Positions 1 through 64,000 of a DNA stretch of 64,000 bases are shown in pieces. The stretch comes from Saururus chinensis (taxonomy: Eukaryota > Streptophyta > Magnoliopsida > Piperales > Saururaceae). The stretch spans positions 1,408,501-1,472,500 of the forward strand of contig CP141143.1 of assembly GCA_035235625.1 (NCBI GenBank). Reading direction: 5' to 3'. Numbering within the stretch: position 1 is the stretch's first letter; each line of letters begins with the position of its first letter. Made by a program: the position numbers and the translations under genes. The notes beneath the pieces were generated by a model. The model was not told the origin of the DNA. It did no database searches and saw only the letters and a list, made by a program, of their open reading frames with translations.

Positions 1-1189
1 ACAAGAAATTTGTTATAAACTAAAAGTATATGTATATAACAAGTTTCATATTTACATTATACAAAAGAAGTGTATGAAATACACTTGTCAATCCAAAAGG
101 CTCTATTTACATCAAAAAGTGTAGCGACTACACTTGACAACTGTAAACCACACCAAGCACAACCATACATTTGGCAACTGTAACTAAAAACAAGCACAAC
201 CCCGAGCATTCAGACGTTTAAGGAAAAAATTTCCTATATGGGCACCGGAAGAAGTAGTGTCTGTCCTTCTCACAGATAGTGCATAGTTCAGGTAATGGTT
301 CTGTGTATCATGGGCACTGACAGAAGTAATGCCCTCTCTACTCACACAGTACACAGATTTCTGGCAGTTGATCTGTGTACCATACTATGCTTTTCCCCTA
401 TCTCCCCACCGTGCACTTTCTGCTTCTGCCATTTCTTCCGCTTCTGGAGGTAAGAGGTTCAAGTCGACGTCTCTCATAGGGTTATGTATTTCTTCCCCCC
501 TAATAATATTCTCCCTCACCGCTTCCTCTTCTAGGACTACCATCATCCCCTCTTCGCCCACATTTTCTATTATCTCACCCTCCTCTGCCTCTGGGACATT
601 AATTATCATGTCATTCCAATAATACTGGTCATCCATTGGATCTACCCCCAATGGTTCTTCCACCGGATTCTCGTCTAATGGTTCCTCTTCTATTAGATCC
701 TCCTCCATTGGGTCTTCCTCCCCTGGATCCTCCTCTAATAGGTCCTCCTCCACTGGATCCTCTTCCGACTAGTCTTCCTCACTGTCCTCAATCTTGATAG
801 TCGAGTCAGAAATGTTGATTACAACATCTACCTCATCTATTGAGAGGGGAGAGTCAGGAATATTAACTATTTCATGAACATCGTCACTATTCTGGGGAAG
901 GGCAGTAGTAATTTCTGAATTGGTTGAGAAGTCTGCCATAGTGTACTTCTTTTTTGGCTTTTCTTGGTGGTGGTTTCCGGGCTGACATAGGATATAAAGA
1001 GCCCGAAATAAGTTTCATTTTCAATTTTCCCATCAACTGAATTATCATTCAAAACACAAAATATTTTAAAACACAAAATAAAATATATCATTGTATCAAG
1101 CAAACATTGAATATAATTACGACGATATTATATCTATAGATATCTATATAGATTTTGCTATAACTGCTCTACGACTAGTGGAGTCAAGT
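1..1189 (-). mobile_element. LTR-element fossil, internal 5' region with acidic open frame
   Basis: This is the internal part of an LTR retroelement on the minus strand, directly downstream of the primer-binding site at 1190-1201. It runs off the left edge of the window. The region shortly after the PBS (roughly 330-940) contains Glu/Asp-rich open frames. The largest (385-753) has imperfect EEDP/EEDL repeats and ends with a DLNLLPPE stretch. I do not recognise this protein; it is not an obvious gag, since no zinc knuckle is visible. A short direct repeat (around 241-300 and 308-370) lies at the left. The element is broken at least once and is treated as a fossil. The family is probably Ty3/Gypsy, inferred only from its LTR type; no pol gene is in the window. 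Confidence 0.55.
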
Positions 1190-1201
1190 GCTCTGATACC
1201 A
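1190..1201 (-). other. Primer-binding site (initiator Met tRNA type)
   Basis: Read on the minus strand the 12 bases are TGGTATCAGAGC, the complement of the plant initiator methionine tRNA 3' end, which many plant LTR elements use to prime reverse transcription. The site lies 2 bases from the LTR edge at 1204, the normal spacing, and fixes the orientation of the fossil as minus. Confidence 0.8.
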
Positions 1202-1203
1202 AG

Positions 1204-3850
1204 TGTGGCATCCGTCAATTAATAATATATGCCATAATATGCATATTTAATTGTCCGCTCGACACGTGCTATATTACACGTAAAACCGAACATGACGGCT
1301 GACCTTCTGGACAGAATACAAACATATAATACTTGGAGTTGACACACAGCTAATATTACATATAACTACAAAACAGGACCTAGTCCAACTACACCGCATG
1401 TAGAGCAATTATATTACAAAATATAGGCCTATCAAGCCTTTTATAACAATCATAATATTACAAAATATTGATAAAAATTGAAACTATGCAGACATTTCCT
1501 CCGTAGACACCTCCAGATTGGTTTTACTACCTGTAGAGTCTGAGGTTGGGTGAATATTTTTATACTCAGTAGGTGGAATTAAAATCTAATTTAATGCTAA
1601 GTAAAACACCATAATAATTTCTGCAAAACAGATTTAGAAATAATTTCGGAAAAACACTGGTTCGTTCGATGACGATAAATCTAAATCCATGATACCGAAC
1701 AACGTTCCTTCGATGCTCATGGGGCAACCGGAAGCTCAGAAGGCAGGAGTTTTCCCATGATACTCCATACCTATATGCGCGCCAGATACCAATCATTTCT
1801 TCGGTACGTATTCAAAAAATGTTATAATTCTACGTTTAACCCTAGAATTATCTAGACAACACAAATATCCTGACATAAATTAGGGTATATAAAACATAAC
1901 AAGTGTATAACATTTTTCAAAAAACTCAAGCACATGAGCATAACAGAATAAAAACGATGCATTAAAGTCAAGCACATGAGCAGAGCATAAGCTAGAGTTT
2001 AAGACCCCCTACCTTATAATTGGGGTGTAAAGTTTGTAGTTGTAAAGAGCTTGTATGAAAATTTTGGCCCCATCACAGCGTCCGACACCTTGGATTTAGT
2101 TAGAAATGTCTTTTGGACGGGTCGAATCGGACTTAAAACGGCTCAGAACGGAGGGTCAAAAGTTTTAGCTGTGGTAGAAGTGAATAGTAAAAATGAAATG
2201 GGAAGGTATTTATAAAAGGAGCATATTGTGCGACATGTGACGCGTGTCCACCACGCGTCGTGCGGTGGCACCGCGCATGGCACGCGATTACCACACGGGT
2301 TTGCACGGTAGCACGAAACCCGACACGTGGGTTTCGCGTGTCGCTGATAAGTATGAAATTTATATCCATTTTATATGCCTTTTTACCTTATTTGCTAGTA
2401 TAGATTAGGTTAATTTAGAGTTAATTATAGTTTATTTAGATTAAGATAAATATTAGTATTTTAGTTTAATTATTAATGATTTTGTAGTTATTAGTTGTTT
2501 AGACATGTATTTAAATCAAGTTGGAATTTTAATTACATTATACATGTCTAAAGTATGATATTTTATGTTTTGTAGGTAAAGAGCGCTTATCGAAGTACTT
2601 GGACGATGTTTGAAATGCTTAAAAATAGTCTTCACATGCTTTAAAGTGATTTGGACAACTTTTCGGAGTTATAAACAAGTTAGAAATTAATATGGACACG
2701 AAGGAAAGCTTAATGAACAGAATATGAACAGTCCGGAAAAATAGAAACACTGTAGCCGATCGATTGGAGTCACTTACCGATCGATCGGGATAACGTGAAT
2801 TCAAATGAAAATACAGTGTAGCCGATCGATCGGGCATGCAGGGTGATCGATCGGCATAACGTGCAGTTTCCTAGTTTGACCCAAATTTCAATCCTTTTCA
2901 TATTGGACTTCTTCCTATGGAACTTATGCCTATAAAAAGACATATTTGGCTTAGAATTAGGGGATTCCAGTAGATTTTAGGAAGAGAAAAAGGAAGAAGA
3001 AGATGGAAGAGAATTCAAAGCTTTCAATGGAGATTCAAGTGCTTTCTTCTACCATGGAAGGCTAGACTTTTCTTTTACTTAGGAGTTGATGAAGCTATAG
3101 ATAAGTTTCAGTTTCTTTTCTTTTTAATTTAGATCTCAGTTGTGAATGATGACAATTGTATGATATGGATTTCCTTTTTAATAGAAGAGCTTTTAATGTT
3201 TATTCAAGTCTATGTTGATTTATTGTCTTGTAGATGATAGATTGATATGGTTTTGATATTTGCATCGATTCTAATTTCTGTGATTTAGATGAGATGGTCA
3301 TACAATAGTTTTAATGTTCAGATAATTAATGACTTGGATGAGTTATACTAAGATTAGACGGGTCATGCCTATAGCTAGTTTAGTGTAGATGATTCGTGCT
3401 ATTGTCGAAGATAGTTCATGCCATGGAAGTTAATTAATGATTCTTTTTGAAGTAATTCTAGCTTGTAGCTGAGAATACTTGTTCATGTTCACACTAGATT
3501 TAGATTAAAAGTTAAGGAATTGTTATGGTTTTATAGTGGATTCAATTTCCTAAGTAATTTCCATCAAATTAATCTCTTATTTTAAACTAGTTGATTTATT
3601 TTCTTTACCTAATTAAAGTTTAAGTTTGATTTAGTTTTTAATCAGCAAATTTCTCTTTAGATTTAGTAATAATCCATCCATCCCTGAGGTTCGACAACCC
3701 TTAAATACTTATCCTAGTACAATTACCTTGTACACTTGCAAAGGGTTTAATTATAAACGATCAGTCGCGCGGATGCGTAAAAAATAACAAGTTATTTATT
3801 TAATTGAAGGGTTTTACGTCAAATGGATGAGGTTTTACGTCTAAAATAAC
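1204..3850 (-). mobile_element. 5' LTR of minus-strand retroelement, interrupted by a nested solo LTR
   Basis: The LTR begins (plus-strand reading) with tgtggcat next to the PBS. It shares an ordered set of landmarks with the solo LTRs at 5197, 9772 and 12108, here reversed: a CTACTGAGTA...ACTCACCC block (about 1545-1575), a CCCCATGAGC block with a GCGCGCC word (about 1715-1785), a TATA-like tatttataaaag (about 2210) and a CpG-rich stretch (about 2230-2345). It is split at 2345-3763 by a younger solo LTR. Its far edge beyond 3769 could not be fixed, so the right coordinate is approximate. Confidence 0.5.
2345..3763 (+). mobile_element. Solo LTR (1.4 kb) with perfect target duplication
   Basis: The element starts TGATAAGT and ends ACGATCA, with matching TGAT/ATCA termini. 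It is flanked by the perfect 5-bp duplication gtcgc (2340-2344 and 3764-3768). Its 3' part has the phrase ccctgaggttcgacaaccc followed by ttgtacacttgcaaagg, which I associate with LTR ends of the Athila/Tat Gypsy group; that assignment is from memory and tentative. No internal region remains, so it is a solo LTR left by LTR-LTR recombination, nested in the older LTR at 1204. Confidence 0.8.
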
Positions 3851-5105
3851 AAGTTATTCTTCCCCTAGGTTGAAATGATTGAGAGTATTTATTTATTGAG
3901 ACTTCTATAGTTTGCTCCAGGTTGGTCATGACAGTTGTGATGAGGGATTTTTGGTATTTTCTGGTATTTGAGATGTGAGGGATAGGTAACAAGCAACAAG
4001 CGATAGGTAGCATATTTTGATTGGTTGCATTGTTTTATCATCGTGTGATGAGTCTTTATATTCATTTGCACCATATTGTCATATAAGACTTGTGATGGAA
4101 ATGCTAAGACTTATTTGCACAAGTTTTTTCGTAAAGACTTTTCTTTGAATGAACTCATGTGTTAAGGTATTGATACAAGTGATTTCAAATCCTTACTAAG
4201 TTTATACTCACCATTTCTTGCTTTTGGGAATCCTTTGGGGGTGTAATGGTATCACGCAGGTACTCACAACAACTTGTTTTACAAGCAAAATGATAATTGA
4301 GGAGCAACTGAGTGGGGGATTACGATTTGATAAGGTATAATTAGTTGGAAATGAATGAAGAGTCATTATAAGCTTCGTATTACTTGATAGTGTTTCATTC
4401 CTAGTTAGTAGTTTCATTTCATTAGTTTGAGGCATATGTTTATGTCATTATATTGTTACACTAGTATATGGATATGTAATCATAGTTATGATAAAAATAG
4501 TTATATTTCCTTTTTATATTATTCTCCTAGTTGTTTTTTTAGTAAAGCGATGGGTCAACTGTGCAATTCCAATCTAATTCAAGGTTGTGTTAGGAATTGT
4601 TGCATCTTCTAGCCAGTTTTGGGTCAGGGGCGTGGCATTCACAAAGTTCAAAACTCTCAATTCCAAAGAAATAACAATGGTAAAACCTTCCACCAAAGAC
4701 AGAAAAGAGTCCAAGAAGAAAGCTCTACTCACCATGTTCTCTAAAGATTTCTTTTTCAAAGCATCCTTTCCATTCAAAGGAGTTTGCAAGAAAATATTAT
4801 TTCAATCCCAAGGAGTTCGCAAGGAGTTTAAAAATAGAAGAAGTTACACAAATCAAAGGAAAGAAGTTCTCAAGCTTGAAGACAAGACATAGAAAGGAGG
4901 AATCCTTGCATGTGATATTTTTATTTACCTTCTTTTATTTTTTAATACATGTAGTCATCTTTTGACAATTTTAATATTCTTGTCATTTCTCTACTTCCAA
5001 TTTGTCTAATATTTTGTTATTTAATTGAAGGATTTGATAAATCGGTTAATCACCACTACTCTATCCCAATTTTAAATAGTAATAGTGATTGGGCAAGATA
5101 GGGTC
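3851..5105. other. Non-genic stretch, unclassified
   Basis: This 1.2-kb AT-rich region has no recognisable gene. The open frame at 4587-4892 is lysine-rich, has no known domain and contains a short repeated phrase (about 4772-4830), so I do not call it a gene. It may be degraded element sequence belonging to the LTR fossil at its left. Confidence 0.4.
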
Positions 5106-5112
5106 GTGTGTA

Positions 5113-5147
<35 letters not shown>
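5106..5147. repeat. (GT)n(TA)n microsatellite
   Basis: A compound dinucleotide run, GT-rich then TA-rich, lies about 50 bases left of the solo LTR at 5197. Confidence 0.9.
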
Positions 5148-5148
<1 letters not shown>

Positions 5149-5196
5149 AAAGAGGTTTTTCTCTATCTTTTACAAGGAAGGATTATATGATATATT

Positions 5197-6831
5197 TGTA
5201 ATGACCCTAATTTCTAACACGATCTTCTTACATATTTTGTTTATAATTTTCTTAAGTTTTAGTTAGAGCTCGTGAAGACGAGCGTAACGAGTCTTAAAAC
5301 GCGAAGATCAGAGGTCGGGAGCAAAAGTTACGACCTCGGGGAACGTGGTCGACCGGCGGGACCCACTTTCGAAATTTAAGTGGATTGGTTCTTAAATAGT
5401 CTTGTATCGTAGGGCTCGTGAATACGAACTCAACGGTACCAAGAACGCGCAAATCGGAGTTCGGGATAGGAAGTTACGATTTTTGGAATTTTTGGATTTT
5501 TTTAAATTAAAAATAATATTTTATTTTTTTCGGCGCGGCGCGACTCGGCGCAGCGCAACACGCGGCATGTGCCGCGCGGCGCGCGCCGAACGCGCGACGA
5601 ACCGCGCGTTCGTCACGCGCGAACATGGTTTCGCCGGCGCCAGGGGGCGCCGGCCGGTTTGTGGCGGCGCCGGTGGACGCCCGCCTGTTCCGGCGGCGGC
5701 GCCCACCGGAATATTCCCCTCCACCGCCTATTTATACCCTTTCCGGCCACTTCTTCACCCACATCCGATTTTCAGCCCCCTTCACTGTTTTCACCATTCC
5801 CGACCCGTTTTAAGTCCGATTTTCACGTTTCAAGACTCGTTTCCTACTAATTCAAGGGTGCTCTACGCACCGGAAGCATTACTTTCTCGAGATGACCCCT
5901 CTAAGACCTCGAAAAACGTGCCCCTTCCCTAATCTTCTTTTTTCATCTTTTTACTGTTTCTGGGTCATTCCTAAACCTTTTTAACCCGTTCCAAAGCCCT
6001 ACCCTAGTAAATCAAGGGCGTCTACGCGTTGGAGTGGTTATTCTGCTGAAATTCTCGCTCAAAGGCTGATATATTAAGGCGGGATTCTCTTTACGCTACG
6101 AGGAGATTTTGCACGTGTTATAGGTAGGTAGTTTTAAATTCTAATCGTATGCCGAGATTTTGACTCGCTAAAGTCTTACTAAAAGTTTTTCTGTTACTTT
6201 ATGAAAACAAAAGCTCTGACTTCAAAATCATCTCCTCCTTTCGAAAATTTCTCCGAGTTTTGGGCAATCGTGCCGTCTGGATAGTTCTCGGTTCTTCGGA
6301 GCTAAGAATTATTATGATTTTGGATACCGCCAAATTTGGCATCTGGCGCGCACAGGATTGGGATGTCATGGGTAAATCCCTTCCTTTCAGTCTCGCGTCG
6401 CCCCATGGGCGCGGGTGTAAGTCGTTTGGTATCGCGACGTTCTGTGATCGTGTTTTCAGATTTTCCGAAGGATTTCCAAAAAGAAAAATGGCATGTGCAC
6501 GAAGCATATTCTTAGAACTTAATTCGACCTACTGAGTATAAATTTACTCACCCACCCTCAGACTCTGCAGGTGTTTCACTCAATTCTGAAGGAGTCGACG
6601 AAGGGTTTCCTTAAATTACAAGTTTTGTATTACTGTTTTTGTATTTATGTAAATTATTGTATTGACCAATGTACAAAGGCACGTGATGCCTAATTTTGGA
6701 CAATCTTTGTATAATACAAAGTATGTTGTAATTACTGTTTTAGTACACGGTGATCCTTGGCAATTGTAATTAAATTTTGTTACGTTTTCAAAAATTGTTT
6801 TCTTTTATTCGAAAATACGAGGAGCGTTACA
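5197..6831 (+). mobile_element. Solo LTR (1.6 kb) with perfect target duplication
   Basis: It starts TGTAATGACCC and ends GGAGCGTTACA (TGTAA/TTACA termini) and is flanked by the perfect 5-bp duplication atatt (5192-5196 and 6832-6836). Internal landmarks in order are a very CpG-rich block (5530-5710), a TATA-like tatttatac (about 5729), the GCGCGCACAGG word (about 6347), CCCCATGGGC, and CTACTGAGTA...CTCACCCACC (about 6529-6557). The order is the same as in the copy at 12108, so the two belong to one family, probably Ty3/Gypsy. Overlapping open frames in the CpG block reflect composition, not genes. Confidence 0.8.
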
Positions 6832-6884
6832 ATATTCGCTTATCTTGTGCATAGCGAAACAATCGAAATCCCCCCACAAAGAGG

Positions 6885-7225
6885 AGATGACTGAGGAGGA
6901 AAAGGGGAGAAGGATATAAGGAAGGGAAGAGGAGGGAAGGAGAGAGAGAGGAGAGGAGAGGGGAGGAAGAGGAAGAGGAGGGGAAATAGAGGAGGAAAAA
7001 GAAGAGGAGGATGAGGTGGCAGAAGAAGGGAGGAGGAGAAGGCGATGGTGGAAGAGGAGGTGAAGATGAAGTCAGTGACAAAGACAACGAAGTTGGTGGT
7101 GGAGGTGGCAGAGTCGAAGCCTAAGAAAGGTCCTTTTTAGTCAATTCAAGCTAAACTGACCAAAAAAGATTTCTGAATGCATCTATTCTCCCCCCCCCCC
7201 CTCTCCAAATAAAAATTGCTCTTGC
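6885..7225. repeat. Purine-rich (GA/GGA) low-complexity tract ending in poly-C
   Basis: About 200 bases consist almost only of G and A on the plus strand, followed by mixed sequence and a run of about 10 C at 7190-7201. The open frame on the complementary strand is only Ser/Pro/Leu low complexity. Confidence 0.75.
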
Positions 7226-7919
7226 TTTGTAACGCCCGAGATTTTTCCTACATTTTCCTCAAAATTCACGAAATTTTTTTGCAATATAACTGCTATAAAT
7301 TGGGAAAAATGACGAATATGAAACCTATGAAAACAGTTTTATAATTTAAAACATAACACATTAATCATTTTCCCATCCAATTTTTTTACTCATTTGATTA
7401 AACATCGTACGACCAAACCAAACATCCTTAGGCGCTACTCAAAAATAAACGTATAGATAAATTGCTATGATCATAGACTTTAAATACAAATCTCTCCCAT
7501 ACATCTCTAAGTGCAAGTCCCATAACAGTCCACAGTCTAATCCAAACAAAAGTCCAAAATATATAAACATCTTAATTCTCGTCTCACCCAATACATTGGA
7601 TCGTGGCACAAATAATACTCGCAGTGAGTCAAGTATATACCTAAGTCAAAGAGAATCAATCCACCATGGAAACGAGTATCCATCTCCAAGAGTTCTCCGC
7701 ACAAACTTGCAAAAGCCTCCTGAACAACGGGGCTAAAAAATAGGGTAATGAGTATTTTCATACTCAGTAGGAAAATACCCACTAGGGGATAAATAGTGAA
7801 CTCTGTAAATTCATATATAAATGTGTCCATGCAACTCAAACATGAAGCAAGCAGGCATATCATAATCATGCTCATACGCATATAATTACGCATATCATCA
7901 TGCCAAAATCATACCATCA

Positions 7920-8320
7920 ACCGATCTTACACATACACTCTTAATCAAAGTCATACAAACTTACTCGTACCACCGTATGCTTACTCAAACAACTTACACA
8001 TGCTTGTACGACCTTACTCGTACAATCATATGCTTACATTTACTCATATGACCTTACTCGTACAGTCATATGCTTACTCATACAACTTATACATACTTAT
8101 GTGACCTTACTCATACAATCATATGCTTACTCATATAACTTACACATATTTGTACAACTTTACTTGTACAATCTTACTCAAAATCATGCACTTACTATCT
8201 TACTCAGAAACATACTCTTACAATTGTACTCATACTCACACTCTTATAGTCATACACATAATCATACTCTTACAGTTGTACTCATAGTCATACTCTTACA
8301 GTCGTACTTATACTATTGAC
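7920..8320. repeat. Degenerate minisatellite (ttactcatac-type units)
   Basis: Imperfect tandem units built on words such as cttactcgtacaatcatatg and acttacacatac continue for about 400 bases inside the long LTR. Open frames here (Leu/Tyr/Ser repeats) are products of the repeat. Confidence 0.8.
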
Positions 8321-8534
8321 CACTGAAGCTCATTACAACTAATAAGCTCCAACGTCGAAATGGAAAAGAATGTCACTAGGGCATCACCTTAACCTCCAGG
8401 GAGTGACTAGATGTCATGGACTTTTCCGAAGGTAAGACACACCAATGCTCATGCGGCATAGGATCAAACAGGTAATGGCAAGTCCATGATACTACTTACC
8501 TGAGCGAGCAAACATAAACATTAACACCCACACA

Positions 8535-8880
8535 TAAGGGGGTCAAACAGTTACCCACCATAATGAGTCTTATAGTGCCATAGAATTGCCCACCATAATG
8601 GGTCTTATAGTGTCAGTGTCACTCTTAGGCAGAAATCATACAATGTCACTCTTGGGCAGAATCATACAGTGCTATTCTTGGGCAGAATCATACAACGCTC
8701 TCAATAGAGCATCAAACGTCTGGGCTTAATACAACACGTAGACCAAATAAAAAACATACATCTCTCTCAACAGAGCATTAGATATCTGGGTTTCATATAA
8801 CACACATACTAAATTGGAAACATATGTCTCTCTCAACAGAGCATCAAATGTATGGTGCTCTATACAGCACACAAACAACA
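8535..8880. repeat. Local tandem duplications inside the long LTR
   Basis: Three sets of imperfect repeats follow one another: cacca-taatg-gtcttatagtg (twice), a unit with cttgggcagaatcataca (three times), and a longer unit with ctctcaacagagcat (three times). They match in arrangement the minisatellite just upstream. Confidence 0.7.
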
Positions 8881-9654
8881 TCCAACATGATAAACACCAT
8901 GGCAAGACATGAGAAATGCTTAGCCGACTCATTATCGACATGCTCAAACACAGAACTTAATCTGTTGAACCCTCAGGTCTCAAACTCACAATGCAATCAT
9001 TAGCTTTCTTATAATTGAAGTTGAATTAAGTAAATTATGCAGTACAATTATGCCACACAAGCACTCAAGCATACCATGCTCCACTGATCAAACCGAAGCT
9101 GAGCCCGATCTGAAACCCTAGTTCATCAAGGCAACAGACTTTACTTAACCCATCCATATCATCATAACTCATCGTACATCAAATCCTTACAATCTTACAT
9201 ACTCCGCCATCTACCTTATGACCAAAACATCTTACACAAATGTCATCAAACTAAGCTCCTTATAGCTAAACCCAGTTATCACCCTGTTACTTATACCTCA
9301 CTTATTATGCTTACTTTTTTTTTTTATAATTTGTAGTTATACTTGTACAATTATGCACACTCTTACTATCTGACAATCCCCCAACATGTGCTCTGATCCA
9401 AAACAATCCACTCCAATCCTTGCCCGTCATACTCGTATCCTTTGTCATCCATGATACGCTTACACATCCATATCCAAATCCATACCAAACACTGTCAATT
9501 CTTACCATTCATAGCTCATACCTTTGCCTACATGTACATACACATATCCATCGCATAGGCAAATAGCCATCATATATACATATGTCTATCACACATACGT
9601 ATAACATATACATACTTTTATACATATGTAGCTTACAAACATGCTCACTAACCA

Positions 9655-9771
9655 TCACCAGCGCATACATACACATACAAAGCTTACCAACAAATACGCT
9701 AGCCATCACTAGCACATACTCAATCCACATACGAAGCTTAACAACAAACACGTTAGCCATCACTAGCACAT
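9655..9771. repeat. Minisatellite array, left part
   Basis: Units of about 50 bases carry cgaagcttaccaacaaacac and agccatcactagcacata. The array is interrupted at 9772 by a solo LTR and resumes near 11505. Confidence 0.8.
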
Positions 9772-11505
9772 TGTAACGACCCGTTTTTCAGTTTTGCCTA
9801 ACCCGAGATGTTAAGGGTAATTTAGTAATTTAAAATTAGTGTTAGGGGGTTTCATTAGGTAAAATCCCTGTATCCGGGTAGAGCTCGGAGTAACGAGTGT
9901 AACAAATCAAAGAACACATAAAACGGAGGCCGGAAATGAAAGTTATGACCTCAAGAAGCGTGCCACATAGGCGGGACCCACTTTAAAAGTGCGAGATAAC
10001 CTGCCCATGTGTGGTCTAGTTTCGAAGGGCTCATCGATACAAGTCTATCGGTACTAAAAATGCACGATTCTGACCTAAAAAAAATGTCATATGGGCGGGA
10101 TCCACTTTGAAAGTGCGGGATGACCTACCCATGTTTTGGTCTTATTTCGAAGGGCTCGTTGACACTAGTTCATCGGTATCAAGAGCGTGCGATTCCAACG
10201 TCAAGGTTGGAAGTTATCGCGTTTTGAGGTTAAGATATTATTTAAATAAAATAATATATTTCTGGATAGGATCAACGACGCAGTGAATAAGACTGACGAC
10301 AAAGCGGATTGGATTGCTAACAAAGCGGATAGGATTAATAGTGGATAAGATCTTGTTGACAAAGCGGATAGGATTAACAGTGTAAGCAGATAGGATTGAC
10401 ACGTGTCAACCTCACATCTATCCAATTCTTCTATAAATAGCATCCTTGACATCCAGAAAGAAATAGAAGAATTCTCTCCCACGTTTTCCTATTTCTCCCC
10501 CATGTTCAGAAACTTCTATTCTTCATTTCTCACTCATTTTACGTCTGAATCGAGCGATTCAAAAGGCGTTTCCTATTGAATTCAACATTCTGGACGCTGT
10601 GGTGGGGTCAGTTTCTTTATTTGAGGCTTCTACTATTACAAATTTTTAACCAAGGGTTAAGGTAGGAGACTTTAAACTCTAAACGTGTGCTTAGTATACC
10701 TTCTTTACGCATGATTTAGCATGATTAAGCTTATGTGACTGATTTATGGAAGACATGCTATGTATTGAACTATTTTAGCATGGATGTTATTGTGTTTGAA
10801 CGATGTGATGATTAATTCATGGGCTTAAGAACTCGGAATAATCATAGAGTGATGATGCCTGCCGAGAAAAATAATCGGCAAGTGGCGCGCACAGGGTAGA
10901 GCATCGTGGGAAAGCTCTGTCCCTAAGTGGCCCTCATTTGCCCCATGAGCGCCGAGGGTAGGCTGTAGGGTGTCGCGGCTTATGGATTTGTTGTGATTTG
11001 GAATTGTTGTGTTTTCTGCATAATTTATCTTGATAAAGGTTTCTAAAGAAAATGTTGTAGGGATTTCAAACAGATTTCTACTTAGCATCTCTGTTAGATT
11101 TTAAATCAACCTGCTGAGTATTTTAAAATACTCACCCACCCCCAGATTCTGCAGGTAATGCAGCGAGGGCGAAGGTGAAGGACGTGTAGTGTCCCAGATA
11201 TTTATCTGCTTTCTGATTTTGGAAAAAAATGTAAATTTATATGACTGCAGATTAAGGGCATGATGTGCCCGAAGACTTGTAAGGCTTGTAAAACTTCAAA
11301 CTCTACGAACCTAAGTCCATGGTTTGTGTGAAATATGTTATTATTAATATTTTGTTGTGCTATAACTCCGTGGTATGCCTATGATTAATATAAGGCATAT
11401 ATGACTGTGATCCGCATTGACGGCCGTCGTGTTTTGGACGCACATGTGTTGGCGGAGCATGTTGAACATTATGACGATATAAAAAGAAAAAAAAGAGATG
11501 GCCAT
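9772..11505 (+). mobile_element. Solo LTR inserted in a minisatellite (right edge approximate)
   Basis: It begins TGTAACGACCC within the minisatellite. Internal landmarks match the 5197 and 12108 LTRs: gcgggacccacttt (about 9972), TATA-like tataaatag (about 10432), GCGCGCACAGG (about 10886), CCCCATGAGCG (about 10939) and CTGCTGAGTA...CTCACCCACC (about 11111-11139). The right edge is uncertain because the terminal TTACA is not evident; the minisatellite is recognisable again from about 11505. A relative of the other two LTRs, more diverged. Confidence 0.6.
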
Positions 11506-11660
11506 CACACACATACCCAATCAACATACGAAGCTTACCAACAAACACGCTAGCCATCACTAGCACATAGCCAATCAACATACGAAGCTTACTAACAAAC
11601 ACACTAGCCATCACTAGCACATACTTAATCCACATACGAGCTTACCAACATACATACAAC
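11505..11660. repeat. Minisatellite array, right part
   Basis: About three units with acgaagcttaccaacaaaca and agccatcactagcacat continue the array seen at 9655-9771, showing that the array was split by the LTR insertion. Confidence 0.8.
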
Positions 11661-12107
11661 CCACATGCATGTCATATGCATTTCAACATGGCATAATATA
11701 TCCGCTTATATCATGCAAACAGATCATGATTTAGCATCCAATGCATTGAATCATACAATCCTAGCATGCTGCTATTCATTCAAAGAATGCTATCATGAAA
11801 TTACGAGTTCAAAGCTCTCCCACCTTGTAATCATGACGTTTGATGGCGAGCACATGACGGTGGCGGCATCAGCGACGGCAGAGTTGGCAGCCAAAAGCAT
11901 TGCCAAGTTGAAAGAACTGTTGTCTCAAGGATTTTAGGAAGTCCCGAAAATAATCGCGGCCAAACGGGGTGTTAGAAGTCAATGCAGCAAAATCCATGAC
12001 CAACGGCGGCACACGAGGGCGGCTGGAAGAAAGGTCAATCCAACATAATTAGCAATGCGACCAGATGTTGAGGGTGTACTCACTAAAGATCAGCCGACGG
12101 CTGAGAA

Positions 12108-13606
12108 TGTAATAACCCTATTTTTCTTATAATTTATAAATTTTATTATTTTCCTAAGTCTAATTATAACTCGTTAAGACAAGCGTAATAAGTCAAAAAT
12201 ATAGAAATTCGAAATCGGGAACAAAAGTTACGGCCTCAGGAAACGTGCTCTAAACTGGCGGGACCAACTTTGTAAATAGGGGTAAACTAGTCCATAAATG
12301 GTCTAGTCTTGTAGGGTTTGTGAATACGAGCTCAACGGTACCAAGAATGAGCAAAACGGAGTTCGGGATAGGATGTTACGATTATTTTAAAAAAAATTGG
12401 CTCGGCGGCTCAGCGCGCCGCGGCACGGTGTGTAGCATGCGAACGCGCATGTCACGCATGTGACAAATGCGCGTTCATCACATGTGTGATAGTGGCACTG
12501 CCAATTTCAGTGGCACCCACCGGAAAACACCTCCTCCCCTATAAATTCACATTTTCCGGTCATTCTTCACCCACATCCGATTTTCAACCCCTTTCACTAT
12601 TTTCTTCATTCCCGACCCAATTTAAATCCGAATTTCATAAACCAAGACCCGTTTCCTACTAATTCGAGGGTGCTCTACGCACCGGAAGTGTTATTTTACT
12701 AAGGTGACCTCTCTAAAATCCAAAAAACCCTACCACATCCCTAATCCTCCCTTTTCTCCTTTTTACTATTTCGAGACCATTTCAAACCCTTTTAGCCCGT
12801 TCAAAAGCCGTGCCCCACTAAATCGAGGGTGCTCTACGAGTTGGGACCTTTATTCTATCAAATTTCCCACTCGAAGGAAGGATCTTCTTTATACTCTACG
12901 AGGGGATTTCTTATACTCTACACGTGTTATAGGTAGGCGGCTTTAAATTCTAATCGTATACCGAGATTTTGATTCGCCAGAGCTTTACTAAAGATTTTTC
13001 TAAAAAAAAATTTGTCTTTAAAAACTACTCCTTTCGAAAAATTCTCAGTATTTTGGGTAATCATACCCTCTGGATAGTCCTTGGTTTATTGAAACTAAGG
13101 ATTATTATGATTCTGGATACTACCAAATTTGGCTTCCGGCGCGCACAGGACTGGGATATCATAGGAAATTTCCTTTCTTTCCATCTCTCGTTGCCCCATG
13201 AGTGCGGGTGTAAGTCGTCTGGTATCGCAACATTTTGTGACGATGTTTTCAGATTTTGAAAGAAAGATGGTACGATATTTCTACGTGCATATTTTTAGAA
13301 CTTAACTCAGCCTACTGAGTATAAATTTACTCACCCACCCTCACATTTTGTAGGTGTGTGATTTGAATACAAAGAAGTCAACAAAGAACTTTTCTTTGTA
13401 AAATTACAGTTTTTGTACTTTTCTTGTATTTTTTTTGTAAATTTTGTACTGACTGATGTATAAAGGCATGTTATGCCTAATTTTGGAAATCTTTGTATAA
13501 TACAAAGTATGTTGTAATTACTCTTTTGGTACATGGTGATCCTTGGCAATTGTATTTAAATTTCGTTATGTTTTAAAAAATCATTATGAATACAAGGGGT
13601 GTTACA
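12108..13606 (+). mobile_element. Solo LTR (1.5 kb) with perfect target duplication
   Basis: It starts TGTAATAACCC and ends GGGGTGTTACA, flanked by the perfect 5-bp duplication gagaa (12103-12107 and 13607-13611). The landmark order is identical to the 5197 copy: CpG-rich block (12410-12500), TATA-like tataaattc (about 12541), GCGCGCACAGG (about 13139), CCCCATGAGTG (about 13194) and CTACTGAGTA...CTCACCCACC (about 13311-13340). It is nested in the long LTR at 7228-15002. Confidence 0.8.
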
Positions 13607-15002
13607 GAGAAGTACTCGACCGGCCGCAAGACGTCGAAATCAGCCGTGGACAGCACCCAACGACGACAATTTCGCATCAACAAGAGCCCACATACGGGCA
13701 GAGAGCATGGGGCTACGCTCGAGGACAGAGGAGAGGTGGTGGACAACTCTGGTGTCAATTCTATTCAGTGGCAGAGCCAACTGACGGGTAGGCGGCACAA
13801 ATATAGAGCCTAAACCCAAAAACACACGTGTGGCCACATGCACACGCAGCCAAAAAGGACAACTCTAGGGGGAGATGGGTTGGACGATAGTGGCCCAAGG
13901 CCTACAAAAGGGCAACTGAGCTATGACCAGGTGGTGGTGGCCGATCGAAGCAGCGACATCGTCCATCGCCACCCATAACCAACACATTTGGTGTGGGCAG
14001 CTGTGCATCTCATACGGTATAGGGCAAAGGCATGCGGCCTATTCCAAGCGGAGGTATAATCGGGCCAAGTGGGGCTGACCCTCACTATCATTGAGCCGGG
14101 GTAGAGCCCACGATGGTCAAATGGCCCACGACTCGCCAATGGCAACGACCCGAAATGCACCTAAAACGTCTAATCGGGCGGAGCAAGACAATAGAGGTGA
14201 AGTGTGGTAAAAAATGGCAACCCCCAACCAACATCGGGTCGAAGTAGGCTGGACGGAGTCCGTCCTATGGCCGGACGATGACTGGAAACACACTGGCATC
14301 AAAAAAACATCATAGATAGTGAAATGAGAATATAACCAAAACCCGACCAAAGTACCGATAGCTCATAGCAGAGCAAAGAAAGTATGGTGGCTCTAGCCAG
14401 TGCCTATGGGTTCCTAGCAGCCAACTAAACATAAGTCTAGTTGAGGGCAGCCGCAAACGATATCAAAATCACACCCCTATGGCTCAAAAACAAGATTTGA
14501 ATGAGAGAAAAACTGAAGAAAAGTTTGGTGCCTCGTGGAGGAGCGAAGAGGCCATGGCGGTGGTTATAGCCGGTACCTATAGACTCGATCGGTGAGGCAA
14601 AGAGGATCATGACAAGAATTGGTGGAACTCGACGATGGTGGAGGGAGAACAGAGCAACCAGAATCTCACTTGGGTTTCTCTCCCAACTCACTTGATGTGA
14701 AAAACTTACTGGACGTAAGTTTTCTAGAATCCGATCTTTAGATTCCGGATATATATATATACATTTATATCCCCAACATGCGTTCACCTCCCGGTTACGT
14801 GTCGTAGCTCCATAATTCACGCTGTAAGTACTTGGCAAAGCCTACGGCTCACGACTAAGCCCCACACCCAACTCTATCGGTATAAATATTAGGAGAAATA
14901 TATAAATATGAATACATCGAAGTATCACATTTTTTCGCCGAAAATGACCAAAAAAATATCAGAAAAATCATAAAAAATCATAGAAAAATCAAGGACCTTA
15001 CA

Positions 15003-16140
15003 TGCTCACCCCACCCCTTTTTCTCTTGCCCCATTTTGGTGCTAGCAGCTTATAATTGAAGGCCACAGTCATGACCAGCATGGTCGTCATTGCAGCCAAG
15101 GGAGGGCAGGCACAGCCCTGCTGCATGGAGTGGCCTAGTTTCTAATTGTGGTAAGAAGAGACGCCACTGAGGCCAACAAGGCCGTGACCTTGCTGTAGGG
15201 TGCGGTCTTGCTGCATGCAGCAGCTCAACTTCTAGTTTTGGCTAGAAGGGTGCCACTAAGGTAGTGGGGCTGCAACCGCGTATTTGTAGCTGGTGCGGCC
15301 TGGGTTGCTAGCCGTCGCCACCGTTGCTCTTGCTCACCATTGTCGTTGCCGACAGAGTTGGAGAAGATGAAGAAGATATAGTTTTGTTTATTAAGTAAGG
15401 GGTGGACAGAGGTATACATGAGTATTTTAGTAACTTTTTTAGGAGTGTACACATAATAGGGGGCCTTGAGCATTTCATTGGTGGGAGGGGTATAGACGCA
15501 TTCAAGATTTTTATTGTGGTTTTTCTTTTAGTATAAAATAACATATCAAAACTTGAATGAGGGGTAAATGCCTTTTTTTAGGTTTAGAAGTGTTTTCTCA
15601 TACGACCCCTTAGTAATTGAAATTGGTGATTGGAATACTGTTTCAACAAACAAAATCCCAACAATCTAAGTCATTGACATTTTGGTTGTCATGTTTGGTT
15701 AACTTGCAACTTTGATCAACTTCAACTTCATTGTACGCTTTACATTTTTCTATCATTGACCTAAACCTGACAGGGTGAATATTTCTATTTGGCCTCTCTT
15801 ACTTCTTTTGTGTGATTTTATTTTTAAAAGTGCTAGAAAAAGATGAAATAATTTATATTAGAATGAAAAAAATACACACGCATTTTAATAGCAGTCACAA
15901 GTAGGACCTATATGGTCTCAAATTTAATGGATAGGTTTCTTTGAGTTTCATCCACTTCAAGGTAGCTAATTAAAAATGCATTCTATCTATCCCACATTAA
16001 TAAATATATTTAAAAAAATAATAATTTTTATTAAATGGTAAAACCCACATTTATGAAAAAAAACTTATGGTACCCAACCAATTAACAAAATAGAGTTATT
16101 AATATATATATTTTTTTACCAAATGAAACTATTAATTTAA
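15003..16140. other. Intergenic sequence left of MER3
   Basis: No gene was recognised. A diverged partial duplication (ctgctgcat / cactgaggcc-type words) is visible at 15110-15260, and 15820-16160 is AT-rich. The open frames here are short and without domain. Confidence 0.5.
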
Positions 16141-16304
16141 GATAGAGAGAATATTTATTAATAATGTTTTGACACTTCCTCTCTCGACTTAAACCCCATA
16201 CACAAGTCAAAGTGAACTTTGTGTGACGCCCACTCATCTAATCTAATCAAAATAGATGTATAAATTTTTGTGGGTATTATTGTTGTAGGAATATCACTAT
16301 CCAT
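16141..16304. mobile_element. Relic of a small Mutator-type MITE
   Basis: The right end (aggaatatcactatcc) and the interior (actttgtgtg, gattaga words) match the better preserved MITE at 53268-53436. The left end is degraded and no target duplication could be found. It lies about 600 bases upstream of the MER3 start codon. Confidence 0.5.
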
Positions 16305-16705
16305 AGGATAGCTTTTCTAAGAGGTGGGTGACTTTGTTTGGGTGAGGAGGAATAGTGTTGTGCCATTGGGAATTTGACCAACGGGGTGAAGGTGGGTCCA
16401 CATTCAAAGTGGGGACGAGAAAAGAGAGGGGTAGAAATGGAATTTGAGAAAAAAAAACTCCACCGAGGGGGTTTCTGTGCAGGTTCATAATACAGGGAAT
16501 GTATGTGCATTTACATGATAATTCAGGGAGGCGTAAGTGCAATTTCACCCTTATTTTATTTTATTTTGCATTTCTAGCGCCAAAATTCAAATGAGAAGAA
16601 GGAACAATTTCCGACTTCCTTGGTCCGGAGGCACAGAACAATTCAAATACGCTCCTCTTCTTCATCATCTTCCTCCCATCGAAGTGAGCTAAACTGAGTT
16701 CCGAG

Positions 16706-16895
16706 GTAAGTGATCCTCATTGCCTGCATTCCAAGTTTTCGAGGCCTTATGCAGAAGCACAGCTCGATGAATCGCACTCCTCCGCTTTTTTTTTGTTTGT
16801 TTTTGTTTTTTGGTACTTTGATTTCATGAAGTGGTTGTATGCATACTTGACGGGAGAGTGATTCTGGGAGTGTTTGGAAACCAGGCCGTTTGCAG
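16706..16895 (+). other. Probable 5' UTR intron of MER3
   Basis: A good donor (ccgag|gtaagt at 16706) is followed by a T-rich stretch and an acceptor (tttgcag ending 16895) only 8 bases before the MER3 start codon. This suggests a 190-base intron in the 5' leader. Inference from splice sites only. Confidence 0.5.
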
Positions 16896-16903
16896 GAACC
16901 GTC

Positions 16904-19900
16904 ATGGATTCTTACGCACTAAAGTCTGTTTCAGACCTGCCTCCGCCGTTTCGGTCAGCCTTCAGTTTCAGGTGAGGAACAGTATTTTCGGAAAATAAGA
17001 AGGTCGATTTTCGATTTCACCTTCGATTTAGATGATCCGAGTAAGTCGTCGATGCCATTCTTCCTTTGGTCGAATATGCAGGTATTTCAATTCCCTGCAA
17101 AGCGAATGTTTCGGCTGCTGTTTCCTCTCCGATATCAACATGGTTATCTCAGCACCCACGGCAAGTGGTAAAACTGTGCTCTTCGAGCTCTGTATCTTGA
17201 GACTTCTTTCCAGGTTCCTCTCTCCAGACGGCAAGTTTGAACATATAAAAGGAACAATCAAAACAGTAAGTCGAACATTCCTGTGGTTCCTTAATATTCG
17301 TTGTTCCCCATCTTTTCTCAGGGTTATGCCATGGGACACGCTGCTCCGTTCCATTTGGCATGGAGTATGATTTCGCTATTCGGCGTTGCACACATCAGAA
17401 TTTACTTTTTTACAGATTTGTTTGTCTCAACGAAAAAGAGTTGTGTTCTATTGCACGGGACATTAGTAGTGCACAAATGGTCCTAATATTAATAGATTAT
17501 ATATCCATCTTCTGAAAGTGGCGCAGTTTGTTGAACTGTGGTTATGCTTGATACTAATGCCTCTTGCTGACATCACGAGCAGGTTTATATAGCTCCATTA
17601 AAGGCATTAGTGCAAGAGAAGCTCAGGGATTGGAACCAGAAGCTTGGCTCCTTGGGAATAAGTTGCTTGGAACTGACAGGTGATAATGAATCTTCTAGTG
17701 TAAGGAGCATTCAAGAAGCTGACATAATTTTGACTACTCCCGAGGTACAAGTTTGTGGCATATTCTAAAAGTGCTTTAGATTGATGATCTGCATTGTTAT
17801 TGTGGTCCCAGAGTACTTCTTGTAGTCACTGGAATCTTAAAACTATCTGTCTTATCTCCAGAAATTTGATGCTGTGACTAGGCAGCGCATAAGAGATGGG
17901 GGATTGGGTTTTTTCAGTGATATAGCTCTCCTACTTATTGATGAAGTTCACTTGTTAAATGATCCACGAGGAGCTGCTTTAGAGGCCATCGTTAGTAGAA
18001 TAAAAATGCTAGCTCGCAGCCCAATAATGCATTTGTGTTCTCTGGCCCATGTTCGTTTTATTGGTGTTTCTGCAACGATTCCAAACATTCATGATCTTGG
18101 TAAATACGAACGTCATTTTCTGCATTTAACTTTTGGTGATTTCATTATTGACTAAGGAGAAGTTAGAAATCTTCTCATTTTATCTTGTGTTTGCAAAAAC
18201 AGCGGAATGGCTAATGGTTCCCTTGGAAGGAATAAAAAGGTAGGCTATACTGAACTAAAAAATTGCAGGTTGCAATCAGAGCCAACAAACTTCTATGTTT
18301 CAATTTCTCATTGCAGATTTGGTGAAGAAATGAGACCCATAAAGTTGACCACTAAAGTTTTTGGTACACATCTGCCATTGAAATGTTTCTCATGCAAAAA
18401 ATTTTATACTTCTGAAGTACCTTAATAGTTGTCTTATAACCAAATAATTTACAAAGTTGACTTGTATAGTTATAGGTATATATATATATATCTACCTTGA
18501 ACTGATTCTCAAACTAACTCTATACTTTCTAAAGTAGACTATCTATAATTTTCTGCAACCAATCTTTTTCTATCTAAATTTAAGCTGCAGCTAAGTGCAA
18601 TTTGTACATTTCTGGACTTTGTCTGTGGTGCTAAAATTTAGTCAAAAACCTCAGGGTACATTAATAATGCTAATTAGAGGGTTTATTTTCAATATTTTGT
18701 CTTCGTAAAAGGATCTTGCTATTCAATGTGGTAATAAATTTTAGAAAGAATAGTCTGGTTCTATCTTTCATCCAAGGACCTTTTTTGTTGCCAACATGTA
18801 AGAGGCTTAATGCTTTTTTCAGTCTGACCTCATATAGCTGGAAGAGATGATTATCATTTCAATTTACAGGATATGCCGCTGCCAGGAATGACTTTTTGTT
18901 TGAAAAGGTGACTGAAGCAAATCTTTTTTTTTTAGCATCTTTTGGTAAACTAAATCTTTGATAGCTTTCTTTTCATGATCAGCTATAATAATCATCTCAA
19001 AATGCATGACACATTTCTCCTTTTGTTCTGAGGACTAAGTATCCAATGCCTTGTTTCACCATTCAGCGTCTGCAAAATTTCATCTTTGGTAAGGGTAGGC
19101 TTATGATACATTTATTATTTGAATCTTTTGGGCTGTTTAACTTTTTTTTTTTTCGCCTTGAAGGAACTGGAAAAATGATTAATCTGCTTAAGTTTAGTGC
19201 AGACATCCTAATGCAACATTCCAGAGGAAAGTCTGCTTTGGTTTTCTGTTCCACCAGAAAAGGAGCACAAGAGGCTGCACAGTGCCTTTGTCAAGCTGCA
19301 ATGAGCCTTGGCCATTCAAATCCTTTTATAAAATACAAAGACCAACAGGATAGGCTAAAGGAAGCTTCTTTATCATTCAGTGACAAGCAAATGCAATCCT
19401 GTATCCAGTATGGTGGTATGCATTATTTGATTCACCTATCTTTTCCAATCGGAAACTTTCCTTTTTTTATCTTGTCCGGTTGAATGAGCAGGGCACACTT
19501 CTGGGTGATCTGATAGGTAAAGAATTGTGCAAGGGAACAGAGCTCTTTATCTTGCTCACGATTATTTTTTATCAACAGATGTTTTTCTTTCTTTGTAGTT
19601 GGTTATCACAATGGTGGCCTTTGTCAAAAGGATAGGAACCTCATCGAAGGTCTTTTTCTCAGAGGAGATCTTCAAATTCTGTGTACAACAAATACATTGG
19701 CACATGGAATCAATTTGCCAGCTCACACAGTGGTTATCAAATCAACGCAGTTCTTGTATGTCAAATTAGTGTACTGCACCCATCTATAATACGTGAGCTA
19801 AAACTTTAGTTTCTGTGCAGCAACAAGGAGAAAGGCATGTATTCGGAGTATGACCGGTCTATGATATTGCAAGTATGTCATTTCATTTTGTCCAGCTTCT

Positions 19901-22900
19901 TTTGAGGTTCCCTAGTGATTGCATATGTACAGGTCATACAATAAAACTGCATTGTGTATGTATATGTCTGTGTCTGTTCAGTGTTTTTTGATGTTTCCGT
20001 TCAGAGTCTTCAGATGTGTGGAGGTAGAACAACATGATCCATATACGCAAACCTATACATTGAACTTCACATGATCGTTTCTGCTGTCATTGTTTGTATG
20101 CTAAGTCTTGTTTTCTTGAGGTCGAAATTATAATTTGGGTTTCCAGATGTGTGGCAGGGCTGGTCGCCCACCATTTGATGATGCTGGCATGGTTATAATC
20201 ATGACAAGAAAAGAAACAGTAAATCCTTTTGAACCATATTCATTGGTGTGCTTTTTGCATCCAGAAGATTCTGCACTTGTGTAAGACCTAACTGTTGATT
20301 TCTACTGTAGGTTCATTTATATGAAAATCTTTTGGGTGGGTGTGAAATGGTGGAATCCCAGTAAGTATTTGATTTATTTTTCAGCAAGTTGTTTATTTGA
20401 TAGTCCCCAGTCAGGTTATACCGTGTGTTGTCCATCACAGATTGCTTTCTTGTACTATGGAGCACCTGAATGCAGAAATAGTTCAGCTTACTGTATCTGA
20501 TATCAGTTTGGCAATTGAGTGGCTGAAATGTTCATATTTGTTTGTTCGCATAAAGAAGGTATGTACTGGCCCTGATTTTCTTATGCTTTGCTTTTTATTG
20601 GCTATTGATATGCTTACATGCCTTATCAGAATCCGGAATATTATGGCATTAAAAAAGGAATTCCATGGGAACGCCTGGAGAAGCATGTGCAAGGTGCTTT
20701 ATGATTACTATCCACAACCTGGGCTTTGCCTTTGTTTTCTGCCATTTGATTAGTGTTCATTTCCATTGCAGAAATATGTGTTCAAAATATTAATGAGTTG
20801 GCACAATATGGAATGATCTGGACAGACGAAGATGGATTTCTTCTGAAACCACTAGGTAATATGTGATTTCAATGAAGACAACTACCTGCGACTTTCTGAA
20901 GTTGGTATGAAGTCACTGTTTGAAACAACTTGACGTGTGTACTGATGGCTACCTTATTAGTTTAAGTAGAGTTACATGCTATACTTCGTGATCCTGCAGC
21001 TACCCACAGGCTATCCATCTTCTTTAATCTATTTAACAGGCAGCTGATTTGGGGATCCTTTATTTCCAGTATACACGGTAGTTAATTAAAATCTTATATT
21101 AAAATGTCTAATGCTTGTTGCATGACATATGTACAGTAGTAAAAGAGGCCCCTCATCATTACTGTTGGGGCACTCAATTGTCTAATAATATCAATTGTAA
21201 GTCTATTCATCACGATCCTCAACAAAGTCCAACTTGGATTATACTTTATGTTCTACCTTGCTTGGAGCCTTTGACATCCTAAAGAAGTTTATCTCCAATT
21301 CTTTTAACTTTTCAATCCATGACCACCTTGGAAATGTTCTTCTCTTCCAGGATCCTTGAAAAACCTTCAGTTTCAAATGCCTGTACATTCTGTCAATGAT
21401 CTACTTTCCACATGTTCATGGGATCTCAAGTGTCTTTCTGTGCTTTATCACTTATGTAGCCATATATAGAACTGAGTTCAATGAAGTTCTACTGTGGATT
21501 GCTGGTTCAAGCTTAGGTAAAAGCCATTTACTGATGGATCTGGTTCAAGAACCTCATAAACCATATTTTGTTCAGAGTTCTATTTGCATGTTTAAAGTTG
21601 AAATAGTGACTTTATAATATGCAATAGCTGTTTCTTCTTTGTCAACAGAACCTGGAAAGCTGATGACAAAGTACTATTTGACATTTGAAACCATGAAAGA
21701 TATTGTGCAAACTGCGGAGAATTGCACCTTGGAAGACGCACTTCGAACTGTCTGCCGCTCCAAAGAGATTGCATGTGTGTAAGCTCAACTGTTGTTTGTT
21801 GGTCACTGATCGACTGCAGTATTGATTGATGTGGGTCTCACAATTGAAGGGATACAACTACGACGCAACGAGAAGAAACTCTTAAATGATGTAAACTCAG
21901 ACAAGAATGTCCGGCTGCGTTTTCATGTTCTAAGTGAAAATGGAAAACGGAAAAAACGCATCCAGACAAGAGAGGAAAAGATATTCATTTTAGTAAATGA
22001 TTGCTTGACTGGTGATCCTTCAATTCATGATCTATCACTAAACCAGGTTGCCTTTTGATAACATACATATTCTCTTTTATTTTTCTATTTTTCTATTTTT
22101 CAATACTCTTATTTATTCTCTTGACCCACATTCTTGGAAATATTTTTTGCATATTTCATAGGACATGAACCAGGTATGCTCAAATGGAACAAGGGTTGCA
22201 AGATGTATGAAAGATTTCTTCATTTACAAAAGGAATTACAAGGGATATCTGAACACCACCGTTCTTGCTAAAAGTTTACATCAAAGGCTCTGGGATGATA
22301 GTCCTTACTTGCTGAAACAATTGACTGGCATCGGCATGGTCACTGCAAAGGTTTTCATTTCCTTCCAATTTTATATGTCTACTACAGACATGCATGGTAA
22401 TTTATTGACAATGGTGAAATTACAATTCTTACTTGCTGAAATAATTGGGTAGTATTGGCATGGCCACTGCAAAGGTTTTTGCTTCCACATTTTTTATATT
22501 TACTACATGGTATTCTTTTCAATGTCAGGACAGACTGATTGCTTCTTTTGATTTTTCTTGTAAAAAATGACATTGTGCGTGATCTTATATAACTTCGTAA
22601 ACTTTCGTGCCCTTGTATTTTTTGTTAGTTCATTATTAGTGAGTAGAATCCGTATAGCATGCAAACATAAGACAATACGTATGTGTGCCTAGTTCTGTCA
22701 TCTCTTAAAATGTAAAGTTTTATACAACTAGACGTAAGGGCTAAATTTAGCGGTTATGGCTCCACCAATACCTGCAAACTCAAGTTGATTCTTATAGTTA
22801 CTGGCAATCTGCGGTTTGTTATACAAACTAGGTACTGCATTCTTCCGGAATCAGTTCTTTTGCTGCCCTTGAGGAAGCTGATCCGAGGAGGATAGAAATG

Positions 22901-25432
22901 GTAACTGGTCGAAAATATCCATTTGGCAACCACATCAAGGATTCCCTCTTATCACTTCCACCAAAGGTTGAGATGAAAATTGAATCTGAAAGCCAGAGGC
23001 AAGGAAAATCAAAGCTGGTGATCACTTTGGCTAGGGTGTTGCGACCAAACTCAACATTGAAGCGACATTATGCTGATATGGTGTGTCCTCAATTTTCACA
23101 AATTGCCTGCTTGTCGCACTCTAATGTCGTATCACTTTTATGGTACATTGGGTATCACATGTTTCACAGGTTGTCGGCTCCATAGAAGACAATCATATCC
23201 TTTTTCACGAGAAAATAAGGTTCATATTAATGTCCTTTACGCTTCAAAAACTAAGCCACAGATATAGTATAAATACTCTCTTCATGATTTATTCTTTTCA
23301 AATTTTGGTGCAGCAGGATTGAAGAATTCTCCAGGTATGAAAAATAAAACATCAGCTACTGTAATATTTCTTTTTATACTGTTGGAAAACTAAAATGTGC
23401 CCAGCCAGGCCTGCTATTTTGTTTTAGGCGAGAAATGAACTGCACGTAAATATATAGAGAGAAAATATTAAATTCTTACTCAGTCAAGGAACTGGAAGTT
23501 GGATGTAAGACCAAATTTATTGATGACCACATACGATATGAAATGGTAACCTCAATCTTTGGTGGATTTAGTTGGGGTCACTTCCATTTAAAGCTTGTGT
23601 TACAAAATCACTAGAATCAAGGCCTACGAATGTTATTATATGAGAATCTGGCATGTAGTCTTTTTTTTTATGCATAAAAAGGTCAAGGTCATCCCAATTC
23701 CCCCTAATTGTTTTGGCAGAGCTTTGTATTTAACTCCGATAATGGATGGTTATAACTACGTCACTGTTATCTGAATTCTGTTGATGGCTGTTCTTATTGG
23801 CATGATCCTACATTCCTGTTGCATATTTTTAGTATTTATTTTCCATACTTTGGATAGTGTCAACCAAAATCTCTTCAATTCTAAAAACAATCTTACTAGC
23901 CTTTTTTCCTGCTAACTAATCATGAGTAACTGCAGCCCTTATAGTGCAACAGTCCTCATTTCTAGCCCTCAGCAGGGAAAGGTTACCGTGAAAGCACATC
24001 TAATATTTGAAGAATACAGTAAAGTTCTATTTTGATTCCTCTTATTTTGTAGCAATTCGCCACATTCGTATAATGACGTTTTCCTTAACCATTTGTGCAG
24101 TTGGCATTGATGTACATGTCGAACATGTGATAACTCAAGATGTTACCCTAATTACTTCTCCGAACCGTAGAAGAAAACAGTCACTCTCCACATATGTTCC
24201 ATACAAGGAAATTCATGTGGTGGAAGACGAAGATGCCAGTTCTGGAATCCCAGCAGGGAAAAATAACATAAGTAATCCCGATGTATCCCAATCTTCTTTG
24301 TAAGTGCTTCTGTTTGTTAAATGGCTTCGAGAAGATTTATAGTCGCAATTTTGAGTCTCCAATTCTGCATAAGAAGCTTCTAACAGTGGGTCCTGTGGTA
24401 CAGGCCTAGCTTTAATTTACTTCCTGAAGACATTGAAGACGGTACTACTTTTTGAGTCTTCAATAATGAATCACCAGATATTTTTTAATTTTTACCAAAT
24501 TCAACATGTTTCACAACTAGTGTGCTTTTTTTTTCCGGTAAGGCGTTCTACCTAGGGAAACTGAAGAACGCGGGTCTGACAGTTTAACAGAACATACAAT
24601 TTTTGACCATATCCGGAAAAAGGCTAAAACTTTCCCAGCTCTTCAGTCGCTGGTACTTGCAGATTCAGGACGATCTCCTATTCCAACATCTAAGAGGGAG
24701 GTCTCAACAAATTACAACAAGAATGAAAAACAAAAACAAAATCCAACCGCATTAGATCTCAATCCCGTGAGCCACCTCTGCAACATGAGCAATTTGTACA
24801 ACTTTTCTAGCACTTCAAGAGCAGTTGCCGACTCAAGACAAATCGAGATTTCGTTCCAGACGGCCTGCCCAGGAAGTGCTTTTCAGCTATCTTTGATGGA
24901 ATCTGCTCAAATCCCTAGAATCCATGAGATATCCACCGAAAACATGTGGATCAATCCTGATCGAATGCAAAGAAACGCGTTTACTGAATCATCTCATAGT
25001 GGTTTGCCGGTAGGGGATATCCAGGTTGCTGGAGGGGTTCCATTGCCGAGAACTTGCAGCAAAGAAGCCAAACGTCAGGTTTCTGAAGGTTCAAGCTGGT
25101 TTGCAGGTCTTACAGAAGTTAGCAAACCTATTTCCATTAATATCAGCAAAAAGGAGTCTTGCGAGTTGTCTGAGCGAGAAAAGACTTTAGCACTGAGCAA
25201 GCAACAAGCAAAGTCCGACGGTTTGGAAACTACAAAAGGAAAATCTGAGGCTCCCGTTTTTATGGATCGGAAGGAAACTATCAAGACGATTATTGATAGT
25301 GTCTTTAAGGAAGAGGATATTCGAGCAGGTGGTTGCCTAGGTGTGGAGGATTCAATCACAGGAGGAATAAACACTAATGACATCTTCAGTAGATATAAGA
25401 GCGTGTTTTCATTCCTATATGAAGCATGGTAG
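16904..25432 (+). CDS. MER3: MER3/HFM1 (ROCK-N-ROLLERS) meiotic DNA helicase
   Basis: Ski2-like DNA helicase of the ZMM pathway, which in plants promotes class I meiotic crossovers in the nucleus. I count 26 coding exons: 16904-16971, 17082-17265, 17583-17744, 17862-18099, 18203-18239, 18317-18363, 18870-18907, 19067-19088, 19203-19415, 19599-19755, 19821-19872, 20147-20218, 20311-20360, 20441-20558, 20630-20693, 20772-20855, 21649-21774, 21850-22046, 22162-22350, 22832-23080, 23170-23219, 23317-23334, 23936-24018, 24101-24299, 24404-24441, 24543-25432. All phases agree and give 1214 aa, close to plant homologues. Motifs: Walker A SAPTASGKT (46-54), IDEVH (164-168), SATIPN (about 206), QMCGRAGRP (406-414), winged-helix/Sec63 region, and HhH LTGIGMVTAK (about 697-706). 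The C-terminal 300 residues look disordered. Two exons are only 22 and 18 nt. The stop at 25430-25432 may be bypassed by splicing at 25430 to a short last exon (25652-25693). Confidence 0.92.
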
Positions 25433-26420
25433 TATTACTATGCTATTTGCTTCTCCCTGTCACATTTGCATTGTTCTGAACTTTTTGAGGACAGAAATGT
25501 GAAAGCGAGAATAGGTTTCTATTAGAAATTACCAGTATTGTTTCTTATCATGGTTCTTTGATCACTGTGACCAAATAAACGATTGCTGAGGTCCTTAAAT
25601 CTGGCAATTTTTTGCTTAAGCTTGTTGGCTGTATTTTGGATCGGTTTATGCAGGTCAAAACAGATGTCAATTGTGCTCAAGACGGACAATTGATCAACCT
25701 TTAGCCGTTTTTAGTATACCCAACAGGTAATTACTTCTTAACTTACCGAGGCCGGTGTAAAATGAAACCGAAATCGGAAGCAGTCAGCGAAACCTCCTCT
25801 TACCTCTCTTAAGGACTCGCTCTGTGAAGACTCTGGGACTTCACCCCAACCGGTAGAGATCTAACCGATGTAGGCGTTAAGTATAAAGGAAAAATACAAG
25901 GGGGCCGCCACTAAATAGTAGACCACATGAAGCCTAGGAAATCTAAGGATTACAGAAAACACATAAATATAATGCACCACAAGTAACAAATCTAAGATAC
26001 ATAGACATAACCTCGACGTATAAGAAACGCAATCAAAAGAAGCAGGATCAACCAAACTGTCTACAACAGATCTCGCACCCACGCGCCGCGGGCAAAAGTC
26101 AAAATTTCATGGGCCACGGGGCCGTGAATGAAATTATAGATGATTTTTGGGCAATGAAAACTCGATTTATGACGTTTGTTGAATTACACCGTTGTTCCTG
26201 GCACTGTTTACTCTTCACGACACTGCTTTCCGAATTTCTCAGATGGAACTCGAGTTCAAATCACCAAGTAATAACCCCTTGTTTCTGCTGCGCTTTGAAC
26301 CATATAGTACTTGTCAATTTCAACAATTTACAATTATCCTTTTTCCAATCTCCACGCAGTACTACCCTGTCTGCCGTGTGCATTTTACATCTCCAGGCTG
26401 AGGTATCAGTAGCGTGCAAA
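25433..26420. other. Intergenic region between convergent MER3 and B55 genes
   Basis: It holds the MER3 3' end, including a possible alternative last exon at 25652-25693 (reading through SKQMSIVLKTDN to a stop), and the B55 3' end. The stretch at 25740-26110 has no recognisable coding content and may be repeat-derived. No other gene is seen. Confidence 0.5.
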
Positions 26421-29400
26421 CTATGCATGGAACAAATATAAGCTATTAGCTGCAGCACATGCAATTAAGTTTGTCTTAGGATGCCACACCAAATGAAGCA
26501 GCTTTGAGTTCAAGTCGCAGGAGACACTGGTCACGTCAGAGTTTCTGTTAGCATGTCCTGTGATGTGGGAACCAAATTGGTTGGGTTACATATGAAACAG
26601 AAGAAATACAGAAAGAAGAAGACAACAGCTGCACGAAGGACAGAATATTTGGCAAATTACCACGTCCAGAGTGCCTGCGAGCAATTCTATGTGATTTTGA
26701 GTGCTTTAAGACAGTACGGAAATGCTGCTTCTTGCTATATAAGATTTGAGTAGATAATATGGAAACATGGTTAGCATTCATGCGAGCTCACAATTCCATT
26801 CAGGAAAGGTCTTCCATTTAAGGGAGGAAAAGGTACCACTTGATATGCGCCAAAACATATTGGCCAAGAAGTTCATACACATTGCACAAAGTTATAAAAT
26901 TTGACCATAAGGTGTAACTGCCCTCAAAACCTACTATTCAATGCAACTAAGCTCAATAGTTTTAAGGCCACTTCCATCATGTAATGGCAAGTCAGTACGG
27001 TATTTGTAACAAACAGATTTTCATTTCTTCAAAATAAAGAGAAGTAAACGGGAAAGGGTAAAGCACTGAAAGGAAGCAGACCACTATCTTAGTTGCAACA
27101 TAAAGAACATACCCAGAAAACGTACCAATTCACGTCCTTACTAACTTCAAATGTGCTCCCATCCTCGCTGCCAGCCCCATAAGAAAATATACGCAAAAGA
27201 TTGCTGACCAGTATACAGAACGACAGTCACTATAATCACTATACTAGGTTCCTATTAGGATTTAGGACCACTATATAAGAAGCACAGCATCTATCATCTC
27301 TTCTGATATAAATGTTCAGCGTCTTATAACACACACCTATACGTTCCACTTGCAAGATGAAGGCCATCCTCACTGAGGCAGCACTCAAATTTGTCAAATA
27401 TTGAATCATTGTTGTATAAGTCACATAGCTGCATAATTTCATAGTAGAATTGTCATGCTCTAGTTTCCTTAAAGATACCAAATTCAGTCATCAGTAAGGC
27501 TTTTAAGAGGTTGAAAATTTTCATGTAAAAATTTATTTCATGGCTTAAAAGTCAAAACGAACTTGACAGCCAGTATTTTATTAAGTTTAAAATTGACCAA
27601 AAATGCAATTTGTTGGCATAAAAAGTGTATCAATTGCATGATGGCTATCATGATCCAACAAGATAGTACGCAGAAGCTAGCTATCTTACCCTAGGGCGAA
27701 GGAACTCATGAATTTTATAAGTTGCAACAGGAGAAGCTTCCATGCGTAAGTCCCACAACTGTGATAATGTGACAGTAAGAGACAAGGACATTAAATCCAT
27801 GCAAAGGCATTTCTAGAGTAAAAGAAAAAGGATGCACATGACAAATTTCATTTTGTACTAAGCAATTATTGTAATAACAAACATGGAGCAGACACTTTAA
27901 GCTTAAGAATAAATTCACAGAAGTAGTCCATCTGGGATGTGTCTTTCTGCGTTTATGCTGAATGTGTTATGCCAGATTTAGGAGAATATAGCATCTGTTG
28001 GTTTGGCTTGGTTTATTCCACTGTTGATCCTTTCCCTGAAAGCTATAGTTTTTAGAAGACTTAGTCCACTGTTGATCCTTTCCCTGACAGCTATAGTTTT
28101 TAGAAGACTTAGTTCTAACATGAATTAATTCTCTTAATTTCCCTATAGCATATTTATCTATTATCTAGAAGCATTTGTTATCATTGCTATTGCCTCTATC
28201 CTCCTTATACCATAATCTCTACTTCCAGCCTACATAGTCTACTTTTTTAAAGAAAATGCTAATAAAAGATACATGTGGTAGACCACTTATCTAAGCACCA
28301 TAACTGTAGAATACGATCAGCATGAACCATAATAATTTCTAAAAAGAGGGAACAGTTATTGGGATGTTTATGATTGAAGTAGAAACCTTCAAATTCATAT
28401 AATCACGACTTAAAATGTATCGTCCATCTTTTGCAAACTTCATATCAGAGATGGATGCAATTATCTCTGCAAAAAATGATCTAGATCTATGACCTTCTCG
28501 GTCTTGGAACCTGTGAAAGAAAACTTTGAAATTCAACTCGTAAAAGCTTCACAAGAGCATAAAAAATTACAGTGGCGACAAACTGAGAAAAGTAGCAGTT
28601 CGACACGAGGTACAACACCTACATCTTTACATGCTGATCACAAAGTGCAGATCTTCGCATGTCAACTAGCTTGATGAAACCTCTAGAGCTTCCATATGCT
28701 AGAAGATTGCAGTAAATTGGATGGAATTCAGCTATCGTTATGACCTCTGAGAATGACAAATAAGGATTGAAAGAGCCAGTGATTAGGTGTTCTTATATAG
28801 GGCAAGAAAACAGTAACAAACAAATTGCACTTTAGCGATTTCAAGTATGCTGCCAAGTTGAAGCATAACGAAAAGCAGAGGATAATAATCCTTCAATTTC
28901 GCAGATAATTTTGAGACAATCATTTAGGTCAATATTCTTATTTCCTATCAGATGTTCATGATTGCTTTCTTGACCTTAAAATTTCATAATCTTCATACAG
29001 GATGATTGTTAATGCAAAACAACTAAGAAAATATGCAAAAATTAATGCCCTAAAACGATCAATATGCAGATATATAGGACAAGTAAATTACTGCAATTAG
29101 AAACTTGCAACAACAATATATACCCGTGAGGTCCTCCATGTTAGATGGTTTCATGTCTACGATGTTGAAACACTGATCACTAACTTCCAGATTCCACAAA
29201 TTAATTCTAAGATCATCTGCAGAGATGTATGTCTCGCCATCACTTTATCAGGATCCAATAAAGTAAATTAGGCTCTAATTTATGCGAAAATCAAAAGCTA
29301 AGCATATTTTTAGTTTCAGACTGCTTGGGGTTAAAGAAAAGGTAACTGCATTAAATAATCGGGTATGCCTGCTAAAAAGAATAAGACAACTAAGTTGTTT

Positions 29401-30892
29401 TGAATGATACAAGTAAAAAAATGATCAGGAATGCTCTTGAAAAAAGCAAAGACTAAAAGAATTACCTGTTATTGGAGATAGAATTGATATTAAAATCATG
29501 AGCATGTGCATAGACTCTTTTACATTTTGCAGAAACGGGCTCCACAAGTTCATTTATCTATTAACATTGAACAATAAATTTATGATCTTTAATAGTTATG
29601 AACCTGTACACGAACAGACAAATTTTTTCAACAATAAAAGGTTCATTAAACTAATCGTCTTTTAATAATCACCTTCGAAGATGGGAATGTGGATTTCGCT
29701 ACATTGCTTTTCCACTCAAGACAGTGTTTAATTGGGACTAGTCCCTCACTGTGGCTGGTAAGGTAACTGTTCTCAGATAGCAATGTATTTTCTGAGCACA
29801 CGGAAGGATTTGGATCCATTTCATTATCTTTTTTTATATTCTTTTCTACAAGCTGACTTTCATAGCCATCACACAAAAAGAAAAGAAAAATCAGAACACA
29901 AAAGAGCAGAGGAAATATCTTTGAAATTTAACCAAAATGACAGCTCCATAGCATCATAAACACAATACCTTCCAGAGCTTAATTGTCCTGTCATTTGTGG
30001 AAAGTAAAAACAAAGAATTATTCGGTTTGGCACACCACCGTACTTTGTTGATCTTTTCTTCAATTTCCAAGCTTTTCAGGTAATCAAACTAAACAGGAAG
30101 AGAGAGCTCTATAGTAAGTGAACTGCATATCCACAGCCTACAACACAACTCCAAACAACTGGCATTTGCTTCAAAAAAGGTGCTACATACCTCCGGCTCA
30201 TGGCTCTGAAATTCAGTTTTATACCAATATAGGGGATACGTCAAGGCAGAAGCATCGCAGCCCTCTAACTCTTTCCGGTTACGTAACTAGTAAAATTTCA
30301 TATCATAAATCATAAAAGGCAAGAAAGTTAAATAGCTCACAAACTCCACTTTCAACCATTTTTTGGAAGGATGGCCAATGTTGGCAATAGAGTAGTCAAT
30401 AGCCCGACTCTTTACTGTAGAGCTGTCAAAAGAAAATGTTTAGTGTTGGTGGCACTTACATCCTTTCCAGCTGTTCTTTCGAATAGCACAACTCGACCCC
30501 CTCTATCCCCGGCAGCTAGATATGCACCTTCTGTCTCGAAATCCAGTGCAGAGATGACATCAACTAAAAACACAAGCATTCCCCTTAGATCAATTCAATC
30601 TGGATGTCCAGTGATTGAATGAACGAAGAAAGCCGGAAATAACAAGGTCCTTTTTGAGGAATCCTCATCTCACTAAAAAATAACCATTTTTTTTATACAT
30701 AAAGAAAGCCACCCAAACCGTCGGGGAGTATACGACGACTGTCATCAATATATATACGTATATATCAAGAGGAATAGAACGGAGTAAGAAGAAGAGAGGA
30801 GAACTGTCCCAACCGTCCTGAACTTCCTCCCCGGGCGATGGCTGACCGAAGACCTGGGAGAACTTCCACTCCAGGTGGGGCGGACTGCCCAT
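26421..30892 (-). CDS. PP2A B55-type regulatory subunit B (WD40), divergent
   Basis: Regulatory B subunit of protein phosphatase 2A; the B55 beta-propeller recruits substrates to the A/C core dimer. Thirteen exons, listed 5' to 3' (minus strand): 30892-30814, 30563-30460, 30286-30191, 30088-29969, 29852-29673, 29557-29466, 29242-29124, 28746-28623, 28510-28387, 27758-27690, 27428-27337, 27203-27142, 26557-26421. The phases are consistent and give 465 aa. Signatures: [40 protein letters not shown] (B55 signature 1), [36 protein letters not shown], and KLLHLVWHP near the end. Compared with the usual plant B55 it is divergent: [10 protein letters not shown] replaces ERTAGEEVQE, the second signature reads [10 protein letters not shown] instead of AHDYHINSIS, and [14 protein letters not shown] replaces LFEEPEAPGSRSFF. 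An in-frame ATG at 30940 is an alternative start. The exon 12 donor is the least certain junction. Confidence 0.88.
28017..28112. repeat. 48-bp tandem duplication in a B55 intron
   Basis: Two adjacent 48-base copies (28017-28064 and 28065-28112) differ at one base (ccctgaaag versus ccctgacag). They lie between the exons at 28387 and 27758, so the duplication is recent and non-coding. Confidence 0.9.
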
Positions 30893-31551
30893 ACCGTCTT
30901 CTTGGATCTGTCCAAACGAATCAGACCACCAAGATATCATCCACCCATCACTCCGCGACTGCACAGCAACGCTTAACTTCCAACGTCTCCAAGGAAGGCA
31001 AGGCAAATATCTGAGCTGAATTGGGTGGAGCTCATGCAGCGACTGCCAACCCTCAAGCAGAAGGGACGGGAAGGGAATCCCCAGTGCCAGCCACAGCCTA
31101 CTTTCAGTTATTAGCTTCTCTATGCTCTCATGTCTGTAATGCGGGAAGCCCATCAGTGTCAGTGTTCTCCTATCTCACGTTGAGTTTCCCACGCGATGAG
31201 CCCAACGTTTTCAAGAGGACCTTGTCAAGCAGGACCGTAAGTTATCCCGTAGGATGTTCAGCGTAGGGGTCAAAGAGGTTCTGCACAATGTCAGAATCGG
31301 ATTTGGATTTTTGGCGGTTGGGGAGTCCAGTAACGAGTAACGACGAAGTTTGTTATTTGTGACAGTGAAGAAAAATGGTTCGGTCCCAGTGAGATGAGAC
31401 GAATGCAAGCCACAAGATAAAGAGGAGGGGATTAATGATGAGAATCAATTGTATTCTCTCCGTCTTATATTAATAATATTTCGAATAATAATTTTTATTG
31501 TACATCTAAAAGGACCGAAAATAAGTTTGTAATACTTATTTTTTTAAAAGT
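30893..31551. other. 5' flank of the B55 gene
   Basis: This is the leader and promoter region of the B55 gene, read on the minus strand. The coding frame stays open upstream to 31153 but shows no B55-like sequence there, so it is taken as untranslated leader. No separate gene is recognised. Confidence 0.5.
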
Positions 31552-31560
31552 TATGAATTA
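31552..31560. repeat. Target-site duplication (left) of the Mutator-like element
   Basis: tatgaatta directly precedes the left terminal inverted repeat. It matches tatgaacta at 38505-38513 at 8 of 9 bases. A 9-bp duplication is the hallmark of Mutator-superfamily insertion. Confidence 0.85.
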
Positions 31561-31852
31561 GGGAAATTTATTAAAATAATAATTAAAAAAAATAATTATT
31601 TTTAAAGTGGTGTTTGTTTTTGCCACGCTGGCGTCAGCGTGGCTTTTTTTAATATTTTTTAAGTTAATTTCGTCGTTTAGAACGACGAAATTGGCTTGAA
31701 TACGATTTCGTCGTTCTAAATGACGAAACCTTATATTACTTGACCCAGTTTCATCGTTCAGAACGACGAAATCAACTTAAGCTGATTTCGTCGTTCTGAA
31801 CGACGAAACTACCACCCTTATGTTATTTCGGGCTCAGTCGTGGGAGGACACT
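31561..31852. repeat. Left terminal inverted repeat of the MULE
   Basis: It pairs with 38179-38504. It includes the near-palindrome gccacgctggcgtcagcgtg (from 31622) and four palindromes built on tttcgtcgtt..aacgacgaaa at about 31668, 31704, 31749 and 31784. Confidence 0.9.
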
Positions 31853-32062
31853 TCTTAAATTTTTTTAAAATTACTATTTAAAACTAATTTTATCACCTGT
31901 CCCTGTTCATTCATTCAAAACACAGAACACAAAACACACATAAATATGCACGACTTCATTCATTCCACCCATAACAAATATCACTATCACGAATATCACC
32001 ATAACAAATATAAGTAAAGTACATCATATACGAGTAACAAATATAATACATCACAAGTAATA

Positions 32063-34421
32063 TCATAATCTCTTACATCCTCGTCCTCGCCCTCGCCCTC
32101 GCCCTCGTCCTCGACGAGGGTGTACGAGCTCCTCATGATCTACCTCTGGCTGTGGCTCTAACTCTGGCTCTAACTGGGGCTCGGGCTCAGGCTCCGACTG
32201 GGGCTGGGGCTCAGGCTCGGGCTGGGGCTCCGGCTGCGACTCCATGTCAGGCTCCTGCTCGGGCTTCGGCTCAGCATAAGTAATAGATGGTACAATACGA
32301 GCTGGACGATGTCGTCTATAATATAAAATCGGATCTGGCTGAGTGACATGTGTAGTATCTGGAAATGATGAACCTGGAGGAGAGCTATATGCTACTGATG
32401 ATGATGGAATATCAGGGCATGAAGAGTGCATCGGCTGCGTCTGAGCGGCCTCGTCGACAGGATAATCTCGATGAACATCCGTGATCACCGAATGAAGTAG
32501 TGGCAAGCTACGAAGGACATCATTAGACGATCTAATCACCGACTCACATCTTCTTTGCTAAGTCCTCACGCGAAATACAGGTGACAAGTGCATCACTCAA
32601 ATACGCATTAGTATGTCGAAGCTGACGAAGCTATAAAAAAATAAATTAAATATTAGATAAATAATTAAAACAAAATAAGAAAATAATATATGCCTTAATT
32701 AACAAAGTTGTACTTACTAGAGCTGCCTCAGATGCTCCCCCAGGCTGATATGTCATCTCCTCTACATCATCGCGCGGTAAAATATATCGCCGTGTAATCG
32801 GTAAATACCAGTGCATATAAGTACTACGAACATCTCGCAATGTCGTAGCCAACTCCCCTCTAATAATAGTGGATCTCCTATCCTCCCATCGAGCAATATA
32901 CGACGCATGATATATAGCCCAGTCGGTAATATGGCGGCCCTATCGAGTGATGCGATGGACAAACTCGACAGTAGAAGGTGGGACCCCTTGCTCCAGGTTA
33001 AACTGGAGCATTACACGATCTGGCACATACATCTCTATAATCTCATAATATATGAGAGGGGTTCGAGAAAGCCACACCTCTCGACCGTCAGTGCAGAGTG
33101 GAGGTATCACAGCGAATAAGTCCTCCGAGTACGGCTGCCAAATAATCTATATAATATATAAAGATAAGTTAGTTTAAATAACGACAAAATTTTTTAAAAT
33201 CATTATATAAAAAAGTTCAACACGACAATAAAATTACCTGGTATGGCCGCTGGTGGTCTAACTCCCCTCTATATAAACGGAGGACTCCTTGTAGATTTTC
33301 GGTTCTCTTCTTCCGAACATTCCACCTTAAGGAGTTAAATTTAAGAAATGAGTTCAGCATATGTTCATAAAACGTTGCACAAAAAGTAATGTGGTAAACA
33401 TAAATACAACCTACCTCACCCCTAATGGAACACCCTCGACCAAGCGACCCATCTCAGCAGTTGGTCGGCTGATGTGTAAGTGCTCCCACGACCATAACTA
33501 TGTCATAAAATAGTGATAACAAATATTAGAAATAAAAAATTATACGTGACTAAAACTCCAAGTAAAGTTACACAATTATTTACCTGAAGAAGAGTAAGAC
33601 AGCCCGCAATCCCCGAGGTCATGGCCTGGCATGCCTTTCCTAACTCTCTGTATAAGAATGCGAGAGTAGCACTGCCCCATAAATAAGTGTCAGCCATGTC
33701 AAAGTCGTGAAGGAGAGAGAGATACGAAACATGCACGTGGCTGCTCGTGGTATCCGCAAATATAGTGGCTCCAAGTAAATGCAATATATAGGCTCGTGCA
33801 TGCTGCTCGATAACTATCTCTGTAGCATTGGCTGGGAGCTCACGAAACTCCTGTAACAGCCATCGTAGGCTCACTCGGCTACCACGCATCACTGTAGGAG
33901 GAGGAGCTCTACCAAGAAGTCTAAGTAATATATCCATATGAGCTCCTCCTGTCGTGCACTCCTCACTGGACGTCCATCAATACGGAGTCCTAATAGAACT
34001 GCCACATCCATGAGCGTGATGGACATCTCTCCATATGACAAATGAAACGTCTGTGTCTCCCTCCTCCATCTCTCAACAAGAGCCATCAATAGAGGCCGAT
34101 CGAGACGAACATACTGTAGATGAGTGAAATGGCCGAATCCCGCTCGCTCGATATAAGGTAATATACGCTCATCTATAGGCCAATGACGGAGGTATTTAAA
34201 ATGTTCGGTGCACTCAAGGCACCCGGGGTCCTATAATAAATTTTAAAATTATAACATGTCGTATTATATCAACCAAAAAACAATGAAACAAATTTTAAAA
34301 AAAGTTATCATACCTCTCCTCTCCAAATAGCAGCAGACCTATGTGACTCCTGCTCTACGAGTAAAGAAGCGTCACTCGGGCCTGGCCCGTAACAAGGCTC
34401 TACATGATCCATATGATCTGT
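32063..34421 (-). pseudogene. Plant mobile domain (PMD, MAIN-like) gene inside the MULE, broken
   Basis: Probable exons with GT-AG borders encode an N-terminal MDHVEPCYGPGPSDA (start near 34412), then the PMD core: HFTHLQYVRLDRPLLMALVE, RRETQTFHLSYGEMSITLMD, AVLLGLRIDGRPV (to about 33960). Next come RWLLQEFRELPA and HARAYILHLLG (about 33800), the LYRGELDHQRPYQ and PPLCTDGREVWLSRTPL blocks (33240-33090), then a C-terminal tail of PEPEPQ repeats and RGRGRGRG (32063-32260). PMD proteins of the MAIN/MAIL type act in the nucleus in gene silencing and genome stability, and the domain is known to occur in transposons. I see one frame change near 33940 and one in-frame stop near 32945, so this copy is non-functional unless edited by splicing. 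It lies about 0.1 kb downstream of the transposase, in the same orientation. Confidence 0.75.
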
Positions 34422-34508
34422 GGAAGATGAAGATCATATCATTAATCGTAAGGAATACATGCGTACGTAACTAAAAAAATATAATAAATACAGAGGTTGA
34501 TTATATGT

Positions 34509-37353
34509 TTACCAATCAACAGGAGGGTTTCTACATGATTTACTATTATGCCCACTTTGTTTACACCTCCCGCATTTATAGCCTCCTCTACCATCTCTTT
34601 CCATTGTTCTGCGGTCCATGGTATTCCTAATGCGAACAAACCGTGGGCGACCGGGTTGCCTTGTTGCTATCGGTGGGTATAACACAAACGGTATATCCCT
34701 CTCCCAATACTCCCGACCACGAGGAGAATAAAATTCTGCAGAGTACACATTTCTACAAGTAGAAGATGTGTAAAACAGTGATGCATTGATTGGCTCCCGC
34801 CGCTTTGCCCACACGGCGATAAGGTGCGAACAAGGATAACCATACACCTGAGGGATGTTGCATGTACAAGTATGCATCGCAGCATTTACCATAACCTTGC
34901 GGGCACAAATTGATGTCACTTAAATCGACTCCTGTTGATCCTATTAACTATATACTCCCCAATTTTTCTTGTTTGCTCTCTCAATATGGCTTCCACTCTA
35001 GGAGTATATGGGGTGACTATGGCAGAGGCGGCAAAAGATCGTTTAACAAAAAATTTTATGAGCCGATAAAAGATAGTTGACACTAAAGCCTGCATGGGTA
35101 ACCCTCGTGCCCCCTTCAAGACGCTATTTAAACTTTCAGCCATATTTGTAGTCGTCATGCCAAATGTCATAAAACCACCGTGTGCAAGGGACCACTGTGC
35201 AGGATGCAATTCTCCTCCTAAGAGGAGATGTTTTGCCTTAGGACTCTCTTGACCAATCAAGTCCATTTTAGCATCAAACTTTTCTAGTGAGTGCACAAGC
35301 TGTTGCCCCAATCAAGTCCGTCAGTGTATCATTTTTGAACTCCTTCTTAAAATTTGCTTTTATATGACGGATGCAATAACGATGGTGGTAATCCGGCTCT
35401 GGAAGAACCTCAGGCACTGCCTTCTGAAGCCCCTTATGTCGATCTGAAATAATGACGATGTTCGTCATGCCCATCAGTACATGATCCCTCAATTCCATTA
35501 GAAACCATTTCCAATTGTCTCTGTCTTCCTTCCCGACAAGCCCGAATGCAAGAGGAAATAACCCATTATTTCCATCTGTAGCCGTTGCAGCCATAAGAGC
35601 ACCAGGATATCTACCATACAAGTGAGTGGCATCAATGCCAATCACAGGGATGCAATGTCGAAACCCAGCTATAGACGGCCCAAAGACCCAAAATAACCGT
35701 CTAAATCTCCTACAAGTGCCACCATCTGCACGAGGTACTACATCATCCTCTAAGCGGTAGTAGGTGTCAGGATTGGCTTCTTGCACCGCCCTTAGGTACA
35801 TTGGCAACAATTTATACGATTCAACCCAATCTCCATAAATGGCCTTGATCGCCATATTCCTTGCTGCCCATGCTTTCTTATAAGATATGTCAACATGATA
35901 CTTCTCCTTCATTCTTTGAATAATATCCCCTAGTGTGAGAGTTAATTCGGCTTGGATAGCGGGCATTATGACCTTCAAAATAAAGGAGGCACTGCACTGC
36001 CTATGATCTGTGCTAAGCTGGGCATTCCGACATGTGTGGTCACCTTTGTACGTCTTCAATTTAAAGAACCCACCACCCCTTTTGATTGAGCCATGCACTC
36101 TCTAAGGGCAAGTGCTATCAATGCACTTCACTGTATACTCCGCCGGATTTGTTCGTACAACCTTGTATTCGACATGATTTTGAATGGAAAACTCCTGCAA
36201 GGCTGTAACGAATGCTTCTTTATTCTCAAAGATGCGGCCAACGTATAACTCATCTTCGTTTTGTTGGTCCAAATCCATTGTAGAATTCACTGCAGCATCT
36301 ATCTCCTCATCTGTGATGTGTGCATAAAGTGGCTCCACTTCACAGTACGACGGCTCTTCATCATCTACATTCATATCATTCCCAGCAATGGCATTGTCTA
36401 CCGCATCATCCCCCTCGCCGTCAACCATCTGTTGAGCACTTTCTTCACCTCTAACCCCTTCTACATTCATATCAGAATCTTCTCCACTTACTTCGTCAAT
36501 ATTATCTTCACCTTCATTATCCTCATTTTCATCAATATCTTCACCGTAGACATATCCCCCCTACATATAAACATCGCATATGTATTAAATTTCGTAAGCC
36601 TAAAAAAGTTGAATTTATTTATAAATATATATTTCACCTTTGATTAGATGGTCCAACATCGGTATGACCAACATACGTGTAGGGGTAATGAAGGCCCATC
36701 GAACTTTGAGTTTCATACCATGCACCGCCTTGAGACATTGGAACGCTAAATGGCTCGTGTGCATGCGTCGTAGACCTTCCATATTATACACAAAATCTCA
36801 AAATTTAGCTAAACGTATTTTCATTAAAGGATAATAAGATTGAAAACGTATTCACAACTAAATCAACCCTTACCTACAAGTAGGTCCACTTTCATCGTAA
36901 ATAGGGGCAGACGACCTATGACGTTCATTTGAAGCTACTGTCATAGATAAATTTCCTTCTTCTTCGTCGTCCACCGGCACTTGCATATGACTTTCATTGT
37001 TCACATTTCTATCCAAGCTCCTTTGTGAGCTTCTGTGAGAGCTCCTATGTGAACTACTTCGCCTTCCACTAATCACTCGGGCCTCTTTTTCGAGAAATAA
37101 CTCGAAAGAAATTATGTCGCGAGTGGTGAAACATAAAAGCCATTGATGAATCATTATTTATGTTCATTAATATCATTCTCGATCCATAGGACGGAAGATT
37201 ACATTTGATAGTAATTTTCCATCTTCTTCGATCCAACCCAACCTTACTTGCTACGTGCATCTCAAATTCATCAAATGTAGACGGTTTCTTCATTAATAAT
37301 CCTTTTATGTGTCCGTCGTAGTTAATGAAAAAACTAACAATTTCTTCTGCCAT
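34509..37353 (-). pseudogene. MuDR-type transposase of the MULE, broken
   Basis: The N-terminal part (MAEEIVSFFINYDGH, 37353 downward) is followed by a Ser/Arg and acidic region (36200-37150, with an apparent intron near 36640-36560). The catalytic domain at 35274-36098 shows the DDE elements: VIGIDATHLYGRYPG (first Asp), IISDRHKGLQKAV (second Asp), then MAESLNSVLKGARGLP (Glu, about 35140). A SWIM zinc finger CTCNIPQVYGYPCSH (about 34870) and a zinc knuckle CGRCKQSGHNSKSC (about 34550) end the protein, the usual MURA order. Interruptions are visible: frame changes near 37110, 35300 and 34920 and an in-frame stop near 36102. The transposase would bind the terminal repeats and cut and paste the element; this copy is a recent pseudogene. 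Confidence 0.88.
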
Positions 37354-37886
37354 TTTTATTCAATTAATTCATAAATAATAAATAAAATTAATATTAGATT
37401 AAGCAAACTAATACTAATATCTACTCTAACAAATATATTTAAAAAATATATACACATAGAAACTAATAACTTTACCAAGTATATAAGCATATCATCAATA
37501 CTTTATATTAATGAGTAAATTTTCTAATTAATAAAATTAGACATTTAATGTAATAACGCATACAATGTCACATATCATATAAAAACATGTTCAAAAACTC
37601 AAATCCTCCTTATTTTCCAAAATTTGAGAGACTTGCTATCTTAAAAAACAAAAACTCATTAATTAAAAATCCATCTCAATTTAATAATCTTAAACAAAAA
37701 AAACACACACAATGACTTAGAACAATACTTCTAAAATTAGGGCTAAATGATAGGACATTCAAAACTTCATATTTTTTAAATGTAATATACAAAAACTATA
37801 TTTCTTCAATGTAACATATAAAAAATATATTACAACAATTAAAAAATAGGTAAATAAAAAAAAATAGAAAAACACATACCAAAAAA

Positions 37887-38108
37887 ATGAAATGGGAGCA
37901 GTTCGACGTGGGCAGTGGCGAGCTAGACCAAGGCGGCGGCGGACTGAGGTTGGCGACGGCGGACTGCAGTCGGCGGCAGCAGAATGAGGTCGGCGGAGGC
38001 GGGCTGGACAGCGGCGGCGAGTTTGGCAGCGTCCGGACGTCGGCAGCAGCGGCGGAGCAAAAACACACTGGAACGCGATGGGAGGCGGAGCGGAGTCGCG
38101 GATATAAC
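37887..38108. other. GC-rich island inside the MULE near its right end
   Basis: About 220 bases of GGC/GGCGG-rich sequence lie in an otherwise very AT-rich element, between the transposase start and the right terminal repeat. Both strands are open here, giving Gly/Ala-rich or Pro/Ser-rich low complexity. This could be transposase leader, or a captured host fragment as in Pack-MULEs. No homology is recognised. Confidence 0.5.
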
Positions 38109-38178
38109 GACGATGATTTCGTCGTTCAGAACGACGAAATCAACTTAAGTTGATTTCGTCGTTTAGAACGACGAAATC

Positions 38179-38504
38179 AGTGTCTTTCCCACGACCGAGA
38201 CCGAAATAACACAAGTGTGGTAGTTTTGTCGTTCAGAATGACGAAATCAGCTTAAGTTGATTTCGTCGTTCTGAACGACGAAACCGGGTCAAGTAATATA
38301 AGGTTTCGTCGTTTAGAACGATGAAATCGTATTCAAGCCAATTTCGTCGTTCTAAACGACGAAATCAACTTAAAAAATATATAAAAAAAAAAAGCCACGC
38401 TGGCGCCAGCGTGGCAAAAACGAACACCACTTTAGGAAATATTTTCCAAAGTGGTATATTTTAGTAATTATTTTTTTTATTATTATTATTTTAATAAATT
38501 TCCC
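38179..38504. repeat. Right terminal inverted repeat of the MULE
   Basis: Reverse complement of 31561-31852, with about 26 extra bases near 38430-38460. It carries four of the tttcgtcgtt-type palindromes (about 38224, 38259, 38303, 38341). Two more (about 38115 and 38151) lie just inside the repeat and are absent from the left end. Confidence 0.9.
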
Positions 38505-38513
38505 TATGAACTA
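38505..38513. repeat. Target-site duplication (right) of the Mutator-like element
   Basis: tatgaacta directly follows the right end, matching tatgaatta at 31552-31560 with one mismatch. Confidence 0.85.
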
Positions 38514-39186
38514 CTTAAATTTAATAATAAAGCTATTAATATAAAATAAATATTATTATCAATTAAAACTATTAATTTAAAACGAAAAGAGCATTACTAT
38601 AACGTCAAATGGCCATGGGCGTCTTTTGTGGGGATTTAGAACACCTCTAGTCTCTCTGCCTTCTTCCAACTTCTAAGGTAATCTTGTTTGTAACTGTCAA
38701 CTGCTTAAAATGGAGTCCCATTCAGCTGATGCATTTGGTAAAAATTCCTTGGGAGGTTCTGGGCGGAGCCACAACTGGAATATGGATTGGTTTGTGCCTC
38801 CACCCGCCATTGCCTTCAAGCTCCTCTTTCCTTTTTCTCCCTCTTCTTACTCACTCAGATTAATTAGGACGGGTGGACCCTGTTCGACCGACTGGGACCG
38901 TTCGGGTTTTAAACATTTGAGGTAGACACTGTTGGTAAGTGTGGAAGAAGTATAACAGCTCTTTCTTCGTTCCCCACTGGTGTACCAGTGAAGGAGACCC
39001 ACTGGGAGTGTGATCGTTCACATGAATGCTTATTACACGTAGCAAAAGTAAAATGCTTACTACACTAACCTAAAAAATTATTAATATTAATTAAATAAAA
39101 ATTATAAATAATTTTTTAATTATATAATTATTAATAAAATAAATTATTCTTAATAGCCTTTTATATATATAGAGAGAGAGAGACTC

Positions 39187-39384
39187 GTTTATATGAACTC
39201 GGGCTTATATAATTTTACGTGAGTTCGGGTTTTATGGGCTATCGAATTTACATCCGGCGGCTCGTAATACTCATGGATTATACTCATTGGTTAAACCCAT
39301 AAGTCTTATGGATGACCAGATGTAAATTCGATAGCCCATAGAGCCCGGACTTACATAGATTTACATGAGCCCAAGCTCATATAA

Positions 39385-39386
<2 letters not shown>
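39187..39386. mobile_element. Foldback element (about 200 bp)
   Basis: The left arm (gtttatatgaactcgggc, then gggctatcgaatttacatc) reappears reversed on the right (gatgtaaattcgatagccc, then gagcccaagctcatataaac). The arms are about 75-80 bases, about 85% alike, with a short loop. The flanks are TA-rich, so an exact TA or longer duplication cannot be separated from the microsatellite. No coding capacity. Confidence 0.7.

Positions 39387-39460
<74 letters not shown>
39387..39460. repeat. (TA)n microsatellite, about 36 units
   Basis: An uninterrupted TA run abuts the foldback element. Confidence 0.95.
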
Positions 39461-39463
<3 letters not shown>

Positions 39464-40699
39464 TAAAATAAAAAATTATTTACGATGTTCTATATTTTTT
39501 TCTCGTGAAGTAGTCATAACTTGTACACACTTAAATTGATATTAGATGTCCCTAGACGTCGCTACCTGACCTTGTTGATTTCCTGTATAACAGTCCCTTT
39601 GCAGTTTCCATTTGCCAAAACGATAAGTTGCAGAACATCGAATCTTTTTATTGAGTGGAAAACAAAAATGTCTCTTTATTGGTTTGTACTTGTTAGTAGG
39701 TAGACAAATCTTGTTTATATCTGACACTGGAAGGACAAGGAGAGGAGATGACTGCCCGTAGCGTTGCCGGTGCCAAGCGGCCTAGTTTGGTGATGTAGAT
39801 ATTTTATGGTTTAATTCTTAGCCAAGTTGTGGGAGGACTTTGTAAAATGCACCACTGGAACAACCAGAAGAGAACCAAGGAGTTCTACAATATGCTCAAT
39901 AAAGGGGAGATTAGTGTTGTTGACGAGGACTTGTTTAATATCTCATGTAAAATTTTCTTTCAATATATGTTGCTTTGTTAGTTTACCTTTTTAGGTTATG
40001 TTTGACATTGCTTATGAGCATCTTATTTACAAACGCTACTTTCAAGGGTGTCTGAAAACAAAAGCCGCAACTAGCTTTGGTGGGGCTGGCTCTCTTTCCA
40101 TGAGCTGTACAAAAAGAGCTATTCAGGTAATTTCCACTATAATTGGCATAAGACGTGAGCAGTCCTAATTCAAGACTTTTAAGCACCTAGACATGCAAAC
40201 AGTTCTTTTTACTATGTTGTTCATTAGCCGGAAATGCTAAACGCCACTCTTTTGACCACTGCCAAATGCAAACCAGAAGAGAAAGGTGAATGATAAGAAA
40301 CAATTATCATGTCAAATGGCCATGCGCGTCTGTTGTAACCTGCCCTGCGCACTGAGATGGAGACTACTATAATCGTAATGACGTTGTTGGCATTCTCAGA
40401 GACAATTATATGGTAATAAGCCAAAGTGAAATATGGTAAAACCATTGTAGATATAACAGTTTGTCAATTAGTCCCAACACATCTCTGGTTCATGATCAGG
40501 ACCATTCTGATTTCAGAGGCAACAAAGCTGGCAGAGTAGGGAACTTATTTATCTCGGGGAGGCAGCGAGTAGCTATAGAAATGAACATAAATCTGGCCAA
40601 TGATGTAGCATTCACACATTTGAGGAGTCGCTGCTACTTGGGCAATAAACGAGTGAGCAAAAGCTCTGGGTCAAGCATCAATAGTAGAGATGAAGTGTA

Positions 40700-43600
40700 C
40701 TATCGAGTGGCTACCAGGACTCCCATCAAGCCTGCACCAATCTCATAATGCTTAGCCCGGGTAAATCCAACTTCTTTGGCCAATTTCTCCAACTCAGCAC
40801 CTATAAGAACAAGACGAGGATAATATCATTGGTTATGTGACCTCAAAGAACACTGGTTACACTCATAAGCCTCATCCAACATCAATTTCTAAAACATCAT
40901 TACAAATCCGATTGGCCAGAAAAGCATTGCTTGATCAGAACATGCAAACTGGAAGATGACATTAAAATTTGAATCATCCCAAGAAAGGTACTAGAATGTG
41001 ACACTTGTATTCTATAAATGTGGTAACAGTAAAGCGCGGGAAGAGGATAGATCATCGCAATTTTCATGTAGCAGATCACAGACCTGTCAAGAAGTCTTTG
41101 ATTGAGTTTTTCAAGTATGCATACTCCTTTGTCAATCCATAAGTACTTGCCACAGGAATGACCACATTATCCAACATCCACTCCTTCCAAAATAATATCA
41201 CAAAGAAATACATTAAAAATAAACAATACTTTCGCATGAGCATTAAAAACAATAAAATATATCATGCAAATCCAAAAATTAAACAACTTTTTCAAGATCA
41301 GTCAAATCACTACAAAGCTTGAGATTGTCATTGGCATTAGTACCTTATTTGACCTATTAAATGATTGAAAACTCAACTCTGCTCTGACAATCTGCTCTAT
41401 TATGAACTCTACCCACACTCAGAGTGAAGATCTTTTTTTGATAAATCTAAGAGTGAAGATCTGACGATGGTTAACTGAAATCTAAGTCTGACCATTAATA
41501 GTGGCATACAACAATAAGAACAATTCAAGATTATTTGCAAAAACAACAGGCGTCAGGGGCAAAACTTGCTAGACAAATATGTTTCACCAATGGAGGCAGT
41601 TCTTCCAAAACAAAGACCTGGATTAAACTACTTATATCTTATTTTCCCAAAGGTGATCACGGATAATTTTTTTTTCTGGCTGACATCATGTCCAGTACAG
41701 GAATCTAAATTACTCAACATAAAACCTTAATATCACAAAACTGGTACCTGAAGCATAGTGGTCATGTCATTTGTGCTTTTGTTGAAGTCCAAAACTGATA
41801 CTCTTGAGCCTGTAAATCAATTAATCAATTTTTCAGGACATTTGCAGCTTACATATCATAGAAAAAAACTAATTTAGAAAGTAGATACCTGGCTTGAGAA
41901 CCCGATGGATCTCTCTCATAGCAATAAACCTGTCGACCACATTTCGTAACCCATAACCAATTGTAACTGCATCAAAATAGCCGTCTGGATATGGTAAATC
42001 AAGAACATCACCTTCCATCCATCTGCAAATATGTATAGAAATGTAGATGTATAGAAATGCACAGCTACATTTCTAAACCTAGAGTTGTGAATTGTTAAAC
42101 AAAATGTCATTTATGCTTCTATCAGAGAAAAAGTGTAGTAATTTGAATGTCTTCACGTTCTGTGTGCAAGGTAAAACTGTTTAATGTGAATTTCACTCAA
42201 ACAGAAAAACAAAACACCATTCAATATTCGTACAACCTTATCAGGTCTGACATTTTTGATGCACCAATGTTGTACTTGGGTGGATTCTAGGCAAGATTTT
42301 AGATATCCTGGCATTCTCAATGATCTATCTATCCAATGTGCAAGATACAACCATTTCCATGAACTTCTTTGTCAAAATACACCAGGGAAAGGTCAATAAT
42401 CAATATTTAAAACAACACGTAAAGCCAGTAAGACTTATTCAGCAGTTTTATATCCCATCATGGTACTTGCGAGGACAGCGGCAAAAGCTTGTATAAACAT
42501 ACATATATTACAAATAGTACTGATATTCTAGGTGCTCACATGAGCATGATTACTCATTTCCACATTGTACTCTAAAAAAATGTCAAATCCATTGTGTTCT
42601 GCAATGATCTCAACGAGTTTTTGAACAAGATGAAGAAAGAAACAGTCATTCATTTTTATCTACCATCGCGTCATCATTACTCACTCAATGTTCCTGTAGA
42701 AAATCCTCCCAGAGGAGGTCTGTCGACTTGACGCAATAGCCAATTGCTGCTTTGAGAAATCAAGACCAATCACCTGCAGATTGTAACTGACCAGATTAAT
42801 ATTTCTAGATCAAAATATTATACCCTGCTTCAATGAACATCCTTTTTGTGGTGAGTATTTGGCATATAAAAAAAACAAAAAGCAGATAATTGATGCAAAG
42901 TGAAAGACATAATATGGTGGACCTCCTCGACGAGAGATTTCAACCTCTACGTCCCCCTTCCAGGCATAGAGTTAGGAAAATAAGACCTTAACGGAATGAC
43001 ACTTGAAGTCCTTCAGATTCATCTTCTTTTTGCATTTACGATTCTATAAACTTGGTATGGTGGACTAGGGTAATAAATGAGTCAAAAGCAGATACGCAAG
43101 GGTAGGCAACTCTTTATGCAATGGAAACTTGGTTGGCTTCATGTAATAAATTTGAAAATGAAAGTATAATGACCAGATTGTATCAGTCAGTTTGCGTTAT
43201 TCAAATGTCAAGTGATTTCTGCAGTGAACAGGTGCATTCACTTTGAATTCAAACTTACTCGAAATGAAGAATGCCTGCTGGAAATACCGTGATTTTCAAC
43301 TTGCGACAGACATGTTACAAAATGCCAGTGACATATCCAATTAAGGAAGAGCACTTCATGAAATTGCAAAAATAAAAGGAATTCTAGTTGTTAACTAAGA
43401 AGTCGTTTCGAGCATAGCAGAAAAACTTTGAAGCTGCTGCGATAAGAACAATAAAGCTAAACACAAGGAGAAATGAATAGAGAGGGTCACCTTTCCTGAC
43501 AAACCAACTTTCTCAGATAAAAGAAAAGTCAAGTCCCCGCTTCCGCAACATATATCGAGCGCATTGTCTCCACTCCTCACCCTGCCATTTATGAACAAAA

Positions 43601-44194
43601 CTAAGGAGCACACTAGACACCATCCACCCTGAGCAGCGGCTAATCTTTTTGTTTTTAATAGTTTATCCATAGATAATCTAGCTAAAGCCAGAGGTTTTAT
43701 TTTTTTTCTCTTTATTTTTTGGGGCATGAGCTAGAGGCTTCTCAAAGGCTGTGTTATGTGTGTTTGAATAAAACAAAAAACAAAATATACCCGCTCCAAG
43801 AAACGGCCATCCGCTTCCAAATTTGGTGCTGCCCTAGACTCAACAAATTGTTCAACTGCCGACATTAAAGAAAAAACGAGAAAAATGTAAACAAGTCGCC
43901 AGTTTACAGTTAAGATTACGCTAACGTATGCGGCAATCGTATCTCAAACTAAGAGGAATACAGGTGATAAAAGACTGCGATTTGAACTCCTGGGATTATC
44001 CACACAACGAGAAAGGATTAGAGGGAGAAAAGACTCTGGGCGGAGGGACTGACGTCATCGTAACGAGGGGCAATTTTGTTGAAGAGCGACTGGCGGTCCA
44101 AGGCGCATTGCACCGGCCGATATTCATATCTGTGCGGAAACAGGTGGGGATGGGAGGCGACTGAAGAGATGAAGAAGGACGAGGTGAATGCCAT
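40700..44194 (-). CDS. MENG: MENG: 2-phytyl-1,4-beta-naphthoquinone methyltransferase, chloroplastic
   Basis: UbiE-type SAM-dependent C-methyltransferase that performs the last step of phylloquinone (vitamin K1) synthesis, giving the photosystem I cofactor. Eight exons, 5' to 3': 44194-44054, 43855-43791, 43581-43491, 42773-42685, 42022-41889, 41809-41748, 41183-41084, 40800-40700. They join in phase to 260 aa, the length of the Arabidopsis enzyme. The first 35-40 residues (MAFTSSFFISSVASHPHLF...) are Ser-rich and fit a chloroplast transit peptide. Motifs: RQSLFNKIAPRYDD, LGQHQIWKRMAVSWSG, SAM-binding ALDICCGSGDL (76-86), VIGLDFSKQQLAIA, EGDVLDLPYPDGYFDAVTIG, YGLRNVVDRF, VLDFNKS, KEYAYLKNSI, and the C-terminal HYEIGAGLMGVLVATR. 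No broken features are seen. Confidence 0.93.
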
Positions 44195-45438
44195 GTCTGC
44201 TACTTCGCTTGGAAATTTTCTGAGGGAGAGGAGCCAGCATTCGGTCCAATTCAAAGTCGAAAGCCCACCCTCCCACGACAGACGAGACGAAGTCCCCCAC
44301 CCCTACAGATTGCAAGTGTGGAGTAGACGACTCGTCCTCACTATATTGCTGGCTTATACCCTTTGTTCTTTTACTACTGCTAGATCACGCCGGCTTGCCG
44401 TTGATTAAACAGAAGTACAGTCCCGAAGGAACAAGCCGACCAATTTCAAGACACGGATACGGTCAAAAAGAGAAAAACTAGCCAAATAAGGATTTTTACA
44501 AGGAAAAAAACGCCAAATCTCAAAAGGTCCCTCGGGAAATAGAAGTGTATCTTTTTCTGTATGAGAAGAGTACTTAAGTTCTTGTCACTAACAAACAATT
44601 TACATCCACGGGTAATGTTCCAAAGTACTGGCGTACAGCCTAAATGTAGCTGTGAGAATAGCCAACCAGGTTATTTGCTAAATCCCACCTGATAGACATC
44701 CTTTCGCTCCCATTTTGGCCCGCTGTTTTTTTTTTTCAAATTCAACTTTACTTCCAATCACCCACCTCAGCTTTTGTTCCTTTTATCAAATCAACAACCG
44801 TAAACATACTAGTTAAAGAGCGCAGGGTTAAAACAAATAGTAACACACCCTTATTAGTAACAAAGCCAGTATCCTAGCCAACAAAAAAGAGCCTGTAAAA
44901 ATTATTGACAGTTTATACATGATCTAAAAACAGATATTTTCGTATAAAAGAAAACAAATCACTGAACGCTGTCATAATTTATCTCTTCAAGCCCTATTCA
45001 TGTTCAGCAAGCTTAGCCAAAGACAACTCTTTGAGAAGCGGGAGAAAGTTAATGCCACCACCAGTAAGCTCCCATGGGTGCGGGTAAAACCGCCCAGCAG
45101 TCTGAAAATGCACACATGCAACAATGGCCCTATGTATCTAGCACTTGCCTGGGCCCAGCGATAGTTGCACGCATGCTGCGAAGCATAAGTAGCATTACTA
45201 ATCACTGTTGAAGCGCAATTTATGATTCCGTTAGCACATTGGACACAAAATTCTGTCTCGAAATTAGTACTTCCATGCACCTGTAGCGGTAGTCATCTGT
45301 TTTACATCCTCAAAGTAGTTGCTAGCAGTTTCCATGTTACTGAATTAGCCAGTGTTGTACACCTTTTTGTCTATAGGTCTTCTTGATGACATCATCCAGC
45401 CCACATTTTTTACTCGTCACTCGTTATTCTATAAGCCT
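44195..45438. other. MENG 5' flank and PNP2 3' flank
   Basis: The region between the two tandem minus-strand genes holds the MENG leader and promoter and the PNP2 3' untranslated region. The open frame at 44987-45280 (minus) has no known domain and lies where the PNP2 3' UTR is expected, so it is not called. Confidence 0.5.
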
Positions 45439-48400
45439 CTATTGCTCCTGCAGCAAGGACATAACTGGGATCCCCTTAGTAGAGAAGTTCGAACAGAACA
45501 CCTGCAACTCATTCCCAACCTCGAAATCCCTCCTTCCGTCCACCTACACCATAGTCAGTAAAACAATTTAAACAAATACCACTTATACAGAGAACAAAAT
45601 CAACCCCCATCTTAACATGGTATCATATTCCCAAGGTTAAATCTACCAAACTAACAAAAAATCCCAGAATAAGAGTAATGCCACGTACACTCACAGCAGG
45701 CTTACAGCAATCCATGGGTCCAATTTGGGCCCAGGAATGGGACCAACCCATCGGCTGAAAGTATTCTGCAAGTGTTCCAAGCATTTTTATAACAATAAAA
45801 ATGGAGAAATGCTATCATAACTACACAACACGTCAGCAAAACGATTAATAGTAAATAACCACAAGGTTAAAAATAAATGTCAACCCCCCTCCCCCCAACA
45901 CATAAAAAGGGGGGCAATGTTAGATCAGATAAAAGAGTTGCCCCAAATTACCCAACAAACAGACTCTGTAATGATACGAGGACAAAATCAGCCTAAAGAC
46001 AAACTCTCCCAAATCAAACTTTCAAATGCTTACCCATTCAAACTTTTTTGAAAAAACAGAACACCAACTGCTGCTCTTTCGCGGCCTCTCCTCCGCCTGG
46101 CCACAGTCAGGCAGCGGCCGCAATTGCAACCAATGGCTGCATGGCCATGTGCCACAGCAGTGGTTGCAGGAGATGAAGACAGTGGGTTATTTTAGCTTTT
46201 TTAATATTATATAAAACCTGGTAAGATTTGTCAATCCTAGGAGGCCTTTTGTCATTCTTAGAAAATGGGTACCAGAAACCCTAAAAAGGTTGAATTTTGT
46301 TTCCTTATTTGAAAATTTCAAAATTGTTATGAGTTATGTGAAAGGAAATTCTAGGAGGTGAGTCATGCTTAATTTAAGTCTAAGTTTGGAGGGTTTGAGA
46401 ATTTTCTCAAAAAAATTAAATACAATATTTATATATGCATAACATTATTCATAAACAAAGTAGTCAAAAATTTCAAATACAAGTATAAATAAGAAGAATT
46501 AACTTTCTGCCAATTCATAATAAGCACCATACTTTGACATACTATATCTCCTAGTGTCATAAATACAACAAATATATATAAAACAACAGTATCAACCCAA
46601 GAGCATGCTCCAAATCTAATGCCACTGCATAGGAAAAAGTGGAAAAAATTGAAATGAATTTTCTGCACGACTTACTTCAAATCGATACATTCCACGTATT
46701 CCATTACCCAACTCAAGAACAAGACCATGTGCTCGAACTTGAACAACTGTAGCCGTAAATTTATCACCCATCTTCAAAGTGTTTACTCTAACAGAATCTT
46801 TACTAAAGAAATCAGGATTGTTCCTTTTCCCCTGAGTTTCAGCAACGTTTCCCATACTCTTCTCCACCCTTGTTTCTTTCTGCTTAAGTGGAGAAGTTGA
46901 ATTTGTAACCTTCTTGTCCAATTTTGAAGAACTTTGAGTACCAGAGTTTTCAACACTCCGAGGCACTGAAGGTAGACTGTTCTTGAAAGCCAATCCAGAA
47001 ACTGTTCCAAACTTGAAAGAAGATTTCACAATCTTCACAGTTCCAGGAGAAGTTTGACTGGCTGAACTATCTTGTGCATCACATTCTGCAGCACTTCTTA
47101 TTACTACAGAAGGAACAGAATTTTGGGTGGTAGCCTCACAAATTTCAACTTTGCTCTGAATCGGCAGCTCCACAATAATATCCTGATTATCCTTTGAAAC
47201 AGACATGTCCTCAATTGCTGCACATATCTTAGTTGGTTGTTCAATATGTCGGTCATCAGAAATTTTTGCGTGCAAATTCTTACTCTCACACGATTGTGGT
47301 TGAGGTAATGTAGCCTTCAAAGATAGCTTAACATTGCCCCTAACGTCCTGTCCAATGCACATCAAAGAAAGCTCTTGCCCTATCGATAATACATCAGATA
47401 CTCGGGAGACCTGAAGAATGGAGAAAAACTACTAGGGATGAAACTTGTTATGTATACATGTTGAAACAGATCAAAATACATTCTATATGATAGATTGTCA
47501 GGAACTAAAATCAAAGCTATAAAGACATTGCCGCTACACAAGTAGTATACACATGATTGAAATGATTATGCCAGCCATGATACCAAGAAGACCAATTGCC
47601 ATCCGCAGTTGAATTACCATTGTATTTTTCCTGCAGGACAGACCCAGATCAACTTCATTCCAAAGTAAATTGGAGTCAGCCCAGCAAAGGCAAACGGGAC
47701 AACGGTTCACTCACATGGGTCACAATACGATTAAAAAGGAAAACTAAATTTTAAACAAATCACATACGTATGAAATAGTTAAAAGAAAACAATTAGACAA
47801 TAATGTCTAGCTGTCCATCTACCACCACCGACAATCAATAGATGTCAACGACCACATGCACACACACATGGAGAAAGTTATCTACATCATGGACAAAAGA
47901 ACTGAGTCATTCCACTTGCCTGGTCATGTGATAATTCTGAGATATGCAGAAGGCCTTGCTGACCACCATTGAATTCCACAAAAGCTCCATATTCTTTTAT
48001 TGATGATACAATGCCTTTATAGATCCCACCAACTTCAATACTACGCCCAACGATAAAATACACCTGAATAGATTATACTACTGGCATAAGCTTGGTGGCT
48101 AATTACATTCCTGATGTAACAACCATAAAGCAAAATGTATTGGATACTTCTATTGACAGGCTAATAATTGCAACCCACTGTCAGTCAATATACCTAACAA
48201 CACTATGACTTGTATTCGAAATTATACCTTTTCCAGAATTTTCTCCATAAGAGGATGATTTTTGGCAACAACCGTTAATGTGCCATCACCAACAGAAAGT
48301 CGAGCACCTGAAGTGAAAAGGATAAAAGATCATGACAGTACAATTATGGTAAGTAAAACAGAGTTTATGGTGACAATTGAATGAATGAACTAATTGCAAA

Positions 48401-51400
48401 ACAGTGGTAGAGGTAGGATAATAATCAATAACTAGCATTGTACCGAACCTGTTTCATCTTCAATTCTTTTTTTGTGAGGCCAAAAGCGCCTGAGAGAATC
48501 ATTATTAACTTTCATTGTCACTGCAACCAAAACCCCCCAAAAAATCATAAGACACGGGTATAAAATAGTGACAATCATCTTTCATGAAAAAGATGGAATA
48601 TGTACTCACATATTTGTGGGGAGTTAACATCATCCTGAGCACGAGGGGCATTTATCTCCCTTTCCATGTGATCAAGGATTTGAAGACGGCCTTGTAATGC
48701 AGGGTACAATGATTCACAAATAATGTCAAGAGGAATCCCAGCAGGTTTTATATCCAGCTGGATAGCAGTAATTCCTTTCCTTGTGCCTGCAATTTTGAAG
48801 TCCATGTCTCCTAAATGATCTTCCAGGCCCTGCAAAGCTTCTGTTTTGCATCAATTTTGAATTTCCAGTTACATAATAGAAGGTAATGTAAACAACACGG
48901 TTGAAACTAAGTTGAATAGCCACAGCTCCCGGACATCTAGATGGGCTTAGAACGATGAAATAAATATTTGGGCTTAAACATACCAACAAAATACAGTTAT
49001 GAGAAATAACTGCAGATTACAAGGATAAATCAAGATTTATGCTCCAATAAGGGTTGGTCAAGGCCAAACAAGAAAGCAAAACATCATTTAAAAAAATCAG
49101 AACCCTAAACAGAACTTGGCCTTCAGATCCATGTTTCTTGAGAGTAAATTGAATCAAGTTGAGCACAATATTGTGCCTATGTCATCCTCTGTTGGTACAT
49201 GTACAGTAATTCTGTACATCTGTCATACTCTTAAGGAGAAACTTGAAGCAGTAACTCTATGCGTGGATAAGCCACTGCCATGGTTGTCATTGAGACTGCT
49301 AGCTGCCAGTACCCATATAATTATCCATAACCACTATTGAGTCATATCCATATGGTTGCCCATTGCCATATGAGACAGAAGTGTCAAAATATGTTAGCAA
49401 CTCAATAACCATTTTCATAGCAACAAGATAAACGTTTACACTCTAGGATTTGGGAATTTTCTAATTCTCTAATGGAAGACATGTTAAAATTTAAGGAGCT
49501 TGACCCTTTAACCTTATTAGTTAAATAACTTCAAAAATAGGATAAATTTAGAGTTGAGACTAATATAGTTAAAAACTAGAAAGAAAAAGCTTCAAAACGC
49601 CACAAAAATGCGCAAATTGGAGTTTATATGAGTGAGATATGGCCGATTGAAGTTGTACTATATGCATTGGACCCGACCCGAATTAGACCTAGAATTGGGC
49701 CTTTTACTTGTAGCCTTGAGACCATTTAAGTTGAGTTATGAGAATAGTATTTTTGGAGCCCATTTAGGTGACCCAAAGGTGTTACAAGAATAGTGATTTT
49801 TGGTTCCTTAGTCTATATCAAGGTGAGTTAATTTTAATTTTTCTCCTTAATCCTTGAGTTTTGATAGAGGATTAAAGGTCCTTTATGCTCTTGGTTGATT
49901 GATTCTCAACATGTTGAGTCCTACAGAGGTCAACATGAAGCTAAACCTCATTGATTGTGTTCTTCTGGATAACCCCACTCGTTACCAGGAGGTTGTTGGT
50001 CTATCTCTCTGTTACCTGGCCTGATATATAGCATGATGTTCATGTTGTTAGTCAGTTTGCTAAAGCACCTAGTACTCCTCATTGGGTAGGAGTTATAGGA
50101 TTTTATGGTAAGTGCAAGGTACCCTCCTCAGTAACTTTTTTATGGTATGTGCAAGGTACCCTACTCAGTAGCTTGCTTCTTTCTTCTACTTTCTATCTCC
50201 GTTTACGTGCTTACTCGGATGCAGACTGGCTGGTGATGTCGTGGATTGGAAGTCCACTACTAGACTGATGGGGGAATCTCTTCTTGTCTGGAAGAGTAAA
50301 AAGCATAATTGTGCGGCTTGTTCCACTACAAAGGTAGAGTATAGGGCTATGGCTACCAATGTAATAGAGATTGTCTAACTTCGGTAGCTTCTAGTATACA
50401 TGGAGGTTCCACTTATTAGTCCTCCTCTTTTGCACTGTGACAGTAAAGAGGGCTATTTAATTTGCTCACAACCCTCTTTTTCATGAGCGCATGAAGCATA
50501 TAGGTATTACTACCACTTTGTGCGCCATCATCATTGTGTTGGGACATTGTTCAGCTCTTCAAATTGCTTACTTCTTTACGAAGTCTCACACAGTTGCACA
50601 CTTCTAATTTTTGTTGAGCAAACTCTCGATGGGGACCCCATCGAGAGTTTGCTCAACAAAAATTAGAAGTGTGCAACTGTGTGAGACTTCGTAAAGAAGT
50701 AAGCAATTTGAAGGCCCATCGAGAGTTTGAGAGGGGGTTTAATAGTATATTTGCTCTCTGATGTATGTCTGTTTTAGTAGTATTCTATGTATTAAGAGTT
50801 AGTTGTCCTTCATATTTATTCTTATTTTGTAATTGGTCATCCCTTCACAAAGGTGAGAGTATTTAGGTCTTTTGCAATACAGCCTGATTAATAGGGCTTT
50901 TTTTCCCCTTCTTTGGTATTGTAATGACAAGCATTCTAGGGCTTCTTCTTCTCTCCAAGAACCTTAGTTTTTCACTTATCTATCAGTAACAACTTCATTG
51001 CAAGAGAACTATAATGGCACCATTGAGGAGATAATATGAGTGGCTAATTGCTTTGAAAAAGCCAGTGAAGGTAGTGCAGGACACAGTCATGAAGGCTCAT
51101 TGCAGCTTTCAAAGTACATTACTCTGACCCTAACAGTAAGAAAATGTATACAATGATGGCAATGACTCAAAGACCTGCAATCATAAGGCGTATAATTGAG
51201 ACTTGTTAAAAGTGATATATTTAAGTAGATGCAGCACACTGATTCATTGAATAAAGCATTTCAAAATTGACATCCACATCTGCTGCTATGTTCTAACTCA
51301 ACCAGTGCAAAATGTAGTCATGCATATTGAAAGGTATAAAAGGAATTCATCACCATTTTTAAAGAAAAGGGATTCAATAACTCAAATCATTCGAAGTACA

Positions 51401-54400
51401 AGTCCACCAATCCACCATTCTTAAGAAAGCTCGTGTCAATGTTTCCCTAGATGTCAAAAAAGCTGTATTTTCTTACCAGTATGTCAGTCAATAAGCGATA
51501 ATCTTTAATCATCCCCGTAGCTGGATCCACCTCACTAACGAGTCCTACTGAAACACCTGCAACATGTTCCCTTAATGGAATACCAGCATCCATCAAAGCC
51601 ATACTCCCTGCATGAATAATACTGACTTGAATTATTTTAATTTTCCTCCTAAAGACTAATATCTAGACCAGAATAACTTTTGGCCAGCCAACTATCACAT
51701 ATACCTAACTTTTTATCTCCTGATAACATGCACTTGATTTCTACACCAATCAGACTCCCGAAGATACAAGTTAAGTAGAAAGGGAAATTACAGAAAAAGA
51801 TACCACGCTTATCTGCAGTTCTAGCATCCAATTCTAAGATTGATCTAATATTCATTTTTTGATCTTTATCACACCAAATTAATTATACACTTTTAAATTT
51901 CCCACTTGCCCCCACTGCATGCCAATGTATGTGAGTTCAGCTTGCGCATTCATACTAGCTAAGCAACAAGTACCCTGCAGTCTTAATGTAGTCTTCCCGT
52001 GGTCATGAACATAATAAAGAAACATTCTACCAATTTATAATAGAAAATCATATTTATTTTTTAATTATTTATCCTATATGGCGCATAAGTGGGAAGGGGG
52101 CCCCTAATACTTCATTCAAAGGAAGAGTAACCTGTTCCTTCCCACCATATATAAATGCGTGTGTAGGGCCGTAGGCTGCTCATGTAGCAAACCGTGTGGC
52201 TCCCGTTCATTAAGGGGATGCAGGCAAATTTAACGAAGCCTGTATGCCCCTCTGCATGTGCGCCCTCGGATCACCATCCCATGTCAAATCTTGATCCTTT
52301 GTTCTTTCCAGAATTTGTACTACGTTATGATGCATTTAAGATTAAACCCTAGGATCATACCAATCAAATTACTTTTTTAAAATTTGCATGGTAACAAGAA
52401 CATTAGTAAAAACGTCAACATAAATCAAAAGACGATTCCCAGTATATTATCTAATCTAAAAACATCTTTGATTAGAAAATCTTCTGCAGGATATATATAG
52501 ATAGATAAACTACAGTAAGTTCCTCTTCCATCGCCATCAGTGCATTTGTACAACTAAATGTAATCATTATGGTGTCAGAAATGACCTTTTTGTTCTATAT
52601 ACTTTTCAAGGCATTCATTTGCTCATTGAAAAAATTGACAAAAAGAAACAAACAGTTACCTCCACAAACAGTAGCCATTGATGTCGAACCATCAGAAGCC
52701 ATGACTTCCGAATTGAGACGTACTGTGTATGGAAAATCACCTTCTGGAGGTAACACAGCAAGTAAAGCTTTCTCAGCAAGCGTGCCTGCAATACAAAACC
52801 AACAGAAGAGAAAGAATATTATGTCCCATAGTAGGGGTTGCGTCCACCTGTGGGTCTGCATGGGTAGTTAATTAGGGTTTGCTTATATAGTAGAGTAGTT
52901 TAGGTAATTAATTATGAATTAATCGTTATTAATCTTTAATTAGAGGTAATGGTCTTAGGGACTTGTTAGTAGCCCGTCAAGCCTCCTATTTACTGTAAGG
53001 GCTTATCCCTAATCAAGAATATGGAATGAAAATAACCTTATCCTAATCTTTTCTCTCCCCATCATCCTCTGCCCTCCCCTTTCCTCCTCCTACCGGCCGG
53101 CACTCCACATGCCTGTAGGAGGACCCTAAGCCTTCCTTTGTCCAACCTTCTAAGTTCTACCACCTTATTGCTGAGATAACAGCTGTGCCCTACCATCAAT
53201 GCACAACAGAGAGTGGGAGAGAAAGAGAGTGTGCCACGCAAGGGTGCTCAAAGAACTATTTCAGTAAGGAAAATGATATTTTCACATCAAAACTACACAT
53301 GAAAAACTCACACAAATTTTGATTGGTTTAGATAAGTGAGCCCATGTAGACTTTGTGTAGGGCCTACTTGTGAAGTTCAATCAAAGCTCTTGTGTGAGTT
53401 TTTGTCGGTGTTTTTGTTGTGGGAATATCACTATCCTTTCAGTAACCTCTCTAGCCGCCAATAAACAATTTATGCATTCATATATAAGATAAACAAACAA
53501 AACCACACAGTTGCACCAAAACACAAGCTGCTTTGAACATCGCAACTCTACCAAATTGTACTTCAAACATTGTGGCAATATTTAGACATTATTCGATCAT
53601 GAAAGAGAAAATGAAAGGCACTTTCCAACATATGTGGCAATATTTAGATGTTATTTTTTTTGTAACAATATCTAGATGTTATTTGATAATATAAGAGAAA
53701 ATCATATAACACAACAAAAGTCCACCCACAGACTGCCTAATTGACACCACTTTTGCTGCCATTATAATTTAGTGCATTCATTTAACATAAACACATGGAA
53801 CCACACAGTTGTACCAAACAGAAGCCGCTTGGAATATCGCAACTCTTTCAAATTGTACTTCCAGCATTGTGGCAATATTTAGAAGTTATTCAACCATAAA
53901 AGAGAAAATAAAAGTTAATTGTCTAACATTGTGGCAATATTTAGATGTTACTCAATCATAAATGAGAGAATCATACAACGCATATATCATTGCATTAGTA
54001 GTTTTCCCTGTGCTAACATTGAGGACCATGTATTTGACCACAAGAGTCAGCATCTGGTTGACTTGTATTTGACCACAAGCCATCTGTGTGACTATATATA
54101 TAGAGTCATTTTCCCATCCCAAAATTAAGTAATGATATTGTTTACCCGTCAATTGTTTCAATCAATTTGTTCATAAACATATAACCAAACTGAGTAGGGC
54201 TTTTTGCATATTTATGTAAAATTAGTTGAATCTGTGTTAATATAATTGTTCTCTATGATGGTATAATTGCTTGATATTAACATTGGTACTTCTAAATGTT
54301 AATATATACATAGATTGTCAAAATAAATGTCAAAAATCTTCTTCAGAATCACTGATATCATTTTACATAAAACTCTTCAAGATCACTTCTCTTTGAGTGA

Positions 54401-57400
54401 CCAAGAACCGAGATTGTGAACCTTGCTTCTGATCAGACTTGACAGTTCAACCACTCACCCTCCTCCCCCCTTCAAGGCAAGGGAAAAAACACCACCAGGC
54501 GCCAATACATAACCCCCCTTACAATCTCCATTATCATTGTGGGAACCCCGTCTGCAGGAAGGAGTTATATTTATTCACATTATTCTTCTTTGCAATTTCC
54601 TCTGTCATTCCCCTTCCTCCTCCAACCTCCTCGCCACCCCCCACCCCCGGCTCTTTCTTCTCGGCCCCAACCCTCCTCCATCACCACCCTGCCAATCAGG
54701 GCAACTAACTGATACCTTAATTTGAGCCGGTCCAGCCACTAAACTAGGTGAACTTTATGACATTGCTCTTCAGACAAACAACACAAAAGGTAACCAATGG
54801 CATAGAAATAACTCTATAACAGTAACTGAACTTACCATGCCCAACTTCACGCCTATTTAAGCCAAATCGTTTACCAACTTCATTTATTGAAAACGGTGGA
54901 AAAGTATAATGAAGCATGAATCGTTTTGTGGGAGGCCCAACCAAGGAATCTAGCCTTTGAGCATCTCCAGGTGCCCCAAGTGTCACAGTGCATAAAACCT
55001 TTAGCCAGAAATAAACAACTTGCTTAGTGTTTATTTCCAAGTCTTGTTGAGCAAAAGGGCCCCTACCGCAAGTGAACAGAAGTAGTTATGCACCTGTGTA
55101 TCTCCACGTGAGAAAAGTGCTGATCCATGTAATCTTGGCAGGTAATCAGATTCACAGTATACAGGTCTTACTTCATCTAGGCGTCTCCCGTCTACTCTAA
55201 GACCATCCTTAACAATCCTTTTACGAACAACCTATACGGAAGAGAACCAAGTCATAAAAACCAAAACCAGAAAAAGACAAGGAATGATTAAATTCACACC
55301 GGCAAAAAAAAAAGTGAATCCATTTGTTTGGTGGACTCTGTAGTAAACCTCATATGCTGATACTCATGGAAACTCTCAAACTTCTTTTGAAACTAAATTA
55401 AATTTCTCGGGAATATTGCAAAAAATATATTAAAGATTTCCATAACCCTAATTGGGCCTCACCTATTCCATAGAATCTAGAACACGGCAATCAAAATTCA
55501 TTTACCATGTCATAAATTTGCATGTTGCCATCTTTCTATGATAAGGTCGAGCTTTGATTATTTAAGGATTTTAAGTGATTAGAGCAGCATAGTCTGTCAC
55601 CCCAAACCCCTTAAATACCTTGCCCTTCAAATTTCTAAGTGTCATTCCCCATAATCAAAGAGAGCATATTAATGCTGAGGGGTAGAATTAGTTAATACTT
55701 CCTAGACTTCCTACAATGACTAAGTGTTTCTTAAGAAACTATCCTAAATAAGTATTAGGAAAAGTCCAGATGTCTTAAGTAAAGCATAATTGTCTTAGGT
55801 GTGTACATGTGCTTGCCTACCAGAACATAATACAGTAAAGCATGCACGTTTTGTGCAACAAATTGCAGGATGTCCAAACATTCAAAGGTAGGCCAGGACA
55901 ATCAAGATCTAACATTTCCTTCCTGTGTTGCAACATAACAAAATCTATGCATTGGCATGCTTTACGACAGCAATATTAATATACCATACCTAGAAGAGCA
56001 TCCAGAGAAGCTACATAACAAAAATCTAGCAACATGAAACATCAAAATATGTTACACTTGGATTTCATAAAACGCAATCAATCAAAAAATCCAAAATAAT
56101 TTACAAAATGATACAAACAGATACAAAGTTATATACAGTTAAAGTCTGTGAGAAGTTTGGAAGAAGTTGATGCACACCAGGCTAAACTTTTAGTTTCATT
56201 TTCAAAACAGAACTTTCTGTTACAAGTTTCTTCAGTTAAGTAAACAAGATGTTATCTGCTCATCATCTTAGACATCATATACAAGCCAAATATCAAAAGA
56301 TTCAAGACTTATTCTTCTAGTGAGCCAGCATATTGTGTGTGGGCCCACAACGGCCTACAACACTTAACATATACAAGTACTTCCAATCAAAATTTTTACA
56401 ACATTGCTTACATTTTTCCTGACTGAGTCCACTGCTTTTGGCAGAACTTGTCGGCTTTCCTCATCACACTCATCTTCAAGTACCTTTCTCACTTGTTGAG
56501 TAATCTTGTCTAACGCTTCACCCCTCTCAAACTGAAAGTCAAAGATACATTTGGTCAAGATACACGTCAAGCAAGTGGTCTATCAAACACGAATGATAAA
56601 CCCTAGAAAATAATTACCTGAATTTAAAAAAAAAATGGTGCACTAAGTCAACTGTGTTTTGTGCCAATAAAACAGTCAGGTTATTTTGGTGCCAGTAATA
56701 CACTAATAGATGAAAATATAAATTTGACTTATGAGATCACAATCTATAAAGCTGAACCCAATTGCCTTGATTGAAAGGAAAGGCAAAACTGCATTGATGA
56801 GGCTGATTATGATGATACTTATCTTGATATCCCCTTGTTCAAAGACTGCATCTGGAAGGGCATCCGGTGCAAAAACTATGGAAATCTAACTAAATGAAAC
56901 TCCTTATCATCATTTTGTTATAGCAAAGCCAAATGGTATGGTAAAATGCATGGAAGTGCCAAAGGTATTTAGGCCTCAGCCCTATGATTGTGATAATCCA
57001 ACATCTCACTGACCTATTAATCTAAAATTAAAAGGCAAAACAACTACTTTTAAACAAATTATGAATATCAGTACCCAAGTATTATCTAGGACAAAGACAA
57101 CAAAAGGTTAATATCCAAGCACCTTGCCATAAGTAGGGTCTGTAAAAACATTTTCAATTTGACGTTCAGCCAAATCTCTGATTTTCTCTAAAGTACTATC
57201 AGTAATCATTGATAATTTGTATTCCTTCTTAGCTTTACCAGCTTTAGCTGCCAGTCTGATCTGAGGCTCAATGAATTTCACAGCCTAAACAATCAAGACC
57301 ATAAATTTCAGTTAGACTATATATTTTCAATCACAAAAACGTACCAGAGAATCAGCCATTGCCCACCTCAGGATGTGCTAGTCTTAACCCAGCTTCTAAA

Positions 57401-60400
57401 TCTCTTTCTGATATCTCACGCGCTTGTACATCTATCATCAAAGTCTTATCCTTAGTGCAAGCGTACACCAAATTGAGGTCACTAAGACCAAGCTGCATTA
57501 TAGCCTTTACTTAGTCTCATGTCACAAATAATAATTTGAAAAAAGGCATAAATAAGGACTCAAGGTCAGAAAAATAATTCATTCCCGGCAAAAACAAGGC
57601 TCTAGCATGTAGAAACCAGTCAGAATATAAATATCTTCTCATTAAGAACTACCATGCGAAAGAACAGAAAAAGAGGTCAGAATCCACAAAAAAGATATTT
57701 GTAGTTAAAAAAAAAGTGAGTTCGCGTTTAATTATACATGAAAACACGTTATTTATAGCAGCAAACTATATTACCAAAACAGAAAAGAAAGGCAGCATAA
57801 AAAGGGAAAGACATTCAAACGCAAAAATTCACCTAAATAGATTCCAAATCATATTGCAAAATTACATTTTACAAATCTGTAAGCATTTGCAAGAGTTTTT
57901 TTATTGCATCGAGAAGTTCAACTCAGATTGAATGCACATATACGCATGCCTTAAAAAACAGCAAAACATTCATATGCCAAAATTTTATATTTGCAACTAC
58001 AGATTTCCATAAATACTAAGTTTCCAACTCCTATCTTTGGCCCCATAATATTATAAGTTATTTACCTCATCCATAGTAGGATTAATAATAAATTGTCCAT
58101 CTATTCTCCCCATACGTATCACACCAATAGGTCCACCCCAGGGGATATCTGACAGCATAAGAGCAGCAGAAGTTGCATTAGCTGCCATTATATCTGGATC
58201 CTGCTTTCCATCGGATGAGAGAACGCTTGCCATTACCTACAAGCAACAAATTATAAAAAAAGAAGACAATATGGAAATTCAAGAGAAAGAAAACGCCTGA
58301 GGTTGCAGTAGACAAACTAGAAGGCAAACTAAGAACACCTGAACTTCATGGTAAAATCCAGCAGGAAATAGAGGACGTATGGGCCGATCAATCAGTCGAC
58401 CACATATAAGCTCACGCTCCTTCGGACCACCTTCCCTCCTCATAAACGTGGTGGGAATAACACCTTGTGCATATTGCTTTTCTTGATACTCAACCTGACA
58501 AAATACATAACAAATGAACAGCAGCCTTAACTACAACACTCAATCACAAGAAAAAACAAATACAGGCAATCAGAGAAAAGACATATTTAATTAATAAGAA
58601 CACAGAGTGATGAATATTAAGTGCACTTAGCAACGATTATAATCACTACATTTCACTCTTACAATCATACAAAAAATTGAATGTTCATAGAATGACTTGA
58701 AACTTGAAAGAGAATATGTTAATTATTAATCAGGCTAACTTTCAGAAAATAAGGCATTATTGAACAGTTGTCATAAATCATATCAATAGATAACCCAAAA
58801 ACCCTATCAGAGCTAAAAGAATTACAGTTATGATGATGATGACTATTATGGTCAGCAATTTTTGGTGGGTGCAGTCAAAGGAGTAGAACAAGATCGATTG
58901 GATGAAGTGGGAAAAGCTTACTGAGGCAAACGAGGAAAGCTGAACAGGGTCAAGAAACCTGAAGGCTTTCAACCTGGCTCTCTTTTGCAAGGTCTTTCAA
59001 GCAGAGTACTACTCTAAAGGCAACCTTCTGGAGGCTCCAAAAAAGCAAAATACTTCTTTTGAATGGAAGATTTGAGAGCAGTCTTATTTTTCATAGAGCT
59101 CTGTGTTAGAGAGTTGGCAATGGCAACACCAACAACATACAAGGTGATGTCCCCCCAAAAGGCTGAATAAGGAGGCAAGGTTAATTAATGCTGAGTCAGC
59201 TTCATGGTATAGAGAGTTGGCACAGTCAACTGTCGCCCCTCAGAAGGCAGAAATTATAACAGGGTATGCCCTTGAGTCCCAACCTGCCTGATGATGAATT
59301 GATGTGGGTAGGAAATAAAGAAGGTATCTTTTCTGTAAAGAATGCTTATTATGTGGCTAGGGAGGGAGATTTAAGAAAGGAGGGTAGAGGAGAAAGTTCA
59401 AATGATGAAGAGATGAGAAGATTTTGGAAAAGCTTAGAAGAAGTCAAATGTGTCAGCCAAGGTGAGAATATTTGTATGGAAGTTTGTCAAAATATCTTAC
59501 CAACTAAGGGTAATCTGTTAAAAAAGAAGGTCGTTCTGAGTCCAATTTGTGAATTATATGGAAGTTGAGGATGTGATTCATGCTCTGTAGAGAAGTGTCC
59601 AAATCAGGGAATGTTGGAGTTCTCAGCAGTGGACCAACAGTGTTAATTTTCAGCAAGTAAGCTCCCTCTAGGATGAGACAGTCTATATTTCTGATCATCC
59701 AGGAAGTTGCAACATAGCCAAGGTGCTAACCCCCGCCTGGGTTATTTGCAATAGTCGTAATGAAAGAAGATTAGTTGCAAAAAGAAAGCAGATAAGGTGG
59801 TCAGTGCATTTTGCTCTTGACTGTATTACAGGTTTTAGAAGGCCCAATGAAGGAGGACAATGTATTGAGGAGTAGATAGGTGGTCTCAAATGGATCCATC
59901 CAGAGAAAGATGATTTGAGAGCCAACTTTGATGGAGGTCTGTTCAATAATTGTCAAAATTCAGGCCTGAGACTGTATATCCCAAACTTCCAGGTCCATGT
60001 TCTGTATTGCTCCAGTTTCAGGTTGAATGCATTTTTTTTATGTGGAGGAGGTGGAAACGTTTGCAGCAGTTAAGGCTATTCAAGCAGCAAATGAGTTAGG
60101 AGTTCAAAAAATAATCTTTGAAAAGGACTGACAGCAAATTGAGAATCTGGATCCATTAGGTTTTTAAGTCTATCAAGCTTATTTGACATTTAACAGGTTC
60201 AAGAAAGCATCCGGCAGGAGATCAATCTAGCTGCGCACTTTCTAGCTAGACATGCACAGTTTCTGGCGGATTCCAAGGCTCCGGATGAGTATATGCCAGA
60301 TCTCTTAAAGCTGGCTATTTTTGTATGATGACGCTTCTTCTTCTCAAGTGAAATACATCAAGCAACAGCATCCCGCTCAAGAAGCAACAATGATAACCGA

Positions 60401-61367
60401 GGTGAACACTTAAATGGCCACAACCGATAAAAAAACCCTTAAATGGCCACAACCGATAAAAAAACCCTTAAATGGCCACAAAATGCTGATGTAAATCAGG
60501 TAAGAGCAGGAATGTTGCATAAATGACCAAATAGGGCAGCTTCTGAACAGTAAGCATCATATGGCAATACAATAATTACAGCTCAATGCAACTAAATACA
60601 GATCCTCGCGAGCTAGATTCCCAACTCCCGTTATGATCAGACCTCGAACCAGTATATTTCAAAGGCGTTTAAGTAATAGTGTACGTTAGCTGAATATAAA
60701 CTTTTTAAAGTTTATCATAGTTGAACAGACTTATTGGCCAGCAAACGCCAATGTAGACATGGTGCAACTCATAAACACGACCATACATGCACACTGGACA
60801 AGAACGAACGTAGTAGAATACTTTCGTTTGCTTCAATTTCGAAAACAGATTGGAATGTACATATTAAGCTAAATCCATCCACATCAGCATCGCACACAAA
60901 ATGGAAATTACCTATCAAAAAATTTCTTTTGAGACATGGCAGTTTCAAATTGCTACTTCGCCAGAAGAAAAATGGGGCAGATTGAAGAGCAGAAGCAGAC
61001 AAGAAAAAAATAAGTATCTTACAGATAGGGGGAGGAAATCGCGAACTCCGTCGCCCTTGGCGGAGGTGACAGTGGAAAGCACCTTCGTTTCCTCCATTCC
61101 CATGACAACGGCGCCGTTAGCAAAGCGAGCGAGCTTCCCCGTCTCGAACTTGATCAGACGGGAACCAATCTCGAACTCCTCCGTGAAAGCCTCGAGAACC
61201 TTGACAGGGGCAACGGGGATGTCTGATTCCAGGGAAGCAGAAGCAGACATGAAGCCGAGGCGGCCGCTGCAAATGGTGCGAAAACCGAGCTGTCGCCATG
61301 TGAGGAAGGAAGGGACGGTCGAGAGCAGAGGATTGCTTCTACGAGCGAGAGTCGAGCAAACCGCCAT
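45439..61367 (-). CDS. PNP2: PNP2: polyribonucleotide nucleotidyltransferase, mitochondrial type
   Basis: Phosphate-dependent 3'-5' exoribonuclease of mitochondrial RNA processing and decay. Sixteen exons, 5' to 3': 61367-61023, 58494-58339, 58236-58066, 57492-57367, 57284-57123, 56531-56412, 55231-55094, 54998-54836, 52785-52660, 51607-51477, 48829-48610, 48520-48449, 48307-48228, 48063-47920, 47410-46676, 45543-45439; in phase, 997 aa. The N-terminus has [13 protein letters not shown], as in Arabidopsis PNP2 rather than the plastid enzyme. Domains: RNase PH 1 (about 50-270), helical linker (270-370), RNase PH 2 (370-600) with active-site D550, D556 and K558 in [12 protein letters not shown]-like (610-670), S1 (671-720), a long Ser/Lys linker, and a second S1-like end (about 935-997). 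Oddities: the KH loop GxxG is missing (residues about 625-640 read [16 protein letters not shown]), and the intron after 47920 has a GC donor. Introns hold several transposon fossils. Confidence 0.93.
49900..51010 (+). mobile_element. Ty1/copia fossil (end of RT, RNase H, LTR piece) in a PNP2 intron
   Basis: Read on the plus strand, pieces of the end of copia reverse transcriptase (phrases like [10 protein letters not shown]) are followed by the RNase H region with [16 protein letters not shown] and KVEYRAMA, and then LTR-like sequence (about 50730-51010). It is antisense to PNP2, in the intron between exons 51477 and 48829. It is clearly broken, with several breaks, and old. A 157-bp palindrome (50557-50713) has formed inside it. 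Confidence 0.75.
50557..50713. repeat. Perfect palindrome: 78-bp arms, 1-base spacer
   Basis: The left arm 50557-50634 starts cttcaaattgcttacttc and ends aactctcgatgggg. The right arm 50636-50713 is its exact reverse complement, with only the a at 50635 between. It lies at the junction of the copia coding fossil and its LTR-like tail, within a PNP2 intron. Confidence 0.95.
53268..53436. mobile_element. Mutator-type MITE (169 bp) in a PNP2 intron
   Basis: The left end GGAAAATGATATTTTCACA and the right end (reversed) GGATAGTGATATTCCCACA are inverted repeats that continue for about 50 bases to AACTCACACA. It is flanked by the perfect 9-bp duplication tttcagtaa (53259-53267 and 53437-53445). Nine bases indicate the Mutator superfamily. 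A second, degraded copy lies at 16141-16304. Confidence 0.88.
53455..53980. repeat. Diverged tandem duplication (about 300-bp unit) in a PNP2 intron
   Basis: Two copies (about 53460-53690 and 53765-53980) share ccacacagttg(c/t)accaaa, catcgcaactct / tatcgcaactct, caaattgtacttc and gtggcaatatttaga. Within each copy the gtggcaatattta phrase is itself repeated. Confidence 0.75.
58880..60340 (+). mobile_element. LINE fragment (3' part of ORF2) in PNP2 intron 1
   Basis: Plus-strand pieces follow the order of the end of a plant LINE ORF2: [13 protein letters not shown] (after the RT domain), [12 protein letters not shown] (compare WRVGNG), [20 protein letters not shown] with [26 protein letters not shown] (zf-RVT region, about 59470-59530), then an RNase H domain beginning [14 protein letters not shown] (about 59910) and ending near HAQFLADS (about 60260). 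Frame changes and stops separate the pieces, so it is dead. It lies antisense to PNP2 in its first intron (58495-61022). Confidence 0.75.
60409..60480. repeat. 29-bp tandem repeat, 2.5 copies
   Basis: Units begin cttaaatggccacaaccg; the copies are at 60409-60437, 60438-60466 and a partial one from 60467. They lie just after the LINE fragment in PNP2 intron 1. Confidence 0.9.
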
Positions 61368-61610
61368 TAGCGATGCGGTGGAGAGCCGGAGGCGAAAACG
61401 GCCTGGAGGTTTTAGGGTTTAAGAGGGGTTTTAGCGCAAGCGGCAGTAGTAGTTGCACATGTGACAGACCAGTGAGCGGCTTCTCCGGCATGCTGGCTTC
61501 CGCACGAAAGGGAGGCCACCTTTTGTTTTCCGGTCGGTTTATGTGCAGGGGTGAGCACGGGCCGGGTAGGCCCCGTCGTATTGGGGCCCGGCCCGGTCCG
61601 TCAAGCCTAG

Positions 61611-62662
61611 TAGGGCTGGAAATCGGGTTGGGTTAAATCATGTCTAGTTGGCCTTAACCCTCACTTAAATTGGGTTGGGTTATGACCTGATCATATTTTT
61701 AAATTGGGTTAAAAATCTAAACCCTAATTTTATTTGAGTCGAGTCAGGTCGGGTATGTGGGTAACCTTACTTTTTTTCTTCAATTTTTTTGTTAGACTCG
61801 TATTATATATATTCTCTTTGTCAAGAGCAAACACAAATAAAATTAAATATATTAAAATATTAATTTGTAATGTTTGGTTCTTTTGCTAATTTGTAATGGA
61901 TTTTTTTTTGTAGTACCCATCAACAAAAACCTTAGAGGTATAATGTTGAATTTCCTCCGATCTAAACAAATGATAACAAATTAGACCTTCATCATTTGTT
62001 TACTCATAATCCACCCACTTAGCTTTCGATAACTTACATATCAATGCAAAATAGATTAAACATTATTTCTTTAATGGCCAAAGAGGATCATGTGCTTCAG
62101 CATGTCTTAATTTCAAAATTTCAGTAACTACTTCTCTGTGGCCACTCATAACCCTACCCTCCTTTGCAACCAGTGACACTTGATTACAATTTTTCTCCTC
62201 CAAAAATTGTCTCTCATCGATCTTTATTATCCGCCTATATTGTTACATGCTCCTTATTATGATTGTCAGACCTTTGACACAGAGTTAAATCTAGAGTGTG
62301 ACGTGTTCTCATGAAAGAGAAAAGATGAGTAATTAATACAACAAAATATGACATATTTTCATTCTATTCATGCCCAAATTTATGTTCCAAACATCTTATT
62401 CATACCCAAAGTTGAAGCACCTCTAGTTCAACATAGTATGCACTAAACAAACACTATAATATTAGAATAAATAAATTCAATAGACCAACACTATAATAAT
62501 ATGGTTTTTATTATTTATAATCGGGTTGGTTGGGTTGTACAGGTCAGGTTCAACCAGACCCTAAATTCAAAACGGGTCAAGAGCCTAAACTCTACCTTGA
62601 CCCTACATGTAGTCGGATCGAGTGCAGGGTTAAGCGGGTCGGGTTAGATTTTCCCAACCCTA
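61611..62662. mobile_element. Nested non-autonomous hAT-like element (1052 bp)
   Basis: The ends TAGGGCTGGAAATC and (reversed) TAGGGTTGGGAAAATC are inverted repeats. The flanks aagcctag (61603-61610) and aagcctac (62663-62670) match at 7 of 8, an 8-bp duplication as expected for hAT. The subterminal zones are rich in gggttgggtt/cgggt words. No coding region was recognised inside. Confidence 0.7.
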
Positions 62663-62899
62663 AAGCCTACTCCTTCTCTTTTTGTAATTAAAATAAAAAT
62701 AAAAATACATAAATAATTTTTTTAAAAATTATTTATTAAATAATACATAAAATTACACAATATAATTATAATTAATAAAGTAAAAAATAAAATTATATTA
62801 CTATAGAATGATTACATTCCAACTAAGTTGGCACCTATTTACCTTTTATTATTTATAATTATGATCTAAAAATTTTAATTATATTATTAACTAATTATT

Positions 62900-64000
62900 G
62901 ATTGCCAAGTTTCTATATCTTCTCTTATTTACTCTTCAAAATTTTGAACTTGTATCATCAATTAAAATTTATATACCTTCTAATGTAATCCTATAATCCA
63001 TTACAACCCCTAAATAATAAATTAAAATAATAAGAAATCAATATTTATTAAATTTTGTTTCTATTTCTTTTACAATATATGCAAATGCTTCAACCTCTCT
63101 ATATTGTACAAATTCGTCAATTATATCATATAAGTGGTTTGAAATTGAACAAGAAATAGGATAGTAAATTCTAGATAAATATCGAGTAATATAATAACAA
63201 AATTAGAAAATGCATCAAACAAATATATGTGACAAAATTACCCTCATTAAGTCCTAGATGCGGTAACTTTTCTCTAGCCCAACATCTAATCAAAATTTCA
63301 AATCCTTTACAAGATTTTAACATCAAATACATGTTATTTTACCTATGGCGAACATCTAATTAAAATTTTGTATATTTCTTACTTTGCAATCTATATAATT
63401 TTTAAAATTCTTGTAATCTAGAGGGTGAATATGTGATATGTAATAAAGTATTTTTAATTAATTGAATATGAGGTTTAACTATATTTAAACCATATAAAAA
63501 AATAAATTAATTATGTGACATGCGTATCTAATATGAAATATATTTGATTCTATTGGACCAATGTGATCACTAATTCTAAAAGTTTTACAGCTAAATTATT
63601 ATTAGATGCACTATCTAAAGTAATAAACATAATTTTATATTTAATTGAGTATTAATTTAAAACATACATCCAAGATTTTTCAATAATTGTAGCTCTATGG
63701 GGATATTCTAAAATTTTAAAAAATATTTTTTATTTAACATCCATAATTTATTTATAAAATGAGTAGTAACACATGCATAGTTGATATATTGGATAATAGT
63801 CCAAATATCGGAAGTTAGAGTAATCTTACTTGAATTTATTTATAGGGTTTTCATAAGTTATACCTTGTACTCTTGTGTGGCTTGAAAATATATTTCTTCA
63901 ATGTAGTACGCGAGATTTTACTCAAGGTTGAGTTGAGAGAAATCTTCACATACGTCTTGAACTTGGAGTCATAAGCGAAAGAGAAGGGTTGCTTGGCGCG
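62900..64000 (-). pseudogene. hAT transposase remnant, continues past the window
   Basis: Minus-strand pieces follow the order of plant hAT transposases: TTLKKYIFKPHK (about 63920), SKITLTSDIWT with NYACVTTHFINK (about 63830-63740), HRATIIEKSW, then KIMFITLDSASNNNLAVKLL (about 63640-63580), and EVEAFAYIVKEIETKFNKY (about 63095-63040) followed by GVVMDYRITLEG (compare VLDPRYKM). Frame changes and stops separate the pieces. The BED finger would lie to the right of the window. Confidence 0.7.

Follow-up and report, generated by a model that had tools for sequence, protein, structure and literature searches.

When a DNA transposon carries, beside its transposase, a gene for a domain that plants use in silencing, is that gene a working part of the element, a passenger taken from the host or a later insertion, and what might it do there? 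The plant mobile domain (PMD) is said to have been first described by Babu et al. in 2006. According to the available portions of the literature, its first description came with a rice Mutator-like element (MULE) (PMC5418596), and the host proteins MAIN and MAIL1 silence transposable elements (TEs) together with PP7L (PMC8616336, PMC5418596, PMC7156037). Table 1 of PMC6446971, as far as it is accessible, lists PMD as an extra open reading frame (ORF), sense or antisense, in several plant MULE groups, namely MULE-Solanaceae_1, VANDAL, MuDR-9_OS, MULE-Monocots, MDR, MUDRAVI2, and MUDR. The accessible text of Ikeda et al. 2017 (PMC5418596) reports MULE–PMD fusions in grasses and Amborella, infers two captures, and speculates on anti-silencing, and that of PMC8616336 repeats the counter-silencing idea for TE-borne PMDs; further literature comprises PMC7156037 and PMC10673657. 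Both the MULE–PMD association and the counter-silencing hypothesis are hence already published (PMC6446971, PMC5418596, PMC8616336), and a search of open-access papers, with few subscription papers among them, brought MULE, plant mobile domain, and purifying selection together only in PMC8616336. What is added here is the selection result and the presence of two PMD-bearing MULE families in one genome. On balance, we lean towards reading the present locus as one dead member of a family of MuDR-type MULEs with the unit TIR–transposase–PMD–TIR, in which the PMD core is under selection and the PMD may act in a MAIN/MAIL-like way.

The element and its two genes

The window, by which the whole stretch of 64,000 nucleotides analysed is meant, is part of contig C4 of a host genome of 516 Mb in 11 contigs. 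As a side observation, plastid rbcL is present as a nuclear copy that matches Rubisco chains of the plant type. Within the window, 31561–38504 is a MULE DNA transposon with two minus-strand genes, assigned to the MuDR type by its MULE DDE domain, 9-bp target-site duplication (TSD), long terminal inverted repeats (TIRs), MuDR N-terminal domain, and SWIM finger (Table 1). A sequence-only reading had proposed one element with these limits, bounded by inverted repeats of about 300 bp and a 9-bp duplication and holding a transposase and a PMD gene in tandem on one strand, and it holds up on each of these points. The TIRs are about 285 and 318 bp long and 89–94% complementary across three ungapped pieces, which the inverted-repeat search of the window pairs as 31559–31592 with 38473–38506 (34 nt, 94%), 31594–31650 with 38387–38443 (57 nt, 89%), and 31644–31845 with 38187–38388 (202 nt, 94%); the two TSD copies agree in 8 of 9 bases. 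Since this unit, TSDs included, is found again at many sites in the genome, the element is not a chance pattern.

Table 1. Features of the element (window coordinates; a dot marks features without strand)
Feature	Coordinates	Strand	Basis
Left TSD, TATGAATTA	31552..31560	.	Flank comparison
TIR at the 3' end of the genes	31561..31845	.	Inverted pairs
Four copies of palindrome TTTCGTCGTT-NNN-AACGACGAAA (from 31668, 31706, 31749, 31786)	31668..31808	.	At most 3 mismatches
PMD exon 4: PEPEPQ + RGRGRG tail; frameshift near 32549-32556	32063..32630	-	Start by eye from splice site
PMD exon 3; stop codon at 32942	32718..33146	-	PF10536 E 4.5e-12; ends by eye
PMD exon 2 (PMD profile 1-181); frameshift 33958-33962	33584..34230	-	PF10536 E 2.1e-22, 1.5e-21; end by eye
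PMD exon 1 with start codon (MDHVEPCYG...AIWRGE), 33 codons	34314..34412	-	By eye; 5 nt behind 3' splice site CTTCCACAG, measured in other copies
Transposase exon 2 (DNA-binding domain, DDE domain, SWIM finger and zinc knuckle), broken	34509..36560	-	Pfam profiles and comparison with intact copies
Zinc knuckle CGRCKQSGHNSKSC	34530..34583	-	PF13696 17.6 bits, below Pfam cut-off of 27; motif by eye
SWIM zinc finger	34812..34895	-	PF04434 E 6.7e-6, over cut-off
MULE transposase DDE domain	35352..35645	-	PF10551 E 8.9e-21; 74.6 bits, cut-off 27.6
DBD_Tnp_Mut domain	36105..36254	-	PF03108 E 7.9e-7, over cut-off
Transposase exon 1 with weak likeness to PB1; frameshift at 37118	36874..37353	-	PF00564 E 0.064, below cut-off
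Six copies of palindrome TTTCGTCGTT-NNN-AACGACGAAA (from 38117, 38154, 38224, 38261, 38304, 38342)	38117..38364	.	At most 3 mismatches
TIR at the 5' end of the genes	38187..38504	.	Inverted pairs
Right TSD, TATGAACTA	38505..38513	.	Flank comparison

Of the transposase parts recognised from the letters alone, the DDE domain and the SWIM finger exceed their cut-offs, while the zinc knuckle falls below its own and is readable by eye; in L011 and L019, the reading frame continues from transposase exon 1 into exon 2. Directly behind the transposase lies the PMD gene with its four exons. It had been recognised by its domain and its PEPEPQ/RGRGRG tail (32063–32557), and the profile search bears this out, PF10536 matching in three pieces of 80.2, 77.5, and 46.2 bits, all over the cut-off of 34.9. 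PMD relatedness to MAIN was gauged with an approximate MAIN query, whose matches are 47–51% identical and in many cases known copies of the present family, hereafter family I. The matches listed for host MAIN/MAIL genes are 47–52% identical and in many cases fall on family-I loci already known; among those listed, none could be singled out as a genic PMD.

In all five copies checked, 96 bp separate the stop of the transposase from the ATG of PMD. The same five copies have a 3' splice site, CTTCCACAG, whose end lies 5 nt ahead of this ATG; in two of them, L012 and L016, it is altered to CACAT, with loss of the AG. An in-frame transposase–PMD fusion was considered and is unsupported at the two donor junctions examined: a transcript spliced at GTAAAC, a donor-like site at the end of the transposase, runs into an immediate stop in five of five copies, and the donor of the PB1 exon, which could be read in two of these copies, keeps the transposase exon in frame and puts PMD out of frame in both. 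The position of the splice site, the 96-bp gap, and the two junctions without in-frame fusion point to separate ORFs and to a PMD that would be made as a protein of its own, probably from a spliced transcript; since only 96 bp lie between the genes, the likely source is an alternatively spliced transcript or one started within the transposase gene. The MULE-encoded PMD-C of grasses and Amborella likewise joins a PMD to a MULE transposase, with host capture and anti-silencing proposed, but in the accessible part of its description it is fused to the transposase (PMC5418596), unlike the separate ORFs seen here.

The window copy itself is dead. Set against intact counterparts from other copies, every exon compared, that is, all but PMD exon 1, is interrupted by a frameshift or stop; frameshifts near 36561, 35286, and 34926 and stop codons at 36104 and 34922 add to the lesions entered in Table 1. 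The stop at 32942 is common to the window copy and L032. A PMD frameshift shared with L032 by descent was also considered; both copies are shifted by +2 at the same site, but with different letters, and no shared lesion is claimed. The impression that the copy looks recent stands in part: sites private to it number 45 of 6821 (0.66%) among 21 copies, which speaks for it, whereas the closest relative in the sample reaches no more than 97.2% identity, the TSD copies mismatch, and all compared exons are broken. The mutual identity of the 21 copies is 88–96% on average.

PMD is a standing gene of family I

To what extent do the two genes travel together? Twenty further loci, hand-picked from ranks 2–35 of 140 listed transposase matches and thus a non-random set of close relatives, were fetched. 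Their TSDs comprise 14 perfect 9-bp duplications, one with a single mismatch, and four with 2–5 mismatches, no left end being found at the remaining locus. The sequence-only reading had left room for copies that lack PMD; the PMD part is covered in 19 of the 20, the exception being L020, which lost element positions 4221–5708 and PMD with them, and a piece of PMD exon 1 is missing from L023. Beyond these loci, a same-strand PMD start lies 1763–1963 bp downstream in at least 98 of the 140 listed transposase matches, a lower bound given that the count used 214 PMD starts pooled by hand from the listings, so that no absence should be read into the 42 misses; among them, L009 and L027 hold PMD and L020 does not. 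Around the same 140 matches, the listings place no PMD start within 4 kb on the opposite strand, nor any on the transposase's own strand over the 8 kb upstream.

The order from transposase to PMD is also kept in the older copies L029, L030, L033, and L034, in which the transposase pieces are 77–97%, the PMD core 69–86%, and the tail 60–70% identical; L030 has in addition one short, misframed PMD core piece at 42%. In steps of 250 bp, the DNA identity of these four copies is 76–88% in the PMD half (up to 6250) versus 86–96% in the transposase half, with the change near the gene border, and this shift may reflect an exchange of modules. PMD is therefore shown to be a standing gene of family I, in sense orientation behind the transposase. 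Many exons have nevertheless decayed: when the reference copy of each exon is counted as free by construction, lesion-free exons number 12 of 19 for transposase exon 1, 1 of 21 for transposase exon 2, 8 of 20 for PMD exon 2, 7 of 20 for PMD exon 3, and 2 of 21 for the tail.

Purifying selection on the PMD core

A comparison of dN/dS across PMD copies, which had been suggested as a check, was made by the Nei–Gojobori method between old copies and 11 young copies chosen from the 21; the other ten, mostly more diverged or damaged and including the window copy, were excluded, as were L032, L035, and L036. Against the 11 young copies, the old copies, which are not independent of one another, give ratios of 0.11–0.24 for PMD exon 2 (nine old copies, five of them, L050, L051, and L053–L055, short stretches seen without their surroundings), 0.28–0.35 for PMD exon 3, and 0.24–0.33 for transposase exon 2 (four old copies each), and of 0.79–0.85 for the PEPEPQ/RGRGRG tail (four old copies), which serves as an internal control. 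The share of differences that fall on third positions is 53–68% in PMD exon 2, 46–54% in exon 3 and the transposase, and 27–30% in the tail. Between old copies, dN/dS is 0.26–0.60; among young copies it is 0.50–0.69 for the core and 1.30 for the tail, ratios that are dominated by decay after insertion.

These values show that the PMD core was under purifying selection between old and young copies while subfamilies split. The constraint is comparable to that on the transposase, being stronger in exon 2 and similar in exon 3, and the tail is a low-complexity extension that is nearly unconstrained. Because of the dN/dS ratios and third-position shares, PMD is a working gene of the lineage; it should be noted that selection indicates function, not which function.

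Readings that make PMD foreign to the element have to be set against this. That it entered an ordinary MULE secondarily, with insertion borders of its own inside this copy, is virtually out of the question and was rejected: PMD lies at the same place in 19 of the 20 fetched loci, the layout is common to older copies, the 96-bp gap recurs in five of five, and nothing was found in favour. A captured host gene carried along as a passenger, in the style of a Pack-MULE, is very improbable. MULEs can capture host gene pieces, and capture of a genic PMD-C is inferred in the available part of PMC5418596; the young-copy core ratios, too, are as expected after insertion. Such a passenger is disfavoured, however, by the purifying selection between old and young copies, by the fixed spacing in at least 98 of the 140 listed transposase matches, and by the transposase within the same element, with all four PMD exons recognisable. 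A Pack-MULE has no transposase and holds a captured fragment only; here, the transposase and all PMD exons are present, though broken in the window copy.

A second family and the possible role of PMD

A strong PMD match that is 38% identical, L031, led to a distinct PMD population, family II. In L037 and L057, the family-II PMD is convergent with another, different MULE transposase encoded on the other strand. One exon of this transposase exceeds the cut-offs (MULE 42.5 bits, ZSWIM1-3 40.3), and the long exon, at 26.5 bits, stays just below the MULE cut-off of 27.6; its C-terminus is presumably OTU-like, and the FAR1-like label that we give it is likewise our assumption, unconfirmed by Pfam. 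Pairing was counted over the best 76 of 150 listed PMD rows, which include some from groups III and IV; the 74 set aside are weaker matches or fragments, and many of these come from family I. A convergent transposase lies within 6 kb downstream in 39 of the 76, none has a same-strand one downstream, one has a transposase upstream, and 39 of 70 merged transposase loci take part, with a chance expectation of about 0.0016 per PMD within 12 kb. The left border of family II lies near L037:2391-2395, as judged against L031; a right border and inverted ends were looked for and not found. For PMD group IV (L044–L049), no transposase frame was seen in the flanks of one copy (L058, L059; 5.3 kb).

PMD-II is also constrained: dN/dS is 0.07–0.09 for L037 versus L039 and L040 (dS about 1.5–1.7), and over groups II–IV it is 0.07–0.25 across groups, where dS exceeds 1 and approaches saturation, and 0.16–0.75 between close copies. 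In a 26-row protein tree, a fully supported branch sets off family I, another does so for family IV, and family II is supported less firmly, at 78/82; under midpoint rooting of a tree that includes neither genic PMD nor gypsy PMD-A references, a fully supported branch separates family I and the approximate MAIN row from the PMDs of families II–IV. The MULE groups in the available part of PMC6446971 resemble these elements in their 9-bp TSD where given, their TIRs (14–421 bp where given), a SWIM or CCHC transposase, and the extra PMD ORF, which is sense or antisense there, as it is sense in family I and antisense in family II; the likeness is one of description and not of compared RepBase sequences.

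The TIRs of family I hold arrays of a 23-bp palindrome (Table 1). All ten sites of the window element lie within its terminal 600 bp, against none in 30 dinucleotide shuffles; each of the 21 copies has 5–13 sites (at most 3 mismatches), all confined to its terminal 600 bp with an interior free of them; and the whole genome holds 1152 exact sites versus 0 for the reversed pattern. On the strength of the sequence pattern, these palindromes are candidate binding sites for a dimeric element protein. In the window copy, CpG observed/expected is 2.1–2.2 in the TIRs and 0.65 in the transposase. Protection of TIR CpGs from decay was not seen, 80% being kept in the TIRs versus 88–89% in exons, with decay to TG/CA at 14% versus 10%; because decay is not lower in the TIRs than in the exons, these copies give no sign of protection from methylation. 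The accessible text of PMC13317346 describes VANC, an anti-silencing MULE protein of Arabidopsis VANDAL; VANDAL is likewise a MULE with a further gene and with short motifs repeated in non-coding parts, and it differs in that here TIRs are present, the further gene is PMD, and the motifs are palindromes in the TIRs. For an element protein that strips DNA methylation from its own family, as in the VANC system, the CpG decay seen here offers no support.

How might such an element work? A transposase made from exons 1 and 2 would bind the palindrome arrays, the choice of binder being a guess, excise the element, and reinsert it with a 9-bp duplication. The separately made PMD would most likely serve as a nuclear protein of MAIN/MAIL-like kind that sustains expression of the element's genes, and it might do so by joining or competing with the host MAIN/MAIL1/PP7L silencing complex. 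This role via the host complex is put forward tentatively, with somewhat less than even confidence, as is any part of PMD in counter-silencing. Its most far-reaching form, in which two distant MULE lineages would each keep their own PMD, under purifying selection, as a weapon against MAIN/MAIL–PP7L silencing, family I via its CpG-rich TIR palindromes, we consider unlikely; if true, it would constitute a second MULE anti-silencing system besides VANC.

The MuDR of maize consists of mudrA and mudrB, the latter thought to help the transposase integrate or reach DNA; as here, a MuDR-type transposase is combined with a second gene, but mudrB is not known to be a PMD protein and is oriented towards mudrA, whereas PMD of family I stands in tandem. 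By the same token, PMD could be an accessory transposition factor that aids integration by the transposase or its access to DNA and has nothing to do with silencing, which we regard as conceivable, if rather less probable than a role in expression. That the PMD core and the transposase are constrained to a comparable degree, and that PMD occurs beside the transposase in two distant MULE families, agrees with this; against it, the literature, in the portions available, ties host PMD proteins to silencing or gene expression and not to integration, and several MULE groups in the accessible part of Table 1 of PMC6446971 are listed without PMD.

In the available parts of PMC5418596 and PMC8616336, nothing beyond relatedness is brought forward for the counter-silencing proposal for TE-borne PMDs. 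The large family described here, whose two-gene layout is fixed, has had its PMD core, and not the tail, kept functional by selection, and a second MULE lineage keeps another PMD, so that, within a kind of element already described, speculation becomes a defined test system.

PMD genes outside the window element's family

A second MULE family that carries PMD is seen at L037 and L057. Between its PMD and transposase genes, the DNA is tandemly repeated, with lengths near 129 and 138 bp. The transposase of this family bears a DGHCGF motif at its C-terminus, which we take to be reminiscent of OTU proteases; Pfam returned no match. An additional group, comprising several PMD genes (L044–L049), shares 52–57% identity with the PMD of the second-family locus L031, and no transposase frame was seen in the inspected flanks of one copy (L058 and L059).

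Coordinates of the features described in this part
Feature	Location
Variable spot, transposase exon	window 34920-34926 (sense 3579-3586)
Variable spot, PMD exon	window 33957-33962
Second PMD-carrying MULE family	L037:7281-9001 and L057
Plastid rbcL copy in nuclear contig	G000:C3:25640723-25641649

Plastid DNA in nuclear contigs

Copies of the plastid rbcL gene are present in nuclear contigs of the host assembly (G000), the best of them with one stop.

Variation among copies of family I

In four old copies of family I, the family of the window element (L029, L030, L033, and L034), divergence is greater across the PMD half than across the transposase half, and the shift lies close to the gene border. 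Within the transposase exon, a spot of a few nucleotides varies between copies in both length and letters, while the flanking sequence is conserved; the pattern resembles the footprints of recurrent break repair or excision events. The window copy and L032, another family-I copy, each have two additional nucleotides at the same site in the PMD exon, and the inserted letters differ. This site is another recurrently changed spot, besides that in the transposase exon.
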